From: a bacterium
GTDB lineage: Bacteria > Ratteibacteria > UBA8468 > B48-G9 > DTJG01
DNA length: 52,967 bases
Assembly: GCA_021800535.1 (NCBI GenBank)
Contig: JAJYYV010000010.1
Location: forward strand, 1-52,967
Direction of reading: 5' to 3'
The position numbers and the translations under genes were made by a program. The notes beneath the pieces are model-generated. The model saw only the letters and a program-made list of their open reading frames with translations, searched no databases and was not told the DNA's origin. Shown here piece after piece: positions 1 through 52,967 of this stretch; position 1 is the stretch's first letter, and every line of letters starts with the position of its first letter.

Positions 1-99
1 ACCCATGGTTCAAACCCACCTTTGTAGAAGATTGCAAATCGGAGGGGGTGGGATTTGAACCCACGGTATCGCCTTGCGACGATACAACGGATTAGCAAT
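1..99. repeat. Left attachment-site repeat (attL) of the island
   Basis: These 99 bases are identical to 39392-39490, and identity stops at base 100 (t here, c at 39491). The repeat contains the 3' 60 nt of tRNA-Ser(GCT), 38 bp of tail/flank and the first 17 bp of the tRNA-linked repeat core described at 39303. It probably continues left of the window. Direct repeats of a tRNA 3' end bracketing 39.4 kb, with an integrase gene at one end, are the standard signature of a tRNA-integrating island. Seen directly; the direction of integration is inferred from the intact tRNA lying on the right. Confidence 0.9.
40..99 (-). pseudogene. tRNA-Ser(GCT) 3' fragment left by integration
   Basis: On the minus strand this is the last 60 nt of the tRNA-Ser at 39431-39521, from the base after the anticodon region through the long variable arm, T-arm, acceptor 3' strand and G73. 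The 5' half (D-arm, acceptor 5' strand, first half of the anticodon arm) is missing because the sequence diverges at base 100. It cannot make a tRNA and is the displaced 3' end created by site-specific integration. Confidence 0.85.
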
Positions 100-230
100 T
101 CTTGTAAAAGCAAATTTAACCTGTGGTTTTCTTTCGGTTTTATCTCCAAAAACCCTTGTCAGACAACACTTTCCAGATTTTTTGAATATTTCGTATTAAA
201 ACCTGAAAAACTCAATTTCTGGAAATTTCT

Positions 231-280
231 GTCATACTTTCGTCATACTTTTAATGTCCATTACATGTCCGTCGCACTTT
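231..280 (+). other. Probable integrase arm-type sites, left end
   Basis: GTCATACTTT occurs at 231-240 and 242-251 with an 11-bp step, followed by the related GTCGCACTTT at 271-280; ATGTCC is also repeated at 254 and 265. The right end has the same word with the same 11-bp step (39202 and 39213). Paired helical-phase repeats near both att sites match how tyrosine integrases with an N-terminal arm-binding domain bind. Role is inferred. Confidence 0.5.
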
Positions 281-299
281 TAAACACACAGGGAAAATA

Positions 300-1174
300 A
301 AGGTTTCTGACAGAGTTGGATAATTGATAAAAAATATACCAACAATATTTATTTTTACCCTTATTTTTCTTCCGTATCAAGTCTTTTATAACCCGAGAAT
401 TTTTAATTTGACGCCCGTTCTCTTTTTACATAAAATTAATTATATAAAAAAACATATGTCAGATTTGATATAGAGAATTCCAATTTGTAGAAATTTTTTA
501 TAAGGTAATTCAATCAATCTATTTACATACTATCTATAAATCAGGTATAATTTTCTTATCAGAAATATAAAAGTATATATCTCTTTGTATCAAAAAATAG
601 GAAAAATAAAGAGAAATCATAATTAAAAAGTTCAAGTCAAATTATGTTATTGTTAGAAAAATTGCAAATATATTAAAAGGAGATGATATTTACGAAATAT
701 GAAAACCCATCTCAATGGTTTGCAGGAGAATTTCTTGGGGAAAAGAAAGGAAGAAGCATATCTAAGATAAGTGCTGATAAAATGGAAATTAGCGTGTCTG
801 AATTTCATTCCCTACTGTTTATTGGGGTGTCAATTACTTTTTTAATTTTTGCTAATTCAAGGAAAAAATAAAATTTATTTGACAGGTTATAATATATAGT
901 TTACAATTTCGTCAATATATGAATATTTATGATATTATATTTACAAATTTTTAAATAACATGATGATAAAATAAATATAATATTATATTTTATATTAAAA
1001 TATGTTTAACTAAATATGGAAAATTTAATACATTTCCCTTTGTTGTATCTCAAAGAAAGGATAGATTTATATATATATCACCCTTCTCTTAATTATGCAA
1101 AAGCCAAAAAAATGTTATAATTAAAATTGATTCTATTTTGGAAGCGTGTGAAAATTTAAATACAGGAGAGCAGA
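300..1174. other. AT-rich left end of the island, mostly non-coding
   Basis: No convincing long gene lies here. A 62-codon open frame at 683-871 encodes a lysine-rich start and one hydrophobic stretch (LLFIGVSITFLIFA), but its only purine-rich ribosome site abuts the ATG directly, so translation is doubtful. The stretch is extremely AT-rich with many short A/T runs, and could hold an origin or regulatory region; I see no iterated sites that would prove it. Confidence 0.4.
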
Positions 1175-1402
1175 ATGAATAAAAATAACACAAAAGAAGA
1201 TTATATTGAGAAAATGGGAACAACATATGCACGTTTAAAAGCTAAAGGAATTACTCATATCTGCGGGAATGTTTCGCAAGATCCGGATTTATATCTGGAT
1301 TGTATTAACGCCTGTCTTGATGGACAAGAAGAATATAAACTAACCGATAATATGTTAACAAAGATATTAGATGAAAATAAGAAAAAGGAACAAGATAAAT
1401 GA
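1175..1402 (+). CDS. Hypothetical protein, 75 aa
   Basis: Unrecognised small acidic/basic protein with two Cys in the middle (ICGNVSQDPDLYLDCINAC). The ATG at 1175 has an AGGAG site about 8 nt upstream (acaggagagcagaATG). It overlaps the next gene by 4 bp (ATGA), so the two are translationally coupled and probably act together. No signal peptide or membrane segment. It lies next to the ubiquitin-like operon but has no recognisable link to it. Confidence 0.65.
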   Translation: MNKNNTKEDYIEKMGTTYARLKAKGITHICGNVSQDPDLYLDCINACLDGQEEYKLTDNMLTKILDENKKKEQDK

Positions 1403-2259
1403 ATTCAGGTTTGCGGGAAATCATACGACACCTACCCTATAATCGAAAAATAGCAAAACCGCGTAATCTCAACTTAGGCCAAACAAATATTACTATCCCA
1501 ACTTATGGTGAAATTAAAGATAAGGCAGAAATTTTTCCATTTTTAAAAGAAACTATTGCAAAACATTGTGAAACAATTTTTGTTTTAATGCCAATGCTTG
1601 AGACCTCAAAAGCTTACAAAAAAGCACAAACAGAATGTGAGAGTTGTAAAAAAAACAATTGTAAACAATGTAAATTTATTGTAGATTTTCCAGCAGCATC
1701 CACTTATCTAATTGAAAAAAAACCAGATATTTATAGAATATTTGCACGAATAGTAATTTATGAAAGTTTTGATTGTCAAAAATCATGGCATTACCGACAT
1801 AAAGCTATTTTAACGGAATTTCATCACTTATATAAAATTTGTTCACATATTGATAAAAAATATCCTTTAATAGATTCTACAGAACTAAAATCAATTGAAA
1901 CAATGTTTCAAATGTCTGAAGCTTATAAAAAAGTTATCCATGAACTCCCTAGATATATTTTAAAACTTAAACCAAGTATTTTTTGTCGTCTATTCAATGC
2001 CATACCTATACCCGGCGATGAAATATTAGATGAAATAATGATTGATATGGAATTAGTACAAGACCATGAAAAAAGAAAAGAGATACTAATTGAGAATAAA
2101 AACGATGGAGAATTTATATCATTACTAAAACACTTCGTTTTTTGCCATTGTCTTGATTTCAATTTTGTAGTAGCACGTCTTTTTAATTTAGGAAAATTTC
2201 CTAATACTTCTGACGAAATTATAGAGATGTATAAACTTGCAAATTCTTTTTATCAGTAA
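1399..2259 (+). CDS. Hypothetical protein with Cys cluster, 286 aa
   Basis: Unrecognised soluble protein, coupled to the upstream 75-aa gene through an ATGA overlap. A Cys-rich patch (CESCKKNNCKQC, about residues 76-87) could bind a metal. The rest is predicted mainly helical, with many Lys, Ile and Glu and no membrane segment. An effector or toxin role beside a defence operon is possible but nothing in the sequence proves it. The 281-bp gap that follows holds no gene until the promoter at 2494. Confidence 0.65.
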   Translation: MNSGLREIIRHLPYNRKIAKPRNLNLGQTNITIPTYGEIKDKAEIFPFLKETIAKHCETIFVLMPMLETSKAYKKAQTECESCKKNNCKQCKFIVDFPAASTYLIEKKPDIYRIFARIVIYESFDCQKSWHYRHKAILTEFHHLYKICSHIDKKYPLIDSTELKSIETMFQMSEAYKKVIHELPRYILKLKPSIFCRLFNAIPIPGDEILDEIMIDMELVQDHEKRKEILIENKNDGEFISLLKHFVFCHCLDFNFVVARLFNLGKFPNTSDEIIEMYKLANSFYQ

Positions 2260-2493
2260 AATTTTAGATTTCTTAAAATTCTACCACCTTCTGAAAGTTA
2301 AAATCCAACCATTCCAAAGATCTTTACAGGTGTTGTTAAAGAAAGTTGCAAAGTAAAAATAGACCATTTATAAACCATTCCTTCAAAATTTTACTCAAAG
2401 AAAAATAGAGAAATTTCTTAGTTCTTATTGATTATACAACATTGTATATAGGTATGTAAAAAATATAAGAAAAAAATAATAAGAAGCAAACTA

Positions 2494-2522
2494 TTGACAA
2501 AACAAAAATATTATGGTAATAT
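2494..2522 (+). promoter_or_regulatory. Sigma70-type promoter of the ubiquitin-like operon
   Basis: TTGACA at 2494-2499, a 17-bp spacer and TAATAT at 2517-2522 form a near-consensus promoter. It is followed by a strong AAGGAGG ribosome site at 2529-2535 and the ATG at 2541. It should drive the compact gene run to 5722. Confidence 0.8.
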
Positions 2523-2540
2523 AATAAAAAGGAGGAAACC

Positions 2541-2912
2541 ATGGCTTTTGAAAAATTTTTATATAGTGGAAAAACCTTTAAACCAAGAATAGCAATACGT
2601 CAGAACGGGCAAATAGGATTTAATAAAGGTGCAGAAAAAAGATTTGAATTGAATAAGTACGAATATATAATATTGTATTATGATAAAGAAGAACAAAAAA
2701 TTGGTATACAATTAACAAATGAAGAGAATATAAAAGGAGTAATGAAATTACAAAAAAGACCGTTAAATATAGCAATATCTGCAAAGTCTTTTTTTGAATA
2801 TTACAATATTTCTTATTCAGAAACAAAAATATATGATCCTGAATGGGATGAAAAAAATAAAATGATTATAATCAAACTTAAAAGTACGGAAGGACAACAA
2901 TATGGAGGGTAA
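2541..2912 (+). CDS. Hypothetical head protein of the ubiquitin-like operon, 123 aa
   Basis: First gene behind the promoter at 2494, with AAGGAGG 5 nt before the ATG. Beta-rich in appearance, with a C-terminal IKLKSTEGQQYGG tail. The internal pattern (SAKSFFEYYNI followed by YSETKIYDPEWDEKNKMIIIKL) looks like a conserved small family, but I cannot name a function. Its stop codon lies between the ribosome site and start of the Ubl gene, which argues for co-expression. It ends in Gly-Gly; whether that is meaningful (a second conjugatable tail) or coincidence is open. Confidence 0.75.
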   Translation: MAFEKFLYSGKTFKPRIAIRQNGQIGFNKGAEKRFELNKYEYIILYYDKEEQKIGIQLTNEENIKGVMKLQKRPLNIAISAKSFFEYYNISYSETKIYDPEWDEKNKMIIIKLKSTEGQQYGG

Positions 2913-2913
2913 A

Positions 2914-3408
2914 ATGAAAGAATTTGAGGTGTTTTTTCATGGCATAGGATATGACAACGTGAAACTTATTCGTGTCCAAGAAGATTTCACAGGGATCGAA
3001 GTTGTGAAATTGGCAAAAGAGGCAGGTATAATCGACACAACAGAAGAAGAGTTTGAGGTATTTTTAGAAGAAAAAGATGAACCTCTTGACAAAACTCGTT
3101 CGTTACTTCTTCTGGAAATCAAAGAACGAGCCCATTTTACTTTTCATCACTGTAAGAAAATAGAGGTTATAGTTTCCTATAACGGGACAGACAAAGCAGA
3201 TTATTTTTCTCCACCTACAAAGATTGAAAAAATCTTAAAATGGGCTCTTAAAGTTTTTGAGATATGTGGCGCAGATGCAACAAATAAAGTCTTGCGTACA
3301 GAAAACGGAAAAGAATTGGCAAATAACATACGTTTAGGCTCACTTGTAAACCGCCCTCACTGCTATATTAAACTGTTTTTAACGGCAAAGGTTTTGGTGG
3401 AAGGATAA
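2914..3408 (+). CDS. Ubiquitin-like (beta-grasp) modifier protein, probably tandem
   Basis: I start it at 2914 because GGAGGG sits 5 nt upstream; an earlier ATG at 2902 would put that site inside the gene. The 164-aa product divides into two similar-sized parts of beta-grasp type: about residues 1-68 and 69-164, the second beginning KKIEVIVSYNG. It ends LTAKVLVEG with Gly as the last residue, as needed for E1 adenylation without processing. The next genes encode E2-, JAMM- and E1-like proteins, so the expected role is as the protein attached to targets. The fold assignment rests on pattern and context; the E1/E2/JAMM context makes it strong. Confidence 0.75.
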   Translation: MKEFEVFFHGIGYDNVKLIRVQEDFTGIEVVKLAKEAGIIDTTEEEFEVFLEEKDEPLDKTRSLLLLEIKERAHFTFHHCKKIEVIVSYNGTDKADYFSPPTKIEKILKWALKVFEICGADATNKVLRTENGKELANNIRLGSLVNRPHCYIKLFLTAKVLVEG

Positions 3409-3878
3409 TGGAACCCGATGAAAGTCTCTTCAAAAAACACCTTGAAGAGGCTCTTTTCCAAGAAGGAGTTGAAGAAAATAGATGGGGATTGGTAGGGACC
3501 ATACAAGAAATTAATTGGCCCTATGTAATTCTTTGGTGTAAGTCTACGCCACATGCAGGAGCCGGTTTTAATAAATATTATTTCCGTTTCGATCTTAAGA
3601 ATTATCCGGCAACAGCCCCAACAGCTATTCCTTGGGACATAGAAAAAAACCAAAGATTAGCAAATGAATTATGGCCTTCTTGGTCCGAAAGATTACGTAA
3701 GGTATTTAATTATAACTGGAACAGCGGAAGATCTCTTTATGCTCCTTGTGATCGTTTAGCTATGCCTCTGCATGGTAAATGGGCTGAAAAACATTATACG
3801 TATTGGTGGACTTCAGATTCAACTATAATAAAATATCTTAGATTCTTAGAGAGCCTTTTAAATGAAACCCAAATCTAA
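3408..3878 (+). CDS. E2-like ubiquitin-conjugating protein (prokaryotic UBC fold)
   Basis: 156 aa. The ATG overlaps the previous stop by 1 bp (taATG). Family-like features: YYFRFDLKNYPATAPTAIPWD (about 57-77) corresponds to the UBC strand followed by a Pro-rich turn; LYAPCDRLAM places a candidate catalytic Cys at about residue 114; a WAEKHYTYWWTSDSTIIKYL segment then matches the C-terminal helix region with paired Trp residues. It should accept the Ubl from the E1 at 4334 as a thioester and transfer it to a target. No E3 is seen, as in other short bacterial systems. Confidence 0.8.
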   Translation: MEPDESLFKKHLEEALFQEGVEENRWGLVGTIQEINWPYVILWCKSTPHAGAGFNKYYFRFDLKNYPATAPTAIPWDIEKNQRLANELWPSWSERLRKVFNYNWNSGRSLYAPCDRLAMPLHGKWAEKHYTYWWTSDSTIIKYLRFLESLLNETQI

Positions 3879-4349
3879 TCCTTTACAGCAATTACTTATT
3901 CCTTTTTCTCTTTGGCACTCACTCATTAAAGGTTTACGAAGAAAAAGTCAAGGAATACGTGAAAGCGGTGCCTTTTTGCTTGGAAAAATAGGCGGCAATA
4001 AAGTCAAACTCTTCGTGTTTTATGATAATTTAGATCCAGAATGTTTAGATAGTTGCATAATTTCCTTTGATGGAGCCGGTTTCGTACCTCTTTGGAAAAT
4101 GTGTGAAAAGAAACAGTTACAAGTTTTAGCGGATGTCCATACTCACCTTGGTAAGGTTGCAATTCAAAGTGAAATAGATAAAAAAACGCAATGATAGCTA
4201 AAAAAGGCCATATTGCTTTAATAGTACCTAATTATGCAAGAAACTATTTTCTAAGTTTTAAAGAAATTGGGATTTATGAATATCTTGGAAACAATAAATG
4301 GCAAACGTATGATGTCAAATCCAGGAGGGTTAAATGGACTCTAAAATGA
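3862..4349 (+). CDS. JAMM/JAB metallopeptidase (Ubl protease), frameshifted
   Basis: Frame 1 (3862-4194) carries a complete JAMM signature: Glu34 in ESGAFLL, then H93-T-H95, seven residues, S103-x-x-D106. Directly after D106 comes a run of seven A then C (4180-4187). The frame then ends, but the -1 frame continues as N-A-M-I-A-K-K-G-H-I-A-L-I-V-P to a stop at 4347-4349, which is the normal JAMM C-terminus. So the gene is a deamidase/deubiquitinase-like peptidase broken or joined at an A7-C slippery run. One missing A (mutation or sequencing error) or programmed -1 slippage would each explain it. It overlaps the E2 gene by 17 bp and the E1 gene by 16 bp. Expected role: maturing or removing the Ubl. 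Confidence 0.8.
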
Positions 4350-5722
4350 CTACTGATTTATCAGAAGACAATCTTCATAGATTGGTAAACTTTCTTATAG
4401 AAAATGAAAATTGCAAAACACCAGAAGAAGCAAAAAGAAAATTAGAGAGGTTTAAACTTTCCCTTGTTTGTGGGGAGGAAATTGCAAATACAAAAGCATT
4501 GCAAGCTGCATTGTTAACTGCGATTAATACAGGCAAACGTGCTTTCTTGGGTGGAGTTGAAGTTGTAATGCGAAAAAGAATCAAATCTTTACTTTATTGG
4601 CCCGATACTAAAACACTAAACGATTGTATTAAAAAATTGGGGGGTACATTGGTCAATGAAGCAAGTAAAGATTCAAGTTTTTCTTTGAGTTTTGGTAAAA
4701 CAAACGGCTCTAAAAACTCTCTCCAAGTCGTGTGTAACGGCTGGGTTGGGGGTATTTCAGAATTAAAAATGACGACATCTCTTCCTTTATTGCCAGATTT
4801 TGCTTTGGGAGGTATCGTAGGAGGATCTTTGGGCGTAGCAGGAGCTTTCTTCCGTGTAACTGGTCTGGATAAATTTTTCGGCAGCGATCCTATAGGAATT
4901 TCTTTATGGAAACCCGATGTTAATTGGCTCTTGTCTGAGGCAACCGGCTCTCCATTGAAAAATTTGCCTAAAAATCTATGGATTTTAGGGCTTGGTCATT
5001 TAGGCCAAGCATATTTATGGAATTTTGGGTTATTACTGGATCCATCCATTGCCGGACAGATAAAAATACTGTTGCAAGATTTTGATGTTATAAAAAAAGC
5101 AAATTTTAGTACTGGTTTACTTTCCGAGGATCTATCCGTTGAAAAAAAGAAAACAAGAGTTTGCGCCGAATGGCTTGAACAAAGACAAATTAAAACAATA
5201 ATTACAGAACGACGATTTAATGAAAATACATATAGAGATAATAAAGAACCATTTGTGGCGATTTCTGGTTTTGACAATGCGGAACCCCGTCGACTTATAG
5301 AAAATGTTGGATTTGATTTTATAGTTGATGCCTCTTTAGGTAATTCAATAGATGATTTTGATCGGTTTATGATGTATACATTTCCCGATAATACAGTTAA
5401 AGCCGTTAATATTTGGAAAGAATCTTCTATAGAGAAAAAGAAAAACAATAAAAAATTGATAGAGACATATTTAAAGGAAACAAACAATCCAGAATGCGGT
5501 ATTTTAGCCTCTACACTTGCCGGAAAAGCTATTGCTACTTCTTTCGTTGGTGCAATAGCAGGGGCATTTGTTATAGCAGAAATACTTAAAGGTTTACATG
5601 GGAAAAAACGTTGTGGTTTTTTGCACGTGCATTTACGCGATCTACTTGGTACTCGCTGTGTTTGGTTAGATTCCTGCCAAGAAAAATTTTCTCAAAATGG
5701 TTTTGTTTCAATAAATACTTGA
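4334..5722 (+). CDS. E1-like ThiF-family adenylyltransferase
   Basis: 462 aa. An N-terminal domain of about 210 residues (with AALLTAINTGKRAFLGGV near 58-75) precedes the Rossmann-type adenylation domain. That domain shows G219-L-G-H-L-G224 for ATP, D249/D251/N257 in LLQDFDVIKKAN, and the charged KKKTRV segment near 271. Asp314 lies in SGFDNAEPRR. Cys388 in NNPECGILASTLAGKA is the likely catalytic Cys that takes the Ubl as thioester, followed by a hydrophobic FVGAIAGAFVIAEIL helix. It would activate the C-terminal Gly of the 2914 protein. Last gene of the operon. Confidence 0.85.
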   Translation: MDSKMTTDLSEDNLHRLVNFLIENENCKTPEEAKRKLERFKLSLVCGEEIANTKALQAALLTAINTGKRAFLGGVEVVMRKRIKSLLYWPDTKTLNDCIKKLGGTLVNEASKDSSFSLSFGKTNGSKNSLQVVCNGWVGGISELKMTTSLPLLPDFALGGIVGGSLGVAGAFFRVTGLDKFFGSDPIGISLWKPDVNWLLSEATGSPLKNLPKNLWILGLGHLGQAYLWNFGLLLDPSIAGQIKILLQDFDVIKKANFSTGLLSEDLSVEKKKTRVCAEWLEQRQIKTIITERRFNENTYRDNKEPFVAISGFDNAEPRRLIENVGFDFIVDASLGNSIDDFDRFMMYTFPDNTVKAVNIWKESSIEKKKNNKKLIETYLKETNNPECGILASTLAGKAIATSFVGAIAGAFVIAEILKGLHGKKRCGFLHVHLRDLLGTRCVWLDSCQEKFSQNGFVSINT

Positions 5723-5809
5723 AATTAATTAGACATTCAGGTTGCTTTCTACTAAATCCTTAAAAATGTTAAAATTAAATAGATAAATTTATTAAGACTT
5801 AAATAGTGA

Positions 5810-5815
5810 TATAAT
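5810..5815 (+). promoter_or_regulatory. -10 element upstream of the methyltransferase gene
   Basis: A perfect TATAAT lies 37 nt before the methyltransferase ATG, in the 129-bp gap after the E1 gene. No good -35 hexamer sits 17 bp upstream, so the promoter may be weak or activator-dependent. It suggests the restriction-modification pair is transcribed separately from the Ubl operon. Confidence 0.4.
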
Positions 5816-5851
5816 AAAGAAAAAACAAAAAGATTTTTATCAGGATAAACC

Positions 5852-7093
5852 ATGCTTGAAGCAAATAAAATAGCGGCTGTTAAATTTGGCATAGACACAC
5901 AACTAATAGAAGAACGAACAAACACCAGAAAAAACATAGAAATTCTGGGGGATGACTTAACATTTTTAAGTATCAGAGAGTTTGAAAGAACAAAACATGT
6001 TCACCGCTTACACCCTTATCTTGGAAAATTCGTTCCCCAGTTGGTAGAGGTATTTCTTAAGAAATATTTTAAAGAAGACGATACTATCCTTGACCCATTT
6101 TCCGGTTCCGGAACAACATTAATAGAAGCAAATATTTTTGGTATGAATTCCATTGGAATAGAATTATCCCCTTTTAATGTCTTAATTCAAGAAGTGAAAA
6201 CAAAAAAATGTAATATTCCAGAAGTTGAAAAAGAAATAAAAGATGCCTTAAATCGTTTGAAACAATTTAGTTATGAATTACAGAATAAAAATCAATCTCT
6301 TTTTAAGAAAAAAACAGTAATATTTAATACTACCAGTGAATATTTAAAAGAATGGTTTTCTCAAAGAGCTTTACAGGAAATCCTGTTTTATAGAAATATC
6401 ATCAAAGACTACAAAAATCAGGATATTTTAAAGATAATTCTTTCAAGATCTACTAGGTCAGCCAGACTTATACCTCATTATGATCTGGCAAGGCCCAAAA
6501 AAGCAGTCAGGGAAAAATACTGGTGTATTAAACACAAAAGATATTGTGAACCAGTCAATGAGGCATTAAAATTTATTGATCGCTACAGTTGGGATACTAT
6601 TTACAGATTAAAAAAGTTTGATAAATTACGAACAGATGCTTTCATTAAAATTATCCAAGGTGATGCCAGAATAGTAAAATTACCTAAGGATCTAAAAATT
6701 AATGGCATATTTACTTCGCCCCCTTATGTTGGAGTTATTAACTATCATGAACAGCACAAGTATGCTTACGAGCTCTTCGGGTTCTCTCGCCAGGATGAAT
6801 TAGAAATAGGGCCTGCTTACAATGGACAAAATGGCAATGCAAAAATAGAATATACACGCGGGATAATAAATGTTTTCAAAAATGTCTCAAAAAATCTTGT
6901 TGACGGAGCTTCAATCTTTATTGTTGCCAATGATAAATTCAATTTATATCCTGGTATCGGGAAAGAATGTGGATTTGAATTAATAGATGTTTTCCAAAGA
7001 CCTGTTTTAATGAGAACAGAAAGAGACTCTAATAAATATTTTGAATCTATATTTCACTTCAAAAAGGGAGAAAAAAATGAGCATATCAATTAA
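5852..7093 (+). CDS. DNA methyltransferase of a type II restriction-modification system
   Basis: 413 aa, amino-methyltransferase class. The SAM-binding motif DPFSGSGTTLIEA (about residues 82-94) comes before the catalytic TSPPYVGVINYHEQHKYA (about 288-305). TSPPY is the target-base motif of N4-cytosine or N6-adenine enzymes. SAM motif first and catalytic motif second is the alpha/gamma-like order. The stretch between them includes a Lys/Arg-rich region likely to recognise DNA. Its end overlaps the endonuclease start by 17 bp, so the two are coupled. Protects the host from the adjacent nuclease. Confidence 0.88.
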   Translation: MLEANKIAAVKFGIDTQLIEERTNTRKNIEILGDDLTFLSIREFERTKHVHRLHPYLGKFVPQLVEVFLKKYFKEDDTILDPFSGSGTTLIEANIFGMNSIGIELSPFNVLIQEVKTKKCNIPEVEKEIKDALNRLKQFSYELQNKNQSLFKKKTVIFNTTSEYLKEWFSQRALQEILFYRNIIKDYKNQDILKIILSRSTRSARLIPHYDLARPKKAVREKYWCIKHKRYCEPVNEALKFIDRYSWDTIYRLKKFDKLRTDAFIKIIQGDARIVKLPKDLKINGIFTSPPYVGVINYHEQHKYAYELFGFSRQDELEIGPAYNGQNGNAKIEYTRGIINVFKNVSKNLVDGASIFIVANDKFNLYPGIGKECGFELIDVFQRPVLMRTERDSNKYFESIFHFKKGEKNEHIN

Positions 7094-7847
7094 ACAAAAA
7101 CAGGAAATTTCATTTTTATTGAAAGAAAAAATCAGAGATAAATTGAAAAACTATTCACCGGAAACTCAAGCAATGCCTTTTCATTTTCGTTTGCTGGGAA
7201 AGGATAGAATGGCATTATACTCATTTATTCATTCTGTAAATACAATGCTCGGGCAGTCAATATTTGAAAAAGTGGCTGAAATTATTGCGGCTCCAAATTT
7301 TGACAAAGCAGCATCCCAATATAATTTTAAAGGACATTTAAGTAATAAAGCTGTGTTAGAAATAGATAAAATAATGCTGAATTTACGAAGTGCAAAAATC
7401 CAAGCAGATGAGCCCGCTGAAAATCAAAGAATAAAAATAGCCGCAAATCAGGGAAAACTTGGAAATTCAAGAAAAGCCAGGATTGATCTTTTTGTGTTTA
7501 AGAAAAACACAGAATATTATTTTGAAATAAAAACAGTTAAACCCAATATTGATGTTTTTACAAAAACCAAGGAAAAATTATTGCAGTGGAAAGCAATGAG
7601 ATATAGTACAAATCAAGATATAGCTGTAAAAGCATATATTTGCATCCCATATAATCCTGAAGCTCCGAATCCTTATAGCCGTTGGACATTACAGGGTTTG
7701 TATGATTTAAAAAATGAAGTTCTGGTGGCAGAAGAATTCTGGGATTTTCTAGGAGGAAAAGGAACATTTGAAGAATTACTGGATATTTTTGAACAAACTG
7801 GGATTGAGTTAAGAGAAGAAATAGATAAAAAATTTGCAGAATTTTAA
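7077..7847 (+). CDS. TdeIII-like type II restriction endonuclease
   Basis: 256 aa from the ATG at 7077, which has an AAGGGAG site 7 nt upstream; an ATG-like start further up would lack one. Features that match the TdeIII family: an N-terminal PETQAMPFHFRLLGKDRMALYSFIHS region, then a PD-(D/E)xK core with R-I-D-L-F followed by Y-Y-F-E-I-K-T (about residues 140-160), then NPYSRWTLQGLYD and a C-terminal EEFWDFLGG motif. The family characteristically cuts GGNCC; I cannot confirm specificity here. Followed by a clear terminator. Confidence 0.82.
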   Translation: MSISIKQKQEISFLLKEKIRDKLKNYSPETQAMPFHFRLLGKDRMALYSFIHSVNTMLGQSIFEKVAEIIAAPNFDKAASQYNFKGHLSNKAVLEIDKIMLNLRSAKIQADEPAENQRIKIAANQGKLGNSRKARIDLFVFKKNTEYYFEIKTVKPNIDVFTKTKEKLLQWKAMRYSTNQDIAVKAYICIPYNPEAPNPYSRWTLQGLYDLKNEVLVAEEFWDFLGGKGTFEELLDIFEQTGIELREEIDKKFAEF

Positions 7848-7873
7848 AAATCTTTTGCAGGACGCAATAAAAA

Positions 7874-7915
7874 AGGAGTTCACCTTTCATCGGAAATGTG
7901 AACTCCTCAATCTTT
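7874..7915 (+). terminator. Rho-independent terminator of the restriction-modification pair
   Basis: A 10-bp stem AGGAGTTCAC / GTGAACTCCT (7874-7883 with 7898-7907), 14-nt loop, followed by CAATCTTTT. It closes the restriction-modification unit and marks the left limit of the archaeal-looking block. Confidence 0.85.
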
Positions 7916-8090
7916 TGTAAGAATACAATATAATTTTACCGTTGTCAAATTTTTTTCTTTCCTATTAAAAACCTTCTTTCTTCAAACCAACAAAATTCTT
8001 TATTTATCAATCCTTTTCTTTATTTTCACGTCTTTTAATTATTTCTGTCGAAAACCTTAAATATCCCAGAAACCTTGATTTTTCTATACG

Positions 8091-8109
8091 GTTCATCTTT
8101 CCGATGAAC
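8091..8109. repeat. Perfect short inverted repeat before a recombinase gene
   Basis: GTTCATC-TTTCC-GATGAAC, 7-bp arms and a 5-bp centre, 14 bp before a tyrosine recombinase gene. It could be a recombinase or operator site. Its reverse strand resembles part of the terminator loop at 7887-7904. Role unproven. The rest of 7916-8123 holds nothing else that I can recognise. Confidence 0.35.
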
Positions 8110-8123
8110 TATGAACAAACAAA

Positions 8124-8747
8124 ATGACATATTCATGGATATTAGACGAGGAAAAATATCTCAAGATAGAGGAGGTGAAGATATTGAGGGATACATGCAG
8201 GAAACTAAAACAGGAAGGTATAAAAAGAAATAATCCTGTCTTTGTCAGAGACTGGTTTATGATTGAACTTGGCTTGTTTACAGGATTAAGAGTAGAGGAA
8301 ATGGCTGACTTGAATTGCGGTGATTTGCTTATTGATAATGCACAATCATCTTTAATCGTAAGAAAAGGCAAGGGAAATAAAAAACGTGTAGTCTTGCTAA
8401 ATCCAGTATTCAAAAAAGAATGCCTATGGTTTTTAAAATACAAACAAAGCATTCATCAGGAAATAAATGAAAATTCCTGTGTTCTCTGTTCTATTGAAGG
8501 AAATACATTAACAAAAAGAGCATTGCAAAAAGATTTCAAGAGAACAATGAAAAAAGCAGGACTTCCAGACCATTATTCAATTCATTCTTTAAGACATACT
8601 TTTGGCAGTCATCTTTACAAATCAAGTAATCATAATCTCAGGCTTGTTCAACAACAACTTGGACACTCATCAATAAGAACAACAGAAGTTTATGCAAGCT
8701 TAATGGCAGAAGATACAAAAGAAGCAATAAAAAACTTATACAAATAA
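8124..8747 (+). CDS. Short tyrosine recombinase (XerC/D-like catalytic domain)
   Basis: 207 aa. All six expected catalytic positions are visible: Arg in TGLRVEEM (about 57), Lys in RKGKGNKKR (about 81), H-S-L-R-H in IHSLRHTFGSHL (about 153), Gly-His in QLGHSS (about 175) and Tyr in TTEVYASL (about 184). The usual N-terminal core-binding (SAM-like) domain is absent: only about 30 residues precede the catalytic fold. Such minimal recombinases may be DNA invertases or element-excision enzymes. A GGAGGTGA string inside the gene, followed by TTG, would be an even shorter start, but the first ATG keeps the fold complete. Confidence 0.85.
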   Translation: MTYSWILDEEKYLKIEEVKILRDTCRKLKQEGIKRNNPVFVRDWFMIELGLFTGLRVEEMADLNCGDLLIDNAQSSLIVRKGKGNKKRVVLLNPVFKKECLWFLKYKQSIHQEINENSCVLCSIEGNTLTKRALQKDFKRTMKKAGLPDHYSIHSLRHTFGSHLYKSSNHNLRLVQQQLGHSSIRTTEVYASLMAEDTKEAIKNLYK

Positions 8748-8791
8748 GCGTACTTAAAGAGTTACTACTATAAAATAGTAAAAACAAAAGA

Positions 8792-8799
8792 TTTATAAA
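8792..8799 (+). promoter_or_regulatory. Archaeal-type TATA box (leaderless) before the pseudopilin gene
   Basis: TTTATAAA centred 25.5 nt before the ATG at 8821, the spacing at which archaeal TBP/TFB places transcription start on the start codon itself. No Shine-Dalgarno lies before the ATG. Seen in the sequence; the mechanism is inferred from the repeated spacing at 9660, 11804 and 13719. Confidence 0.5.
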
Positions 8800-8820
8800 C
8801 ATTATTTTCTTATAAGAAAG

Positions 8821-9654
8821 ATGGCATATAATATTATGGATACAAACTACAATTCAGCAAGTGGAGCTTACGAAGCTATTGGGGATAATTTCCCAGGTGG
8901 ATTATCTGGCGGTCTGGAAGATGTTGCTTCTTCTGGCAATTCTAATAAATTAATGAATTTTGCAAAAAGCATGGTTGGAAAATCAAAAAAACAAATAAGA
9001 GAAGCAGGAAAAAAAGCAGGTTTTACTTTAATTGAACTTTTAGTTGTAATCGCCATAATTTCAACTTTGGCTGGCATGTTGCTTCCTGCTTTAAGCAAGG
9101 CAAGAGAAGATGCAAGAAGAATTTCATGCATGAATAATGAAAGAAACATTTTGCAGGCAATGATAATGTATGGACAGGATTATGGAAATTATCCGGCAAC
9201 AGGAGGAGATATTTTAGAAGGAAATGCTCTTTATGGTGTAGTACCAGATGAGCTTGGTTTATTAATAAGTGGTAATTATATACAAACACCAAAAATATTT
9301 GGATGTCCATCTGCGAATCATTTTACACCACAGGAAGTTGAAAAAGAATGGGATAATGCTGTAGCTAATAAAATAGGTCCTGCACAGAGCGGTTATATGT
9401 ATAGAAATTTGTCAGGTGGATTAACAAACTATCAAATAGATTCTTATGAAAGAACACAAGGAGGAAAAAGTGCTATTATTAGAGACTGTGATTTTATTAT
9501 CGTGGGTTTACATGATTATAATCATGGTAATGAATATTCAAATGTTGGGTATGTTGATGGACATGTAAAAGGCTATCCAATAACAAATGATAATCTAACA
9601 ACAACAGGTTCTTATGATGCTCCTTGGTTAAATGCAGATAGCTTGAATAAATAA
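8821..9654 (+). CDS. Prepilin-type pseudopilin with long N-terminal extension
   Basis: 277 aa. The type II secretion/pilin motif is unmistakable: KKAG|FTLIELLVVIAIISTLAGMLLPALSKAREDARRISCMNNERNI, with Glu5 of the mature protein present. This H-X9-like C-terminal style (YVDGHVKGYPITND near the end) is typical of pseudopilins abundant in Planctomycetes, Lentisphaerae and Omnitrophota. Odd: about 66 residues, rich in Gly, Ser and Asn, precede the cleavage Gly, where prepilins normally have 5-25. A Met about 23 residues before the site (8953) could be the real start. It sits in a block that otherwise looks archaeal. Confidence 0.8.
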   Translation: MAYNIMDTNYNSASGAYEAIGDNFPGGLSGGLEDVASSGNSNKLMNFAKSMVGKSKKQIREAGKKAGFTLIELLVVIAIISTLAGMLLPALSKAREDARRISCMNNERNILQAMIMYGQDYGNYPATGGDILEGNALYGVVPDELGLLISGNYIQTPKIFGCPSANHFTPQEVEKEWDNAVANKIGPAQSGYMYRNLSGGLTNYQIDSYERTQGGKSAIIRDCDFIIVGLHDYNHGNEYSNVGYVDGHVKGYPITNDNLTTTGSYDAPWLNADSLNK

Positions 9655-9659
9655 CTAAT

Positions 9660-9667
9660 TTTATAAA
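9660..9667 (+). promoter_or_regulatory. Archaeal-type TATA box before the glycoprotein-like gene
   Basis: TTTATAAA centred 25.5 nt before the ATG at 9689. No ribosome site is present (the bases before ATG are T-rich). Confidence 0.5.
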
Positions 9668-9688
9668 TCTCTCTTTCTTATATTTTTA

Positions 9689-11251
9689 ATGCAAAAAAAA
9701 GCATTAATATTTCCAGTAATAGCCATTATAGTTGCATTTGTTATTATCTCTTTAACAATGATTGTTCTTGAAAAAAATAAAACTTTAACAGGATTTGTTG
9801 TTTATTCAAGTGATGCAAATGCCTGTATTGCAGCAATGAATGAAAGTTCAACATTCTCAGCTAATGTTTCTTGCTCTAGTACTATTACCTATGGATTAAA
9901 TATTACTTGTTCAAATTGCACTCTAAATTGTGAAAATTATAATTATAGTGGAACTACTGGATATGCACAAACAGCATTTATACTTTCAGGAACAAACATA
10001 ACAATTGAAAACTGTAACTTATTTAGCTGGTATACAAATGTCTCTAATACAACTTCATATAGCGGATGTGGAAATAATTTTGCACCATATACTTCATCAT
10101 GTTCGGCTATACCTGTAGATGCTCCTCCTATTGTATATCTTAATTACCCAACTCAAAACAAACAAAACAATACAAACTTAAGTTTCTTCAACTGTTCAGC
10201 TACAGACGACTATAATGTTACAAATCTAACCTTATATATATGGAATTCTTCTTCATTATATTATACTTCTTCCGCATCTATTATAGGATTGGCTTCTGGC
10301 TCTGCTAATTTCTCAAAATCTTTAACTCCTGATGGAAATTACACATGGAATTGCCTTGCTTATGACAATGCCTCTTTATCTTCATGGAACAATACAAACT
10401 TTACCTTAACAATAGATACAACCCCTCCTTATTTTTCAAGTCTTGCAAATAAAACAATAAATTATTCACAGCCATTATCATATTCAATAAGTGCTTTTGA
10501 TGCTACAACCTCTGTTTCTTGTTATACTGTAAATGACACATCAAATTTCGCAATATCCTGTTCTGGATTGCTTCAAAACAATACTTTATTGGCAATAGGA
10601 GAATATTATTTAAATATAACTGCAAATGATTCTGTAAATAATGTAAATTCAACAATCTATAGTGTTAATGTTACAAAAGCAATACCAAATATAACTGCAA
10701 CAGGAGCAACTAATATAACTTATGGAACAGCTTCTAATATTAATTGCACAGGAACAAATTTAGGAGGAGCAGATTTAACTTATTCTTTAAATCAGTCGAA
10801 TGGAATTTATAAAGCAGGAACATGGTATTTTAATTGTTCAACTTCAGGAGGATCTAATTATACAGGCAATTCAGCTATATTTTCCCTTGCAGTTAACAAA
10901 GCGACCCCTGCTATAATAAGTTATATAAATGAAAGCTCTGGCAATTTCTCAGCTTATAATAATAGCAATGGTTATTTTTCCAATATATATCTAAATGCAA
11001 CTTTAAATATAACAGGGATAGTTTCCATGTATCTTGACGGAAACCTTATAAATACAGGAACAGCCCCTATTTACAATATCTCAAATCTGACAATAGGATA
11101 TTATAATCTTACAGCAATTTATTCTGGAAATGAAAATTATTCCTCTTCCTCTGATGTATTATGGATAAACATAAGCCAAACATCTGCTTCTTCTGGGGGA
11201 GGTTCGGGAGGAGGAGGTGGAGGTCCTCTGGCAATTATAATAGCAGTTTAA
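9689..11251 (+). CDS. Surface protein with N-terminal anchor and Ig-like repeats
   Basis: 520 aa. Residues about 3-27 form one hydrophobic segment after MQKK (signal anchor), followed by KTLTGFVVY. A Cys-containing beta region follows (CSSTITYGLNITCSNCTLNCENY), then Ig/cadherin-like repeats rich in Asn, Ser and Thr (one begins VDAPPIVYLNYPTQNKQNN, another TIDTTPPYFSSLANKTINY). NxS/T sequons are very frequent, as in secreted glycoproteins. It ends in a poly-Gly linker (GGGSGGGGGG) and a short hydrophobic PLAIIIAV, which looks clipped compared with a full C-terminal anchor. This style is typical of Woesearchaeota/Pacearchaeota secreted proteins. Function unknown beyond a surface or adhesion role. 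Confidence 0.75.
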   Translation: MQKKALIFPVIAIIVAFVIISLTMIVLEKNKTLTGFVVYSSDANACIAAMNESSTFSANVSCSSTITYGLNITCSNCTLNCENYNYSGTTGYAQTAFILSGTNITIENCNLFSWYTNVSNTTSYSGCGNNFAPYTSSCSAIPVDAPPIVYLNYPTQNKQNNTNLSFFNCSATDDYNVTNLTLYIWNSSSLYYTSSASIIGLASGSANFSKSLTPDGNYTWNCLAYDNASLSSWNNTNFTLTIDTTPPYFSSLANKTINYSQPLSYSISAFDATTSVSCYTVNDTSNFAISCSGLLQNNTLLAIGEYYLNITANDSVNNVNSTIYSVNVTKAIPNITATGATNITYGTASNINCTGTNLGGADLTYSLNQSNGIYKAGTWYFNCSTSGGSNYTGNSAIFSLAVNKATPAIISYINESSGNFSAYNNSNGYFSNIYLNATLNITGIVSMYLDGNLINTGTAPIYNISNLTIGYYNLTAIYSGNENYSSSSDVLWINISQTSASSGGGSGGGGGGPLAIIIAV

Positions 11252-11284
11252 ATGTATTGATAAAACGAAGAAAAATTTAAGTAT

Positions 11285-11782
11285 TTAATAAGATATTTTT
11301 GTTACCAAAATTAGGCCGCTTCTAAATACAAAGATTACTGATAATAACAAAATTAAAACAGGTATTGTGCTTATTAGGAAAATGCCTGTTATCAAAAGAA
11401 GTCCTATTAGTGGTGCAATTGAAATTATATAAATTGCCTCAAAAAGAATAAGAAATATTACAAAAATCACAGAGGCTATAATAAACAAAAGCCCTCCTTT
11501 TTTAGGATTTTTATTGCTTAATACTAGAACCAAACCAACTATTAACAATACAGAAACAACAACAGCAAAAACAAAATTTATAAATGAAAATATAAACAGA
11601 TGTTTGCAAATCAACTGATAAGAAGATTGTGCATTAATTAAAAGTTGCTTGCAAAAAAAATCAGTACCTGTATTTGTTCCAGCAAAAATAAACAAGAAGA
11701 TATTTATAATTTCACTTAAAACAATAATTATCACTCCAATCAACGCAAGTTTAACGTGATTTTCAAGTTTTTGGTCTGGCAT
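11285..11782 (-). CDS. Four-helix integral membrane protein
   Basis: I place the start at the ATG at 11782 (MPDQKLENHVKLALIG), 165 aa, because a TTTTTATA box is centred 25.5 nt upstream, as for its neighbours; the open frame extends to 11863 but the added 27 residues look non-native. Four hydrophobic segments are visible, the first after about residue 10 and the others clustered in the second half, with a short Cys-containing loop (FFCKQLLINAQSSYQLICKHL) between the first two. No recognised family. It converges with the glycoprotein-like gene. Confidence 0.65.
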   Translation of the reverse strand: MPDQKLENHVKLALIGVIIIVLSEIINIFLFIFAGTNTGTDFFCKQLLINAQSSYQLICKHLFIFSFINFVFAVVVSVLLIVGLVLVLSNKNPKKGGLLFIIASVIFVIFLILFEAIYIISIAPLIGLLLITGIFLISTIPVLILLLSVIFVFRSGLILVTKISY

Positions 11783-11803
11783 AATTATCAAAAATAATTC
11801 CTC

Positions 11804-11811
11804 TATAAAAA
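11804..11811 (-). promoter_or_regulatory. Archaeal-type TATA box before the membrane protein gene
   Basis: On the minus strand TTTTTATA is centred 25.5 nt before the ATG at 11782, matching 8792, 9660 and 13719. Confidence 0.45.
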
Positions 11812-11915
11812 CATTTCTCTTTTCAAAAATTTTCGTAACTTTAAAATTATCTCCATTTTTCATGGCAATACCACTTTCGGTACAACCCTTTTATTTCAAA
11901 AACTTCTTGCTTTGA

Positions 11916-12554
11916 ATGCTAAGAAGGGGTGACAAGCAGAAAACTCTTAATCATATTAAGAACAACAGAATTCTAAAAGCTATTATATTCACCCTTGATA
12001 AGCCTTCAATAATCTCTGTAATCAGCAGAGATGTAGCCAGAAGACTTGATATAAAGAATTCCTTCAAGATTACAAAGCATATCAATGTTTTGGAAAAAAT
12101 CAGAATAATAAAATGTCTCACTCCTGAAATCCACAAAAACAAGCCAGGAAGAGTTTATGGTCTTACTTCCAAAGGAATAAACATAAAAAAGAAATTATGC
12201 AGGGAAACAGGCTGTCCTTTTATTTATAATGAATTCAAAGCCAACTGGAATAATTATGGCTGGTCCTTAACAGGAACACAGAAACAGGCAATTATCAAGG
12301 CAATGACAAATCAACCAAAAACCCAGCACGAAATAAGAATATTGCTAAGAGAATTTTACAGGACAAGAAATAATAAAAAAGGAAAAAGTGCAGCTATTCT
12401 TATAGCCAGGGGTAATCTTAATGATATCCTTCAAAAAATAATTAAAAGAGGTATTGCAGAAAAGTTTCGCTTTCCAAGAAAAAGAAAAATGCCAACAAGC
12501 AAATACTGTCTTACAAAAAAAGGATTAGAAATCAAGGAATTGATTTCTCTATGA
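11916..12554 (+). CDS. Winged-helix DNA-binding protein, archaeal style
   Basis: 212 aa, very basic. The N-terminal half reads as a winged helix: HIKNNRILKAIIFTLDKPSIISVISRDVARRLDIKNSFKITKHINVLEKIRIIKCL, then GRVYGLTSKGINIKKKL, the wing and terminal helix of MarR/ArsR-like archaeal regulators. A second winged-helix-like unit follows (TGTQKQAIIKAMTNQPKTQHEIRILL ... YCLTKKGLEIKELI). Probably a transcription regulator of this block. A TTTTATTT box lies about 24 nt before the ATG. Its stop overlaps the convergent integrase end by 6 bp. Confidence 0.72.
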   Translation: MLRRGDKQKTLNHIKNNRILKAIIFTLDKPSIISVISRDVARRLDIKNSFKITKHINVLEKIRIIKCLTPEIHKNKPGRVYGLTSKGINIKKKLCRETGCPFIYNEFKANWNNYGWSLTGTQKQAIIKAMTNQPKTQHEIRILLREFYRTRNNKKGKSAAILIARGNLNDILQKIIKRGIAEKFRFPRKRKMPTSKYCLTKKGLEIKELISL

Positions 12555-13697
12555 TACATGAGAATATGACTCTTTCTTTTGCTTTCTTATAAATTTGAAT
12601 ATTTCGTTTATTTTCGGATCTTGCCACCTTCTTTCTTTGTTCTCTTTTTCCAGTTCTTTTATTCGCCTTTCCAGTTTTTCAATCTGTTTTTCAAGTTCAT
12701 GTTTCTTTTCAGGGGCAATATAGTCAACATTCAAGACTTGCTTTTTCAATAGTTTCATGAGTTCTTTTTTATTTGAGTGAGAATAAATTTTATCAAACAT
12801 TTTTTCACTATGCCCCATCATCAGCAAGGCATTTTCTTTTGTGAGTTTACCTTCTCTAATAAGTTTATGTAATTCTTCTCCTTCACTATGTCTTAAAATG
12901 TAATTTACTCTTGCTTTTCCTAAAATCCTTTTTGTATGTCTTGAGAACCACATATTCACAACTGGAGAGCTTATAGGAATATTTACATCTTTGGAAGGAA
13001 AAACATAAGGGCTTTTCTTGTTGTTTTCTGATTGCCATTTTTTTAATTCATTTAAAAAATAAATTGCCTGCTGGTTTAATGGAGGAGCTAATCTCTCTTT
13101 TTCTTGAGCTCTCCTGTTCTTTTTAGAAATGATTGTAAGCCAGCAAACATCAGGATCTTCCATATTCACTTGTTCCCATTTTAAAGTTCTTGCTTCAATA
13201 GTTCTTAGAGCTCCTTGATATTGAACAATCAGATAAGTTTTCCAAAAAATAGATGGTTCTGCTTTTATTAGTTTCTCTACATCTTCCTTGCTTAAAATAT
13301 CTTCCTCTTTTATTTTCTCTTTCCTTTGCGGATCTGATACAAAATTCATATCTTCAAAATCATTAAACCTTTTGCTCCAATCCTTAAAATACCATTTTAG
13401 AAATCTCTTAAGATATGCTTTTATGTCATTTTTAGAGTAATCTCCAAAGCCACTTTCCTTCAATATTCTCAAAAATGCCTGTAAATCTTCAAGATTAATG
13501 CTATCCAATCTCTTATTAGCCATAATTAAGAATCTTATTGCATTTGATTTTGCCTTCTTATTTCTCCCTTTTCCTGCATTAACAAGGCAATACTTCTCGA
13601 AATTATCAACTATCTTCTTGTTTTTATTACTTAGTTTTTCATAATATTTTTCTGTTGGGTTACTATTAGGGTCAAAAACCAAGAGCTTATTTTCCAT
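12549..13697 (-). CDS. Archaeal-type tyrosine integrase
   Basis: 382 aa. An N-terminal SAM-like domain (LEDLQAFLRILKESGFGDYSKNDIKAYLKRFLKWYF, about 77-115) is followed by the catalytic domain: Arg in GALRTIEARTLKW (about 165), Lys in IISKKNRRAQ, Y-I-L-R-H-S in VNYILRHSEG (about 270), MMGHSEKMFDKIYSHSNKK with GH and the catalytic Tyr. A coiled coil ends the protein (HELEKQIEKLERRIKELEKENKERR). The insertion between the R-H and GH motifs (EELHKLIREGKLTKENALL) is a form common in archaeal recombinases. It was probably the integrase of an archaeal element now nested here. Confidence 0.82.
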   Translation of the reverse strand: MENKLLVFDPNSNPTEKYYEKLSNKNKKIVDNFEKYCLVNAGKGRNKKAKSNAIRFLIMANKRLDSINLEDLQAFLRILKESGFGDYSKNDIKAYLKRFLKWYFKDWSKRFNDFEDMNFVSDPQRKEKIKEEDILSKEDVEKLIKAEPSIFWKTYLIVQYQGALRTIEARTLKWEQVNMEDPDVCWLTIISKKNRRAQEKERLAPPLNQQAIYFLNELKKWQSENNKKSPYVFPSKDVNIPISSPVVNMWFSRHTKRILGKARVNYILRHSEGEELHKLIREGKLTKENALLMMGHSEKMFDKIYSHSNKKELMKLLKKQVLNVDYIAPEKKHELEKQIEKLERRIKELEKENKERRWQDPKINEIFKFIRKQKKESYSHVS

Positions 13698-13718
13698 ATA
13701 AAAACAAGGAACATGCTA

Positions 13719-13726
13719 TTTATAAA
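13719..13726 (-). promoter_or_regulatory. Archaeal-type TATA box before the integrase gene
   Basis: TTTATAAA (self-complementary) centred 25.5 nt before the ATG at 13697, with no Shine-Dalgarno in the intervening 21 nt. Confidence 0.5.
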
Positions 13727-13732
13727 TATTAT

Positions 13733-13789
13733 GGTCTATATCAGAAACAGCTTGGCTGTGCTACGGGCTCGTGTTTTTTGATATAGACC
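13733..13789. repeat. 11-bp perfect inverted repeat upstream of the integrase
   Basis: GGTCTATATCA (13733-13743) and TGATATAGACC (13779-13789) are perfect inverted copies separated by 35 bp that are GC-richer than the surroundings and contain CAGCTTGGCTGTG. It lies just behind the archaeal integrase promoter, so it could be an attachment or excision site, an operator, or a small structured RNA. Role unproven. Confidence 0.5.
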
Positions 13790-13916
13790 TAAGAAATTGG
13801 TCTTTTCCAAGTTTTTAGGTTTTGAACAATTGCTATTAGATAACGTAAGTTTTTAAATATTAGGGTAGAACTTATAGAGGGGTAAAGACTTCAATCCCAT
13901 TTTTACAGTCATAAGA

Positions 13917-14069
13917 TTACCCATTATTATAAGAATGGTTTGGAAAAAGCTGATAATAGACTTCATCAATAACATACATCCAGTAAGGTTTCTTATGAAT
14001 ACCCGTGGAATAATCAAACGATTTCTCTGTTTTGGTTTCAATTTCATATTTTTTATAAGGTTCATCCAT
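13917..14069 (-). CDS. Small acidic hypothetical protein, 50 aa
   Basis: Reads MDEPYKKYEIETKTEKSF then ends HKKPYWMYVIDEVYYQLF plus a short tail. It is the better of two overlapping frames here because its composition is protein-like. It starts 2 nt after the stop of the next upstream small gene, in a chain of minus-strand small genes. Unrecognised. Confidence 0.5.
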   Translation of the reverse strand: MDEPYKKYEIETKTEKSFDYSTGIHKKPYWMYVIDEVYYQLFPNHSYNNG

Positions 14070-14071
14070 TT

Positions 14072-14230
14072 TTAGTCTATATCCGGCCAGTCATAGCCAT
14101 TGCGTTCTTTTCTTTTAATTTCTTCTATTTTTTCTCTCTCCCTTTGAAGTTCATCTTCTTCCATCATTTTTTCAAGTTTCTGCATCCGTAATTTTTCTTC
14201 CCTGTCATTAAGTTCAGTATCTTCTTCCAT
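14072..14230 (-). CDS. Small charged helical protein, 52 aa
   Basis: Strongly charged and probably a single long helix or coiled coil (LNDREEKLRMQKLEKMMEED), ending NGYDWPDID. It sits 1 nt after the zinc-ribbon gene and 2 nt before the 50-aa gene, in the same minus-strand run. Unrecognised; could be an adaptor or regulator. Confidence 0.5.
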   Translation of the reverse strand: MEEDTELNDREEKLRMQKLEKMMEEDELQREREKIEEIKRKERNGYDWPDID

Positions 14231-14231
14231 T

Positions 14232-14357
14232 TTAAGAGTCATCCTTCAAAATAAAGTAACATTCCGTGCATATCCATTTATGCTGCACTTTCCCTTGTTT
14301 TACTATTGTCCTGAGCAAAACATTTTCTGATTCAATACCACAATGTTCGCATTTCAT
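14232..14357 (-). CDS. Zinc-ribbon mini-protein, 41 aa
   Basis: Two CxxC pairs, C-E-H-C near the N-terminus and C-T-E-C about 25 residues later, separated by a basic strand-like stretch: a complete minimal zinc ribbon. Such mini-proteins are frequent in archaeal and viral genomes and usually bind nucleic acid or protein. Part of the minus-strand small-gene chain from 14750. Confidence 0.6.
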   Translation of the reverse strand: MKCEHCGIESENVLLRTIVKQGKVQHKWICTECYFILKDDS

Positions 14358-14367
14358 TTTTCAAGTT

Positions 14368-14562
14368 TCAGGAGGGATTTTCATATCCATTATTTTCTTT
14401 ATAGCCAAATCCATTGGAAATACTGTAATGTTTTTGCTGTTTCTTGATAATATAGCAAAGTTTCATACTTAAATCCCGAAGCACATTATCAATATCCCTG
14501 ACTTTATTTTCTATTCTGAATATAGATTTTCTTGCTTTGGTTTCAAGAGATTCTTTTGCCAT
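14368..14562 (-). CDS. Hypothetical basic helical protein, 64 aa
   Basis: MAKESLETKARKSIFRIENK begins a mostly helical protein with RIENKVRDIDNVLRDLS heptad-like spacing. Its start overlaps the end of the 79-aa gene (14511) by 52 bp in another frame. Either the two genes overlap, or one frameshift would fuse them into a single protein of about 120-130 residues. Unrecognised. Confidence 0.5.
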   Translation of the reverse strand: MAKESLETKARKSIFRIENKVRDIDNVLRDLSMKLCYIIKKQQKHYSISNGFGYKENNGYENPS

Positions 14563-14750
14563 TTGCCTATTGTTCCTTTTTGGGATTTCAAAACTTTGTC
14601 AAGATAAGCAACTGATTTGATATCAGTGATAACTGTTTTGTGGATAATCCATTTTCCGTCTCTGCTTTTACTGATGTTTGTTTCCACTATAGGTGCTCTT
14701 CCTGGCATTTCTGAATTTTCTTCGAATTCATTTATTTTTGTATTTTCCAT
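14511..14750 (-). CDS. Hypothetical protein, 79 aa, first of a small-gene chain
   Basis: Acidic N-terminus then ISKSRDGKWIIHKTVITDIK, a beta-hairpin-like segment of a style I associate with small DPANN proteins. A TATTTAAA box is centred 28.5 nt before its ATG and no ribosome site is present, so it is probably the leaderless first gene of the chain running to 13917. Confidence 0.55.
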   Translation of the reverse strand: MENTKINEFEENSEMPGRAPIVETNISKSRDGKWIIHKTVITDIKSVAYLDKVLKSQKGTIGKWQKNLLKPKQENLYSE

Positions 14751-14774
14751 ATTATGATGTATAATAAATTAAAG

Positions 14775-14782
14775 TTTAAATA
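14775..14782. promoter_or_regulatory. Shared TATA-like box between divergent genes
   Basis: TTTAAATA reads as a TATA box in both directions: 28.5 nt from the minus-strand ATG at 14750 and 35.5 nt from the plus-strand ATG at 14814. Weaker than the TTTATAAA boxes elsewhere in this block. Confidence 0.35.
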
Positions 14783-14813
14783 GGTTGTACTGAAATAAGA
14801 ATTAAGAGATAAT

Positions 14814-16178
14814 ATGCCACTATCTTCCTATGCAAAAACTGGTAATTTTATTGAAGATATAGAAAAAATAGTATATTCGAATGCTTACCGAAGATTGGCC
14901 CATAAAACTCAGTTAATTATTAAACCAACCAGAGATCATTTTAGATCGAGGCTAGTCCACACCGCAGAAGTAAATCATATCGCTTCATCTTTAGGAAAAT
15001 TGCTTGGATTGAATATAGAGTTAATTTCGGCAATAGCTCAAGCACATGATTTAGGGCATACGCCATTTGGACATGCTGGAGAAAGAGCTGTACAAAATAT
15101 TTTAGAAATAGAAATTAATAACCGCTTTCAGATAGAATGTCCTAAGAAGGAACCTGAAAAAATTTTATTCAGAAAAAAGTTATTCCACCATTCTATAAAC
15201 TCATCTAGGATATTAGTTAAAGAGAAAGAATTTGAAGATATATCAATAGAAATTATTAATGGAGTTTTAATGCATAGTTGGAATCCATGGCAGGAGACGA
15301 AAAAAAATATGTTTATTCCTAATACTTATGAAGCACAAGTAGTAGCAATTGCAGATCAAATAGCAAGTATAAATCATGATACCGAAGATATTATTGAAGG
15401 AGAACCTTATACCAAATATACAGAAGAAAGGTTTTCTCAGGAGATTATTAATGGTTTTAAATCTGCGCATAAAGATACTTATAGGCAATTAGAAGAAAGT
15501 ATCCAGCAATTTATTATTGATAAACAAGTTGAACCAGGATATGGGAGGAAAAAAAGAGTTAATTATATCCTTTCAGATATTATAAAAAATACTAAAGAAA
15601 CATTCAAACAAAATAATATAACAAGAAGTGAACAGGCGATAGAATGCCCAATATGCCCTTCTGCAATATGGTCTGAATTTTTAAACTACTATGAGGGTTT
15701 TATTAGGAAATTAATTCAAGAAAAAATTTCTTGGTTCATCGCAAGAGATAATATGGCAAGTGCATTAATTTCTACGGTATTTACGCATATTTGGCCACGA
15801 ATAAGTAGTTCCATTGAAGTTAGCCATAGATCTATACAACCCTCATTATTTTCAAAAGAAGAATTAATAAAAAGCAAATATGAGGAGAAAACTAAATATA
15901 TAGAACACTTTATTTCTTTTTTTAACCAGCACTATATCGATGAAGAAAATGGCATAAATTTTTATGATGCCTATTTGAAAAAAGCAAAAGAGATAAAAAC
16001 CAAACATGAAATATCATTATGGGATCTTAATATTTTGGATCTGAAGCAAAATTTATCTGAAGATGATAAACGGTTATTTACTAAGATAATTGCAATAATT
16101 GATTTTATCGCTGGTTTTACAGATAGGTATTGTCTGGAAATATTTGATGAGGTATATAAAGAATTTATAGTTACATAA
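14814..16178 (+). CDS. dGTPase-like HD-domain triphosphohydrolase
   Basis: 454 aa. The N-terminus has the dGTPase family hallmarks in order: YSNAYRRLAHKTQ (about 22-34), RSRLVHTAEV (about 44-53; metal-binding His), AQAHDLGHTPFGHAGERAV (about 79-97; HD pair and HTPFGHxGE motif), and AIADQIASINHDTED near 180 (the last metal-binding Asp). It would hydrolyse dNTPs to nucleoside and triphosphate. Family members act in nucleotide homeostasis and, in several bacteria, in starving phages of dNTPs. The gene is divergent from the small-gene chain. Known family role; substrate not deducible here. Confidence 0.85.
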   Translation: MPLSSYAKTGNFIEDIEKIVYSNAYRRLAHKTQLIIKPTRDHFRSRLVHTAEVNHIASSLGKLLGLNIELISAIAQAHDLGHTPFGHAGERAVQNILEIEINNRFQIECPKKEPEKILFRKKLFHHSINSSRILVKEKEFEDISIEIINGVLMHSWNPWQETKKNMFIPNTYEAQVVAIADQIASINHDTEDIIEGEPYTKYTEERFSQEIINGFKSAHKDTYRQLEESIQQFIIDKQVEPGYGRKKRVNYILSDIIKNTKETFKQNNITRSEQAIECPICPSAIWSEFLNYYEGFIRKLIQEKISWFIARDNMASALISTVFTHIWPRISSSIEVSHRSIQPSLFSKEELIKSKYEEKTKYIEHFISFFNQHYIDEENGINFYDAYLKKAKEIKTKHEISLWDLNILDLKQNLSEDDKRLFTKIIAIIDFIAGFTDRYCLEIFDEVYKEFIVT

Positions 16179-16258
16179 CAAAAAAGTTCTTCAGTACATT
16201 TATAAAAAGATATTGTTAGTGAAAAGTGCTCATGCCAATAGTTTTCGAAATAAAAAGA

Positions 16259-16266
16259 TTTATAAA
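16259..16266 (+). promoter_or_regulatory. Archaeal-type TATA box before a 70-aa gene
   Basis: TTTATAAA centred 27.5 nt before the ATG at 16290. This is the last such box in the block; genes from 16726 onward have normal Shine-Dalgarno sites. Confidence 0.45.
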
Positions 16267-16289
16267 TAAAACATCCCTCCTGAAGAAAC

Positions 16290-16502
16290 ATGAAACAGGG
16301 ATTAGAAAAAATGTTCTTGGGAGAATTGATAAATAAGATAGTAATTGAAACCATAAATTATGTTGATGGATTATGGAATGAAGATTCTCCATACGATTCG
16401 AAAGAAGAAATTAATAAACAATTAAGAGAGCAATATCTTAAAAAAATAAAAGAACTAAAAGATGAATTAAACAAAAGAGAAAGATTTTATCTTCGAAGAT
16501 AA
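16290..16502 (+). CDS. Hypothetical charged helical protein, 70 aa
   Basis: Unrecognised. A mildly hydrophobic first half (MFLGELINKIVIETINYVDG) is followed by a Lys/Glu-rich helix (LKKIKELKDELNKRERFY). Preceded by a TATA-like box; a CCTCCT run upstream is in the wrong sense to be a ribosome site. It probably marks the right limit of the archaeal-looking block. Confidence 0.5.
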   Translation: MKQGLEKMFLGELINKIVIETINYVDGLWNEDSPYDSKEEINKQLREQYLKKIKELKDELNKRERFYLRR

Positions 16503-16634
16503 AAAAAGAGATTTAGATAGTAGATCTCCATAATTAATCTTATTTTCAATATTAATTAATCCCAAAAACATACCTTACTACTAATGCCTAAATACAATAG
16601 GGACATCCCGGCATAACCCGAAAAACCCCCTTTC

Positions 16635-16649
16635 CTACTGAATCAGTAG
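16635..16649. repeat. 15-bp palindrome CTACTGAATCAGTAG
   Basis: Perfect 7-bp arms around a single central base, in the roughly 190-bp gap between the archaeal-looking block and the bacterial-style minus operon. It could be an operator or a junction recombination site. The rest of 16503-16688 has no gene. Confidence 0.4.
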
Positions 16650-16688
16650 CGCTTCCTATTTATCCTCTTTTTCGTTAAGTAAAATAAG

Positions 16689-16722
16689 TAAAGGCTGGCT
16701 CATTTATGTGGGCCAGCCTTTA
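16689..16722 (-). terminator. Terminator at the end of the minus-strand operon
   Basis: AAAGGCTGGC and GCCAGCCTTT form a 10-bp stem with a 12-nt loop; the A/T-rich sides would work in both directions. It sits 4 bp beyond the stop of the 16726 gene. Confidence 0.8.
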
Positions 16723-16725
16723 TTA

Positions 16726-17010
16726 TCAATATTCATCAGGAAACAAAATTGTTGTAGCAGACCTGTCAGCTTCAGTAATAATCCATATCTTCGGAAGATT
16801 CCTATTTTTATATGCTGACAGTATTCTCAAATTTCCAAATCTTACTGCCTCTTCATTAGAAATCTTGTCTTCCTCACATATTTTCCCCCACTCACCAGCA
16901 GCATGTTTTTTCACACACTCAAGCACAAATTTAGCAAATTTCTTGTCCTCAGCAATAAGATTATTTACTCCACATGTTAAATACAATTTTCCAAGTTCAA
17001 ATTTAGCCAT
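16726..17010 (-). CDS. Small plasmid/island accessory protein, 94 aa
   Basis: Has a clear AGGAGGG ribosome site 4 nt before ATG. The second half KIWIITEADRSATTILFPDEY is a pattern I associate with short conserved proteins of plasmids and integrative elements, often near radC-like genes as here. The first half (LYLTCGVNNLIAED ... EWGKICEEDKISNE) fits the same type. Function not established. Last gene of the 20388-16726 operon, 8 bp after the RadC-like gene. Confidence 0.65.
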   Translation of the reverse strand: MAKFELGKLYLTCGVNNLIAEDKKFAKFVLECVKKHAAGEWGKICEEDKISNEEAVRFGNLRILSAYKNRNLPKIWIITEADRSATTILFPDEY

Positions 17011-17018
17011 AATCCCTC

Positions 17019-17438
17019 CTAAAAAATTATCTTTCCATTTTCCTTGAAACTGTAAAATCCATTCTCAGCAATAATAATATGGTCCAGAACCTCTATACCC
17101 GATATCTTTTCTGCCTCAGCCAGCCTGTTTGTTATTTCAATGTCCTCTTCAGATGGTTCAGGTTCCTCAGAAGGATGATTATGGCAGAGAAGAACCTTGC
17201 ATACCCCCTGCATTACAGCAAATCTGAATACTTCTCTTGGATGAATAAGAGATGCATTCAGAATTCCCAATGACACCAAGTCAATATACCTGACCTTATG
17301 TCTTGTTGTTGTTCCTATTATCCAGAAATGCTCCTTGTCTCTGTCACACTGTGATTCTTTTGCAAGAATCTCACTAAGTAATTTATAACAGACTTCAGGG
17401 CTTATAATCTTTACCGGCTCTTTGATTTTTATAAGCAT
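17019..17438 (-). CDS. radC: RadC-like JAB/MPN domain protein
   Basis: 139 aa. The family motif is intact: VLLCHNHPSEEPEPSEEDIEITNRL (His-x-His, Ser, Asp zinc ligands, about 85-105) followed by GIEVLDHIIIAENGFYSFKE. An AAGGAGA site precedes the ATG. It has only the MPN domain and lacks the N-terminal helix-hairpin-helix of chromosomal RadC, the form common on plasmids and ICEs, where it often accompanies SSB- and anti-restriction-type genes. Biochemical role of the family is still unclear. Confidence 0.85.
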   Translation of the reverse strand: MLIKIKEPVKIISPEVCYKLLSEILAKESQCDRDKEHFWIIGTTTRHKVRYIDLVSLGILNASLIHPREVFRFAVMQGVCKVLLCHNHPSEEPEPSEEDIEITNRLAEAEKISGIEVLDHIIIAENGFYSFKENGKIIF

Positions 17439-17467
17439 GGATTCTCCTTTTTCATCAAAATAAAAAA

Positions 17468-17494
17468 GGTCTTCCAGTAAAAAACCGAAAGACC
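17468..17494 (-). terminator. Intergenic hairpin, first of a related pair
   Basis: GGTCTT and AAGACC pair around a loop containing GTAAAAAACC. The same loop word occurs in the hairpin at 18281-18312 (GGGGTTCTT/AAGAACCCC). On the minus strand a T-run follows, so it may attenuate or terminate inside the operon. Confidence 0.5.
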
Positions 17495-17577
17495 CTGTTC
17501 AAAATATAACCATCTTCATAATGTTAAAGTCAAGGGCTGCCATTTTTCCCTTTGTTACCGTGCTCAGGCGTGCATAT

Positions 17578-17991
17578 TTAATATGATGAAGTAATACCAG
17601 ACTGTCTTACTTTACATGTTGCTCTTGCCTCCCAGTTAATCTCTCCATCACAATCTTCTGTATTCAATCCTATTTCATTTTCTATGCTCTCATACACTTT
17701 TACGCATGAATCTGCAAGAGCATCAAGCATTTTTCTTTTTCTTGGCTCTATTTTATCAGAGTAATCAGAAGGGAAAATACTGCCCCTTATTCCCCCTCCC
17801 AGATAATTACATCCTGCACCAAATTTTTCAGGCAGATAATATTCATCTATCTCAAAAGCACAGGCAACATCTCTGCCATAAAAACCAACACCACCTCCCC
17901 TGTGAGAAACATTTACATATACCTCGCCAATTCCCAATTCTTTTAAATCATCCAATGTCTTTACATTTTTCAATTGTTTCAGTGTTATCAT
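17578..17991 (-). CDS. Hypothetical protein, 137 aa
   Basis: Unrecognised. Gly-rich centre (VYVNVSHRGGGVGFYGRDVACAF, CNYLGGGIRGSIFPSDYSDK) and a C-terminal CKVRQSGITSSY. It starts 2 nt after the stop of the zinc protein upstream, so the two are co-translated. No membrane segment. Part of the accessory operon; similar-sized unknowns are common in plasmid maintenance regions. Confidence 0.6.
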   Translation of the reverse strand: MITLKQLKNVKTLDDLKELGIGEVYVNVSHRGGGVGFYGRDVACAFEIDEYYLPEKFGAGCNYLGGGIRGSIFPSDYSDKIEPRKRKMLDALADSCVKVYESIENEIGLNTEDCDGEINWEARATCKVRQSGITSSY

Positions 17992-17993
17992 TT

Positions 17994-18254
17994 TTATTTT
18001 CCTCCAATTATTTTTTTAGCAATGTCTTCATTCCAGTCACCAAGTATCTTTCCGCATGCAGGACAACACATATCATTATATTCATCTGTATATTCCTCAT
18101 CAGCCTTGTTGTAAACCAAACCCTCTTTATCCATAGAAACATCATAAACCTGACAGACACTTTGCTGATTAGCCAGACTTGTTAATTCCTTCTTGCAATA
18201 TCCACAAAAAAACTTCCCATTTTTTTCATGTATCTTAAAAGTATTAATGTCCAT
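17994..18254 (-). CDS. Zinc-binding hypothetical protein, 86 aa
   Basis: Two CxxC pairs, FFCGYCKKEL near residue 16 and MCCPACGKIL near residue 63, form a probable two-knuckle zinc site. The spacer has many acidic residues and Tyr (EEYTDEYND). Preceded by a GGAG site. Co-translated with the 137-aa gene. Nucleic-acid or protein adaptor role is a guess from fold only. Confidence 0.6.
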   Translation of the reverse strand: MDINTFKIHEKNGKFFCGYCKKELTSLANQQSVCQVYDVSMDKEGLVYNKADEEYTDEYNDMCCPACGKILGDWNEDIAKKIIGGK

Positions 18255-18280
18255 TGTTATTCTCCGTTTTATATTAAAAA

Positions 18281-18312
18281 GGGGTTCTTCTGTAAAAAAC
18301 CAAAAGAACCCC
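18281..18312 (-). terminator. Intergenic hairpin, second of a related pair
   Basis: GGGGTTCTT/AAGAACCCC, 9-bp stem, with a loop again containing GTAAAAAACC. It lies between the stop of the 259-aa gene (18327) and the zinc gene (18254), and probably reduces read-through. Confidence 0.55.
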
Positions 18313-18326
18313 TTAATACAATCAAC

Positions 18327-19106
18327 TCAAATTAACTGCGGTTCTGGTTCTTTCTGTTCCTCTGTCTGGAAAGTCTGTTTATTCTCTTCAGCCTGTTCAG
18401 ATACTTTCTCAGGTGTACTTCCCTTGCTTGCAAGAAGAATCTTGTTATATTCTTCAACAGCATTTGTATCTTCTTCATGTCTTACAGGCATAACAACCCC
18501 AATTCCTTTTTTGTCTCTTGCCACATCATAAAGAAAATGTACTGCACTGTTTTTTCCTGTGAATAACATTGTCACTTCCCCTTTTCCTTTTTCAGCCATG
18601 TCATCAAGAGAGGATATAAGTTTTTTTAATAAACTTGTGCTGAATACTATACTGAAGATTATCTTCTCAGGCTCAAGTATTAATACCTTGTCTGTCTCTG
18701 GATATGCCACAAGATTTCTCTTTGCTGTCTCAATATTTTCTTTTGCCTCTGATACACTGACAAGATCTGTTGTGACAAGAGAAACATCTTTTCCATTGCT
18801 GATAAAGACATGTTTCAAAATATCAAGCACAACTTTTGGATTTAAAGACCTGAATGCTTTTTTCAGATTTTCAACACCAAGCCAGATATCTTCTGTCAGC
18901 TCATCCACATGAAGAGATTCAGGCAAATCACCAGCATCAATCTCATCCATAGGCACTCTTAAAAGCATTTTTGTGTCTGTGGTTTCCACATATCCTGTCT
19001 TTCTTACAACAACCCCTCTGAAATGTTCTTTTGACTCATCCTTATTAACAATTTCAGAAAGAGGTTTTAATTCCTTTCCAAAAGCAAACACTTTTTTTGT
19101 ATCCAT
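18327..19106 (-). CDS. Hypothetical protein, 259 aa, possibly clamp-like
   Basis: Start chosen at 19106 (MDTKKVFAFGKELKPL), which has CGGAGGAATAAA before it; the open frame continues upstream without a ribosome site. Alternating beta/alpha pattern, e.g. VVVRKTGYVETTDTKMLLRVPMD, VVLDILKHVFISNGKDVSLVTTDLVSVSEA, HFLYDVARDKKGIGVVMPVRH. The TTDTKMLLRV phrase and repeated short beta hairpins faintly recall sliding-clamp (DnaN-type) domains, but I cannot assign it. C-terminus is a Glu/Gln-rich tail. The 137-bp gap upstream (19107-19243) has no gene. Confidence 0.55.
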   Translation of the reverse strand: MDTKKVFAFGKELKPLSEIVNKDESKEHFRGVVVRKTGYVETTDTKMLLRVPMDEIDAGDLPESLHVDELTEDIWLGVENLKKAFRSLNPKVVLDILKHVFISNGKDVSLVTTDLVSVSEAKENIETAKRNLVAYPETDKVLILEPEKIIFSIVFSTSLLKKLISSLDDMAEKGKGEVTMLFTGKNSAVHFLYDVARDKKGIGVVMPVRHEEDTNAVEEYNKILLASKGSTPEKVSEQAEENKQTFQTEEQKEPEPQLI

Positions 19107-19243
19107 TTTATTCCTCCGGTTTATAAATAATAGACAGCAGTGAAAGGCTTCCGCTTTCTGCCTTTTCTTACATTGTTTATATGCGTCCTGTAAAGAAACG
19201 CGCCGGAATATTACTGCTGTTTTACAACAAACATAATGCAGGC

Positions 19244-19756
19244 TCAGTTTTTCGAGACAAGCTGCGGGTTTTTCTCTATCTGTCTTAATTCCACTTTGAT
19301 TGAGCCATTTCCCACTAGATTGACAACTTCTTTTCTTGATGTTGTCAGCCATAATTTTTTAAGCACAGATACTTTCTGCGCTCTTAAGTCAGGAAGATTT
19401 GTCTTTGCTGAAAGTATTTTCATTGCCTCTTTGCCAGCTGGTGATGACCTTTTCCATATAGAATCATTTGATCCAGAATCCCATGTCTTGGCAATAACAG
19501 GAGTTCCATGGTTGTAGTCAAATCCAATCTCCTCAATCCTGTGAATAAGGATATCCCTCTGCCTGTCAAGTTTTGAGATTTCCTCAAGAATCAGCTGCAC
19601 ACCAAGTTTTTTCATGGTTGTTTCTTCTGCCTGGCCGCATAATTCTTTTTCAACATTAACAGCTTCCTGTATTGCCTCTTCATACTGTTTCTCAAGTAAT
19701 TTAGCCAGTTCCCTTTTCTCTGCCACCCCTACAAAATCCATATTTCCATTTTTCAT
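19244..19756 (-). CDS. Coiled-coil hypothetical protein, 170 aa
   Basis: Long helical stretches (KRELAKLLEKQYEEAIQEAV, QLILEEISKLDRQRDILIHRIEEIGFD) indicate a coiled coil, followed by a globular C-terminal part. It overlaps the upstream 82-aa gene by 4 bp (ATGA), so they are coupled and likely form a pair. Unrecognised family. Confidence 0.6.
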   Translation of the reverse strand: MKNGNMDFVGVAEKRELAKLLEKQYEEAIQEAVNVEKELCGQAEETTMKKLGVQLILEEISKLDRQRDILIHRIEEIGFDYNHGTPVIAKTWDSGSNDSIWKRSSPAGKEAMKILSAKTNLPDLRAQKVSVLKKLWLTTSRKEVVNLVGNGSIKVELRQIEKNPQLVSKN

Positions 19757-20001
19757 AATTTCTCACCCCCTTTCGTAATTTGATTGTTTTCAGCGATAAC
19801 AAATATTTCTTTCTTCACAGGCTTCCTCTCCTTTACAATTCTTGTTTCAACTTTTATGTCTTTTATAGCATCAGCAATTATTGTGCTTACTAATCTTGTC
19901 ATCGGCATTTTCCTTGCCTTTGCTATCTTGTAAAGCTCAGGAATCAAATCCTGGCTTATTCTCGGAGAATAAACCTGCTTCTCAGTCTTTGGAAAATCCA
20001 C
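19753..20001 (-). CDS. Small basic, possibly ribbon-helix-helix protein, 82 aa
   Basis: VYSPRISQDLIPELYKIAKA followed by RKMPMTRLVSTIIADAI has the strand-helix-helix layout of ribbon-helix-helix DNA-binding proteins, where the last helix packs with hydrophobic Leu/Val/Ile. A Lys-rich tail follows. Good AAAGGAG site. Could be an autoregulator or partition accessory factor of the operon; inference from shape only. Confidence 0.5.
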   Translation of the reverse strand: MDFPKTEKQVYSPRISQDLIPELYKIAKARKMPMTRLVSTIIADAIKDIKVETRIVKERKPVKKEIFVIAENNQITKGGEKL

Positions 20002-20040
20002 TTTATCTCATCTCCTTTCGTAATTGTAAAAATAAAAAAA

Positions 20041-20097
20041 GGGAGCAGAATCCCTTTAAAATTTTCCCCAAAAAAGAAAACAGGAAACCCTGCTCCC
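20041..20097 (-). terminator. Terminator after the SSB-like gene
   Basis: On the minus strand GGGAGCAG (from 20097) and CTGCTCCC (to 20041) bracket a 41-nt loop with a secondary GGG/CCC pairing, followed by TTTTTTTATTTTT. It separates the highly placed SSB-like gene from the rest of the operon. Confidence 0.65.
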
Positions 20098-20103
20098 ATA
20101 CTT

Positions 20104-20388
20104 CTAAGATTTCACAGCCTGTATACTTCTTGGATTTACAACTATCTCTGTTATTACTGTTTTTTCACCTGCAAAATCAATCACAAAACTTCTGACCTTG
20201 CCACTAAGCTCAACAAACAGTCCTTTTGATAACAGACTTTTCACATCAGCAGAAGGATTGAAGATTATACAGGGAATCTCATTCCTTGATTTCTCATTTC
20301 CCTCTGTAACAAGGACAAATCTCAGGATTTGCCCGTTATTGACAAGCCTCGCATTGGAAGCCATGCCTGTTCCGATAAAGATATTCAT
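20104..20388 (-). CDS. Single-stranded-DNA-binding-like (OB-fold) protein, 94 aa
   Basis: MNIFIGTGMASNARLVNNGQ begins like SSB proteins (N-terminal strand and loop), then ILRFVLVTEGN, IPCIIFNPSADVKSLLSKGLFVELSGKVRSF (the typical strand-helix with GxxVxVxGxL-type end) and VITEIVVNPRSIQAV. At 94 aa it is an OB domain without the acidic C-terminal tail of cellular SSB, typical of mobile-element versions. AAAGGAGC ribosome site. First gene of the minus-strand operon; a conserved 18-bp motif lies 75 nt upstream. Confidence 0.72.
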   Translation of the reverse strand: MNIFIGTGMASNARLVNNGQILRFVLVTEGNEKSRNEIPCIIFNPSADVKSLLSKGLFVELSGKVRSFVIDFAGEKTVITEIVVNPRSIQAVKS

Positions 20389-20462
20389 ATGCAGCTCCTT
20401 TGTAAGAATGGAACTACTATCTTTTGATTAAATTTGTATTTTTATTAGGAAATGCAGGTATA

Positions 20463-20480
20463 TAAATCCTGTACTGAAAA
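20463..20480 (-). promoter_or_regulatory. Shared upstream motif, copy 1
   Basis: TAAATCCTGTACTGAAAA here matches 23704-23721 at 17 of 18 positions. Both lie upstream of minus-strand operon heads (20388 and 23669). On that strand it reads TTTTCAGTACAGG-A/G-TTTA, which could be a shared promoter or operator. Confidence 0.5.
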
Positions 20481-20493
20481 TAGGATATTGTGA

Positions 20494-20499
20494 TATAAT
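20494..20499 (+). promoter_or_regulatory. Extended -10 element for the HNH gene
   Basis: TGATATAAT, an extended -10 (TGnTATAAT), 46 nt before the HNH ATG at 20545. It overlaps the divergent control region of the SSB-like operon. Confidence 0.45.
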
Positions 20500-20544
20500 T
20501 AAAAATAAGGAAAAATTTTTATAGCATAGGAGATTATTATTTTC

Positions 20545-21102
20545 ATGCCACCAAAAAATATTAAAACAATAAGGGATCTGATTTTCTGGCAATATGCAAA
20601 ATTAATTTCTAAGTCTGCCGGATTTGGAATTAACCAAAGAGCGTTTCAGATGGAAAGATTTATTGCTTTAAGAAATGGGGAAATAAATTGGTCCTCTACA
20701 GTTCGGGAATGGCTTAAAGAAAAAGAAAAACCTAATGAATGTATATATTGTGGTTCAAAAGATAGTTTAACAATTGAACATATCTTGCCTATATCATGTG
20801 GCGGTCAGAATATTACAGATAATACTATTATGGTATGTAAAAAATGTAATTCAGGAAAAAAAGATAAACGACTTTATGAATGGTTTGGTTTATCAAAAAA
20901 AGATGAGATACCAAGAATTGCCGAAGGAAAATATCTTAAATTACTTTATGGGCTGCATGAACAAAGAGGTTCTCTTGATATAGATAAAAATGATTTAAAA
21001 AACAAGATGTGCCCCAGGTGTGATATGAAATTGAATTGCATTAAAGAATGTAAAGAAAATCAATTGACAGTTTATTGTCTTGAAGGTGTTTTTCATAAAT
21101 AA
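20545..21102 (+). CDS. HNH endonuclease-like protein, 185 aa
   Basis: The HNH core is complete: CIYCGSKDSLTIEHILPISCGGQNITDNTIMVCKKCNSGKKDKRL (about residues 63-107), with two CxxC zinc pairs, the His of EHILP, Asn and the distal His/Lys region. A second CxxC-type pair (MCPRCDMKLNC) near residue 153 suggests an extra zinc finger. The N-terminal 60 residues are basic and helical (WQYAKLISKSAGFGINQRAFQ). AGGAGA site before the ATG. Could be a homing, recombination or defence nuclease; no further partner is visible. Confidence 0.78.
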   Translation: MPPKNIKTIRDLIFWQYAKLISKSAGFGINQRAFQMERFIALRNGEINWSSTVREWLKEKEKPNECIYCGSKDSLTIEHILPISCGGQNITDNTIMVCKKCNSGKKDKRLYEWFGLSKKDEIPRIAEGKYLKLLYGLHEQRGSLDIDKNDLKNKMCPRCDMKLNCIKECKENQLTVYCLEGVFHK

Positions 21103-21112
21103 ATTTCCACTT

Positions 21113-23161
21113 CTAACTCAAAATATCAAAAGACAAGGCAGATACAATCCTTACTTTATCACCAAGATTATTCTGGACAAGAGAGGAATGGATTTTTTCT
21201 TCAGCAGATTTGTTTGTTGTTATGACAATTATTTCAGAAAATCCTGAATTGAGATTTCTCCTTACATTTCCAAGAAAATCAGAATAACCAGTCTCTATCT
21301 CAATGGCTATTCTTTTATCTTTATTTTCAACAATAATATCAGGCTTGCCATTGATTTCCTTTTCAATCTCAATCTTGTAATTTTGTTTCTGGTAATATTC
21401 TGCAACTTTGTATTTCCAGAATTTATGGACAATCCCTTCTTTTTTTTCTTCTATAAAGATACCCTTTTCCCTTAACAATGCCTTCCCTTTTCCTGTAATT
21501 TCAAACAAGACAACAAGCCCTGTTCTTGTAATTATCTTTACCGGCTTGATAGACTCGTTTTCTATAAGTCTGTTTTTGTAATAATTGCCATACTTTGGAT
21601 TAATTTTCAGTCTTTTGTATCTCTGTGTAATACTTGAAAGAGGAAAGTTTGCAATGTCCTTAAGCAGTTTATCCTGAAAAATATGATATTTACTTTTAAG
21701 AGTGTCCTTATTATCAGAATGGTAAATATCCTTAATAGGCTCTGATATACCTGATTTACCAGGTAAATATGGTAAATACCCTTCCATTTCTTTTTTCAGA
21801 TCATTGTCTTTCATTGCCTGTTTTTCAATCTGAACAAGAGGAATTTTAACAAGACAGGGCTCAATCCTGTTTTTTATTCTTACTATAGCCTCACCTACTT
21901 TCAATTTTGAGAAAATGTTTCCCTGCTGCCATGGAAGAAACATTGCCTGTGTTGCTGCTTTTATATCAAGTTCATGCTGTAATCCAAGAAAAACAAGTGT
22001 ATGGCAGTTTCCAAGAAGATATACAGGAAGCAGAGAAGGATGCTGTGTTATAGAAACAATTCCCTGTCCAAAACTTCGCAGTTCCCTGTAAACATTCTCA
22101 AGAGAGGAAAGTGTTTCTTTCTCAATTCTTGTCTTTGGAAAAAGATTATGAACCTCTTCAAGAAAAAGAACATGTTTTAATTTATCTGTCTCACCCTGTC
22201 CTAACCTGTAAAGATGAATCCATCTCAAGATAATCTCACTGAAAAATATTCTCAATGGTTTTGGCAGTTCAAGGTCAAGCTCAAATATCACAGGCTTGTC
22301 AAGCAATTCCTCAAGTTTTATTGGATTTCTTGAATTAAAACTTTTTGCAGCCTCTCCTATAGTAAAACTTGTAAGAATACGTATTGCTGTCTGTTTCCAT
22401 TTAAGTTCTCTTTCATATGCCTTTAATTTCTCTATTTCATGCAAACCATCATAAAAGTTCGGATAGAAATCCCTGTGTCCTTTTAATTCCTGAAAAAATT
22501 TTGAGTATATCTTGCTGAAATAATGTGCAACTCCCGGCCCTGATATATGGCTTTTCTCCAAAACCTCGGATATTGTGCTTACCCAGACACTTGGGTCAAC
22601 TCCTGGTGGCGGTCTGAAAGGATTCCATAAAAAAGGCACAGTATTTCTTCCTATTGTAAAAACATGAACATCTTTTAAATCAAAAGAATTCTGCAAAGGA
22701 AAATCAAGACTAGGTAATCTCCCTTTGTAAGTTAAAATATTTCTCCAGCTTCTTTTCCAGTCAATCACAAGAAAAGGGGTTTTCATTTTTAAAAGTTCAA
22801 GAGCAAAAAGAAATGCTGTATTTGTCTTCCCCTCTCCTGTAATACTGAATAGGCCTATCTGTTTTGTAAAGTCTTCTGGAGAAAGATATAAGGAATGAAG
22901 TGTTTTATCATTATAAAGAACATTTCCAATATAAAAAAGACCAGCACTTTTAGTAATAGAAGGCGGAGTAAGAAGTATTGGCTCTGATTCAGGATTTGTT
23001 TTCAATAGCTTTTCAGAGATAATCTGGATGTTTAATTCCATTTCCTTTCTTTGTTTCTCATCACCTGTAAGATAGCCATACCATAATTTATCAGCCTTGC
23101 TTCCTATAACTGGTTTTAATTTATTGCACATTTCTCTTATATCTTCAGGTCTGAGCATCAT
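21113..23161 (-). CDS. HerA/VirD4-like DNA-translocase ATPase with C-terminal nuclease-like domain
   Basis: About 683 aa from the ATG at 23161 (MMLRPEDIREMC), which overlaps the upstream gene end as coupled genes do. Walker A G-E-G-K-T near residue 110 (GLFSITGEGKTNTAF), Walker B F-L-E-E-V near 332, then VSITQHPSLLPVYLL as the sensor region typical of HerA/TraG/VirD4 enzymes. After the ATPase come a winged-helix-like segment (YYKNRLIENESIKPVKIITRTGLVVLFEITGKG) and a PD-(D/E)xK-like domain (EIEKEINGKPDIIVENKDKRIAIEIETG). It probably pumps or remodels DNA for the island. A paralogue with the nuclease-like part split off is at 32980. Confidence 0.8.
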   Translation of the reverse strand: MMLRPEDIREMCNKLKPVIGSKADKLWYGYLTGDEKQRKEMELNIQIISEKLLKTNPESEPILLTPPSITKSAGLFYIGNVLYNDKTLHSLYLSPEDFTKQIGLFSITGEGKTNTAFLFALELLKMKTPFLVIDWKRSWRNILTYKGRLPSLDFPLQNSFDLKDVHVFTIGRNTVPFLWNPFRPPPGVDPSVWVSTISEVLEKSHISGPGVAHYFSKIYSKFFQELKGHRDFYPNFYDGLHEIEKLKAYERELKWKQTAIRILTSFTIGEAAKSFNSRNPIKLEELLDKPVIFELDLELPKPLRIFFSEIILRWIHLYRLGQGETDKLKHVLFLEEVHNLFPKTRIEKETLSSLENVYRELRSFGQGIVSITQHPSLLPVYLLGNCHTLVFLGLQHELDIKAATQAMFLPWQQGNIFSKLKVGEAIVRIKNRIEPCLVKIPLVQIEKQAMKDNDLKKEMEGYLPYLPGKSGISEPIKDIYHSDNKDTLKSKYHIFQDKLLKDIANFPLSSITQRYKRLKINPKYGNYYKNRLIENESIKPVKIITRTGLVVLFEITGKGKALLREKGIFIEEKKEGIVHKFWKYKVAEYYQKQNYKIEIEKEINGKPDIIVENKDKRIAIEIETGYSDFLGNVRRNLNSGFSEIIVITTNKSAEEKIHSSLVQNNLGDKVRIVSALSFDILS

Positions 23162-23669
23162 TTTCATTAAAAAGATTTTCCCTGCCAAATACAGTCCAGT
23201 AGTCAGCAAGAGCACCCATCAAATATTTCTTTAAAAACATTGAGTCTTTCCAGAATTCCTTTTGCTTCTGTCTTTTTTCCTGTTCAAGTGTAATAAGCCT
23301 GTTTTCAAGCTGGGTTCTTCTTCTTCCAAACTTCAAATCCTCATTATCATATCTTCTCTGGCATATTTCATTTATTTCATGTAAATAAGTCTTTGTCTTG
23401 CAGATTTCATCATTTATTTTTGTATTCAGACCGGAATTTAAGCCTTTTCTTATCTCAATTTCATTAAGAAGTTCCTTTACAGTTGCTTTTAGTGTTTTTG
23501 ATTTTCCGGCAGAAAGTTTTTCAATAACATCTGTGGTGGAATTTTTATTTAATTCTTTTGTTTCATAATCTGGTTGTTCAATTGAAGGATAGATTATTTT
23601 TTCCAGTGTATCGGCATAACCAGGAAAAATGTTTCTGTAATGTTCAATAACAGGGTTTTCATATTCCAT
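23145..23669 (-). CDS. Coiled-coil hypothetical protein, 174 aa
   Basis: Unrecognised. Mostly helical with long charged segments (KTLKATVKELLNEIEIRKGL and FGRRRTQLENRLITLEQEKRQKQKEFWKD). It overlaps the start of the HerA/VirD4-like gene by 17 bp, so it is likely its accessory or DNA-targeting partner. The shared 18-bp motif lies 35 nt upstream of its ATG. Confidence 0.62.
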   Translation of the reverse strand: MEYENPVIEHYRNIFPGYADTLEKIIYPSIEQPDYETKELNKNSTTDVIEKLSAGKSKTLKATVKELLNEIEIRKGLNSGLNTKINDEICKTKTYLHEINEICQRRYDNEDLKFGRRRTQLENRLITLEQEKRQKQKEFWKDSMFLKKYLMGALADYWTVFGRENLFNENDAQT

Positions 23670-23703
23670 TTTCTCTTACTTTTTAGTAGTAACCCATTAC
23701 TTT

Positions 23704-23721
23704 TAAACCCTGTACTGAAAA
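23704..23721 (-). promoter_or_regulatory. Shared upstream motif, copy 2
   Basis: TAAACCCTGTACTGAAAA, 17/18 identical to 20463-20480, 35 nt before the ATG of the 174-aa gene. With copy 1 it suggests co-regulation of the two minus-strand units. Confidence 0.5.
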
Positions 23722-23887
23722 AGGAAAAATCTTTTGTTTCTTGTTTCTGTTTCCTATGTTCATTTCTCTTTATTCTCTTCTTATATTCATTATAACTACT
23801 TCATAATCCAATACTTACGTTCTGGAAACATAAAAATACTCCAGAAACAAAAACTTTGTGTTCCCCTTCCAAAAATTAGAAAGGAAC

Positions 23888-23929
23888 GCCCCCCTTAGAG
23901 GGGGCTAGGGGGTGGACGGAATTGTCCAC
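23888..23929. repeat. Two adjacent strong hairpins in a long gene-free gap
   Basis: GCCCCCCTTAGAGGGGGC (23888-23905) and GTGGACGGAATTGTCCAC (23912-23929) are two GC-rich hairpins in an otherwise AT-rich gap from 23670 to 24392. They may be REP-like elements or boundary insulators. No T-run follows directly. The rest of the gap shows no gene I trust; a 65-codon frame at 24206 has no ribosome site. Confidence 0.55.
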
Positions 23930-24187
23930 GTCTTATAAAAAAAATCTTTTATTCTTATCTTGTCTTGACACCCTGATTTTTGATCACTTCTTACTTGAAT
24001 CTTGATTCATTATTACTTTAATATTTGATATTCTTCTTGCCGGCTTTAGCCCGATTATTGTCTTAAAAAATGCTTTTATTCTTATTCTAATCTCTTCTTA
24101 TTCTCTTGTCTTAGACTTAAAACATCTGTATTAAAAATTCTTCTGCATCTGTCTTTTTTATTGGCACCCTCATGCCGAGATGAAGAC

Positions 24188-24227
24188 TGACCTCGAATTT
24201 CCAGAGTGAAACATCGAAAATTCAGAG
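24188..24227 (+). repeat. Cargo-flanking hairpin repeat, left copy
   Basis: Begins TGACCTCGAATTT and ends AAAATTCAGAG; the arms form an imperfect hairpin. The same two words, same orientation and spacing class, recur at 29124-29167. Together they bracket the SIR2/HEPN cargo segment. Confidence 0.5.
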
Positions 24228-24392
24228 ATGGAAAGTTTTCCTCGGCGAGTGGAGCCATACACCTAATGGAAAAACTTAAATGGTTAGCTGACGATATAAC
24301 ATGGGAAGCGCCTTTTATGTTTTTCTCATTATCAAAGTCAAAATTAGAAAAACTGGGAAAAAGGTTTAAATTATATAAAAAATTAGATTTTC

Positions 24393-25556
24393 TTATTGTT
24401 TAAGTCTTAATTTATTGAAAAACAAATAACTTTCCCTTTTGATTTCTGCAAGTTCTGTTTCTTCAAATTTTATATTAATTGGTACAATCCTTGATTTATG
24501 TTTTGAAAAAAATTCTTCAACAATTCTTGAAGCATTTGGATGAATAATTAGCATGAATATTTTCTTTCTATCTAAAGCATTACTGAATACATCCCTGATG
24601 ATTTCATCACGAAAAGAATATCCAATAATAATACAGCCATCTACATCATTTAATAATACATCCCGGAATAATCTAAATAATTCTTTGAAAGGTGTTTTTG
24701 AAAAAACATCTCCTTTTTCAGCCGGATAAATAAGTAAACTTTCAGGATTAACATCTGCTGCTGAAAATTCAGATACTTGGGCAGGGATACGGCAGATATT
24801 CCCTTTAATTTCATATAAATCGCATGAACCATGTATTTTCACAAGTTTAATTGTTTTTTCATCAGTGTTGGTGAGAAATTCCTGGGGGGACCAAATACCT
24901 TCTGGGTGTTTTGTAGAATGTTTAAATCCACAAATCAATTCTGTTTCTGTTAATCTGCAATAGTTTTCAATAATCAGGTCATAGTTTGTGGTAAAAACCC
25001 AAGTACATGGTTCTATAGACCTAAAAAGAGAATCAAAAAATGGAACAAGTAAAGTTTTAATTTTAATTTCATTAAAACTCCAACACCTATTGGCTATATA
25101 TTTCTTTATTGTTCCTTTTAATTTAGTTATCTTTTTTTTAAAAGCATCCCTTCCTTTTGCATCTACTAATGATTTTCTTGATGAGGAATTTGTGTAAAGT
25201 GGAAAGTTTTGTGAGAAAAACCGTTTAGTACCCATATCATAGTTGACATAGCTAATAAGATAAATGAAACTATCTAATTCTCTTTCCTGTAAATTGATAA
25301 ATTCCAAGATGGATTCTAAATCTTCATTTTGTAATAATATTTTTACTTCTTCTGTTCCAAAAGAGTTTGGAGCGTTATTTGAGAACCCATAAAATTTTGA
25401 ACGCAAGATTAAATCAAATATATCAGAAAATTCATTTTGGAGGGAATGAACATGATTGTAAATATCTGCCAAAAATTCTTTCATGGTGGGAAGTCCAAAT
25501 GGCTTTAAAAATCCTGCTCCTGTGAAAAGGCAAATTTTGAATTTATTGTTATTCAT
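24393..25556 (-). CDS. SIR2-like domain protein (probable NAD-consuming defence effector)
   Basis: 387 aa. The nucleotide-binding start is ICLFTGAGFLKPFGLPTMKEF (G13-A-G15). TTNYDLIIENYC near residue 190 carries the Asn/Asp of SIR2-type sites, VKIHGSCDLY near 240 supplies the catalytic-type His, and DGCIIIGYSFRDEIIRDVFSNAL near 320 is the second Rossmann strand. This is the SIR2-like (not deacetylase) form found in antiphage systems, where it depletes NAD. A HEPN-like gene is divergent next door and a HerA-like ATPase lies 1.2 kb away on the same strand. No direct operon with either. Confidence 0.78.
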   Translation of the reverse strand: MNNNKFKICLFTGAGFLKPFGLPTMKEFLADIYNHVHSLQNEFSDIFDLILRSKFYGFSNNAPNSFGTEEVKILLQNEDLESILEFINLQERELDSFIYLISYVNYDMGTKRFFSQNFPLYTNSSSRKSLVDAKGRDAFKKKITKLKGTIKKYIANRCWSFNEIKIKTLLVPFFDSLFRSIEPCTWVFTTNYDLIIENYCRLTETELICGFKHSTKHPEGIWSPQEFLTNTDEKTIKLVKIHGSCDLYEIKGNICRIPAQVSEFSAADVNPESLLIYPAEKGDVFSKTPFKELFRLFRDVLLNDVDGCIIIGYSFRDEIIRDVFSNALDRKKIFMLIIHPNASRIVEEFFSKHKSRIVPINIKFEETELAEIKRESYLFFNKLRLKQ

Positions 25557-25660
25557 TTCTTATCCTGTAAAATTATAGCATAAATAAATTTCCTTAAACC
25601 AAAAATCTCAAATTTTTTGATATTCCTGTAAATAAAGTACATAATAGGAAATAAGAAAAA

Positions 25661-26557
25661 ATGGCAATGGAAATGGAATATTGGCAGAAAATATGGCACT
25701 TACTTGAAGATATCTGGAAAAAAAACGATGAGATTGATAAAAATCTTGTCAGAATCTTTTCATATATTCCGCTTGAGGAAATTTTACAGCAAGTTGCCCC
25801 CATAGGGAGTGATGCTGAAATACTTCCGGGGTTTGTATTGTTTGCTGCATATCACTTGACATTAAAACATAAGCTTTACGGGATTTTCTTTGCCATTGAA
25901 AACATTGCGACCCTTGGAAAAACAGAGATGCCCCTACCTTATAATCAAAAGGTATCTAATTCAGTCATAGACAAGGATTTATTTTCAAAATTAGAAAGTT
26001 ATATATTTTGGTTTTTTACGAGTTGCACTGCTGTAGCAGATATACTGGCACAAGAAATAAACCTGCTTTACTGCAAACCTTTTGAAAAATATGAAAAAGA
26101 TATATCTTTCAGCAACAAGTTTTTTTTCAATAAAAAGGTACATAGAGAAATAAGCAATTCAAAAATTCAAGATGCTATACAAAAAATTCTGAAAAACAAT
26201 CTCTGGGAAGAAATTAAAACATTAAGAAATTGCTCAAATCATAGGGTACTAATACGCATGGATCATAATAATTCTTATCTTTATCAGGATCCACAGACAG
26301 GCGAAACGAAATTAAAAAAAGATACTATATCTATCCAGCCAATCTTAAAATCATCAATATTTGAACATTTTAGGGGTAAATCTGTGCGTACTGACTTGGA
26401 AGATGGATATTCTACACCAGTTATAAAGCTTGAACCTGAAAAATACAGCCAATTCATTTATGAGAAAGCAGAAGAAATCCTGAAATTTATCTTTGAAGAT
26501 ATGAATAATCAGGATTGGGATTGGGCCCCTATAAATAAAAAAGCTAGAGAAATTTGA
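25661..26557 (+). CDS. HEPN-like hypothetical protein, 298 aa
   Basis: All-helical appearance. LRNCSNHRV near residue 190 gives the R-N-x-x-x-H arrangement of HEPN ribonucleases, in the expected place after a predicted long helix, and a polar FTSCTAVADILAQEIN helix precedes it. I do not recognise the family otherwise. The gene is divergent from the SIR2-like gene (104-bp gap), a common arrangement in defence islands. It overlaps the next open frame by 4 bp. RNase activity is inference from one motif. Confidence 0.6.
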   Translation: MAMEMEYWQKIWHLLEDIWKKNDEIDKNLVRIFSYIPLEEILQQVAPIGSDAEILPGFVLFAAYHLTLKHKLYGIFFAIENIATLGKTEMPLPYNQKVSNSVIDKDLFSKLESYIFWFFTSCTAVADILAQEINLLYCKPFEKYEKDISFSNKFFFNKKVHREISNSKIQDAIQKILKNNLWEEIKTLRNCSNHRVLIRMDHNNSYLYQDPQTGETKLKKDTISIQPILKSSIFEHFRGKSVRTDLEDGYSTPVIKLEPEKYSQFIYEKAEEILKFIFEDMNNQDWDWAPINKKAREI

Positions 26558-26574
26558 CACGAGAAGGAACAATC

Positions 26575-27006
26575 ATGATAGTACTGAAATACACCAAAAA
26601 ACTAATTAAAGCATTAGGAAAAAATGCTGATAAGATATTTTCCTCAGCCTCAGACAAGAAAGATGCCTCTGTTCTTGGAGAATGGAGTGCCAATCTTGTA
26701 AAATATGCAGGAATAAGATTTATCCTTTTTGTTAATGACAAGACATTGCTTACTATCTTTCTTGTTTTCAAACCAAAAGAAAATATTCTTGAGAGATTTC
26801 AACAAGCTTTACTCAAGGAATTACTAAGGCTTGATATCCCTTCTGACAGAGCAACAGAAGAAACATTAAAATTCTCTGGTTTCTCTCTTGAAAAAAATAC
26901 AGACAAGAGCATGACCAGTTATATGAACCAGCTATCTTTTGACTATCAAGTTATGCTTGATATGCAGTTACAAAGAAAAGAATTTCTTGATATAGAAAAA
27001 GCCTAA
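26575..27006 (+). CDS. DUF6933-like protein, possibly truncated
   Basis: Start placed at the ATG at 26575 (MIVLKYTKKLIKALGK), preceded by AGAAGGA; the frame is open from 26554. ASVLGEWSANLVKYAGIRFILFVNDKTLLTIFLVF matches the DUF6933 pattern (short N-terminal strand, LGxWxANL, then LFVNxxTLL). After the TAA the same frame continues with 33 plausible codons (HIKREHVFPEDYVRELFG) to a stop at 27109, so the TAA may be a nonsense mutation. Function of the family is unknown. Confidence 0.6.
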   Translation: MIVLKYTKKLIKALGKNADKIFSSASDKKDASVLGEWSANLVKYAGIRFILFVNDKTLLTIFLVFKPKENILERFQQALLKELLRLDIPSDRATEETLKFSGFSLEKNTDKSMTSYMNQLSFDYQVMLDMQLQRKEFLDIEKA

Positions 27007-27151
27007 GCAGGAGCAAATGAAACTCCTCATATCAAAAGAGAACATGTTTTCCCAGAAGATTATGTGAGAGAATTATTTGGAGTAAGCAAGGGAAATTTGA
27101 CTGTTCATTGATATATTTAATTGAGCTTATTAATTCAATGACTTTTTTTTC

Positions 27152-27534
27152 TTATTTAAAATTCAGAATAAATTCTTTGATCGGTTTTAAAATATCACTC
27201 GAAATATACTGAAAAACTTGCTCCACTTCCGCCCAAATAGCTTTGTCTAATTCTTCGGTATTCTTAAGGCTTATTGTTCCCGAAATATAGTCACATGCCC
27301 AATAGCTGATTAATCTACCAATTGTGGAATGTATTATTTCTCCCAGTTTTCTTGTCGCTTTGCATTGAATATTTACTTCTTCAAAAACTTTTCTTACAGT
27401 AGCGTTTTTTCGTTCTCTCCTTCTTCAACCCTTCCTCCTGGAAATTGCCAGAGTAAGTTACCTTCCTTTATTTTTCTTCGCACCAATAAAATTTTTTTGT
27501 CTTTTTCAATTATAGCAATTACGATTTTATTCAT
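27152..27534 (-). pseudogene. NUDIX hydrolase, frameshifted
   Basis: From the ATG at 27534 the minus strand encodes KILLVRRKIKEGNLLWQFPG then G-R-V-E-E-G-E, the start of a NUDIX box. At an A6-C run near 27413 the frame breaks; the -1 frame continues A-T-V-R-K-V-F-E-E-V-N, the rest of the box (G-x5-E-x7-RE-x-x-EE pattern with V-R replacing RE), then a normal C-terminus to TAA at 27152. One missing A or -1 slippage would restore it. It would hydrolyse nucleoside diphosphate-linked compounds. Upstream (27535-27650, minus) lies a 36-codon remnant ending KNLLEKLHDG of another gene. Confidence 0.65.
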
Positions 27535-27783
27535 TTTAACCATCATGTAGTTTCTCTAATAAATTTTTTACTTTTGAGAATAAATCAGATGTCCCGTATT
27601 TTTCAACATTTTTTACATTAATCCACTTGATGACAATGGCCAATTTTTAGATAAAGAAGAGATTGTACCGAAAATTTTTGCTTCTTGTTAATTATTATGA
27701 TAAAATTATTTTATTTCAGATATTGGTATCAATCTTTAAAAAACCAAAAAAAACCAAGAAATAATAATTTACAACCATAAATT

Positions 27784-28365
27784 ATGAACATGTCATCGAC
27801 TTTTTTTTATTTTCAACAATATCTTCGGTCAAACATCGGCAATTTTATATTTTTTATTGAATCTTCATTGATTTTTATCATATTAGGATGGTTTTTACCT
27901 TCTCGTGAACGCTTAAAAGATATGGAGATATATTTTTTTTATGGATGGAGATACATTTCTAATAAAAATGGTAGGAGACTATTGATAAAAGCAAAGAATG
28001 CTTGGAAGTATAAGAAATATCCACTTGCAGCAGCCTCTTTGAAAGCCTCTTTCCGAACAATGCTAGAAGATTGGAGAAACAAACAGCCTCCCGCCATCCG
28101 TACTTTAGATCTTGAACCACTTGTTTCTGAAAATCATTTACGAGTTAAATCAATCAATAACTATTTGAAGTTTCGTAATATGATATGGTATGCACATGAA
28201 AATAGTCAAGAAGATTTTAAATCTGTTTTTCAAAAATATCCTAAAGATGATATGCTTTCCAAAGATTTAAAAATGTGTATAGATTTTATCATAGAAGTTG
28301 CCTTTCTATTTCAGATTTCAAAATTGTCTTTCTTTACTTTCTTGAAAAGTTTTTGGCAAAATTAA
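27784..28365 (+). CDS. Hypothetical protein with N-terminal membrane segment, 193 aa
   Basis: One transmembrane helix (about 19-39, NFIFFIESSLIFIILGWFLP) follows a short polar start. The cytosolic part is helical and basic (KAKNAWKYKKYPLAAASLKASFRTML), with a repeat-like KYPLAAASLKASF stretch. Unrecognised. No clear Shine-Dalgarno before the ATG. Could be a membrane effector of the defence cargo; not proven. Confidence 0.5.
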   Translation: MNMSSTFFYFQQYLRSNIGNFIFFIESSLIFIILGWFLPSRERLKDMEIYFFYGWRYISNKNGRRLLIKAKNAWKYKKYPLAAASLKASFRTMLEDWRNKQPPAIRTLDLEPLVSENHLRVKSINNYLKFRNMIWYAHENSQEDFKSVFQKYPKDDMLSKDLKMCIDFIIEVAFLFQISKLSFFTFLKSFWQN

Positions 28366-28367
28366 AA

Positions 28368-28386
28368 AGCCGGGTTAACCCCGGCT
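28368..28386 (-). terminator. Terminator for the small paralogous genes
   Basis: AGCCGGG/CCCGGCT, 7-bp GC-rich stem with a 5-nt loop. On the minus strand it is followed by TTTTT, 9 bp after the stop of the 28395 gene. Confidence 0.7.
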
Positions 28387-28394
28387 AAAAAAAA

Positions 28395-28676
28395 TCAATT
28401 TCTTAAATACTTTTTTATAACCTTATAAGCTTCCTGCTTTGTTATTCCTTCCTCTATTCTAATCCCAAGAGCCTTGAGATAAGTAATCTGCCTTACTGTT
28501 GCAGGTTCTTTTCTTGCATTTTCTCTCTCAGTTTTCATTTCCTCTACTCTCCTGTCCTTGCTTAACTCCTGCAAAATAGCAATAGAAATATCACAAGCAG
28601 AATACCCATTAAAACCTTCTTTATTGATTTTTGCAAGTATAGCTTTGAACAAATTAATGTAATATTGAAATTCCAT
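28395..28676 (-). CDS. Small paralogous protein A, 93 aa
   Basis: Start at 28676 (MEFQYYINLFKAILAKIN), 1 nt after the stop of paralogue B. The C-terminus ATVRQITYLKALGIRIEEGI plus TKQEAYKVIKKY matches B's ATFNQLKYMKQLGIKIHPGI plus TKIEASKLIDMA: a small helical module (A-T-x-x-Q-x-x-Y-x-K-x-L-G-I ... T-K-x-E-A) seen appended to various DNA-processing proteins. The N-terminal halves also align (DISIAILQELSKDRRV with NIACILVQEYGKDRRV). Confidence 0.65.
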   Translation of the reverse strand: MEFQYYINLFKAILAKINKEGFNGYSACDISIAILQELSKDRRVEEMKTERENARKEPATVRQITYLKALGIRIEEGITKQEAYKVIKKYLRN

Positions 28677-28677
28677 T

Positions 28678-29004
28678 TTACAAATTTTCTTTAGCCATAT
28701 CAATCAATTTTGAAGCCTCAATCTTGGTTATTCCTGGATGTATTTTTATGCCAAGCTGTTTCATATACTTCAATTGATTAAAAGTTGCTTTTTCATTCCT
28801 GTCATTGCTCTGAACAGTCTCATCATTACTATTTCCATTTTTCTGTATAGACTTTGACTGCTGAATTACTGCCACTCTTCTATCCTTGCCATATTCCTGT
28901 ACAAGAATACAGGCAATATTTACAGCTTTCTCTATATCAATACCCTCAATCTTCCTTAATGAACTCAATATATTCTCAAAAAGGTTTTTATATTCATTTT
29001 CCAT
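28678..29004 (-). CDS. Small paralogous protein B, 108 aa
   Basis: Preceded by a strong AAAGGAGGTTAAG ribosome site. Same architecture as paralogue A with a longer polar linker (QSKSIQKNGNSNDETVQSND). Tandem duplication of a small two-part protein. Function unknown; the C-terminal module suggests a protein- or DNA-binding accessory role. Confidence 0.65.
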   Translation of the reverse strand: MENEYKNLFENILSSLRKIEGIDIEKAVNIACILVQEYGKDRRVAVIQQSKSIQKNGNSNDETVQSNDRNEKATFNQLKYMKQLGIKIHPGITKIEASKLIDMAKENL

Positions 29005-29123
29005 TTTTAAACTTAACCTCCTTTCACTTCATTCTCGGGGTTATTGGGCCCCACGAAGATAAGGGGCACAATAGTTTCGTAGATTATTGTTCATGGCAAG
29101 CCGACCTCTGAAAACAAAGAGGA

Positions 29124-29167
29124 TGACCTCGAATTTTTTACTCTGCAAAGCGAGTAAAAATTCAGAG
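29124..29167 (+). repeat. Cargo-flanking hairpin repeat, right copy
   Basis: TGACCTCGAATTT at 29124-29136 and AAAAATTCAGAG ending 29167; GAATTTTTTACTC and GAGTAAAAATTC (29132-29163) form a long AT-rich hairpin. Matches the left copy at 24188-24227. The rest of the 29005-29330 gap has no gene; an ncRNA is possible. Confidence 0.5.
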
Positions 29168-29330
29168 TGGAAGACGAAAGCAAGAGGGAAAAGCTTAAAA
29201 TAGGAATGCTCGAAAAAGAGGGGTATTAATGCATACCGCGTGGCGATGAATTTTTCAGGAAGCTCTTTTTATGCTTTTAGGCAGGAAAAATAAATTAATA
29301 AACAGAAATAATGGGAATTAAAATTCGGAT

Positions 29331-31496
29331 TTATCCTGATAGCACAATTTTGTCCGATTCAATCAAATCCTTCAGGATATTTCCTATTTTTTTATCAATT
29401 CCCTCATTCCCAACAAGTACATCCAATGCATCCTTAACGCTCATCGCCCTTCGATATGCTTTAGGAGTGGTCAGGTGATCAAATGCATCAGCCACGGCTA
29501 CTATTTGTGCTAAAAAAGAAATTTTATTACCCATTAATCTGTGCGAATAACCTTTCTCCATATATTCATGATGGCATGCTATTATAGACTTCGCAGACAT
29601 TGGAGTATCTAACAATAGCATCATTACCGCTCCAGTAAATTTATGACGTTTGATTATCTCCCATTCTGCATTATTAAGTTTATCTGGTTTATTTAAAATA
29701 GCACTGTCCACGGTCAATTTCCAAATATCATGAAGTATACTGAAATCTGCCAAAATCTTCATTTTACACTTGGTTAATTTCAGATTTTCACCAATTTTTA
29801 TAGAATATTTCATTACTCGTTCTGAATGTCCTTTAGTATAAATATCTTTTTTTTCCAAAGCTTTAATAAAAACTTTTGCTTTTAGAATTGTACTCCAATT
29901 AGATTTAATAAAGGATCTCAATTTTGCAGGATTTGTCTGAAACATCCAATCAATGGCAACAGCACTTTCTTCCGGAAAACTTTCGATATATCTGGAAGCC
30001 AGAGTAATTCCTTCAAACCAGGATTTTTTGAACGTTTTTTTAATTTTATCTCCAAGACCTTCAAATTCCTGGAATGCCCAATAGAAAAGTTTTGCAACCT
30101 CGGAATGATGCATAGCAAGATATTCAAACCCATTTTTCTCAAAATTTGTTATTTCATCAAGTTTTATTAGGCTTTCGATATCTTTAAGGTTAGCAAATTC
30201 TCGTATAAAGTCTTTTCTTACGGGAGCTTCAAAACGATAGAAAATAGCCAAAGGAAGCAATATATTTTCTGCGTCAGATATTCCCAAGTATTTCAAGTCT
30301 CTTCTCATATGATCTTTAATTCTTTCATAGACTGTATGCTTATTAATTTTCCCAAATTCCTCATAAGCTTTCAATTCCCATGCCAGCATCCAGAGATTAG
30401 TTTTTGTGAAAAACTCTTTCATTTCTTTCGGAATTTTCTTTCCTTTCTCACTAAAATGTGTGATAATATTATCGGCAACATCTTCGGGTGGTATTTTCAT
30501 CGCATCCTTAATGTATTCGCCAATTTTAAAAGGAAACTGTGGTCCAATAGATGTGGCAATATCACGAGTAGCAATTAGTACTTTTAAATTGGGCATTTGG
30601 ACAAAATGATTTGTATATTCAAGATTTAAGTGTGCATCATCCACCAGACAATAGGCATTTTTTGCCGAGAATATGTCAGAAATCGGTGGGAGAGCTTTTT
30701 TCAATTCTATAAGGTACACATCTTTCCCCAAATCAGAAAGATGATATGCAATACTCCGAAGAATTACGGATTTCCCACTTGCAGGATTTCCTTGGATAAT
30801 AACAAGGCCAATGTTATCAAGTTTTTCAAGAATTATATCAGTTTCCTTCCTTGGGGAAACATAGCCTTCTTCAAAATCAATCCATTCTGGTCCAGACGGT
30901 CGGAAAAATCTTGCTGGTTGGGTTTTCCCTTTATTCAATATATTTTTTGCAAACCAAGGACTAAGTATAGAAGGGAATATTGGAGTTTTCGTTCGCCGGC
31001 CAACTAAGATTAAACAATAATCAAAATTTAACAAAATTTCATAACCCTTGTATCTTGTACGAATTGATTTTTTGAGAATCGGAAAAAGATTGCATAACCT
31101 ATATTTTATTCTATGTATTGAAAGACCTGCATAATTCAAGTTGCCTTTCTTTTTAACTTTTATAGTTAAACCTTTAAAATGAGATATGGTATCTGTAATA
31201 TCCATATGCTCACAAATTTCTCCTGCTTTCTTAAGAAAAAGAATAAGTAGTTTTTCAAGTGTTGGAGGAAGAAATTTTGGCTTTTTTTGATTTTTCTTTT
31301 GTTTAAATAAAGGTTTTCCTTTAACTAAAATCTCCCGTTCATAACAATTAAGCCAGATATCATATTTATCTTTTTCATTCTTTAATTTCTGTAAAGCTTC
31401 TTCATCATATTCAAATTTTTCACCTTCAGTATAGACTATATATACTCTTGGAATTTTTATTATCTCATTTTTTTTAAAGACTTTACCTTTGTTCAA
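29331..31496 (-). CDS. P-loop NTPase (STAND-like) fused to a degenerate HD-GYP domain
   Basis: 721 aa from a TTG start at 31496 with GAGAGG upstream. About 1-215: unknown, basic domain. Walker A in VIIQGNPASGKSVILRSIAYH (about 230-245); Walker B AYCLVDDAHLN (about 277-287); LKVLIATRDIATSIG is sensor-like; helical STAND-type extension to about 540. About 550-720: HD-GYP fold with KGHSERVMKYSIKIGENL, FSILHDIWKL (HD pair kept, the usual Gly replaced by Trp), CHHEYMEKGYSHRLMGNKI (HHE kept, GYP changed to GYS) and VAVADAFDHLTTPKAYR. HD-GYP enzymes usually hydrolyse cyclic nucleotides; an NTPase-HD-GYP fusion on a defence-rich island suggests a sensor-effector protein. The fusion is seen; the role is inferred. 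Confidence 0.78.
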   Translation of the reverse strand: MNKGKVFKKNEIIKIPRVYIVYTEGEKFEYDEEALQKLKNEKDKYDIWLNCYEREILVKGKPLFKQKKNQKKPKFLPPTLEKLLILFLKKAGEICEHMDITDTISHFKGLTIKVKKKGNLNYAGLSIHRIKYRLCNLFPILKKSIRTRYKGYEILLNFDYCLILVGRRTKTPIFPSILSPWFAKNILNKGKTQPARFFRPSGPEWIDFEEGYVSPRKETDIILEKLDNIGLVIIQGNPASGKSVILRSIAYHLSDLGKDVYLIELKKALPPISDIFSAKNAYCLVDDAHLNLEYTNHFVQMPNLKVLIATRDIATSIGPQFPFKIGEYIKDAMKIPPEDVADNIITHFSEKGKKIPKEMKEFFTKTNLWMLAWELKAYEEFGKINKHTVYERIKDHMRRDLKYLGISDAENILLPLAIFYRFEAPVRKDFIREFANLKDIESLIKLDEITNFEKNGFEYLAMHHSEVAKLFYWAFQEFEGLGDKIKKTFKKSWFEGITLASRYIESFPEESAVAIDWMFQTNPAKLRSFIKSNWSTILKAKVFIKALEKKDIYTKGHSERVMKYSIKIGENLKLTKCKMKILADFSILHDIWKLTVDSAILNKPDKLNNAEWEIIKRHKFTGAVMMLLLDTPMSAKSIIACHHEYMEKGYSHRLMGNKISFLAQIVAVADAFDHLTTPKAYRRAMSVKDALDVLVGNEGIDKKIGNILKDLIESDKIVLSG

Positions 31497-31673
31497 TTAT
31501 TCTTGCCTCTCGCATATAAATATTTTGTTTTACATTAATTGTTAATCATAATACCACCTAAAAGAAAAGGAGACAATCTTTTCATGTTACAGTTAGGAAA
31601 GTTTGATGACTGAAATATGTAAATGACTTTTTTGAAATAAAGCAAGGGCATCTTATACAAGAAATAAAAATTT

Positions 31674-32153
31674 TTAAAAAGGATATCCAAGTTTTTCCCG
31701 GAACATAGTTGCAATACTCATATATTTTACACCTACCCATCTTGCATTTTCCAGCTTTTCTTTAGGGAGTTCAATAAAACCTTTAAGTGTATAAACTCGT
31801 AATTGGGCAGTAAGTACATTTTTCAATGCAGTTGGTAACTCATCAATATTCCAAATCCTTTTATTAAGTCCATATTTTTTATAATAAGGGGCAATAGTTT
31901 TTTCTTCCTTCTTATAAGAATCTTGTAGAAGAATTTCTATGTTTTTGTTCTTCAGGTTTTTCTTACAAGATAAATCAAAATATTTTTTCTCAATTTTCCA
32001 ATTCTCCAAAGATGTTTTTACATCGATATTTTGATCGAATTGATACTTTATAAATCTTTTGAATTCATTTTTTCCATAAATTCTGAAAATATAAAAAAGG
32101 CAGAAAATGTCATAATTTTGCGATAGATTAGAACTGATAAACTCTTGACCCAC
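31674..32153 (-). CDS. Hypothetical protein, 159 aa
   Basis: Unrecognised basic, aromatic-rich protein (FCLFYIFRIYGKNEFKRFIKYQF, RIWNIDELPTALKNVLTAQLRVYTL). Its start is a GTG at 32153 overlapping the promoter at 32145-32173 for the plus-strand operon, so the two units would interfere; a different start is possible but no internal Met is near. The 177 bp to the upstream gene (31497-31673) hold nothing recognisable. Confidence 0.5.
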   Translation of the reverse strand: MGQEFISSNLSQNYDIFCLFYIFRIYGKNEFKRFIKYQFDQNIDVKTSLENWKIEKKYFDLSCKKNLKNKNIEILLQDSYKKEEKTIAPYYKKYGLNKRIWNIDELPTALKNVLTAQLRVYTLKGFIELPKEKLENARWVGVKYMSIATMFREKLGYPF

Positions 32154-32173
32154 AAAGGTTTGATGCGTATTAT
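32145..32173 (+). promoter_or_regulatory. Strong sigma70-type promoter of the right-hand operon
   Basis: TTGACC (32145-32150), exactly 17 bp, TATTAT (32168-32173). The first gene has AAGGAGG before its ATG at 32211, and the genes to 39255 follow with overlaps or gaps under 20 bp, so this probably drives the whole set including the integrase. Confidence 0.8.
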
Positions 32174-32210
32174 AAAAATAAAAACAATAATAAAAAAGGA
32201 GGACAAAAAA

Positions 32211-32363
32211 ATGGAAAAAAACAATAATCTTGATAAGTTTTCAAAAATATTAAATTCTGATACAAATGGAATTGAAGAGTCAACAACCAGAGAGGAAGTT
32301 TCCGGAAAAGTAGAAAAAAATCATAACTTAAAAAGAAATTATATTGGAGGAAATCATGGATAA
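32211..32363 (+). CDS. Small acidic protein with shared N-terminal motif, 50 aa
   Basis: Start at 32211 (AAAAGGAGGACAAAAAAATG). Its LDKFSKILNSDTNGIEESTT then REEVSGKVEKN aligns with MKKLLQVLNSTSQGLESSVT then KEVLSGTVEET at the N-terminus of the 32508 protein: the same short module. Ends in IGGNHG. Overlaps the next gene by 8 bp. Unknown function, possibly a tail-less partner of the Cys-rich membrane protein. Confidence 0.6.
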   Translation: MEKNNNLDKFSKILNSDTNGIEESTTREEVSGKVEKNHNLKRNYIGGNHG

Positions 32364-32505
32364 AAATAAAATCGAAGAGAAAAAAAGTGAATGTAATTGT
32401 TGTCCCTGTAAAGAATGCCCTTGCCAAGAATGCTGGAGAATATGGATTATTGAAAAAGATCCAATAACGCCGGAAGAAGCCAAAAAATTTATAGGAGGAA
32501 ACTGA
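32356..32505 (+). CDS. Cys-rich mini-protein, 49 aa
   Basis: Contains C-N-C-C-P-C-K-E-C-P-C-Q-E-C, seven Cys in 14 residues, then a hydrophobic WRIWIIEKDPITPEEAKKFIGGN tail. Probably binds metal (zinc or an iron-sulphur cluster) or is a redox adaptor. It has GGAGG before ATG (atattGGAGGaaatcATG). Too short for usual gene callers. It ends IGGN, like the neighbouring 50-aa protein. Confidence 0.6.
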   Translation: MDKNKIEEKKSECNCCPCKECPCQECWRIWIIEKDPITPEEAKKFIGGN

Positions 32506-32507
32506 CC

Positions 32508-32987
32508 ATGAACGATAATAACGATCAAATGAAAAAATTGCTGCAAGTTTTAAATTCAACAAGCCAAGGACTGGAATCATCTGTAACAAAAGAGGTCCTT
32601 TCAGGCACTGTTGAAGAAACAGGCACATTGATTGAAATCGAGAAAAAGTCAGAGCTGGCAGAAGATAATTCAATAGTAGAAACAGTTATTTTTAAGATGC
32701 CTGTATTTTTGTGCGGCTGTTTATCTCAAGGAAGAAATAATGTGGGTGTAAAATGCAGCCGCTGTAATCATATATCATGCAATCAACATTCATATAGATG
32801 CCTTCGCTGTCATAAACCATTATGTATAAACTGCCGGCGACAATTGCATTTCGGAGTATTTTGTAACCGATGTTTTTTCTTGTGCGTTTTTATAAGACCA
32901 TTATTAACAAAATATCTAAGGGCTGTTCCACCAATAGCGGTACAAATGCAGCAAGCTCAAAATCCTTTTGGAGATAGAAATGAATAA
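32508..32987 (+). CDS. Zinc-knuckle membrane protein, 159 aa
   Basis: N-terminal 40 residues match the 50-aa protein at 32211. Then a Cys/His-rich zone, CGCLSQGRNNVGVKCSRCNH ... CNQHSYRCLRCHKPLCINCRR, about 69-120, that looks like tandem treble-clef or zinc-knuckle units. One hydrophobic segment follows (FCNRCFFLCVFIRPLLTKYL) and a polar Gln-rich tail. Possibly an accessory that anchors the next gene's ATPase; overlaps it by 8 bp. Confidence 0.65.
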   Translation: MNDNNDQMKKLLQVLNSTSQGLESSVTKEVLSGTVEETGTLIEIEKKSELAEDNSIVETVIFKMPVFLCGCLSQGRNNVGVKCSRCNHISCNQHSYRCLRCHKPLCINCRRQLHFGVFCNRCFFLCVFIRPLLTKYLRAVPPIAVQMQQAQNPFGDRNE

Positions 32988-34701
32988 GAGTGATGCAATA
33001 ACAAAAGCACTAGAGAGGCTAAACAAGATGCAGGATTTGTGCATAGAAGATCCTGAATTAATACCACTTATAACCAGCCTGATCAGGACAGGCAATGAAA
33101 AACGGTTAATGCAGATCAATAGAAAAATTGTGCCTTCTGAACTTCAACAAATTATTTCCGGTAATCCTTATAAGAAGGCAACAAAAGAAGCAGATGGCTT
33201 ACTTCGAGTTGGTATAACTCCAGAAGGCCAGCCAGTTGGTTTTGATTTAGAGGGACACGGTCTTATAAGCGGAATAACAAGATCAGGTAAGACCTGCTTG
33301 CTCATTTTACTTTTGCAGCAGGCTATAAAATATGGCTATAAAGTCTGGTTTTTTTCAAGATTCCTTGAAGAGTCTTTATTGAAAATTTTAAGCCTGCATG
33401 AAGATATTTTGGTGTTTTTTCCTGATGGAAATATAAGGATCAATCCTTTTTATCACCCTTCACTATCAAAACAGGAATTATATCCTCGAATAGTAACAAA
33501 CATGAAAAAGGCCTATTGGTTCGGCGAGGGCACAGAGTCATTAATATTATCCTCTTTGATGTATTTGGCAGGCAAGTATTCCCATACCAACTTTTTTAAT
33601 CTTTATAATTTTTTAAAATCACAAAAATATGACTATAGAAAGAGGCTTTTTCAAGATACTTTTAATAATCGAACAGAGGCCATTATTAATGGTCCTCTTG
33701 GAAAAATCTTCAACACTGATAAAGGGGATTTTGAAAGTTTATTAAGAACCAGCATAATTTTTCCAATAGGGACATATACTGTTCCTGACCAGATATTTTT
33801 TACAAATTTCCTCATAGAAGCTTTGTACTGGCAAAAACTTTCTGTTCCCTCTGACATATATCATTTTTTGATTCTTGATGATATGCAGACAATAGCAGAC
33901 AAGTCCTTTGAATATCGGGCTGGTGAAGGGGCCCCAGAGCTTTCGCATCTCTTGTCAACTGTTGCAAAAAGTAAAATTTTCATATTCGGTGCAAGTCAAA
34001 TACCAAGCCAGCTTAGTACATCTATTCATTCCAATTCTAATTTTAAGGCAACTTTCAGATTAGGCAACGGAGCAGATATTGAGATGATGCAAAGGTCAAT
34101 GGGAATAACTGAGCCTGAACAAAAACAATATTTTTATACCCTTTCAGACCGGAAAATCATTATAAAAAAAACTTCTGGCTATACTGCTCCTTTACTTGCA
34201 ATAATTCCTGAAATACATTTTCCAGGAAGGCTTCAGACAATAGAGGAAACCAAAAAGAAAAATGAGAAAATTCTTAGGGATTTAGGAATAAAAAAGGAAT
34301 ATCACTGGAATAAATATATTATTGCTCTTCCTCTTCCTACTCCTATTAACGATGAAGAAAAGTCCATAAAAAATGAAGAAAAAAAGAATATCAAAAATGA
34401 TAAAGACCTTCTTATGGATATTTATCTACATCCTTATCTATCCATTACAGAGCATTACAAAAACCTTGATTTATCAGCAGGTAAGGGAAATGCCATTCTC
34501 AAGGCACTTATCAGAAGCCAACTTTGCACTATTGAGACAATAAACACAGGTGGCAGAGGGGGAATAACAAAATTTCTTGTATTGACTGACAAGGGATACG
34601 CGGTAATAGGAGTAGAACCCAAAACTGGCTTTAGCAGAGGAGGTGGATTTGAACATGGATACTGGCAATACAAAATTTCCAGACACTTTAAATCATTATA
34701 A
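32980..34701 (+). CDS. HerA/VirD4-like DNA-translocase ATPase (paralogue of 21113)
   Basis: 573 aa from the ATG at 32980, with GGAGAT before it. Walker A G-I-T-R-S-G-K-T near 96-103 (GLISGITRSGKTCLLILLL), Walker B FLILDDMQTIAD near 290, LSTVAKSKIFIFGASQIPSQL as the sensor segment. The C-terminus carries the winged-helix-like part (ITEHYKNLDLSAGKGNAILKALI ... KFLVLTDKGYAVIG) and ends HGYWQYKISRHFKSL. In the 21113 paralogue the homologous tail runs on into a PD-(D/E)xK-like domain; here that domain is in another frame as a separate gene at 34655. Likely a DNA pump or coupling ATPase for the island. Confidence 0.8.
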   Translation: MNKSDAITKALERLNKMQDLCIEDPELIPLITSLIRTGNEKRLMQINRKIVPSELQQIISGNPYKKATKEADGLLRVGITPEGQPVGFDLEGHGLISGITRSGKTCLLILLLQQAIKYGYKVWFFSRFLEESLLKILSLHEDILVFFPDGNIRINPFYHPSLSKQELYPRIVTNMKKAYWFGEGTESLILSSLMYLAGKYSHTNFFNLYNFLKSQKYDYRKRLFQDTFNNRTEAIINGPLGKIFNTDKGDFESLLRTSIIFPIGTYTVPDQIFFTNFLIEALYWQKLSVPSDIYHFLILDDMQTIADKSFEYRAGEGAPELSHLLSTVAKSKIFIFGASQIPSQLSTSIHSNSNFKATFRLGNGADIEMMQRSMGITEPEQKQYFYTLSDRKIIIKKTSGYTAPLLAIIPEIHFPGRLQTIEETKKKNEKILRDLGIKKEYHWNKYIIALPLPTPINDEEKSIKNEEKKNIKNDKDLLMDIYLHPYLSITEHYKNLDLSAGKGNAILKALIRSQLCTIETINTGGRGGITKFLVLTDKGYAVIGVEPKTGFSRGGGFEHGYWQYKISRHFKSL

Positions 34702-34981
34702 GGTTGAAATTGAAAAAAATCTTAATGGGAAATTTATTGACGTGGCTATTGAAACCAAGACTGGCATTGTCGCGATAGAGGTGGCAAATATACCAGATCA
34801 TGAGCAGGTTAACCTCGAGAAGGACCTTGCAGCCGGCTGTATTGCTGTAATCATAGCGTGTGGCAATAAAACAGTATTTGAGCAATTAAAATCACTTGAG
34901 AGCGAAAAAGTACATGTAGTAATGGCTTATGAACTGTTAAAAATCAAATCCTTGGATGAAATTTTAACAAGATTACCTTAG
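34655..34981 (+). CDS. Split-off PD-(D/E)xK-like domain, 108 aa
   Basis: NHYKVEIEKNLNGKFIDVAI and GIVAIEVANIPDHEQVNLEKDL correspond to NYKIEIEKEINGKPDIIVEN and RIAIEIETGYSDFLGNVRRNL in the 21113 protein, so this is its C-terminal nuclease-like domain. The start is either GTG at 34643 or ATG at 34655; AGGAGGTGG lies about 12 nt before the ATG. Either a genuine gene fission with its own ribosome site or a one-base frameshift. The catalytic P-D of the paralogue is F-I-D here, so the site may be weakened. Confidence 0.65.
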   Translation: MDTGNTKFPDTLNHYKVEIEKNLNGKFIDVAIETKTGIVAIEVANIPDHEQVNLEKDLAAGCIAVIIACGNKTVFEQLKSLESEKVHVVMAYELLKIKSLDEILTRLP

Positions 34982-34994
34982 GAGGTGATAAAAA

Positions 34995-35240
34995 ATGTTG
35001 ACATGGGAAAAGCTTGCAGATATGCAGAAGCCTCTGGATTACAGAACCTTGAGATCCCCATATTCTGATATAACTCATGATTATCCAGACATATGCGGCA
35101 TAAACAAATGGGCGGGAAAAGGCAAACCAGTATCAATACATATTCCACATTATCCAGGCTCTCGTTATGGCAAAAAACATTCTAGAAAATTTGCACGAAG
35201 ATATAAATATAACAGATTTTATTTTAAAAAAAGATATTAA
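34995..35240 (+). CDS. Small basic hypothetical protein, 81 aa
   Basis: TAGGAGGTGATAAAAAATG gives an excellent ribosome site. Very basic C-terminus (GSRYGKKHSRKFARRYKYNR) suggests nucleic-acid binding; the N-terminal half reads LTWEKLADMQKPLDYRTLRS. Unrecognised. Its position beside the DUF2997/Ycf46 set suggests membership of that module. Confidence 0.58.
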   Translation: MLTWEKLADMQKPLDYRTLRSPYSDITHDYPDICGINKWAGKGKPVSIHIPHYPGSRYGKKHSRKFARRYKYNRFYFKKRY

Positions 35241-35250
35241 AGGGGGAGCA

Positions 35251-35445
35251 ATGAGCAGATTAATTATTACAATTAAAGACGGTGAGGTAAAAATGAAAAT
35301 TGAAAAAACTCCGGGAAAAGACTGTCTTGCTGAAACAAAAGACATAGAACAAAATCTTGGAGAAATCAAATCAAGACAGTTAACGTCTGAATTCTACAGT
35401 CAGAATGAAAACATTATTGTTAAAAGGAAGGTGAAAACATCATGA
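35251..35445 (+). CDS. DUF2997-like protein, 64 aa
   Basis: Start at 35251 with AAAGGGGGAGC before ATG. LIITIKDGEVKMKIEKTPGK then DCLAETKDIEQNLG fits the DUF2997 pattern: a two-stranded start, then G-x-x-C and a helix with T-K/x-L-E. In cyanobacteria and others this small family occurs beside DUF1257 (Ycf35) and Ycf46-like AAA proteins, exactly the neighbours here. Overlaps the AAA gene by 4 bp. Confidence 0.7.
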   Translation: MSRLIITIKDGEVKMKIEKTPGKDCLAETKDIEQNLGEIKSRQLTSEFYSQNENIIVKRKVKTS

Positions 35446-36995
35446 AATATCCGAAACAGGAACAAGATTTTATAGATGAATGCAAAGTTAATGTATTTGC
35501 AAGAAATCCCCTGGTTTATGTCCAGACTTTTGAAACCATCAGGGCAATTGGATTGCTACATATAGTTGCAGACAAAACATCCCGGAATATATTTGTCTGG
35601 AAACCTGGCATAGGTTATGTAAATGATAAAAACATTCCTCTTGATCCAGCAACAGCTGATATAATGGTGGCTTTACAAAGAATCGAGTCTGAAAAACCTA
35701 TTTTATATATTTTCCAGGACATGAAATTTTCCTCATCAATGCTTAGAAACATGGAAGATATAGTTATAAGTTATCTGAAATCCATCTCTGATTCCTTATC
35801 ATCTGGAAAAGCCACTATTTTCATAGTTTCAAGCACATCTGTACCTCCGGACCTTGCTGAATATGTTAGAAACATGCTTCTTCCCTTTCCAGATGCAGAA
35901 GTCATAAAAATAAGAATTCTTTCTGAAATGGAAAAAAAAGAATTGATACAAGCTACAGAATCTGAAAAAGAGCATCTATCCAGAATCTTTACAGGCCTTA
36001 GTTTAGCAAGAATTGAGTGTATTGCTGCTGAAATCACCCATAAATACAAGTCTCTAAGTGAAAATGCAATCCCGGAAATTTTAAGAAGAAAAGCTGATTA
36101 CATCAAGTCTACCGGCATATTGGAAGTTATTGATGTTTCTAAAGCTGTAGATGCTGTTGGCTATGAAAATTTGAGAGAGTGGAGAAGAAAAAAATTCACA
36201 GCCTTTACAGAAGAAGGGGAAAAAGAAGGATTAGAAAAACCCAAAGGCATTTTTTTGAGTGGAATTCCAGGCTGTGGAAAATCACACCAGGGAAAACAAT
36301 TTGCAAAAGACTGGGACATGTTACTTCTTCATCTTGATATAGGCAGAATATTTGGCCGTTATGTTGGCCAAAGCGAGGAAAATATAAGACTGATTATAAC
36401 AATAGCAGAGGCATGTGCTCCATGTATTTTATGGATTGATGAAATTGAAAAGGGATTTTCAATCTCAGGAGACGGGGATGGAGGAACAGGAAAACGGGTT
36501 TTTGGAATTTTACTGACATGGTTACAGGAAAAAACAAGTACAGTGTTCTTATTTGTAACTGCCAATGATATCACCAAATTACCACCTGAATTTGCAAGAT
36601 TAGGAAGATTTGATGCTATTTTTTTTCTTGACTTGCCTAATGAGACAGAGAGACAAGCTCTTTTTAAAATACATGCAGCCAAAAGAAAAATAAATCTTTC
36701 TGATTTAGAAATATCATCCTTAGCTAATATGAGTGACGGCTATTCAGGTGCAGAGATAGAGGAATGTCTAAAAGCATCAAAATTTGAAGTCTATGGCAAA
36801 GGACCAGTTACATTTGAAACAGTATCGCAGGAGATAAAAAATATAATACCTCTTTCCATATCAAGAAGAGAGGAAATCTCTTATCTTAGAAACTGGGCAA
36901 AAACAAGAGCATTATCTGCTTCAAAATCCTTAGTAAAAAATTCCGGGAATGGAGGAAATGGAAGATGGACAAATCTCGAAATAGCAGAAAATTAA
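35442..36995 (+). CDS. Ycf46-like AAA+ ATPase
   Basis: 517 aa. The N-terminal 260 residues are a degenerate ATPase-like domain typical of Ycf46 (ILYIFQDMKFSSSMLRNMED, IFIVSSTSVPPDLAEYVRNM). The AAA+ core follows: Walker A GIFLSGIPGCGKSHQGK (about 268-284), GRYVGQSEENIRLII second-region-of-homology start, Walker B CILWIDEIEKGF (about 326-337), sensor VFLFVTANDITKLPPEFARLGRFDA with the Arg finger, and DGYSGAEIEECL (sensor 2). It should remodel proteins in the cytosol. Its last residues GNGRWTNLEIAEN resemble the start of the 37533 membrane protein. Known family; its cellular role is not established. Confidence 0.82.
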   Translation: MKYPKQEQDFIDECKVNVFARNPLVYVQTFETIRAIGLLHIVADKTSRNIFVWKPGIGYVNDKNIPLDPATADIMVALQRIESEKPILYIFQDMKFSSSMLRNMEDIVISYLKSISDSLSSGKATIFIVSSTSVPPDLAEYVRNMLLPFPDAEVIKIRILSEMEKKELIQATESEKEHLSRIFTGLSLARIECIAAEITHKYKSLSENAIPEILRRKADYIKSTGILEVIDVSKAVDAVGYENLREWRRKKFTAFTEEGEKEGLEKPKGIFLSGIPGCGKSHQGKQFAKDWDMLLLHLDIGRIFGRYVGQSEENIRLIITIAEACAPCILWIDEIEKGFSISGDGDGGTGKRVFGILLTWLQEKTSTVFLFVTANDITKLPPEFARLGRFDAIFFLDLPNETERQALFKIHAAKRKINLSDLEISSLANMSDGYSGAEIEECLKASKFEVYGKGPVTFETVSQEIKNIIPLSISRREEISYLRNWAKTRALSASKSLVKNSGNGGNGRWTNLEIAEN

Positions 36996-37177
36996 CATTG
37001 TCAGTGATTTTCTTTATTGAGCCTGACGGCAATGTAACAATAAGTTCTTTATCAGGACCAACATTATCAATTGCAGAAACTTTAAATCCTGATGATGGAA
37101 CAGTAAAAACTTTACAAAAAATGGAGGTGTCCAATGTCTCATTATACGACCATAACAACAAAACTTATTGCGGTTGA
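36965..37177 (+). CDS. Small hypothetical protein, 70 aa
   Basis: GGAGGAAATGGAAG before the ATG is a good ribosome site. It overlaps the AAA gene end by 31 bp and the DUF1257 gene by 44 bp, both in other frames. SVIFFIEPDGNVTISSLSGP then TLSIAETL resembles the beta-hairpin start of DUF2997-like proteins (I-x-x-D-G-x-V), so it may be a second, diverged member. Length and context are plausible but the double overlap lowers confidence. Confidence 0.45.
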   Translation: MDKSRNSRKLTLSVIFFIEPDGNVTISSLSGPTLSIAETLNPDDGTVKTLQKMEVSNVSLYDHNNKTYCG

Positions 37178-37529
37178 AACAATAAAGGAAGCATTAAAAG
37201 AAATGGGATTTTCAATAAAATGCGGGGAAAATCTCCCCCTGTACAATTATATGGGAGACAAGATAAGCAAGACAGCGGATATTGTAATTTCCCGTCAACA
37301 ACTTAATTCTGCAAGTAATGACATAGGCTTGAAAAAAGTCGGAAACAGCTATGAGATAATCATTTCAGATTATGACTCTGCTAAGATTAAAACAAAAAAT
37401 TTCGTAAAAGACTTAACTCAGAAATATGCCTATCTGCATGTAAAAAAGGAATTAGCCAGAACAAATTTTTCAATAATGAAAGAATATGTTCTTGAAGATG
37501 GCACAATACAGATAATGGCTGAGAGGTGA
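37134..37529 (+). CDS. DUF1257 (Ycf35-like) protein, 131 aa
   Basis: MSHYTTITTKLIAVETIKEAL followed by KEMGFSIKCGENLPLYNYMG and ADIVISRQQL, then DIGLKKVGNSYEIIISDYD: this is the DUF1257 pattern (MSHYTTIxTKL start, central Gly-rich turn, DIGF-type segment), as in plastid and cyanobacterial Ycf35. GGAGGTGTCC before ATG. In known genomes it accompanies Ycf46-like AAA and DUF2997 genes, as here. Function unknown. Confidence 0.78.
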   Translation: MSHYTTITTKLIAVETIKEALKEMGFSIKCGENLPLYNYMGDKISKTADIVISRQQLNSASNDIGLKKVGNSYEIIISDYDSAKIKTKNFVKDLTQKYAYLHVKKELARTNFSIMKEYVLEDGTIQIMAER

Positions 37530-37532
37530 TAT

Positions 37533-37940
37533 ATGGGAAATGGCAGATGGAGTTCAATTGAAATTCCAGGACGTGACTCCTTGGGAAAAAACAAGTCTTC
37601 TCGTGATGTTAAGACAAAAACATCTCTTACGAATCATGAGTTGCCGAATATTTCATATCAGAGTCCCTCATCCAAGGCAATACAGTCAACTAGGAAGACT
37701 AAGCAGTCATATAACCAGCCCAATTCCAGGATATATAGTCAAACAAGTAACCAGCAATTAAAACCAAATTTTCGTCTTGCTGGTTTTCTTGCTGTCTGTG
37801 TATTGCTTTCTGTTATTGTAATCTCGGGGTCATTTGCCTTAATCAAATTTTTTACCTCTCCCTGGGGCGGTATTGTCGCTGTTTTCATAACAATAATAAT
37901 GTTTCTTGTGATAATGAAAAAAGGAAAGTTCCCGATATAA
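37533..37940 (+). CDS. Two-helix membrane protein sharing the GNGRW motif, 135 aa
   Basis: The N-terminus MGNGRWSSIEIPGRD echoes the last residues of the AAA protein (GNGRWTNLEIAEN). A Ser/Lys/Asn-rich disordered stretch to about residue 80 precedes two membrane helices (LAGFLAVCVLLSVIVISGSF and GIVAVFITIIMFLVIM). AGAGGTGA ribosome site. Likely tied to the Ycf46-like ATPase, perhaps as a membrane partner or substrate carrying a shared recognition peptide. Inference from the shared motif and operon position. Confidence 0.65.
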   Translation: MGNGRWSSIEIPGRDSLGKNKSSRDVKTKTSLTNHELPNISYQSPSSKAIQSTRKTKQSYNQPNSRIYSQTSNQQLKPNFRLAGFLAVCVLLSVIVISGSFALIKFFTSPWGGIVAVFITIIMFLVIMKKGKFPI

Positions 37941-37944
37941 AACA

Positions 37945-39255
37945 ATGGAAAAAACAGTTCTATCTCCGGAAATACAGGAAAGGGATTTATCTCTGGATTT
38001 TGATGACACCTGGGTTTTGCACCAAAGAGTAAAATATTATAAAATACAATTCTGGATTCAATTGCTCTTTGACAAGGTGTTAATGGAGATAGAACACGGG
38101 GAAAGCCTCCAAAAAAAGGAGGCAAAAGTGACAGTCTATAAACAGGCAAGAAGCAGATTTTATTTTTTGAATATAACCTATCATGGGAAAAGAATAAGAT
38201 TAAGCAGCAGGTGTGAATTGAAAAAAGATGCCCAGAAATTAGGTGTTATTCTTCTTTCAAAGCTAATGCAAAAAGAAAATTTCCCTGGTTCTATCAATTA
38301 CACAGAACAGACCCAGGAAAATGCTCCTGTATTTGAAAAAGCCTCTTTCCAGTATATTCAGGAGGAATGCAAGGGTAAGAAAATTGCATGGAAAAGAGAG
38401 GATTTGTGCCATAGAGACCTTTTATCATTCTTTGGCAAATACCATCTCAATGAAATTACCCCTCAACTAATATCAAGATGGATGCATAGTGAAAGTTCAA
38501 GGATAGTTAGGGGAAACAAGACAATTTCAGCAAGAAGTGTTAATTATAATCTTGGCTATCTCAAACGCTTTTTCAACTATGCTATGAATATACAGGAATG
38601 GATAAAGGAAAATCCTGCCTCAAAAATAAAACCTTTGCCTATCTCAAGAAAAGAGAACAGGGTATTAAGTGAGGAAGAGGAATCAAAACTTCTTAATGCC
38701 TGTAAACATCCATGGTTTGAAAGAGTTATTGTCTTTGCTATTGAAACCGGATTAAGAGTAGGCGAGATTGCAAATTTAAAGACAAAAGACTTTCATCTTG
38801 ACTATGGGATTCCACATTTCAGGATTCAGAGAGAGAAAAACAAGGTTATAACTGAATTTCCTCTTGCATCTGAGAGGTTAAGCAGGATAATAAAAGAACA
38901 AATGTCATACCAGCATGAGGATGAACATTTTTTTGTTGATGACAAGGGAATGCTCTTAAACATAGACAAAATGGGAAAACGTCTTGAGAAAACGGCACAG
39001 CTGGCAGGCATAGAAAAAATAACCTTCAATATTCTCAGGAAAACCTTCTGCAGCAGGCTAAACTGGCTTGGATGCAACAAGATGTTTGTAGAGTATTTAA
39101 TGGGCCATACTGTAAAAGGAATAGAGTCTCATTATCTTGCAAATAACCTTAAAGGGGTGTATGAAGAATTACTGAAAATAGAAGATAGAAATAAAAAAAA
39201 TGTCATACCCCTGTCATACCTGAGTGAAAATAAAGAAAAAATCTGTTCTTTATAA
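37945..39255 (+). CDS. int: Island tyrosine integrase
   Basis: 436 aa. The N-terminal arm-binding-like domain (VTVYKQARSRFYFLNITYHGKRIRLSSRC, about 53-85) is followed by a SAM-like core-binding domain (about 120-215) and the catalytic domain: Arg in ETGLRVGEIANL (about 270), N-I-L-R-K in TFNILRKTFCSRL (about 362; Asn replaces the usual first His), LMGHT (about 386) and Tyr in ESHYLAN (about 396). A start at residue 47 (MEIEHGESLQ) would also give a complete protein. It lies 176 bp from tRNA-Ser and must integrate and excise the island. Confidence 0.88.
   Translation: MEKTVLSPEIQERDLSLDFDDTWVLHQRVKYYKIQFWIQLLFDKVLMEIEHGESLQKKEAKVTVYKQARSRFYFLNITYHGKRIRLSSRCELKKDAQKLGVILLSKLMQKENFPGSINYTEQTQENAPVFEKASFQYIQEECKGKKIAWKREDLCHRDLLSFFGKYHLNEITPQLISRWMHSESSRIVRGNKTISARSVNYNLGYLKRFFNYAMNIQEWIKENPASKIKPLPISRKENRVLSEEEESKLLNACKHPWFERVIVFAIETGLRVGEIANLKTKDFHLDYGIPHFRIQREKNKVITEFPLASERLSRIIKEQMSYQHEDEHFFVDDKGMLLNIDKMGKRLEKTAQLAGIEKITFNILRKTFCSRLNWLGCNKMFVEYLMGHTVKGIESHYLANNLKGVYEELLKIEDRNKKNVIPLSYLSENKEKICSL
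39202..39220 (+). other. Probable integrase arm-type sites, right end
   Basis: GTCATACCCC at 39202 and GTCATACC at 39213, again an 11-bp step, inside the 3' end of int. Same word and spacing as 231/242 near the left att site. Arm-site role inferred. Confidence 0.5.
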
Positions 39256-39264
39256 ATGATGAAA

Positions 39265-39302
39265 ACCTTTGTAGAAGATTGCAAATCGGAGGGGGTGGGA
39301 TT
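39265..39302 (-). repeat. Duplicated tRNA-Ser 3' tail, inner copy
   Basis: 38 bp identical to 39409-39446 (tRNA-Ser acceptor/T-arm 3' strand plus 22 bp flank) and to 18-55. On the tRNA strand it begins at the T-loop (AATCCC). It directly follows the structured core at 39303. Confidence 0.85.
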
Positions 39303-39408
39303 GTGCTGAAATTTTCAGGATGTATTACTGACGCACACTCTCCGTCTTCTTTGGAAAGCAATCTGTATGGCAAAAACAGACGGAGTGGTGAACCCATGGT
39401 TCAAACCC
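39303..39408 (-). repeat. tRNA-linked structured repeat core, tRNA-Ser copy
   Basis: 106 bp on the minus strand, nearly the same as 52419-52523 beside tRNA-His. It starts GGGTTTGAACC (complementary to the tRNA T-arm), contains GAACC-ATG-GGTTC, a CTCCGTCT/AGACGGAG stem, and CTGAAA/TTTCAG, then ends CAGCAC before the duplicated tail. See findings. No coding capacity. Confidence 0.8.
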
Positions 39409-39490
39409 ACCTTTGTAGAAGATTGCAAATCGGAGGGGGTGGGATTTGAACCCACGGTATCGCCTTGCGACGATACAACGGATTAGCAAT
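39392..39490. repeat. Right attachment-site repeat (attR) of the island
   Basis: 99 bases identical to 1-99, covering 17 bp of the structured core, 22 bp of flank and the 3' 60 nt of tRNA-Ser. Crossover must lie within this block; the T-loop is the usual place. Confidence 0.9.
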
Positions 39491-39521
39491 CCGCCGCACT
39501 AGGCCTCTATGCGACCCCTCC
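39431..39521 (-). tRNA. tRNA-Ser(GCT)
   Basis: Acceptor stem GGAGGGG/CCCCTCC with G73, anticodon loop TTGCTAA (anticodon GCT), a long variable arm (TTGTATCGTCGCAAGGCGATACC region, class II) and T-arm GTGGG-TTCAAAT-CCCAC. CCA is not encoded: G73 is followed by ATT. It reads AGC/AGT codons. It is the intact tRNA restored at the island's right end. Confidence 0.95.
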
Positions 39522-39559
39522 ATATTTAACTTGCAATATATAATATCATAAAAAGGAAA

Positions 39560-40045
39560 TTATTCTTTTTCTTTTTGCTGAGAAGGGATTATATCTTTCA
39601 AAAAATTTCTTTTATGCACAGGAAAAAATTTAAGTTTTGAAAATAAGCTTATAAGTGAAAAAATTGTAACCCAATATAGATTTCCACATATTAAAAATCC
39701 TATAAAACCGGAAAATCCAATATAATCAACTATTACAAGCATATCAAGATTAAGAGATTGATATTCAAGGGCGTAATCAATATTTTTTTTATCAATTTTT
39801 TTCTTTATTCTATTTTTAAAAAAATTCATAATAGTTTCAAAAAAGAAAAATATAGCAATTCCGGAAAAATAAAGAAAATATTGTATATATCTTAAAGATT
39901 TAATTCCTGAATAAAAATTTGCAGGAGGATTAAAATGCCAAAAATATTTCATCAAAAATGCTAAACATATATATATCAAAGACATAACAAATAATATATA
40001 TGATTCAATTTTTATAACTATCGATGGTTTTATAGAATTATTCAT
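39560..40045 (-). CDS. Hypothetical membrane protein, 161 aa
   Basis: Four hydrophobic segments (about 15-35, 50-70, 105-125, 128-145) with a basic loop KNRIKKKIDKK between the second and third. Unrecognised. First chromosomal gene outside the island; divergent from the signal peptidase gene. Confidence 0.6.
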   Translation of the reverse strand: MNNSIKPSIVIKIESYILFVMSLIYICLAFLMKYFWHFNPPANFYSGIKSLRYIQYFLYFSGIAIFFFFETIMNFFKNRIKKKIDKKNIDYALEYQSLNLDMLVIVDYIGFSGFIGFLICGNLYWVTIFSLISLFSKLKFFPVHKRNFLKDIIPSQQKEKE

Positions 40046-40139
40046 TTTTATCCTCTTCTATTATTTTAACATTAACATACATTATACACTAAAATTGACT
40101 TTTTGAATTTAAATATTTGTGGTATATTTATTTTTAGAT

Positions 40140-40682
40140 ATGTTTAGATTAATAAAAACACTTATAGGGCTTTTTATAATCTTTGGAATAGGATATTTAT
40201 TTGGGATAAAAGGAATAAAATTCTATAAAATTCCTTCTAATTCTATGGAACCCACTCTTGTAAAAAATGAAAGAATTATTGGAATCAATGTATCTCCTTC
40301 GGATTTAAAACGGGGAGATATTATAACTTTTCTTTATCCAAAGGTAAGTAAAAAACTACTTGTCAAAAGAATTATTGGTCTGTCTGGAGATACAGTTTTA
40401 ATAGAAAATGGAAATGTGTTTATTAATAATAAAAAAATAATAGAACCTTATATTAAAGAGAAACCTGTTTATAGTTTAAAGGCTAAAGTTCCAGAAGGTG
40501 ATGTATTTGTTCTGGGGGATAATAGAAATAATAGTTATGATAGTAGTATTTGGGGACCTCTTCCTATGAAAGATATTCAAAAAAAAATTATTATGATATA
40601 TTGGCCATTTAAAAAAATTTCACTTTTATCTACAAGGCCTACCTTTAAAATTAAAGTTAAAATACCTCTTCATAAATATTAA
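40140..40682 (+). CDS. lepB: Signal peptidase I
   Basis: About 180 aa from the ATG at 40140; a GTG at 40119 would add seven residues. One N-terminal membrane helix (LIKTLIGLFIIFGIGYLFGI), then the serine of IPSNSMEPTL (catalytic Ser, box B), RGDIITFLYP (box C), LVKRIIGLSGDTV with the catalytic Lys (box D) and VFVLGDNRNNSYDSS (box E). Cleaves signal peptides from secreted proteins at the membrane. Ends beside a terminator shared with the convergent HU gene. Confidence 0.92.
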   Translation: MFRLIKTLIGLFIIFGIGYLFGIKGIKFYKIPSNSMEPTLVKNERIIGINVSPSDLKRGDIITFLYPKVSKKLLVKRIIGLSGDTVLIENGNVFINNKKIIEPYIKEKPVYSLKAKVPEGDVFVLGDNRNNSYDSSIWGPLPMKDIQKKIIMIYWPFKKISLLSTRPTFKIKVKIPLHKY

Positions 40683-40687
40683 AACAA

Positions 40688-40729
40688 AAAGGAGTAAACG
40701 TTTTTATTTGACAAAATGTTTACTCCTTT
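40688..40729. terminator. Bidirectional terminator between lepB and the HU gene
   Basis: AAAGGAGTAAAC/GTTTACTCCTTT, a 12-bp stem with an 18-nt loop, with A and T runs on both sides, between convergent genes. Confidence 0.85.
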
Positions 40730-40750
40730 AAAAATACTAAACAAAAAAAA

Positions 40751-41029
40751 TTATTTTACAGCCTTTTTCAATTCAGAACCTGCTTTAAATACAGGAATAT
40801 TTTTTGCTGGAATTTTTATAGATTCACCCGTTTGTGGATTCCTTCCTGTGCGTGCTTTTCTTTTTGATACTTTAAATGTTCCAAAACCTATAAGTGTGAC
40901 AGGATTACCTTTTTTTAAAGAAGATTTGATTGCATCAAATACAGTGTCTACTGCTGATGCTGCATCTTTTTTGGTAGGAAGTACTTTTGCTACAGATTCA
41001 ATTAATTCAGATTTGTTCATTCTTTTCAC
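40751..41029 (-). CDS. hup: HU-type DNA-binding protein
   Basis: 92 aa. MNKSELIESVAKVLPTKKDA start, VTLIGFGTFKVSKRKARTGRNPQTGESI (the family signature through the DNA-binding arm) and IKIPAKNIPVFKAGSELKKAV end. Bends and compacts DNA. AAAGGGGGTG ribosome site 7 nt before the ATG. Standard length for HU/IHF family. Confidence 0.95.
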   Translation of the reverse strand: MKRMNKSELIESVAKVLPTKKDAASAVDTVFDAIKSSLKKGNPVTLIGFGTFKVSKRKARTGRNPQTGESIKIPAKNIPVFKAGSELKKAVK

Positions 41030-41140
41030 CCCCTTTCATTAATGTATTTATTTATATTTTAGAAAAAATATAACACCCCTTATGATATTTGTCAAGTTTT
41101 TTTATTTGACGGATAAGGCTTTTCACCTTATTGTAAAAAT

Positions 41141-42139
41141 ATGAAAACAAAAATTATTAATAAAATCAGAGAGTTTATTAGTAAGCATAATCTTATAAAT
41201 CTGAATAAAACTTATATTATCGCTGTTTCTGGTGGCCCTGATTCTGTATGTCTTATGGATATACTATCTAAAATTTATAAAAATAATAAAAAAAATTTTA
41301 TTATTGCATATATACACCATGGATTAAGAAAAGAAGCTGATAAAGAGATTCACTTTGTAAAAAAAATTTCAACTGGTTATGGATTTTCTTTTTATTGCAG
41401 AAAAATAAAGATAAACAAACAAAAAGGCAAATCTATTGAGAATGAAGCAAGAAAAAAAAGATATCAGTCCTTAAAAGACCTGGCAAAGAAAAAAGGATGC
41501 GACGGTATTATTACAGGGCATACCCTGGATGACCAGGCAGAAACAATACTTCTTAATATGCTTCGTGGCAGTGGTCTTACAGGATTATGTGGAATGAGGC
41601 CGGAAGTAAAAATAGGGAGAAATAAATCTGTATCTATTATAAGACCTCTTCTTTTTATATCCAAGAAAGATATTCTTGAATATTTAGAAAAAGAAAAATT
41701 AAAATTTCAAACAGATAAAAGTAATTTTGATTTAAAGTATAGAAGAAATTATATAAGATATAAGATATTACCTGTTATTGAAAAAATAAATACGGGATTT
41801 AAAAAAAATATTGGTAATTTATCTATTATTCTTCAAGCCGATAGTGATTTTATAAAAAGCAAAGCAGAATATTATTATAAAAGGATATCTGAAAATTTTA
41901 TAGATAACATTGTAATTGATTTTAAAAAATTCACACTTTTACCCATTGCTTTACAAAGAGAAATTGTTAAAAAGGTTATTAAAGAAATAACTAAATCATT
42001 ATATAGTCCGCCGTTTATTATTATAGAAGAAATAAGGGAAAAAATTATAAAAAAAAAATTACCTGTGAAGATACAAAAATTATCTATTAAGATATTTTTT
42101 AAAGATAAAAAAATTTATTTTCAAAAAGATAAAAAATAA
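41141..42139 (+). CDS. tilS: tRNA(Ile)-lysidine synthase
   Basis: 332 aa. PP-loop IIAVSGGPDSVCLMDIL (about 28-44), HHGLR motif (IAYIHHGLRKEAD), GCDGIITGHTLDDQAETILLNMLRGSGLTGLCGM (about 118-150). Converts C34 of the CAU-anticodon tRNA-Ile to lysidine so that it reads AUA. The C-terminal part is shorter than in Escherichia coli TilS, as in many bacteria. Runs into the convergent GNAT gene. Confidence 0.92.
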   Translation: MKTKIINKIREFISKHNLINLNKTYIIAVSGGPDSVCLMDILSKIYKNNKKNFIIAYIHHGLRKEADKEIHFVKKISTGYGFSFYCRKIKINKQKGKSIENEARKKRYQSLKDLAKKKGCDGIITGHTLDDQAETILLNMLRGSGLTGLCGMRPEVKIGRNKSVSIIRPLLFISKKDILEYLEKEKLKFQTDKSNFDLKYRRNYIRYKILPVIEKINTGFKKNIGNLSIILQADSDFIKSKAEYYYKRISENFIDNIVIDFKKFTLLPIALQREIVKKVIKEITKSLYSPPFIIIEEIREKIIKKKLPVKIQKLSIKIFFKDKKIYFQKDKK

Positions 42140-42754
42140 TCAAAAATTTTTTATTAAAATTAATGAAAACCCTATTGGACTTTTAATTTTTCCTTTTATG
42201 ATAAAACCTTTTTTTAAATAAAGATTTATTGCTGAAATGTTATCTTCTCTGACTTCAAGTTTTACAGATTTTTTAAATCTTTTTATATACTGAATTCCCT
42301 GATTTAAAAGAACTGTCCCGATTCCTCTTCTTCTAAATTTAGAATCCACTGATAAAATAAGAACCTGTCCCTGGGAAGATGAAATATGATGAATTGATTG
42401 AAAATTAAAATATATAAATTGACCGGTTATAAATAAAATATTTTTAATGGAAATATTGATATAGTTTCTTTTTATAATTTTTAATAATATTGTCCAAAAA
42501 TGATATTTAATAAATTTTAAAATAAGTTTTTGCATACTTTGTGAAACAAGAATAAAACCTGCAATTGTATTGTTTTCTTCTGCGACAATAAATCCTTTAT
42601 TTTCTAATTTCATAAAAGAATAAAGAATATCAAAAAGTAGATAAAATGGAATAGAATTATTGAAAAGGACATTTAATTGCAAAGAGAAACCGTCTATTAA
42701 TATTTTAGTGCAGGAGTTAATATCTTTTTCCTGGGGAAGTCTATATTTAATCAT
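42140..42754 (-). CDS. GNAT-family N-acetyltransferase, 204 aa
   Basis: The acetyl-CoA-binding loop is clear: VLILSVDSKFRRRGIGTVLLNQGIQYI (R-R-x-G-I-G), followed by SVKLEVREDNISAINLYLKKGFIIKGKI, the classic GNAT beta-5/alpha-4 end. The N-terminal region (YRLPQEKDINSCTKILIDGF) fits. Substrate unknown. Starts 5 nt after its stop partner's stop codon, convergent with tilS. Confidence 0.88.
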   Translation of the reverse strand: MIKYRLPQEKDINSCTKILIDGFSLQLNVLFNNSIPFYLLFDILYSFMKLENKGFIVAEENNTIAGFILVSQSMQKLILKFIKYHFWTILLKIIKRNYINISIKNILFITGQFIYFNFQSIHHISSSQGQVLILSVDSKFRRRGIGTVLLNQGIQYIKRFKKSVKLEVREDNISAINLYLKKGFIIKGKIKSPIGFSLILIKNF

Positions 42755-42830
42755 TTTTTATTATAACCAAAATATAATGTTTTATCAAAAAATCTTTGAC
42801 GAAACCTATTCTCTTTGTTATATTAAATCT

Positions 42831-43343
42831 ATGAAAAAGCTCTTTACTAACCAGAACATATATAAAAAATTGAGAATGTTAGGTGACATTTTAAAAGAAA
42901 AAAATCTTCATCTTGCTATTGCAGAATCTTGTACTGGCGGGCTTGTAGGGTATTTTATAACAGAAATTCCTGGTAGCTCAGAATATTTTAATGGCTCCTT
43001 TGTAGCATATAGTAATATACTTAAAAAAAGAATTTTAAAGGTTCCAAAAACATTGCTTAAAAAATATTCTGCAGTAAGTAAAGAAGTATCTATAGCAATG
43101 GCAAAGGGTGCAAAAAAAATAGGAAAAGCAGATATAAGTATTGCTATCACTGGAATAGCAGGTCCTTTATCTATTCCACAGGATAAACCTGTAGGTTTGG
43201 TTTATATTGCTGTATGTTTTACAAAGCATCACATTAAGGTTGAGGAATTTCATTTTGAGGGGGATAGAAGTACTATTAAAATGAAATCAGCTATTGCAGC
43301 TATAGATTATTTAATAAAAGAACTAAAAACAAAAATCAATTGA
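42831..43343 (+). CDS. CinA/PncC-type nicotinamide-nucleotide amidase
   Basis: Start at the ATG at 42831, 171 aa; the open frame extends to 42660 but overlaps the GNAT gene. LHLAIAESCTGGLVGYFITEIPGSSEYFNGSFVAYSN (catalytic Ser/Tyr-type site of PncC), AVSKEVSIAMAKGAKK, ADISIAITGIAGP and KPVGLVYIAV are the family motifs in order. Hydrolyses NMN to nicotinic acid mononucleotide in the NAD salvage cycle. Only the C-terminal CinA domain is present. Next gene begins 1 bp after its stop. Confidence 0.9.
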   Translation: MKKLFTNQNIYKKLRMLGDILKEKNLHLAIAESCTGGLVGYFITEIPGSSEYFNGSFVAYSNILKKRILKVPKTLLKKYSAVSKEVSIAMAKGAKKIGKADISIAITGIAGPLSIPQDKPVGLVYIAVCFTKHHIKVEEFHFEGDRSTIKMKSAIAAIDYLIKELKTKIN

Positions 43344-43344
43344 T

Positions 43345-44328
43345 ATGAAAAAAACTTTTTTTATTTTATCTTCAATTATTATAATTATAATAATTTTTTT
43401 AGTAATATTTATCAAAAGTCTTTATGGCTCCTCTAATATAAAAAAACTTGTAGATATAACACCTGGCCTTACAGCTCAACAAATAGCAAATTTATTATAT
43501 AAAAAACATATTATAGATAATAAAAACTTTTTTATATTTCTTAGTAAAAAAAATTCTCTTGATAAAAAATTAAAAGCAGGAACATATCAATTTGATGAGC
43601 ATCCATTTATAGAAAATGTTCTTAAAAAATTAATTAAAGGAGAAATTGCTTTTCTTAAAATAACTGTACCACCTGGCAATACCTGTAAACAGATTGGAAA
43701 TATTCTTCAAATCTATAATCTATGTTCAGAAAAAAGTTTCAATAGGATGTGTAAAAAATATAAATTAGAAGGATTTCTTTTTCCTGATACATATGATTTT
43801 CCTTTAAATGTGTCAAAAAGGGTGGTGGCAAGAACAATGATTTCAACATTTTGGCAGGAAATAAAAAAAATTTATCCTAATTATAAAAAACTTACAAAAA
43901 AACAACTTCAAAAAATTGTTATTATTGCGTCTATAGTGGAAAAAGAAGCTGGTCCTGATAGCGAAAAACCTATTATAGCGAGTGTATTATATAACAGATT
44001 AACCAGAGGAATGCCTTTGCAAAGTGATGCTACCATAAGGTATGTTATAGGGCAACAAAATAATTCTCTTACCTTTGCTGAATTACAAATTAATTCTCCT
44101 TATAATACCTATATACATAAAGGGCTTCCACCGACTGCTATTTGTAATCCGGGTATTAATTCACTAAAAGCGGCTCTATTTCCAGCAAAAACAGATTATC
44201 TGTTTTTTGCTTCAGAAGGTAATGGAAATAACTATTTTACTACAACTTATCATGAATTTCTTATAAAACAAAAATATTATCAGAATCTTGAAAATACAGA
44301 AAATAATACAAATATTTTATCTAAATAA
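43345..44328 (+). CDS. mltG: Endolytic murein transglycosylase
   Basis: 327 aa. N-terminal membrane helix (TFFILSSIIIIIIIFLVIFI), LysM-like part, then KLKAGTYQFDEHPF, GFLFPDTYDF, VIIASIVEKEAGPDSEKPIIASVLYNRL with the catalytic Glu, MPLQSDATIRYVIG, SPYNTYIHKGLPPTAICNPGINSLKAAL. Cleaves nascent glycan strands to set their length. Coupled to the CinA-type gene. Confidence 0.93.
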   Translation: MKKTFFILSSIIIIIIIFLVIFIKSLYGSSNIKKLVDITPGLTAQQIANLLYKKHIIDNKNFFIFLSKKNSLDKKLKAGTYQFDEHPFIENVLKKLIKGEIAFLKITVPPGNTCKQIGNILQIYNLCSEKSFNRMCKKYKLEGFLFPDTYDFPLNVSKRVVARTMISTFWQEIKKIYPNYKKLTKKQLQKIVIIASIVEKEAGPDSEKPIIASVLYNRLTRGMPLQSDATIRYVIGQQNNSLTFAELQINSPYNTYIHKGLPPTAICNPGINSLKAALFPAKTDYLFFASEGNGNNYFTTTYHEFLIKQKYYQNLENTENNTNILSK

Positions 44329-44339
44329 AATTGGTGATA

Positions 44340-45392
44340 TTATTTTATTATACGAAGAATATCAAAATATGTAATATATAAAACAAAAAGGATAATAAGA
44401 ATTGCGGCTCCGGTATTAACTATTTCAAGAATTTTTTTATGCGGTTTTCTTCTTAAAATTTTTTCACCCAGAACACCGGCTATATGTCCTCCATCAAGAA
44501 CAGGATATGGCAATAGATTAAAAATTCCAAGATTGATATTTATAAAGGCAAGGAAATAACAGAAGGTTGCAAATCCAAGGCTTATAGCTTCTCCGGATAG
44601 TTTTGCGATTCCTACAGGTCCGGATAATTCATTTATTCCAACCTGTCCTGTTATAAGAAGCTGTAAAGAAATAAAAATTTTACTTAACATATCACCATAA
44701 TAATAAAAAGCCTTTGGTATTGCCTGAAAAAAATTATATTTTACAACTTTTTCTTGTGGGTAAATTCCGATAATATACCTTTTTTCTCCTCTTAAAATAC
44801 TTTTACCTTTTTTATAAAGAAGTGGTGTTATATAAAATGTTTTTATCAAATTATCTCTTTGTACTTTAATATCTAAAGGTTTTCCTAAATATTTATTTGA
44901 ATATTTTGTAACATTTAATAATATTTCCAGCCATTGATTTGTATTTTTCCCATCTATGGAAATAATTTTATCTCCGGCTTTTAAACCTGCTTTTTGAGCA
45001 GGATAATTTTTAACTACACCGCCTATTGTTGTTCCATTATATGTTACAATCCCCAATATCAATGCCGGTATAATAAAAAGATATCCTATAACCAAATTAT
45101 TAAATGCTCCTGAAAAAAGAACAAGGGCTCTGTATCCCGGAGGTTTACTGGAATATTCATCAGGGGTGCCTTTGGAGATTCCTTCTTCTCCTGCTAATTT
45201 AACATATCCGCCAAAAAGAATAGGGCAGATTGTATATTCGGTTTCTCCTCTTTTCCATGAAAAAATCTTTGGACCAAATCCAAATGAAAATCGTTCAACA
45301 CTTATTCCAAGTTTTTTTGCGGTCCAGAAATGACCGAATTCATGAACAAATATAACAATACTAAAAACAATTAATATACCTAAGATAGCCAT
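44340..45392 (-). CDS. rseP: Site-2 protease / sigma-E regulator
   Basis: 350 aa. Membrane zinc protease with FVHEFGHFWTAKKLG (HExxH-type) in the first helix, a PDZ domain in the middle (YPAQKAGLKAGDKIISIDGKN), and FNLLPYPVLDGGH as the third zinc-ligand motif near 295. Cleaves membrane-embedded regulators. Standard length for the family. Confidence 0.93.
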   Translation of the reverse strand: MAILGILIVFSIVIFVHEFGHFWTAKKLGISVERFSFGFGPKIFSWKRGETEYTICPILFGGYVKLAGEEGISKGTPDEYSSKPPGYRALVLFSGAFNNLVIGYLFIIPALILGIVTYNGTTIGGVVKNYPAQKAGLKAGDKIISIDGKNTNQWLEILLNVTKYSNKYLGKPLDIKVQRDNLIKTFYITPLLYKKGKSILRGEKRYIIGIYPQEKVVKYNFFQAIPKAFYYYGDMLSKIFISLQLLITGQVGINELSGPVGIAKLSGEAISLGFATFCYFLAFININLGIFNLLPYPVLDGGHIAGVLGEKILRRKPHKKILEIVNTGAAILIILFVLYITYFDILRIIK

Positions 45393-45424
45393 TTAATTAT
45401 TATATCATATATATCTATAATATT

Positions 45425-46564
45425 TTATTTCCACTTTTCTATCACTTCTATCATTTTTTCATAATTTTTTAAAGTAAGAGATGGTAATTTTCTACCATAA
45501 GGACATGCTGTTGGCATTAACACAAAACCTCTGCCTTTTCCTTTTGTTCCTTGTTGCAGTGCTGTTATAATTTTTTTTTCAAATTCTTCTGTTGGTAAAT
45601 TTTCTATATCCCTTATTTCTATATTTCCAAAAAGTGTCATTTGCATTCCATATTTTTCGCGAACATAGGAAAGTTCAACATCTCCTTGAGGGGGTGGTTC
45701 AATTGGATCTAAACCAGTACATCCTGTTGCACTAATTTCATTAAGAATATCTTTAAGATTTCCATGTGAATGCATTCTTGGATATCCTGCGAATTTAAGA
45801 ATTTTATCTATTAATACCCTGTCATATTTAACCACATATTCGTTAAAAAAATTTGGGGGAAGATAGGGCGTAGATGCATATTCCGGGCCGTAAATACGCC
45901 ATAACCGGCCTGGCAAATTTTTAGCAATCATTTCAATTTCTAAATAAAGTTTTTCAGCAAATCTTTCAAGTAATTTATGAAATAAATCTGGATAAGAAAA
46001 AGCAATTACTATATAATCCTGCATGGCAAAAAGAGAAGCTGCATAACAAAGTGGGTCCGGGGTATCAATCATTGCAATTCCTGTATTCCCAAGCAATTTT
46101 TCTGTTTTTAATACTTCAGATATATCCGGTTCTCCTCCAAAGGGAGTTTTTGGTAATTGAAGATAAGCATTTACATCATCTGTATTTTTTAAAAGAGGCT
46201 CTATTGTCCAATTTGTATTAACATCTTTATCACGACGAGAAACCGTTTTTAAAATATGTTTTTTTGTCGCCTGTATTGTTAAAGTGGTAAATTTACTATT
46301 GCCCTCAATTTTTGTATCTATTTGTGTAATATATTTAAGGCTATCTTCAGGAGCATTTTTGAAGGGGACTCCTCTCATAACTATTCTATCTGTTTTTTCT
46401 TTTGTTAAATCCAATAAAGGTTTCCATGATGGATCTGAAAAAATATTAAATGGGTCTGTATCATTGGGATTTTCATCTAATCCATTTAATTCATAGAAAC
46501 ATACTGGTGGTCTATCTACCTCTTTTCCTTTGATAGAAGCCATTAATCTTTCGTAACGTGTCAT
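45425..46564 (-). CDS. Uroporphyrinogen-decarboxylase-like methyltransferase, 379 aa
   Basis: MTRYERLMASIKGKEVDRPP start (typical of the URO-D superfamily), YVVKYDRVLIDKILKFAGYPRMHSHGNLKDIL (His-x-His, then the TIM-barrel strand), TGLDPIEPPPQGDVELSYVREKYG, TLFGNIEIRDIENLP, then GFVLMPTACPYGRKL. These resemble corrinoid methyltransferase-type members rather than haem HemE. A second member is at 51204; many copies per genome are seen in several uncultured PVC-type bacteria. Substrate not deducible. Confidence 0.82.
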   Translation of the reverse strand: MTRYERLMASIKGKEVDRPPVCFYELNGLDENPNDTDPFNIFSDPSWKPLLDLTKEKTDRIVMRGVPFKNAPEDSLKYITQIDTKIEGNSKFTTLTIQATKKHILKTVSRRDKDVNTNWTIEPLLKNTDDVNAYLQLPKTPFGGEPDISEVLKTEKLLGNTGIAMIDTPDPLCYAASLFAMQDYIVIAFSYPDLFHKLLERFAEKLYLEIEMIAKNLPGRLWRIYGPEYASTPYLPPNFFNEYVVKYDRVLIDKILKFAGYPRMHSHGNLKDILNEISATGCTGLDPIEPPPQGDVELSYVREKYGMQMTLFGNIEIRDIENLPTEEFEKKIITALQQGTKGKGRGFVLMPTACPYGRKLPSLTLKNYEKMIEVIEKWK

Positions 46565-46583
46565 AATATTATATTATAACTAA

Positions 46584-47738
46584 CTATATATCTTTTGTTT
46601 TTTGAGGTATTGGAGGGAAATATATAAAAAGATGACTTATGCGGTCGCTTTCTCCTAAATAAATTTCTCCATTTACACCAGTACAAGCAGAAGCAAATTC
46701 ATATCCATGCCAGAAATGTTCATTTGAAGCAGAAGGAATTCCAAGGTCCGTAATGGAAGAGTTATCAGGGTCATAACAGAAAAGATGAGCCATTCCTTCT
46801 TTTTCTCCATTTATGCCATAAATTTTTCCATCTTTTCCTGCTGTTATTGCTGGGATACCAGATTCAGATGTTATTTTTCCTATATTTTTTATAAAATTTG
46901 TTTCAGGGTCAAAAGCAAATAAAAATCCATCTCCAGAACCTCCTCCATAAATCAGTTTGTCGTATGGATTAAAAACGGCAGAATCAAGTTTATTATAAAG
47001 TTCTCTTCCTTTAATTGTTGGTATAGATACTGGTAATTTGATGAATTTATTATCTGAAATACTATATTTATAAAGGCTGCCAAAAGCTCCACAACAGTAC
47101 ACATTGCCTTTATCATCCATTACAAGTGTTTCAGAAAAAAGGCCATTTTTATCTATTTGTTCTATTAAATTGATATTTTTATTTATAATGTCAAAAGAAA
47201 AAAGAGTTCCTGTTTTTCTGGTTATTCCATATATTAAATTTCTATTATTATCAATTACCAAAGAACAGATATATTTCCCGGCAACAGGAACAAAAAATTT
47301 TTCAATAATTCCGCGTCTTGTTCCATATTCAGCCATTATGTCATTTTTGGAATTATATGAAAAGATATATCCTTCTCCATTTCCTTCTGAAACTCCTCCA
47401 TAAATAATTCCATTTTTATCTATAACAAGAGATTTTTTTATACATGTGGCATTTTCTATTATTCCTATATCACAGACTCCATCGGCCTGCGGGTCCGGGT
47501 CATAATAAAAAAGATGACTTTTTTTACCTGAAGTCGCTCCATATATTTTGCCATTATCTGCTGAACACAGGGAAGTTATTGCACATTCTTCTGGAGAAAT
47601 TGATTCTGAAATGGATTGATAAATCCGTAGGACACGATTTATCATAAAACCTTTTTTTATATCTGTTGAATATTTTTCTACAGGATAATTTGGCTTTACT
47701 GGCCAGGTCCTTTTTTTTAATTCTTCTTCAGATTTCAT
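46584..47738 (-). CDS. Beta-propeller protein (SMP-30/Kelch-like repeats), 384 aa
   Basis: Recurrent blades of the form GKIYGATSGKKSHLFYYDPDPQA, GIIYGGVSEGNGEGYIFSYN, GNVYCCGAFGSLYKYSISDN, GKIYGINGEKEGMAHLFCYDP and GEIYLGESDRISHLFIYFP. No signal peptide, so cytosolic. Probably sugar- or lactone-related or a regulatory scaffold. Its neighbour at 47742 has the same repeat style; the two genes are 3 bp apart and form a pair. Confidence 0.72.
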   Translation of the reverse strand: MKSEEELKKRTWPVKPNYPVEKYSTDIKKGFMINRVLRIYQSISESISPEECAITSLCSADNGKIYGATSGKKSHLFYYDPDPQADGVCDIGIIENATCIKKSLVIDKNGIIYGGVSEGNGEGYIFSYNSKNDIMAEYGTRRGIIEKFFVPVAGKYICSLVIDNNRNLIYGITRKTGTLFSFDIINKNINLIEQIDKNGLFSETLVMDDKGNVYCCGAFGSLYKYSISDNKFIKLPVSIPTIKGRELYNKLDSAVFNPYDKLIYGGGSGDGFLFAFDPETNFIKNIGKITSESGIPAITAGKDGKIYGINGEKEGMAHLFCYDPDNSSITDLGIPSASNEHFWHGYEFASACTGVNGEIYLGESDRISHLFIYFPPIPQKTKDI

Positions 47739-47741
47739 AAT

Positions 47742-48959
47742 TTATCCCCATTGTTTAATATCTTTAAAGGAAAAAACTTTTTTATTCATTGATGCTATAG
47801 ATGGTCTATAAATATACATACCTGTAGGAGATTGTCCTGCATCAGCAAAATATAAATTTCCATAAAAATCCTGAGTTGCACTGGCTATATGTCCTGATTT
47901 ATGTTCTCCAAATACAAGGGGACAAACTTTTTCTCTTATAAGTGTTTTAGGATTTAGTCTTATTATCCATCTATTCTGAGGCTCTTCCCAACCAAGTTTC
48001 ATTGCGAAATATAAATTTCCATCCATTCCAAAAACCAGTCCCCTTACCTGATATGCTTCCAGAGACATATCTGTTTTAAAATCAGCAGGTCCAAAAGCTC
48101 TTCCTAAATCTTCCATAATTCCTTCCTGTCCGATATAAGGATTATATCTCCATAAATGGGATTCATATCCCCAGTCAGTTCCATAAAAACATGACCAATC
48201 CGGTGCAGGAACAACATCATAAAGAACATTATGCCATCCTTGTCTATAGGATTCATGTGGACATTTTACGCCAAGTTGCTTTATTTCATTATTATCAGCA
48301 TTACATTTAAGAATATATCCATAATCATCTGTGGTATAGGCATTTCCATACTTATCAAGGAAAATGGCCTGAGGATTTATTTCTCCTATTCTTCCAAGGT
48401 CTATATAGGTACGGGAATTTATATAAAAAACATAAAAGTGATTTCTTGGCCAGGTGATTCCATAAAGTTTCATTCTTTTTTCATCAAAAGCAAGGGCTCT
48501 ACTTCCTTCTTTTTTGGGTCCTATTCCAAAATTTTCAATTTTATTTGTTAAGGGGTTATATGTAAAAATGTAAGAACCTGGAAAATATCTTTTAGTGTCA
48601 TCCCAGGAATTCCAGGGTCTCCATATAGGATCTCCTAACGGAGGACCTGAAGCATGTGTTGCACAATATAAAAGTCCATCACTTCCCGGTATAAGGCAAT
48701 AATGTATTTTAGATTGAGTTGCATGTCCATTATCTGGTGGTTCCCCTAATTCAGGGCCAATTTCAATAAGATATTCAATCTTTTTTGTTTCCGGGATATA
48801 TCGTAGAATAAAAACACTTAATCCCCCTGTCATTTCTCCACAGGCAGCTATGTAAATATTTCCATCTATTCCTGTACATAGTCCCCAGGTAGAATCATGT
48901 CTTGGTAGTTTATCAAACCGTAGATCTTCTATTTCTCCATCAAGTGCTTTATTTATCAT
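47742..48959 (-). CDS. Beta-propeller protein, 405 aa
   Basis: Blades such as GNIYIAACGEMTGGLSVFIL, GNAYTTDDYGYILKCNADN, GNLYFAMKLGWEEPQNRWII and GNLYFADAGQSPTGMYIYRP. Cytosolic; starts with INKALDGEIEDLRFDKLPRH. Paired with the 46584 gene; both sit next to the URO-D-like methyltransferase gene, a layout that may reflect a sugar or methyl-compound pathway. Function unknown. Confidence 0.7.
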   Translation of the reverse strand: MINKALDGEIEDLRFDKLPRHDSTWGLCTGIDGNIYIAACGEMTGGLSVFILRYIPETKKIEYLIEIGPELGEPPDNGHATQSKIHYCLIPGSDGLLYCATHASGPPLGDPIWRPWNSWDDTKRYFPGSYIFTYNPLTNKIENFGIGPKKEGSRALAFDEKRMKLYGITWPRNHFYVFYINSRTYIDLGRIGEINPQAIFLDKYGNAYTTDDYGYILKCNADNNEIKQLGVKCPHESYRQGWHNVLYDVVPAPDWSCFYGTDWGYESHLWRYNPYIGQEGIMEDLGRAFGPADFKTDMSLEAYQVRGLVFGMDGNLYFAMKLGWEEPQNRWIIRLNPKTLIREKVCPLVFGEHKSGHIASATQDFYGNLYFADAGQSPTGMYIYRPSIASMNKKVFSFKDIKQWG

Positions 48960-48988
48960 TTTTTAAGAAAATATTTTATAGTTTTTTT

Positions 48989-50080
48989 TTATGATGTCAA
49001 ATATTTTTCTTCTGATTTTTCTATTATTCCTGCTCCTAATACAACATCCTGTCTATAAAACACTGCTAATTGCCCGGGAGTTGGTGCCCATTGAGAGTGT
49101 TTCATTATAATCTTTATTTTATTATTATCAATAATTTTACACCTGCATGGACTTTCCGGGTTTTTATATCTTATTTTCACATTACAGGTAAAATTTTTAG
49201 GGAAATTTTTCCAGAAAATAGGATTAATATTATTTACATAAATTGTTTTTTGATAAAGAAAATTTTTTTCTGCTACATATATTGTATTTTCCTGGGGAAT
49301 AATTTTTTTTACATAGAGTGGATGTTTGGATGAAATTCCAAGACCTTTTCTTTGTCCGATTGTATAAGCTATTAAACCATTATGTATCCCGATGGATATA
49401 TTTTTTAAATCTTTTATGGGCCCTGGAATAATCTTTATTTTTTTGAAATTTTTTATAAAATTAACATAATCATTATCCTGTATAAAACATATTTCCTGAC
49501 TTTGAGGTTTTTCTGCGACAGAAAGACCTATATTTCTGGCAATATTTCTTACCTGCGGCTTTGTATAATTACCCAAAGGCAAGATTATAGAAGAAATCTG
49601 TTTTTGTTTTAACAATGCTAAAAAGTATGACTGATCCTTTTGTTCATCAAAACCTTTTTTTAAAATGTATCTCTTTTTATGCTTATCAAAAAATATATTT
49701 GCATAATGTCCTGTTGCAACAAAATTTGATGAGATTTCTTTTGATTTTTCAAGCAGATAATCAAATTTAATAAAATTATTACAATAGGCGCAGGGATTTG
49801 GAGTTTTTCCATTGATGTATTCATCAACAAAATATGTTATTACTTTTTCTTTAAATATTTTTTTTGCATTCAGCACATAATGTTTAATCCCTATTTTTCT
49901 GGATACCCTTTTTGCATCTTCTATTCCAGAAAAACCACAGCATACATCATTTTTTTCACAATCAGAATCCCAGATTTTTAAGGTTATACCTATTACATCA
50001 TATCCCTGTTGTTTTAAAATATAAGCGGCAACTGAAGAATCCACTCCTCCACTCATTGCCACAACAACTCTTTTTTTCAT
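48989..50080 (-). CDS. mnmA: tRNA 2-thiouridylase
   Basis: 363 aa. PP-loop MKKRVVVAMSGGVDSSVAAYIL, NPCAYCNNFIKFDYLL (first catalytic Cys, about 96), ATGHYANIF, DQSYFLALLKQKQ, SQEICFIQD (second catalytic Cys, about 193), RKGLGISSKHPLYV, and RYKNPESPCRCKI near the end. Adds the 2-thio group to U34 of Lys, Glu and Gln tRNAs. Standard length. Confidence 0.94.
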   Translation of the reverse strand: MKKRVVVAMSGGVDSSVAAYILKQQGYDVIGITLKIWDSDCEKNDVCCGFSGIEDAKRVSRKIGIKHYVLNAKKIFKEKVITYFVDEYINGKTPNPCAYCNNFIKFDYLLEKSKEISSNFVATGHYANIFFDKHKKRYILKKGFDEQKDQSYFLALLKQKQISSIILPLGNYTKPQVRNIARNIGLSVAEKPQSQEICFIQDNDYVNFIKNFKKIKIIPGPIKDLKNISIGIHNGLIAYTIGQRKGLGISSKHPLYVKKIIPQENTIYVAEKNFLYQKTIYVNNINPIFWKNFPKNFTCNVKIRYKNPESPCRCKIIDNNKIKIIMKHSQWAPTPGQLAVFYRQDVVLGAGIIEKSEEKYLTS

Positions 50081-50088
50081 TTATTTAT

Positions 50089-50904
50089 CTATACTTTTGC
50101 TGTTTTAAAAACTTCATTCATACTTCCGGTTCTGTAGCCTGCAAGGTCAAGGGTGATATATAAATAACCTATTTTTTTAAATTTCTTTAAAATTTGTTCT
50201 CTTTCTTTTAAAATTTTTTCAAATTCTTCAGGAAGAACTTCTATTCTGCAGATATTGCCATAATCTCTTATTCTGACCTGCCAAAATCCTTTGCTTTTTA
50301 AATATCTTTCTGATTTTTCAATTCTTAATAAATTTTCTTTGGTGATTTTTTCTCCATAAGGTATTCTTGAAGAAAAACAGGCAAAAGATGGTTTATTCCA
50401 GGTGGGAAGCCCTAATTTTTTTGAAACATTCCTTATATCTTCTTTTGTAAGATTTGCTTCTTGAAGAGGTGACCTGACATTGAGCAATTTTTTTGCTTTT
50501 TCGCCGGGTCTAAAATCTTTTGTATCATCTGCATTAGAACCATCAACAATACAAAAATCCAGAGGAATCATTTTTTTAATACTTTCAAAGAGGTCCTTTT
50601 TACAATGAAAACATCTATCAACAGGATTTTGAATAAAATATCTATCTTTTAGTTGATGGGAATGAATCGTAAAATATTTTATGCCGAATTTTTTAGCAAG
50701 ATTTATAGCAGAAGAAGTTTCTTCTTTGGGATAAAGTATCCCTTTTTCAATAACTGCTATAACATTTTTCCTCCCAAGGATATCACATGAATACTTTAAT
50801 AGAAAAGTGCTGTCAACTCCTCCAGAGAAAGCCACAGCAGTTTTTTTTATTTCTTTTAGAATTTTTTCTAAATTTTCAATCTTTTTCTTCAACAGTTTGG
50901 ACAT
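50089..50904 (-). CDS. larE: LarE-type ATP-dependent sulphur transferase
   Basis: 271 aa. TAVAFSGGVDSTFLLKYS (PP-loop, about 20-37), GIKYFTIHSHQLKDRYFIQNPVDRCFHCKKDLF (Cys pair near 102), DFCIVDGSNADDTKDFRPG, SPLQEANLTKEDIRNVSKKLG and PSFACFSSRIPYGEKIT. The family makes the nickel-pincer cofactor of lactate racemase by donating sulphur; free-standing members may serve related cofactors. Overlaps the NifU-domain gene by 29 bp. Confidence 0.9.
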   Translation of the reverse strand: MSKLLKKKIENLEKILKEIKKTAVAFSGGVDSTFLLKYSCDILGRKNVIAVIEKGILYPKEETSSAINLAKKFGIKYFTIHSHQLKDRYFIQNPVDRCFHCKKDLFESIKKMIPLDFCIVDGSNADDTKDFRPGEKAKKLLNVRSPLQEANLTKEDIRNVSKKLGLPTWNKPSFACFSSRIPYGEKITKENLLRIEKSERYLKSKGFWQVRIRDYGNICRIEVLPEEFEKILKEREQILKKFKKIGYLYITLDLAGYRTGSMNEVFKTAKV

Positions 50905-51124
50905 TTATGACTTCTTTTACCTCCGGGACACTCTCCTTAATAATTTTTTCTACCCGCATTTTAAGTGTTATTTCTGAAAATGGACAGGAACCACATGCTC
51001 CTTGAAGCTGTACTTTTACAATTCCATCATTTGTAACATCAACTATTTCACAGTCTCCGCCTTCCATTTGAAGAAAAACTTTTACATCTTTTAATGCATT
51101 TTCAACCTTTTCCCTAAGTGTCAT
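50876..51124 (-). CDS. NifU C-terminal-domain iron-sulphur scaffold protein, 82 aa
   Basis: GIVKVQLQGACGSCPFSEITLKMRVEKIIKESVPEVKEVINV contains the CxxC (C-G-S-C) of NifU-like scaffolds, preceded by EGGDCEIVDVTNDG. Small, stand-alone Nfu. Its overlap with larE suggests co-translation; the supply of Fe-S or sulphur to the LarE pathway is a reasonable link. Confidence 0.9.
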   Translation of the reverse strand: MTLREKVENALKDVKVFLQMEGGDCEIVDVTNDGIVKVQLQGACGSCPFSEITLKMRVEKIIKESVPEVKEVINVQTVEEKD

Positions 51125-51203
51125 ATATCCTCCATTAAATTATTTTATTTATAAAGTATAGCACAAAATCTAAAGATTTTAAATCTGGCAGGCAATGGAA
51201 TAA

Positions 51204-52208
51204 TTAATAGCAAATTAAAAGACCATTAGGTTGTAATTCATTTATCAGAATATCTCTTTCTTTCTCATCAGCTGCATAAACAACTAAAGACTTTTTTCTT
51301 TCCTGAATTCTTTTTAACATGGGAATATTATTAACTGCTGTTGGTTTTCCTGCTCCGGGGACCCACTGTATTGCTTTTACTTCAGGCAAAGAAAGAAGTG
51401 TTTCTAAATGTTTTATCTCATCCTGTCCATCAAGATGCCATATTATAAAATCTAAATATTTTCCAATTTGTTCAATTTCCGGAACAACAAGTTCAGTAAA
51501 TAAAGAAGGAGAAAGCATTGTGGAAAAATCGCACTGGCAGGCATATGTTTTCCCAGGTGCCCATACTAACCAGCTCATATCTCCCGGACAATAATTTTTA
51601 TATAAATTCCAGCATTCACTATGGTATGTTTTCCATAGGTTTATAAATTTATCTCTTGCTTCTATTATTGCTTCTTTATTTTCTATAATATCCCATAGCA
51701 GTTTTTCTGTGCCTCTTAGAAGCGAAAAACAGGTTAAAGCATCTCCAAAGTCAGGCAGCCATACAAAATATTTTCCATTTGCTTTTTCTAATGATTTTTT
51801 TAAAAGAATTAAACTTTGTTTCCACCAATAATTATTTTCATCAAATTTAATTTCAAAATTTTCCCATTTTGTAATTATTGGGTCAACCCATACTGTATCT
51901 TCTTTCAAAATAACTTTTCCACCTAAATAAAAAGCCATAGTCATAGGTGTTCCTCTGCTTCCATAGAGATGTGGAATAGCAGGTAATGTCGTATCATAAT
52001 ATTCGGCGGATTCAATTTCAGAAATCCAATAGTTTATTAATCCGTCAATATCTGGATTTCTGCTGTCTTCCGGCCAAAAGAAATTGCCATTAATATTTTT
52101 AATAGGGATATCAGGCTTTCTTTTTCCATGTATTAAACAGGGTTTTTCATTTTCTCTTTTCCACCATGTTTCTATTTCTTTCATAGATTCTTTATATTGT
52201 TCAAACAT
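51204..52208 (-). CDS. Uroporphyrinogen-decarboxylase-like protein, 334 aa
   Basis: Second URO-D-superfamily gene. FIIWHLDGQDEIKHLETLLSL then VKAIQWVPGAGKPTAVN gives the His-x-Asp of the later barrel strands. The N-terminal third differs from the 45425 protein (KRENEKPCLIHGKRKPDIPI). Rich in Trp, possibly a variant acting on a larger substrate. No further deduction. Confidence 0.72.
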   Translation of the reverse strand: MFEQYKESMKEIETWWKRENEKPCLIHGKRKPDIPIKNINGNFFWPEDSRNPDIDGLINYWISEIESAEYYDTTLPAIPHLYGSRGTPMTMAFYLGGKVILKEDTVWVDPIITKWENFEIKFDENNYWWKQSLILLKKSLEKANGKYFVWLPDFGDALTCFSLLRGTEKLLWDIIENKEAIIEARDKFINLWKTYHSECWNLYKNYCPGDMSWLVWAPGKTYACQCDFSTMLSPSLFTELVVPEIEQIGKYLDFIIWHLDGQDEIKHLETLLSLPEVKAIQWVPGAGKPTAVNNIPMLKRIQERKKSLVVYAADEKERDILINELQPNGLLICY

Positions 52209-52320
52209 TTTCCTCCTATAAAATATTTTTAATATTATTTTAATTTTACATTATATATTTTCCTTTTCAAATATTTTTTGGGAGAAGTTTTATGTTATAA
52301 TTATATATTATGATAATTAT

Positions 52321-52395
52321 GGTGGCTATGGTGTAATGGCAGCACGAGAGACTGTGGCTCTCTTAGAGCGGGTTCAAATCCCGTTAGCCACCCCA
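52321..52395 (+). tRNA. tRNA-His(GTG)
   Basis: G-1 and GTGGCTA/TAGCCAC acceptor stem, C73, encoded CCA at 52393-52395. Anticodon loop CTGTGGC gives GTG; D-loop TGGTGTAATGGCA; T-arm CGGG-TTCAAAT-CCCG. The extra G-1:C73 pair is diagnostic for tRNA-His. Its tail region is followed by the structured repeat. Confidence 0.95.
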
Positions 52396-52418
52396 TAGTT
52401 TTTCTTCTTTGAAATAAC
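52377..52418 (+). repeat. tRNA-His 3' tail plus flank, first copy
   Basis: 42 bp from the T-loop (AATCCC) to GAAATAAC, identical to 52524-52565. Contains the tRNA acceptor 3' strand, CCA and 23 bp of flank. Period 147 bp. Confidence 0.85.
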
Positions 52419-52523
52419 GGGTTTGAACCATGGGTTCACCACTCCATCTGTTTTTGCCATACAGATTACTTTCCAAAGAAGATGGAGAGTGTGCGTCAGT
52501 AATACATCCTGGAATTCCAGCAC
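52419..52523 (+). repeat. tRNA-linked structured repeat core, tRNA-His copy
   Basis: 105 bp nearly identical to the 39303 core, opening GGGTTTGAACC. The CTCCATCT/AGATGGAG stem and the CTGGAA/TTCCAG palindrome differ from the Ser copy by paired changes that keep pairing. Confidence 0.8.
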
Positions 52524-52596
52524 AATCCCGTTAGCCACCCCATAGTTTTTCTTCTTTGAAATAACGGGTTTGAACCATGGGTTCACCGCTCCATCT
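52524..52596 (+). repeat. Second tRNA-His tail copy plus a partial core
   Basis: 52524-52565 repeats the 42-bp tail; 52566-52596 restarts the core (GGGTTTGAACC to CTCCATCT) and then diverges into T-rich sequence. So the array is one and a half units. Confidence 0.8.
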
Positions 52597-52879
52597 TATT
52601 TTTTTAAAAATTGTTTGAAAAATTCTCAAATTGAATTGCTGATTACAAAAAGTGTTGAAACTTATTTCACCGAAAAGGGAATCACAAAATCAAAAAAATG
52701 GACGGAAATAAAAAATTTGACTACGCCCTCTATAAAAAAATATAATTATATTTTATTTAATTTTATGTAATCATTTGTAAACTAAAAAAATTTGCAGAAA
52801 TTATAACAAGGGTTGCAATAAAAATAATAAAAAAAGACAATTTTACACTTATTCTGTATTACGAAGAAAAAGGTAAAAT
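52597..52879. other. AT-rich gap with a possible gene remnant
   Basis: A plus-strand open frame of about 55 codons (LKNSQIELLITKSVETYFTE and on to a stop at 52770) is protein-like but has no start codon except one inside the repeat. It could be the tail of a gene cut by past integration at tRNA-His. No other feature seen. Confidence 0.3.
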
Positions 52880-52967
52880 ATGAGACAAGTCCCAAAAATT
52901 ATTCTTGCTCTTGATAATATTTGTAAATACATCTATCGGAATATTCACCAGGAGCCAGAAGCTCTTT
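52880..52967 (+). CDS. Start of an unidentified gene, cut by the window end
   Basis: ATG at 52880 follows AAAAAGG; the first 29 residues read MRQVPKIILALDNICKYIYR and onward. Too short to identify. Confidence 0.4.
   Translation, partial: MRQVPKIILALDNICKYIYRNIHQEPEAL

Follow-up and report, generated by a model that had tools for sequence, protein, structure and literature searches.

Repeats that copy the end of the gene in front of them have been known in Escherichia coli for decades (Egan and Landy 1978 and Rudd 1999, as cited in PMC8144298). That source calls them tRNA-linked repeats (TLRs) and counts 22 copies at ten loci, each sharing 18–19 identical base pairs with the end of the tRNA or 5S gene upstream, and gives no known function for those in tRNA operons (PMC8144298). 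At tyrT/tyrV, a 178-bp repeat including the tRNA 3′ end corresponds to the rtT RNA (RF00391), in whose Rfam model an inverted T-stem pairs with the second tail; rtT has also been described as similar to elements belonging to BIMEs (PMC2965389). In E. coli K-12, the inverted piece is likewise locus-specific, reading GGGGAAGG at tyrT/V, GCAGG at lysV and GAGGAT at proK, and no TLR was found at leuQPV, glyVXY, argX-proM, metZWV or proL in the stretches read.

The units described here, from Omnitrophota, share much of this plan. As with TLRs, they lie directly 3′ of a tRNA, terminate in a repeat of its 3′ end and occur in tandem, and a structured core is closed by a stem of locus-specific inverted T-stem and second tail. 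They differ in belonging to another phylum, in their extent (about 24 of 43 tRNAs against ten E. coli loci), in having at least four core types, in a spacer that is a short conserved motif rather than the terminator-like hairpin of E. coli lysV and proK, and in insertions inside T-loops.

Elements mobilized by tyrosine integrases also offer a close parallel. Williams, in 2002, is said to have distinguished sublocation classes of such elements, some of which use the tRNA T-loop and carry a tRNA tail. T-loop entry, a carried tail that would restore the tRNA, tail duplication and tandem accretion are common to these elements and to the present units, but the latter are gene-less, only 120–150 bp long, have the same core at many tRNAs and carry an inverted T-arm copy. 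REP and BIME sequences, which are Y1/RAYT-mobilized, are likewise short, palindromic, non-autonomous repeats; by contrast, the units here have a strict tRNA T-loop site with a tail copy, and no Y1 transposase was found in the window's genome. CRISPR arrays and casposons resemble the units in leader-like proximal addition and in a palindromic repeat between inserts, and casposons also use tRNA 3′ ends. Here, however, the inserts belong to the same few families, the repeats are tRNA-specific, and several core-rich genomes gave no Cas1.

Results

Units behind tRNA-Ser and tRNA-His

The window, that is, the whole 52,967-nucleotide stretch of DNA analysed, holds two copies of one core. The first follows tRNA-Ser (GCT), encoded on the minus strand at 39430–39522 (ARAGORN; RF00005, 55.2 bits). 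The 3′ end of this gene from the T-loop AATCCC onwards, together with the spacer TTTGCAATCTTCTACAAAGGT, forms the 38-nt proximal tail copy (39409–39446), which recurs identically as the distal copy at 39265–39302, ending just short of an inverted T-arm. The intervening type-1 core (39303–39408; 124.3 bits with covariance model R2) opens with the inverted T-arm copy GGTGGGTTTGAACC (39398–39411, minus strand), whose locus-specific stem GTGGG is supported by the sequence and by a covariation test. The second copy follows tRNA-His (GTG) on the plus strand (52322–52395; ARAGORN; RF00005, 61.2 bits). Here, the proximal tail copy, consisting of the tRNA 3′ end and spacer (52377–52418), is identical over 42 nt to the distal copy (52524–52565); the inverted T-arm copy TAACGGGTTTGAACC (52415–52429) was recognized from the sequence and flank permutation tests, and the core (52419–52523; 120.1 bits with R2) is 94% identical to that at Ser. 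Repetition at His extends beyond the second tail into the core, over 79 nt at 96%. An older-core remnant is present at 52566–52602, where a second inverted T-arm is followed by the opening stretch of a type-1 core (positions 1–37, matched at 92%) before unique sequence begins.

The earlier note had placed the same core of roughly 105 bp behind tRNA-Ser (minus) and tRNA-His (plus), flanked by 38- and 42-bp tail duplications that both begin at AATCCC of the T-loop, and these statements hold in coordinates and in identity. Its further observation that the inverted piece is complementary to each tRNA's own T-arm, with one base missing, is likewise borne out at His and at Ser.

Occurrence in the genome and its relatives

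Read along the tRNA strand, a unit comprises the tRNA tail, which starts in the T-loop with AATCCC and extends to the 3′ terminus, a spacer of some 10–28 nt that often resembles AGCAATCTTCTTTGAA, the inverted T-arm copy, a core of about 105 bp and the tail again, with the truncation point of the distal tail differing from locus to locus. The cassettes encode no gene. Searching the 2.0-Mb, Candidatus Omnitrophota-labelled genome of the window (G000) with the core returned 12 matches, and every full-length copy sat behind a different tRNA (His, Ser-GCT, Ser-GGA, Glu, Leu, Cys, Ala and Pro); the Pro locus has two full 142-bp tandem units and a partial third. In the sister genome (G001), the type-1 core is found behind Gly, Ser and Asp. 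When the 3′ flanks of all 43 detected tRNAs of G000 were read, cores appeared behind about 24. Over the genomes compared, a locus holds one to three units, with near-identical tandem copies. At least four core types are represented: type 1, the Ser/His core, at 9 tRNAs; type 2 (GAGCGAAGTAAG...GGCCGACCCCGAG...GAGGGGCGC) at 12; type 3 at Val-tac and Lys; and type 4 at Ala-cgc. Several further tRNAs are followed by spacer and inverted copy without a core, as in a decayed unit, and about a dozen lack any part of the cassette. The core hairpins covary, with pairing that survives changes on both sides.

Covariance models built for the type-1 and type-2 cores were used on the relatives, most of the genomes compared being draft metagenome-assembled ones. 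Type 1 is confined to its own genus, in two of the 28 genomes of the order, with a Gly unit in G018 as a distant relative (19 bits). Type 2 is present in 16 of the 28 genomes of the order and in 20 of 35 of the GTDB phylum, often in tandem. Of the type-2 cores inspected, 80 of 89 follow an intact tRNA and share its strand, and at 61 loci the first unit begins 26–39 nt from the tRNA end. The others comprise one core behind a tRNA-Asn with a group I intron, one behind a copy of a Val tail, five inside tRNAs, and two in tandem at a single locus (L210), where no tRNA lies within the stretch read and a Ser tail follows the first core. The type-1 model also found some type-1-like cores away from tRNAs. 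The expectation that every core copy adjoins a tRNA is borne out by nearly all copies: 87 of the 89 type-2 cores are joined to a tRNA or to a tRNA tail, the exceptions being the two at L210 and a minority of type-1 cores.

Of 113 own flanks, 65 hold a second tail copy (at least 16 of 18 positions), compared with 6 of 1559 flanks of other isotypes; the tRNA-linked pattern is not due to chance. The same comparison bears on the idea that contigs were misjoined at repeated cores. The genomes are drafts, the cores are long enough to confuse short k-mers, and one locus has a tRNA of one isotype followed by the tail of another; yet chimeras predict mismatched tails where own-tRNA matches prevail, and the closed E. 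coli K-12 genome and many independent assemblies show the same plan, so that an assembly artefact is barely credible. The mismatched locus (L217, G017:C15:8300-9300) has a Gly-tcc tRNA with a tRNA-Val sequence as its second tail copy, and it reflects either inter-locus transfer or an assembly join.

Some neighbouring features were recorded in the course of these searches. The tRNA-less type-1-like cores of G001 (L012–L015, L186–L188) sit in intergenic MITE-like repeats with inverted ends, for example ATAAGTTTGGATT...AATCCAAACTTAT. Two other type-1-like cores (L179, 439–544, and L180, 302–398, both on the minus strand) lie just upstream of tRNA-Leu genes, and the bases at their core starts repeat the tRNA 5′ end (GGTATAGCCGAAGTGGCGG and GGATGGCGG), possibly as a 5′ counterpart of the tail copies. 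In G000, a group I intron (RF00028, 100.7 bits) occupies 250–492 of locus L183 (G000:C25:50000-51200), immediately preceding the 3′ half of a tRNA-Asn with a type-2 unit behind it, and a 6S RNA (RF00013, 57.2 bits; L021, 1040–1214) lies directly upstream of a tRNA-Tyr/tRNA-Gly pair.

The inverted copy follows the adjacent tRNA

The T-loops of these tRNAs come in several variants (TTCAAATCC, TTCGAATCC, TTCAAGTCC, TTCAACTCC, TTCGATTCC and others). For the 43 tRNAs of the window's genome, inverted matches to the own flank summed to 402, compared with 352.6 ± 5.4 for permuted flanks. A second test covered 113 tRNAs, 70 of whose flanks contain an exact inverted octamer, with 20,000 permutations: the octamer was that of the tRNA's own T-loop class in 61 of the 70, against a permutation mean of 17 and a maximum of 31. 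Leaving out the commonest T-loop class gave 36 against 7 by permutation. At Cys and Leu-caa, moreover, the T-loops differ between the sister species and the inverted copies change in step. The inverted copy is thus specific to the adjacent tRNA. This locus matching, which is present in E. coli too, is a strong constraint on any mechanism.

Exchange of units and entry at the T-loop

At orthologous tRNAs of the two sister species, core type or occupancy differs. Taking G000 first and G001 second, His carries type 1 in the former and type 2 in the latter, as does Cys; Gly-gcc has none and type 1; Ala-tgc has type 1 and none; and Asp has type 2 then type 1 in G000 and type 1 then type 2 in G001. 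The order of the copies at two of these loci can be followed through their spacers. At Asp, the distal copy of G000 resembles the proximal copy of G001 (spacer identity 0.93, compared with 0.62 for proximal against proximal), and at His the distal copy of G001 is closer to the G000 copies (0.75 against 0.54). This distal–proximal correspondence at His and Asp means that a new unit entered between the tRNA body and the older unit, bringing its own tail, spacer and inverted copy.

At eight sites in five genomes, a T-loop is interrupted by a core and the tail has not been restored. Seven of these interruptions are preceded by a tRNA body: that of Ser-cga in four species belonging to two families, that of Val-tac, and that of Val-gac at two sites in G017, where the contig end cuts one of them; the eighth (L255) is preceded only by a Val T-arm copy within a type-4-like repeat. 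Downstream, five of the eight have an intact tRNA of matching isotype, the contig ends first in two, and L255 has none. These interruptions identify the T-loop as the entry point. The interrupted tRNA-Ser(cga) is not a recent transposition intermediate, because it is conserved across two families. In the four genomes concerned (L251–L254, in G007, G009, G014 and G016), it has a left hairpin, CTGAAAT...GGATTTCAG, and it may have become an independent structured RNA.

A mechanism consisting solely of target-site duplication at an empty site was set aside, since distal copies often hold the start of a core and since the copies differ at His and Asp.

The tail-copy pairs are nearly identical in most loci, as tandem duplication with gene conversion would also produce. 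An origin free of transposition, through slippage at the T-arm palindrome and gene conversion between tRNA flanks, would accommodate this near-identity, and the palindromic ends would favour slippage. It does not readily account for four unrelated core types at one position, for their swaps at orthologous tRNAs, for insertions inside T-loops or for the distal–proximal orthology at His and Asp, and we regard it as highly improbable. Core similarities within the genus are about equal for orthologous and non-orthologous pairs (0.785 and 0.779), so that orthology adds none, and a comparison bearing weakly on concerted evolution gave 0.801 within the same genome against 0.785 for the same tRNA within the genus. 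The earlier suggestion of a tiny non-autonomous element that targets the T-loop, on the other hand, is well supported by the interrupted tRNAs, the cassette exchange at orthologues and the tRNA-proximal accretion.

Predicted folds of tRNA and unit

We also considered what the units might do as RNA. Folding tRNA and flank jointly at 66 loci gave a mean predicted gain of 7.2 kcal/mol, compared with 1.6 with shuffled flanks; these are equilibrium folds, computed without processing or co-transcriptional order. The fold predicted for the Ser unit preserves the cloverleaf, its inverted copy being paired with the second tail. For the His unit, pairing is predicted between the second tail and the acceptor strand of the tRNA, and in such predictions the two tail copies are in competition for the tRNA body. 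The proposal that a read-through transcript folds back in cis-antisense on the tRNA 3′ end is possible: the joint-fold gain above shuffled flanks is in its favour, while at Ser the inverted copy is predicted to pair with the second tail. A regulatory switch would be permitted by these folds.

A fuller version of the same idea makes the unit an RNA-processing or regulatory cassette, in which read-through from the tRNA promoter would yield a T-arm mimic, the 3′-processing enzymes would release a small RNA, and the two tails would compete. The modelled fold gain is what such a cassette would predict, as are the conserved strand and 26–39-nt distance, the covarying core stems and the resemblance of the Ser fold to Rfam RtT. 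In E. coli, moreover, the rrA/B/F TLRs, which are linked to 5S genes, are transcribed, with processing close to the repeated tail (PMC8144298), yet the phenotype claimed for the tyrT TLR was later ascribed to another reading frame (PMC8144298). Among the Omnitrophota, many tRNAs lack a unit, sister species exchange or lose units, and distal units decay; nor does a processing role need a stem that copies the local tRNA. As the primary explanation, a processing cassette seems unlikely, but it is compatible with a mobile origin and the two are not mutually exclusive.

The integrated element beside the Ser unit

The first 99 bases of the contig (window 1–99) match 39392–39490, comprising the tRNA-Ser 3′ half with its tail and the start of the core; the intervening 100–39391 looks like a 39-kb integrated or circular element. 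It encodes three tyrosine recombinases (at 8124, 12549 and 37945) and two ATPases, one HerA-like (21113) and one of the AAA type (35442). The same stretch contains a complete Bil anti-phage operon (BilA, BilB, BilC and BilD; 2902–5722; PADLOC E values of 1e-34 to 1e-129) and other defence-type genes (5852–7847, 14814–16178 and 24393–25556), namely a type II methyltransferase with a restriction enzyme, a dGTPase and a SIR2 protein.

One of the recombinases (37945–39255, plus strand; PF00589, 2e-22) ends 10 bp from the distal Ser tail, which raises the prospect that the units are attachment-site debris, attP fragments that remained after tyrosine-integrase islands or phages had repeatedly integrated at tRNA genes and been deleted again. 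Tail duplication at tRNA 3′ ends marks such integrations, and type-1 relics flank an island in the window. The recombinase belongs, however, to the larger element, whose terminal repeat takes in the anticodon side of tRNA-Ser and thus has a different junction. No integrase was found within the 300–420 bp read at the other two dozen loci, a scan of the genome contigs gave no relatives of the Ser-adjacent integrase, and the type-2 motif was in no viral contig searched. Tandem units of 125–145 bp, and identical cores at many tRNAs, would not be expected of remains from unrelated islands either. We consider attachment-site debris distinctly unlikely.

Discussion

The reading that best accommodates these observations, to which we assign a probability of about 0.58, is that the units are elements of the TLR/rtT type, non-coding and non-autonomous, whose insertion at the T-loop leaves the tRNA restored. 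An element of approximately 120–150 bp would insert in the T-loop of a tRNA gene, at about position 55–57. Its left end being a copy of the tRNA 3′ tail, insertion would rebuild the tRNA and push the old tail downstream; the newest unit would then adjoin the tRNA, and older units would degenerate, beginning farthest from the gene. Together, inverted T-arm copy and core hairpins could close the unit into a hairpin at the DNA or RNA level, and this hairpin would be the probable recognition signal for a mobilizing enzyme or for the tRNA 3′-processing machinery.

As for the mobilizing activity, we infer that the units are moved by a DNA recombinase acting in trans. Y1 transposase (PF01797) was found in none of G000, G001 and G006–G010, each with 5–23 type-2 cores and several of them incomplete. 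Cas1 (PF01867) gave no match in the core-bearing G000, G001, G008, G017–G019 and others, again with incompleteness as a caveat, and reverse transcriptase (PF00078) was seen in two of the 28 genomes of the order and not in G000. In this order-wide search, the distributions of the three enzymes do not track the cores; the window's genome is about 91% complete, and absence of an enzyme there is not proof.

Comparison with rtT supports a shared plan. Like TLRs, the units lie downstream of a tRNA, with 38- and 42-bp tail identity in the window, and the rtT closing stem of inverted T-stem and second tail has its counterpart in the complementarity of the window units and in the Ser fold. The RF00391 model matches the E. 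coli tyrT units and none of 13 Omnitrophota loci, even at E values up to 1, and the Omnitrophota core models gave no significant match to rtT. Kinship between the two would thus be one of architecture and of short shared motifs (GATGAGAACC...GGTTCGAG in L227, and GAGCGAAG). At this level, the Omnitrophota units are a real, non-random and far wider version of the known but unexplained E. coli TLRs.

More tentatively, and at less than even odds, the units may represent a gene-less class of mobile element specialized to the tRNA T-loop, whose left end, a locus-matched tail together with the inverted T-arm, regenerates the host tRNA at insertion and of which the E. coli TLRs are relics. If this is true, the inverted copy implies a fold-back or hairpin-copying step that rewrites the end of the element for each new tRNA. 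The observations of most value are the tRNAs interrupted in their T-loops, the accretion of units next to the tRNA and the match of the inverted copy to its locus. E. coli TLRs have stood since 1978 without an explained origin or, in tRNA operons, a function; with a lineage in which cassettes follow most tRNAs, cores can be exchanged, some copies interrupt T-loops and sister species are not alike in occupancy, the origin of TLRs becomes testable.
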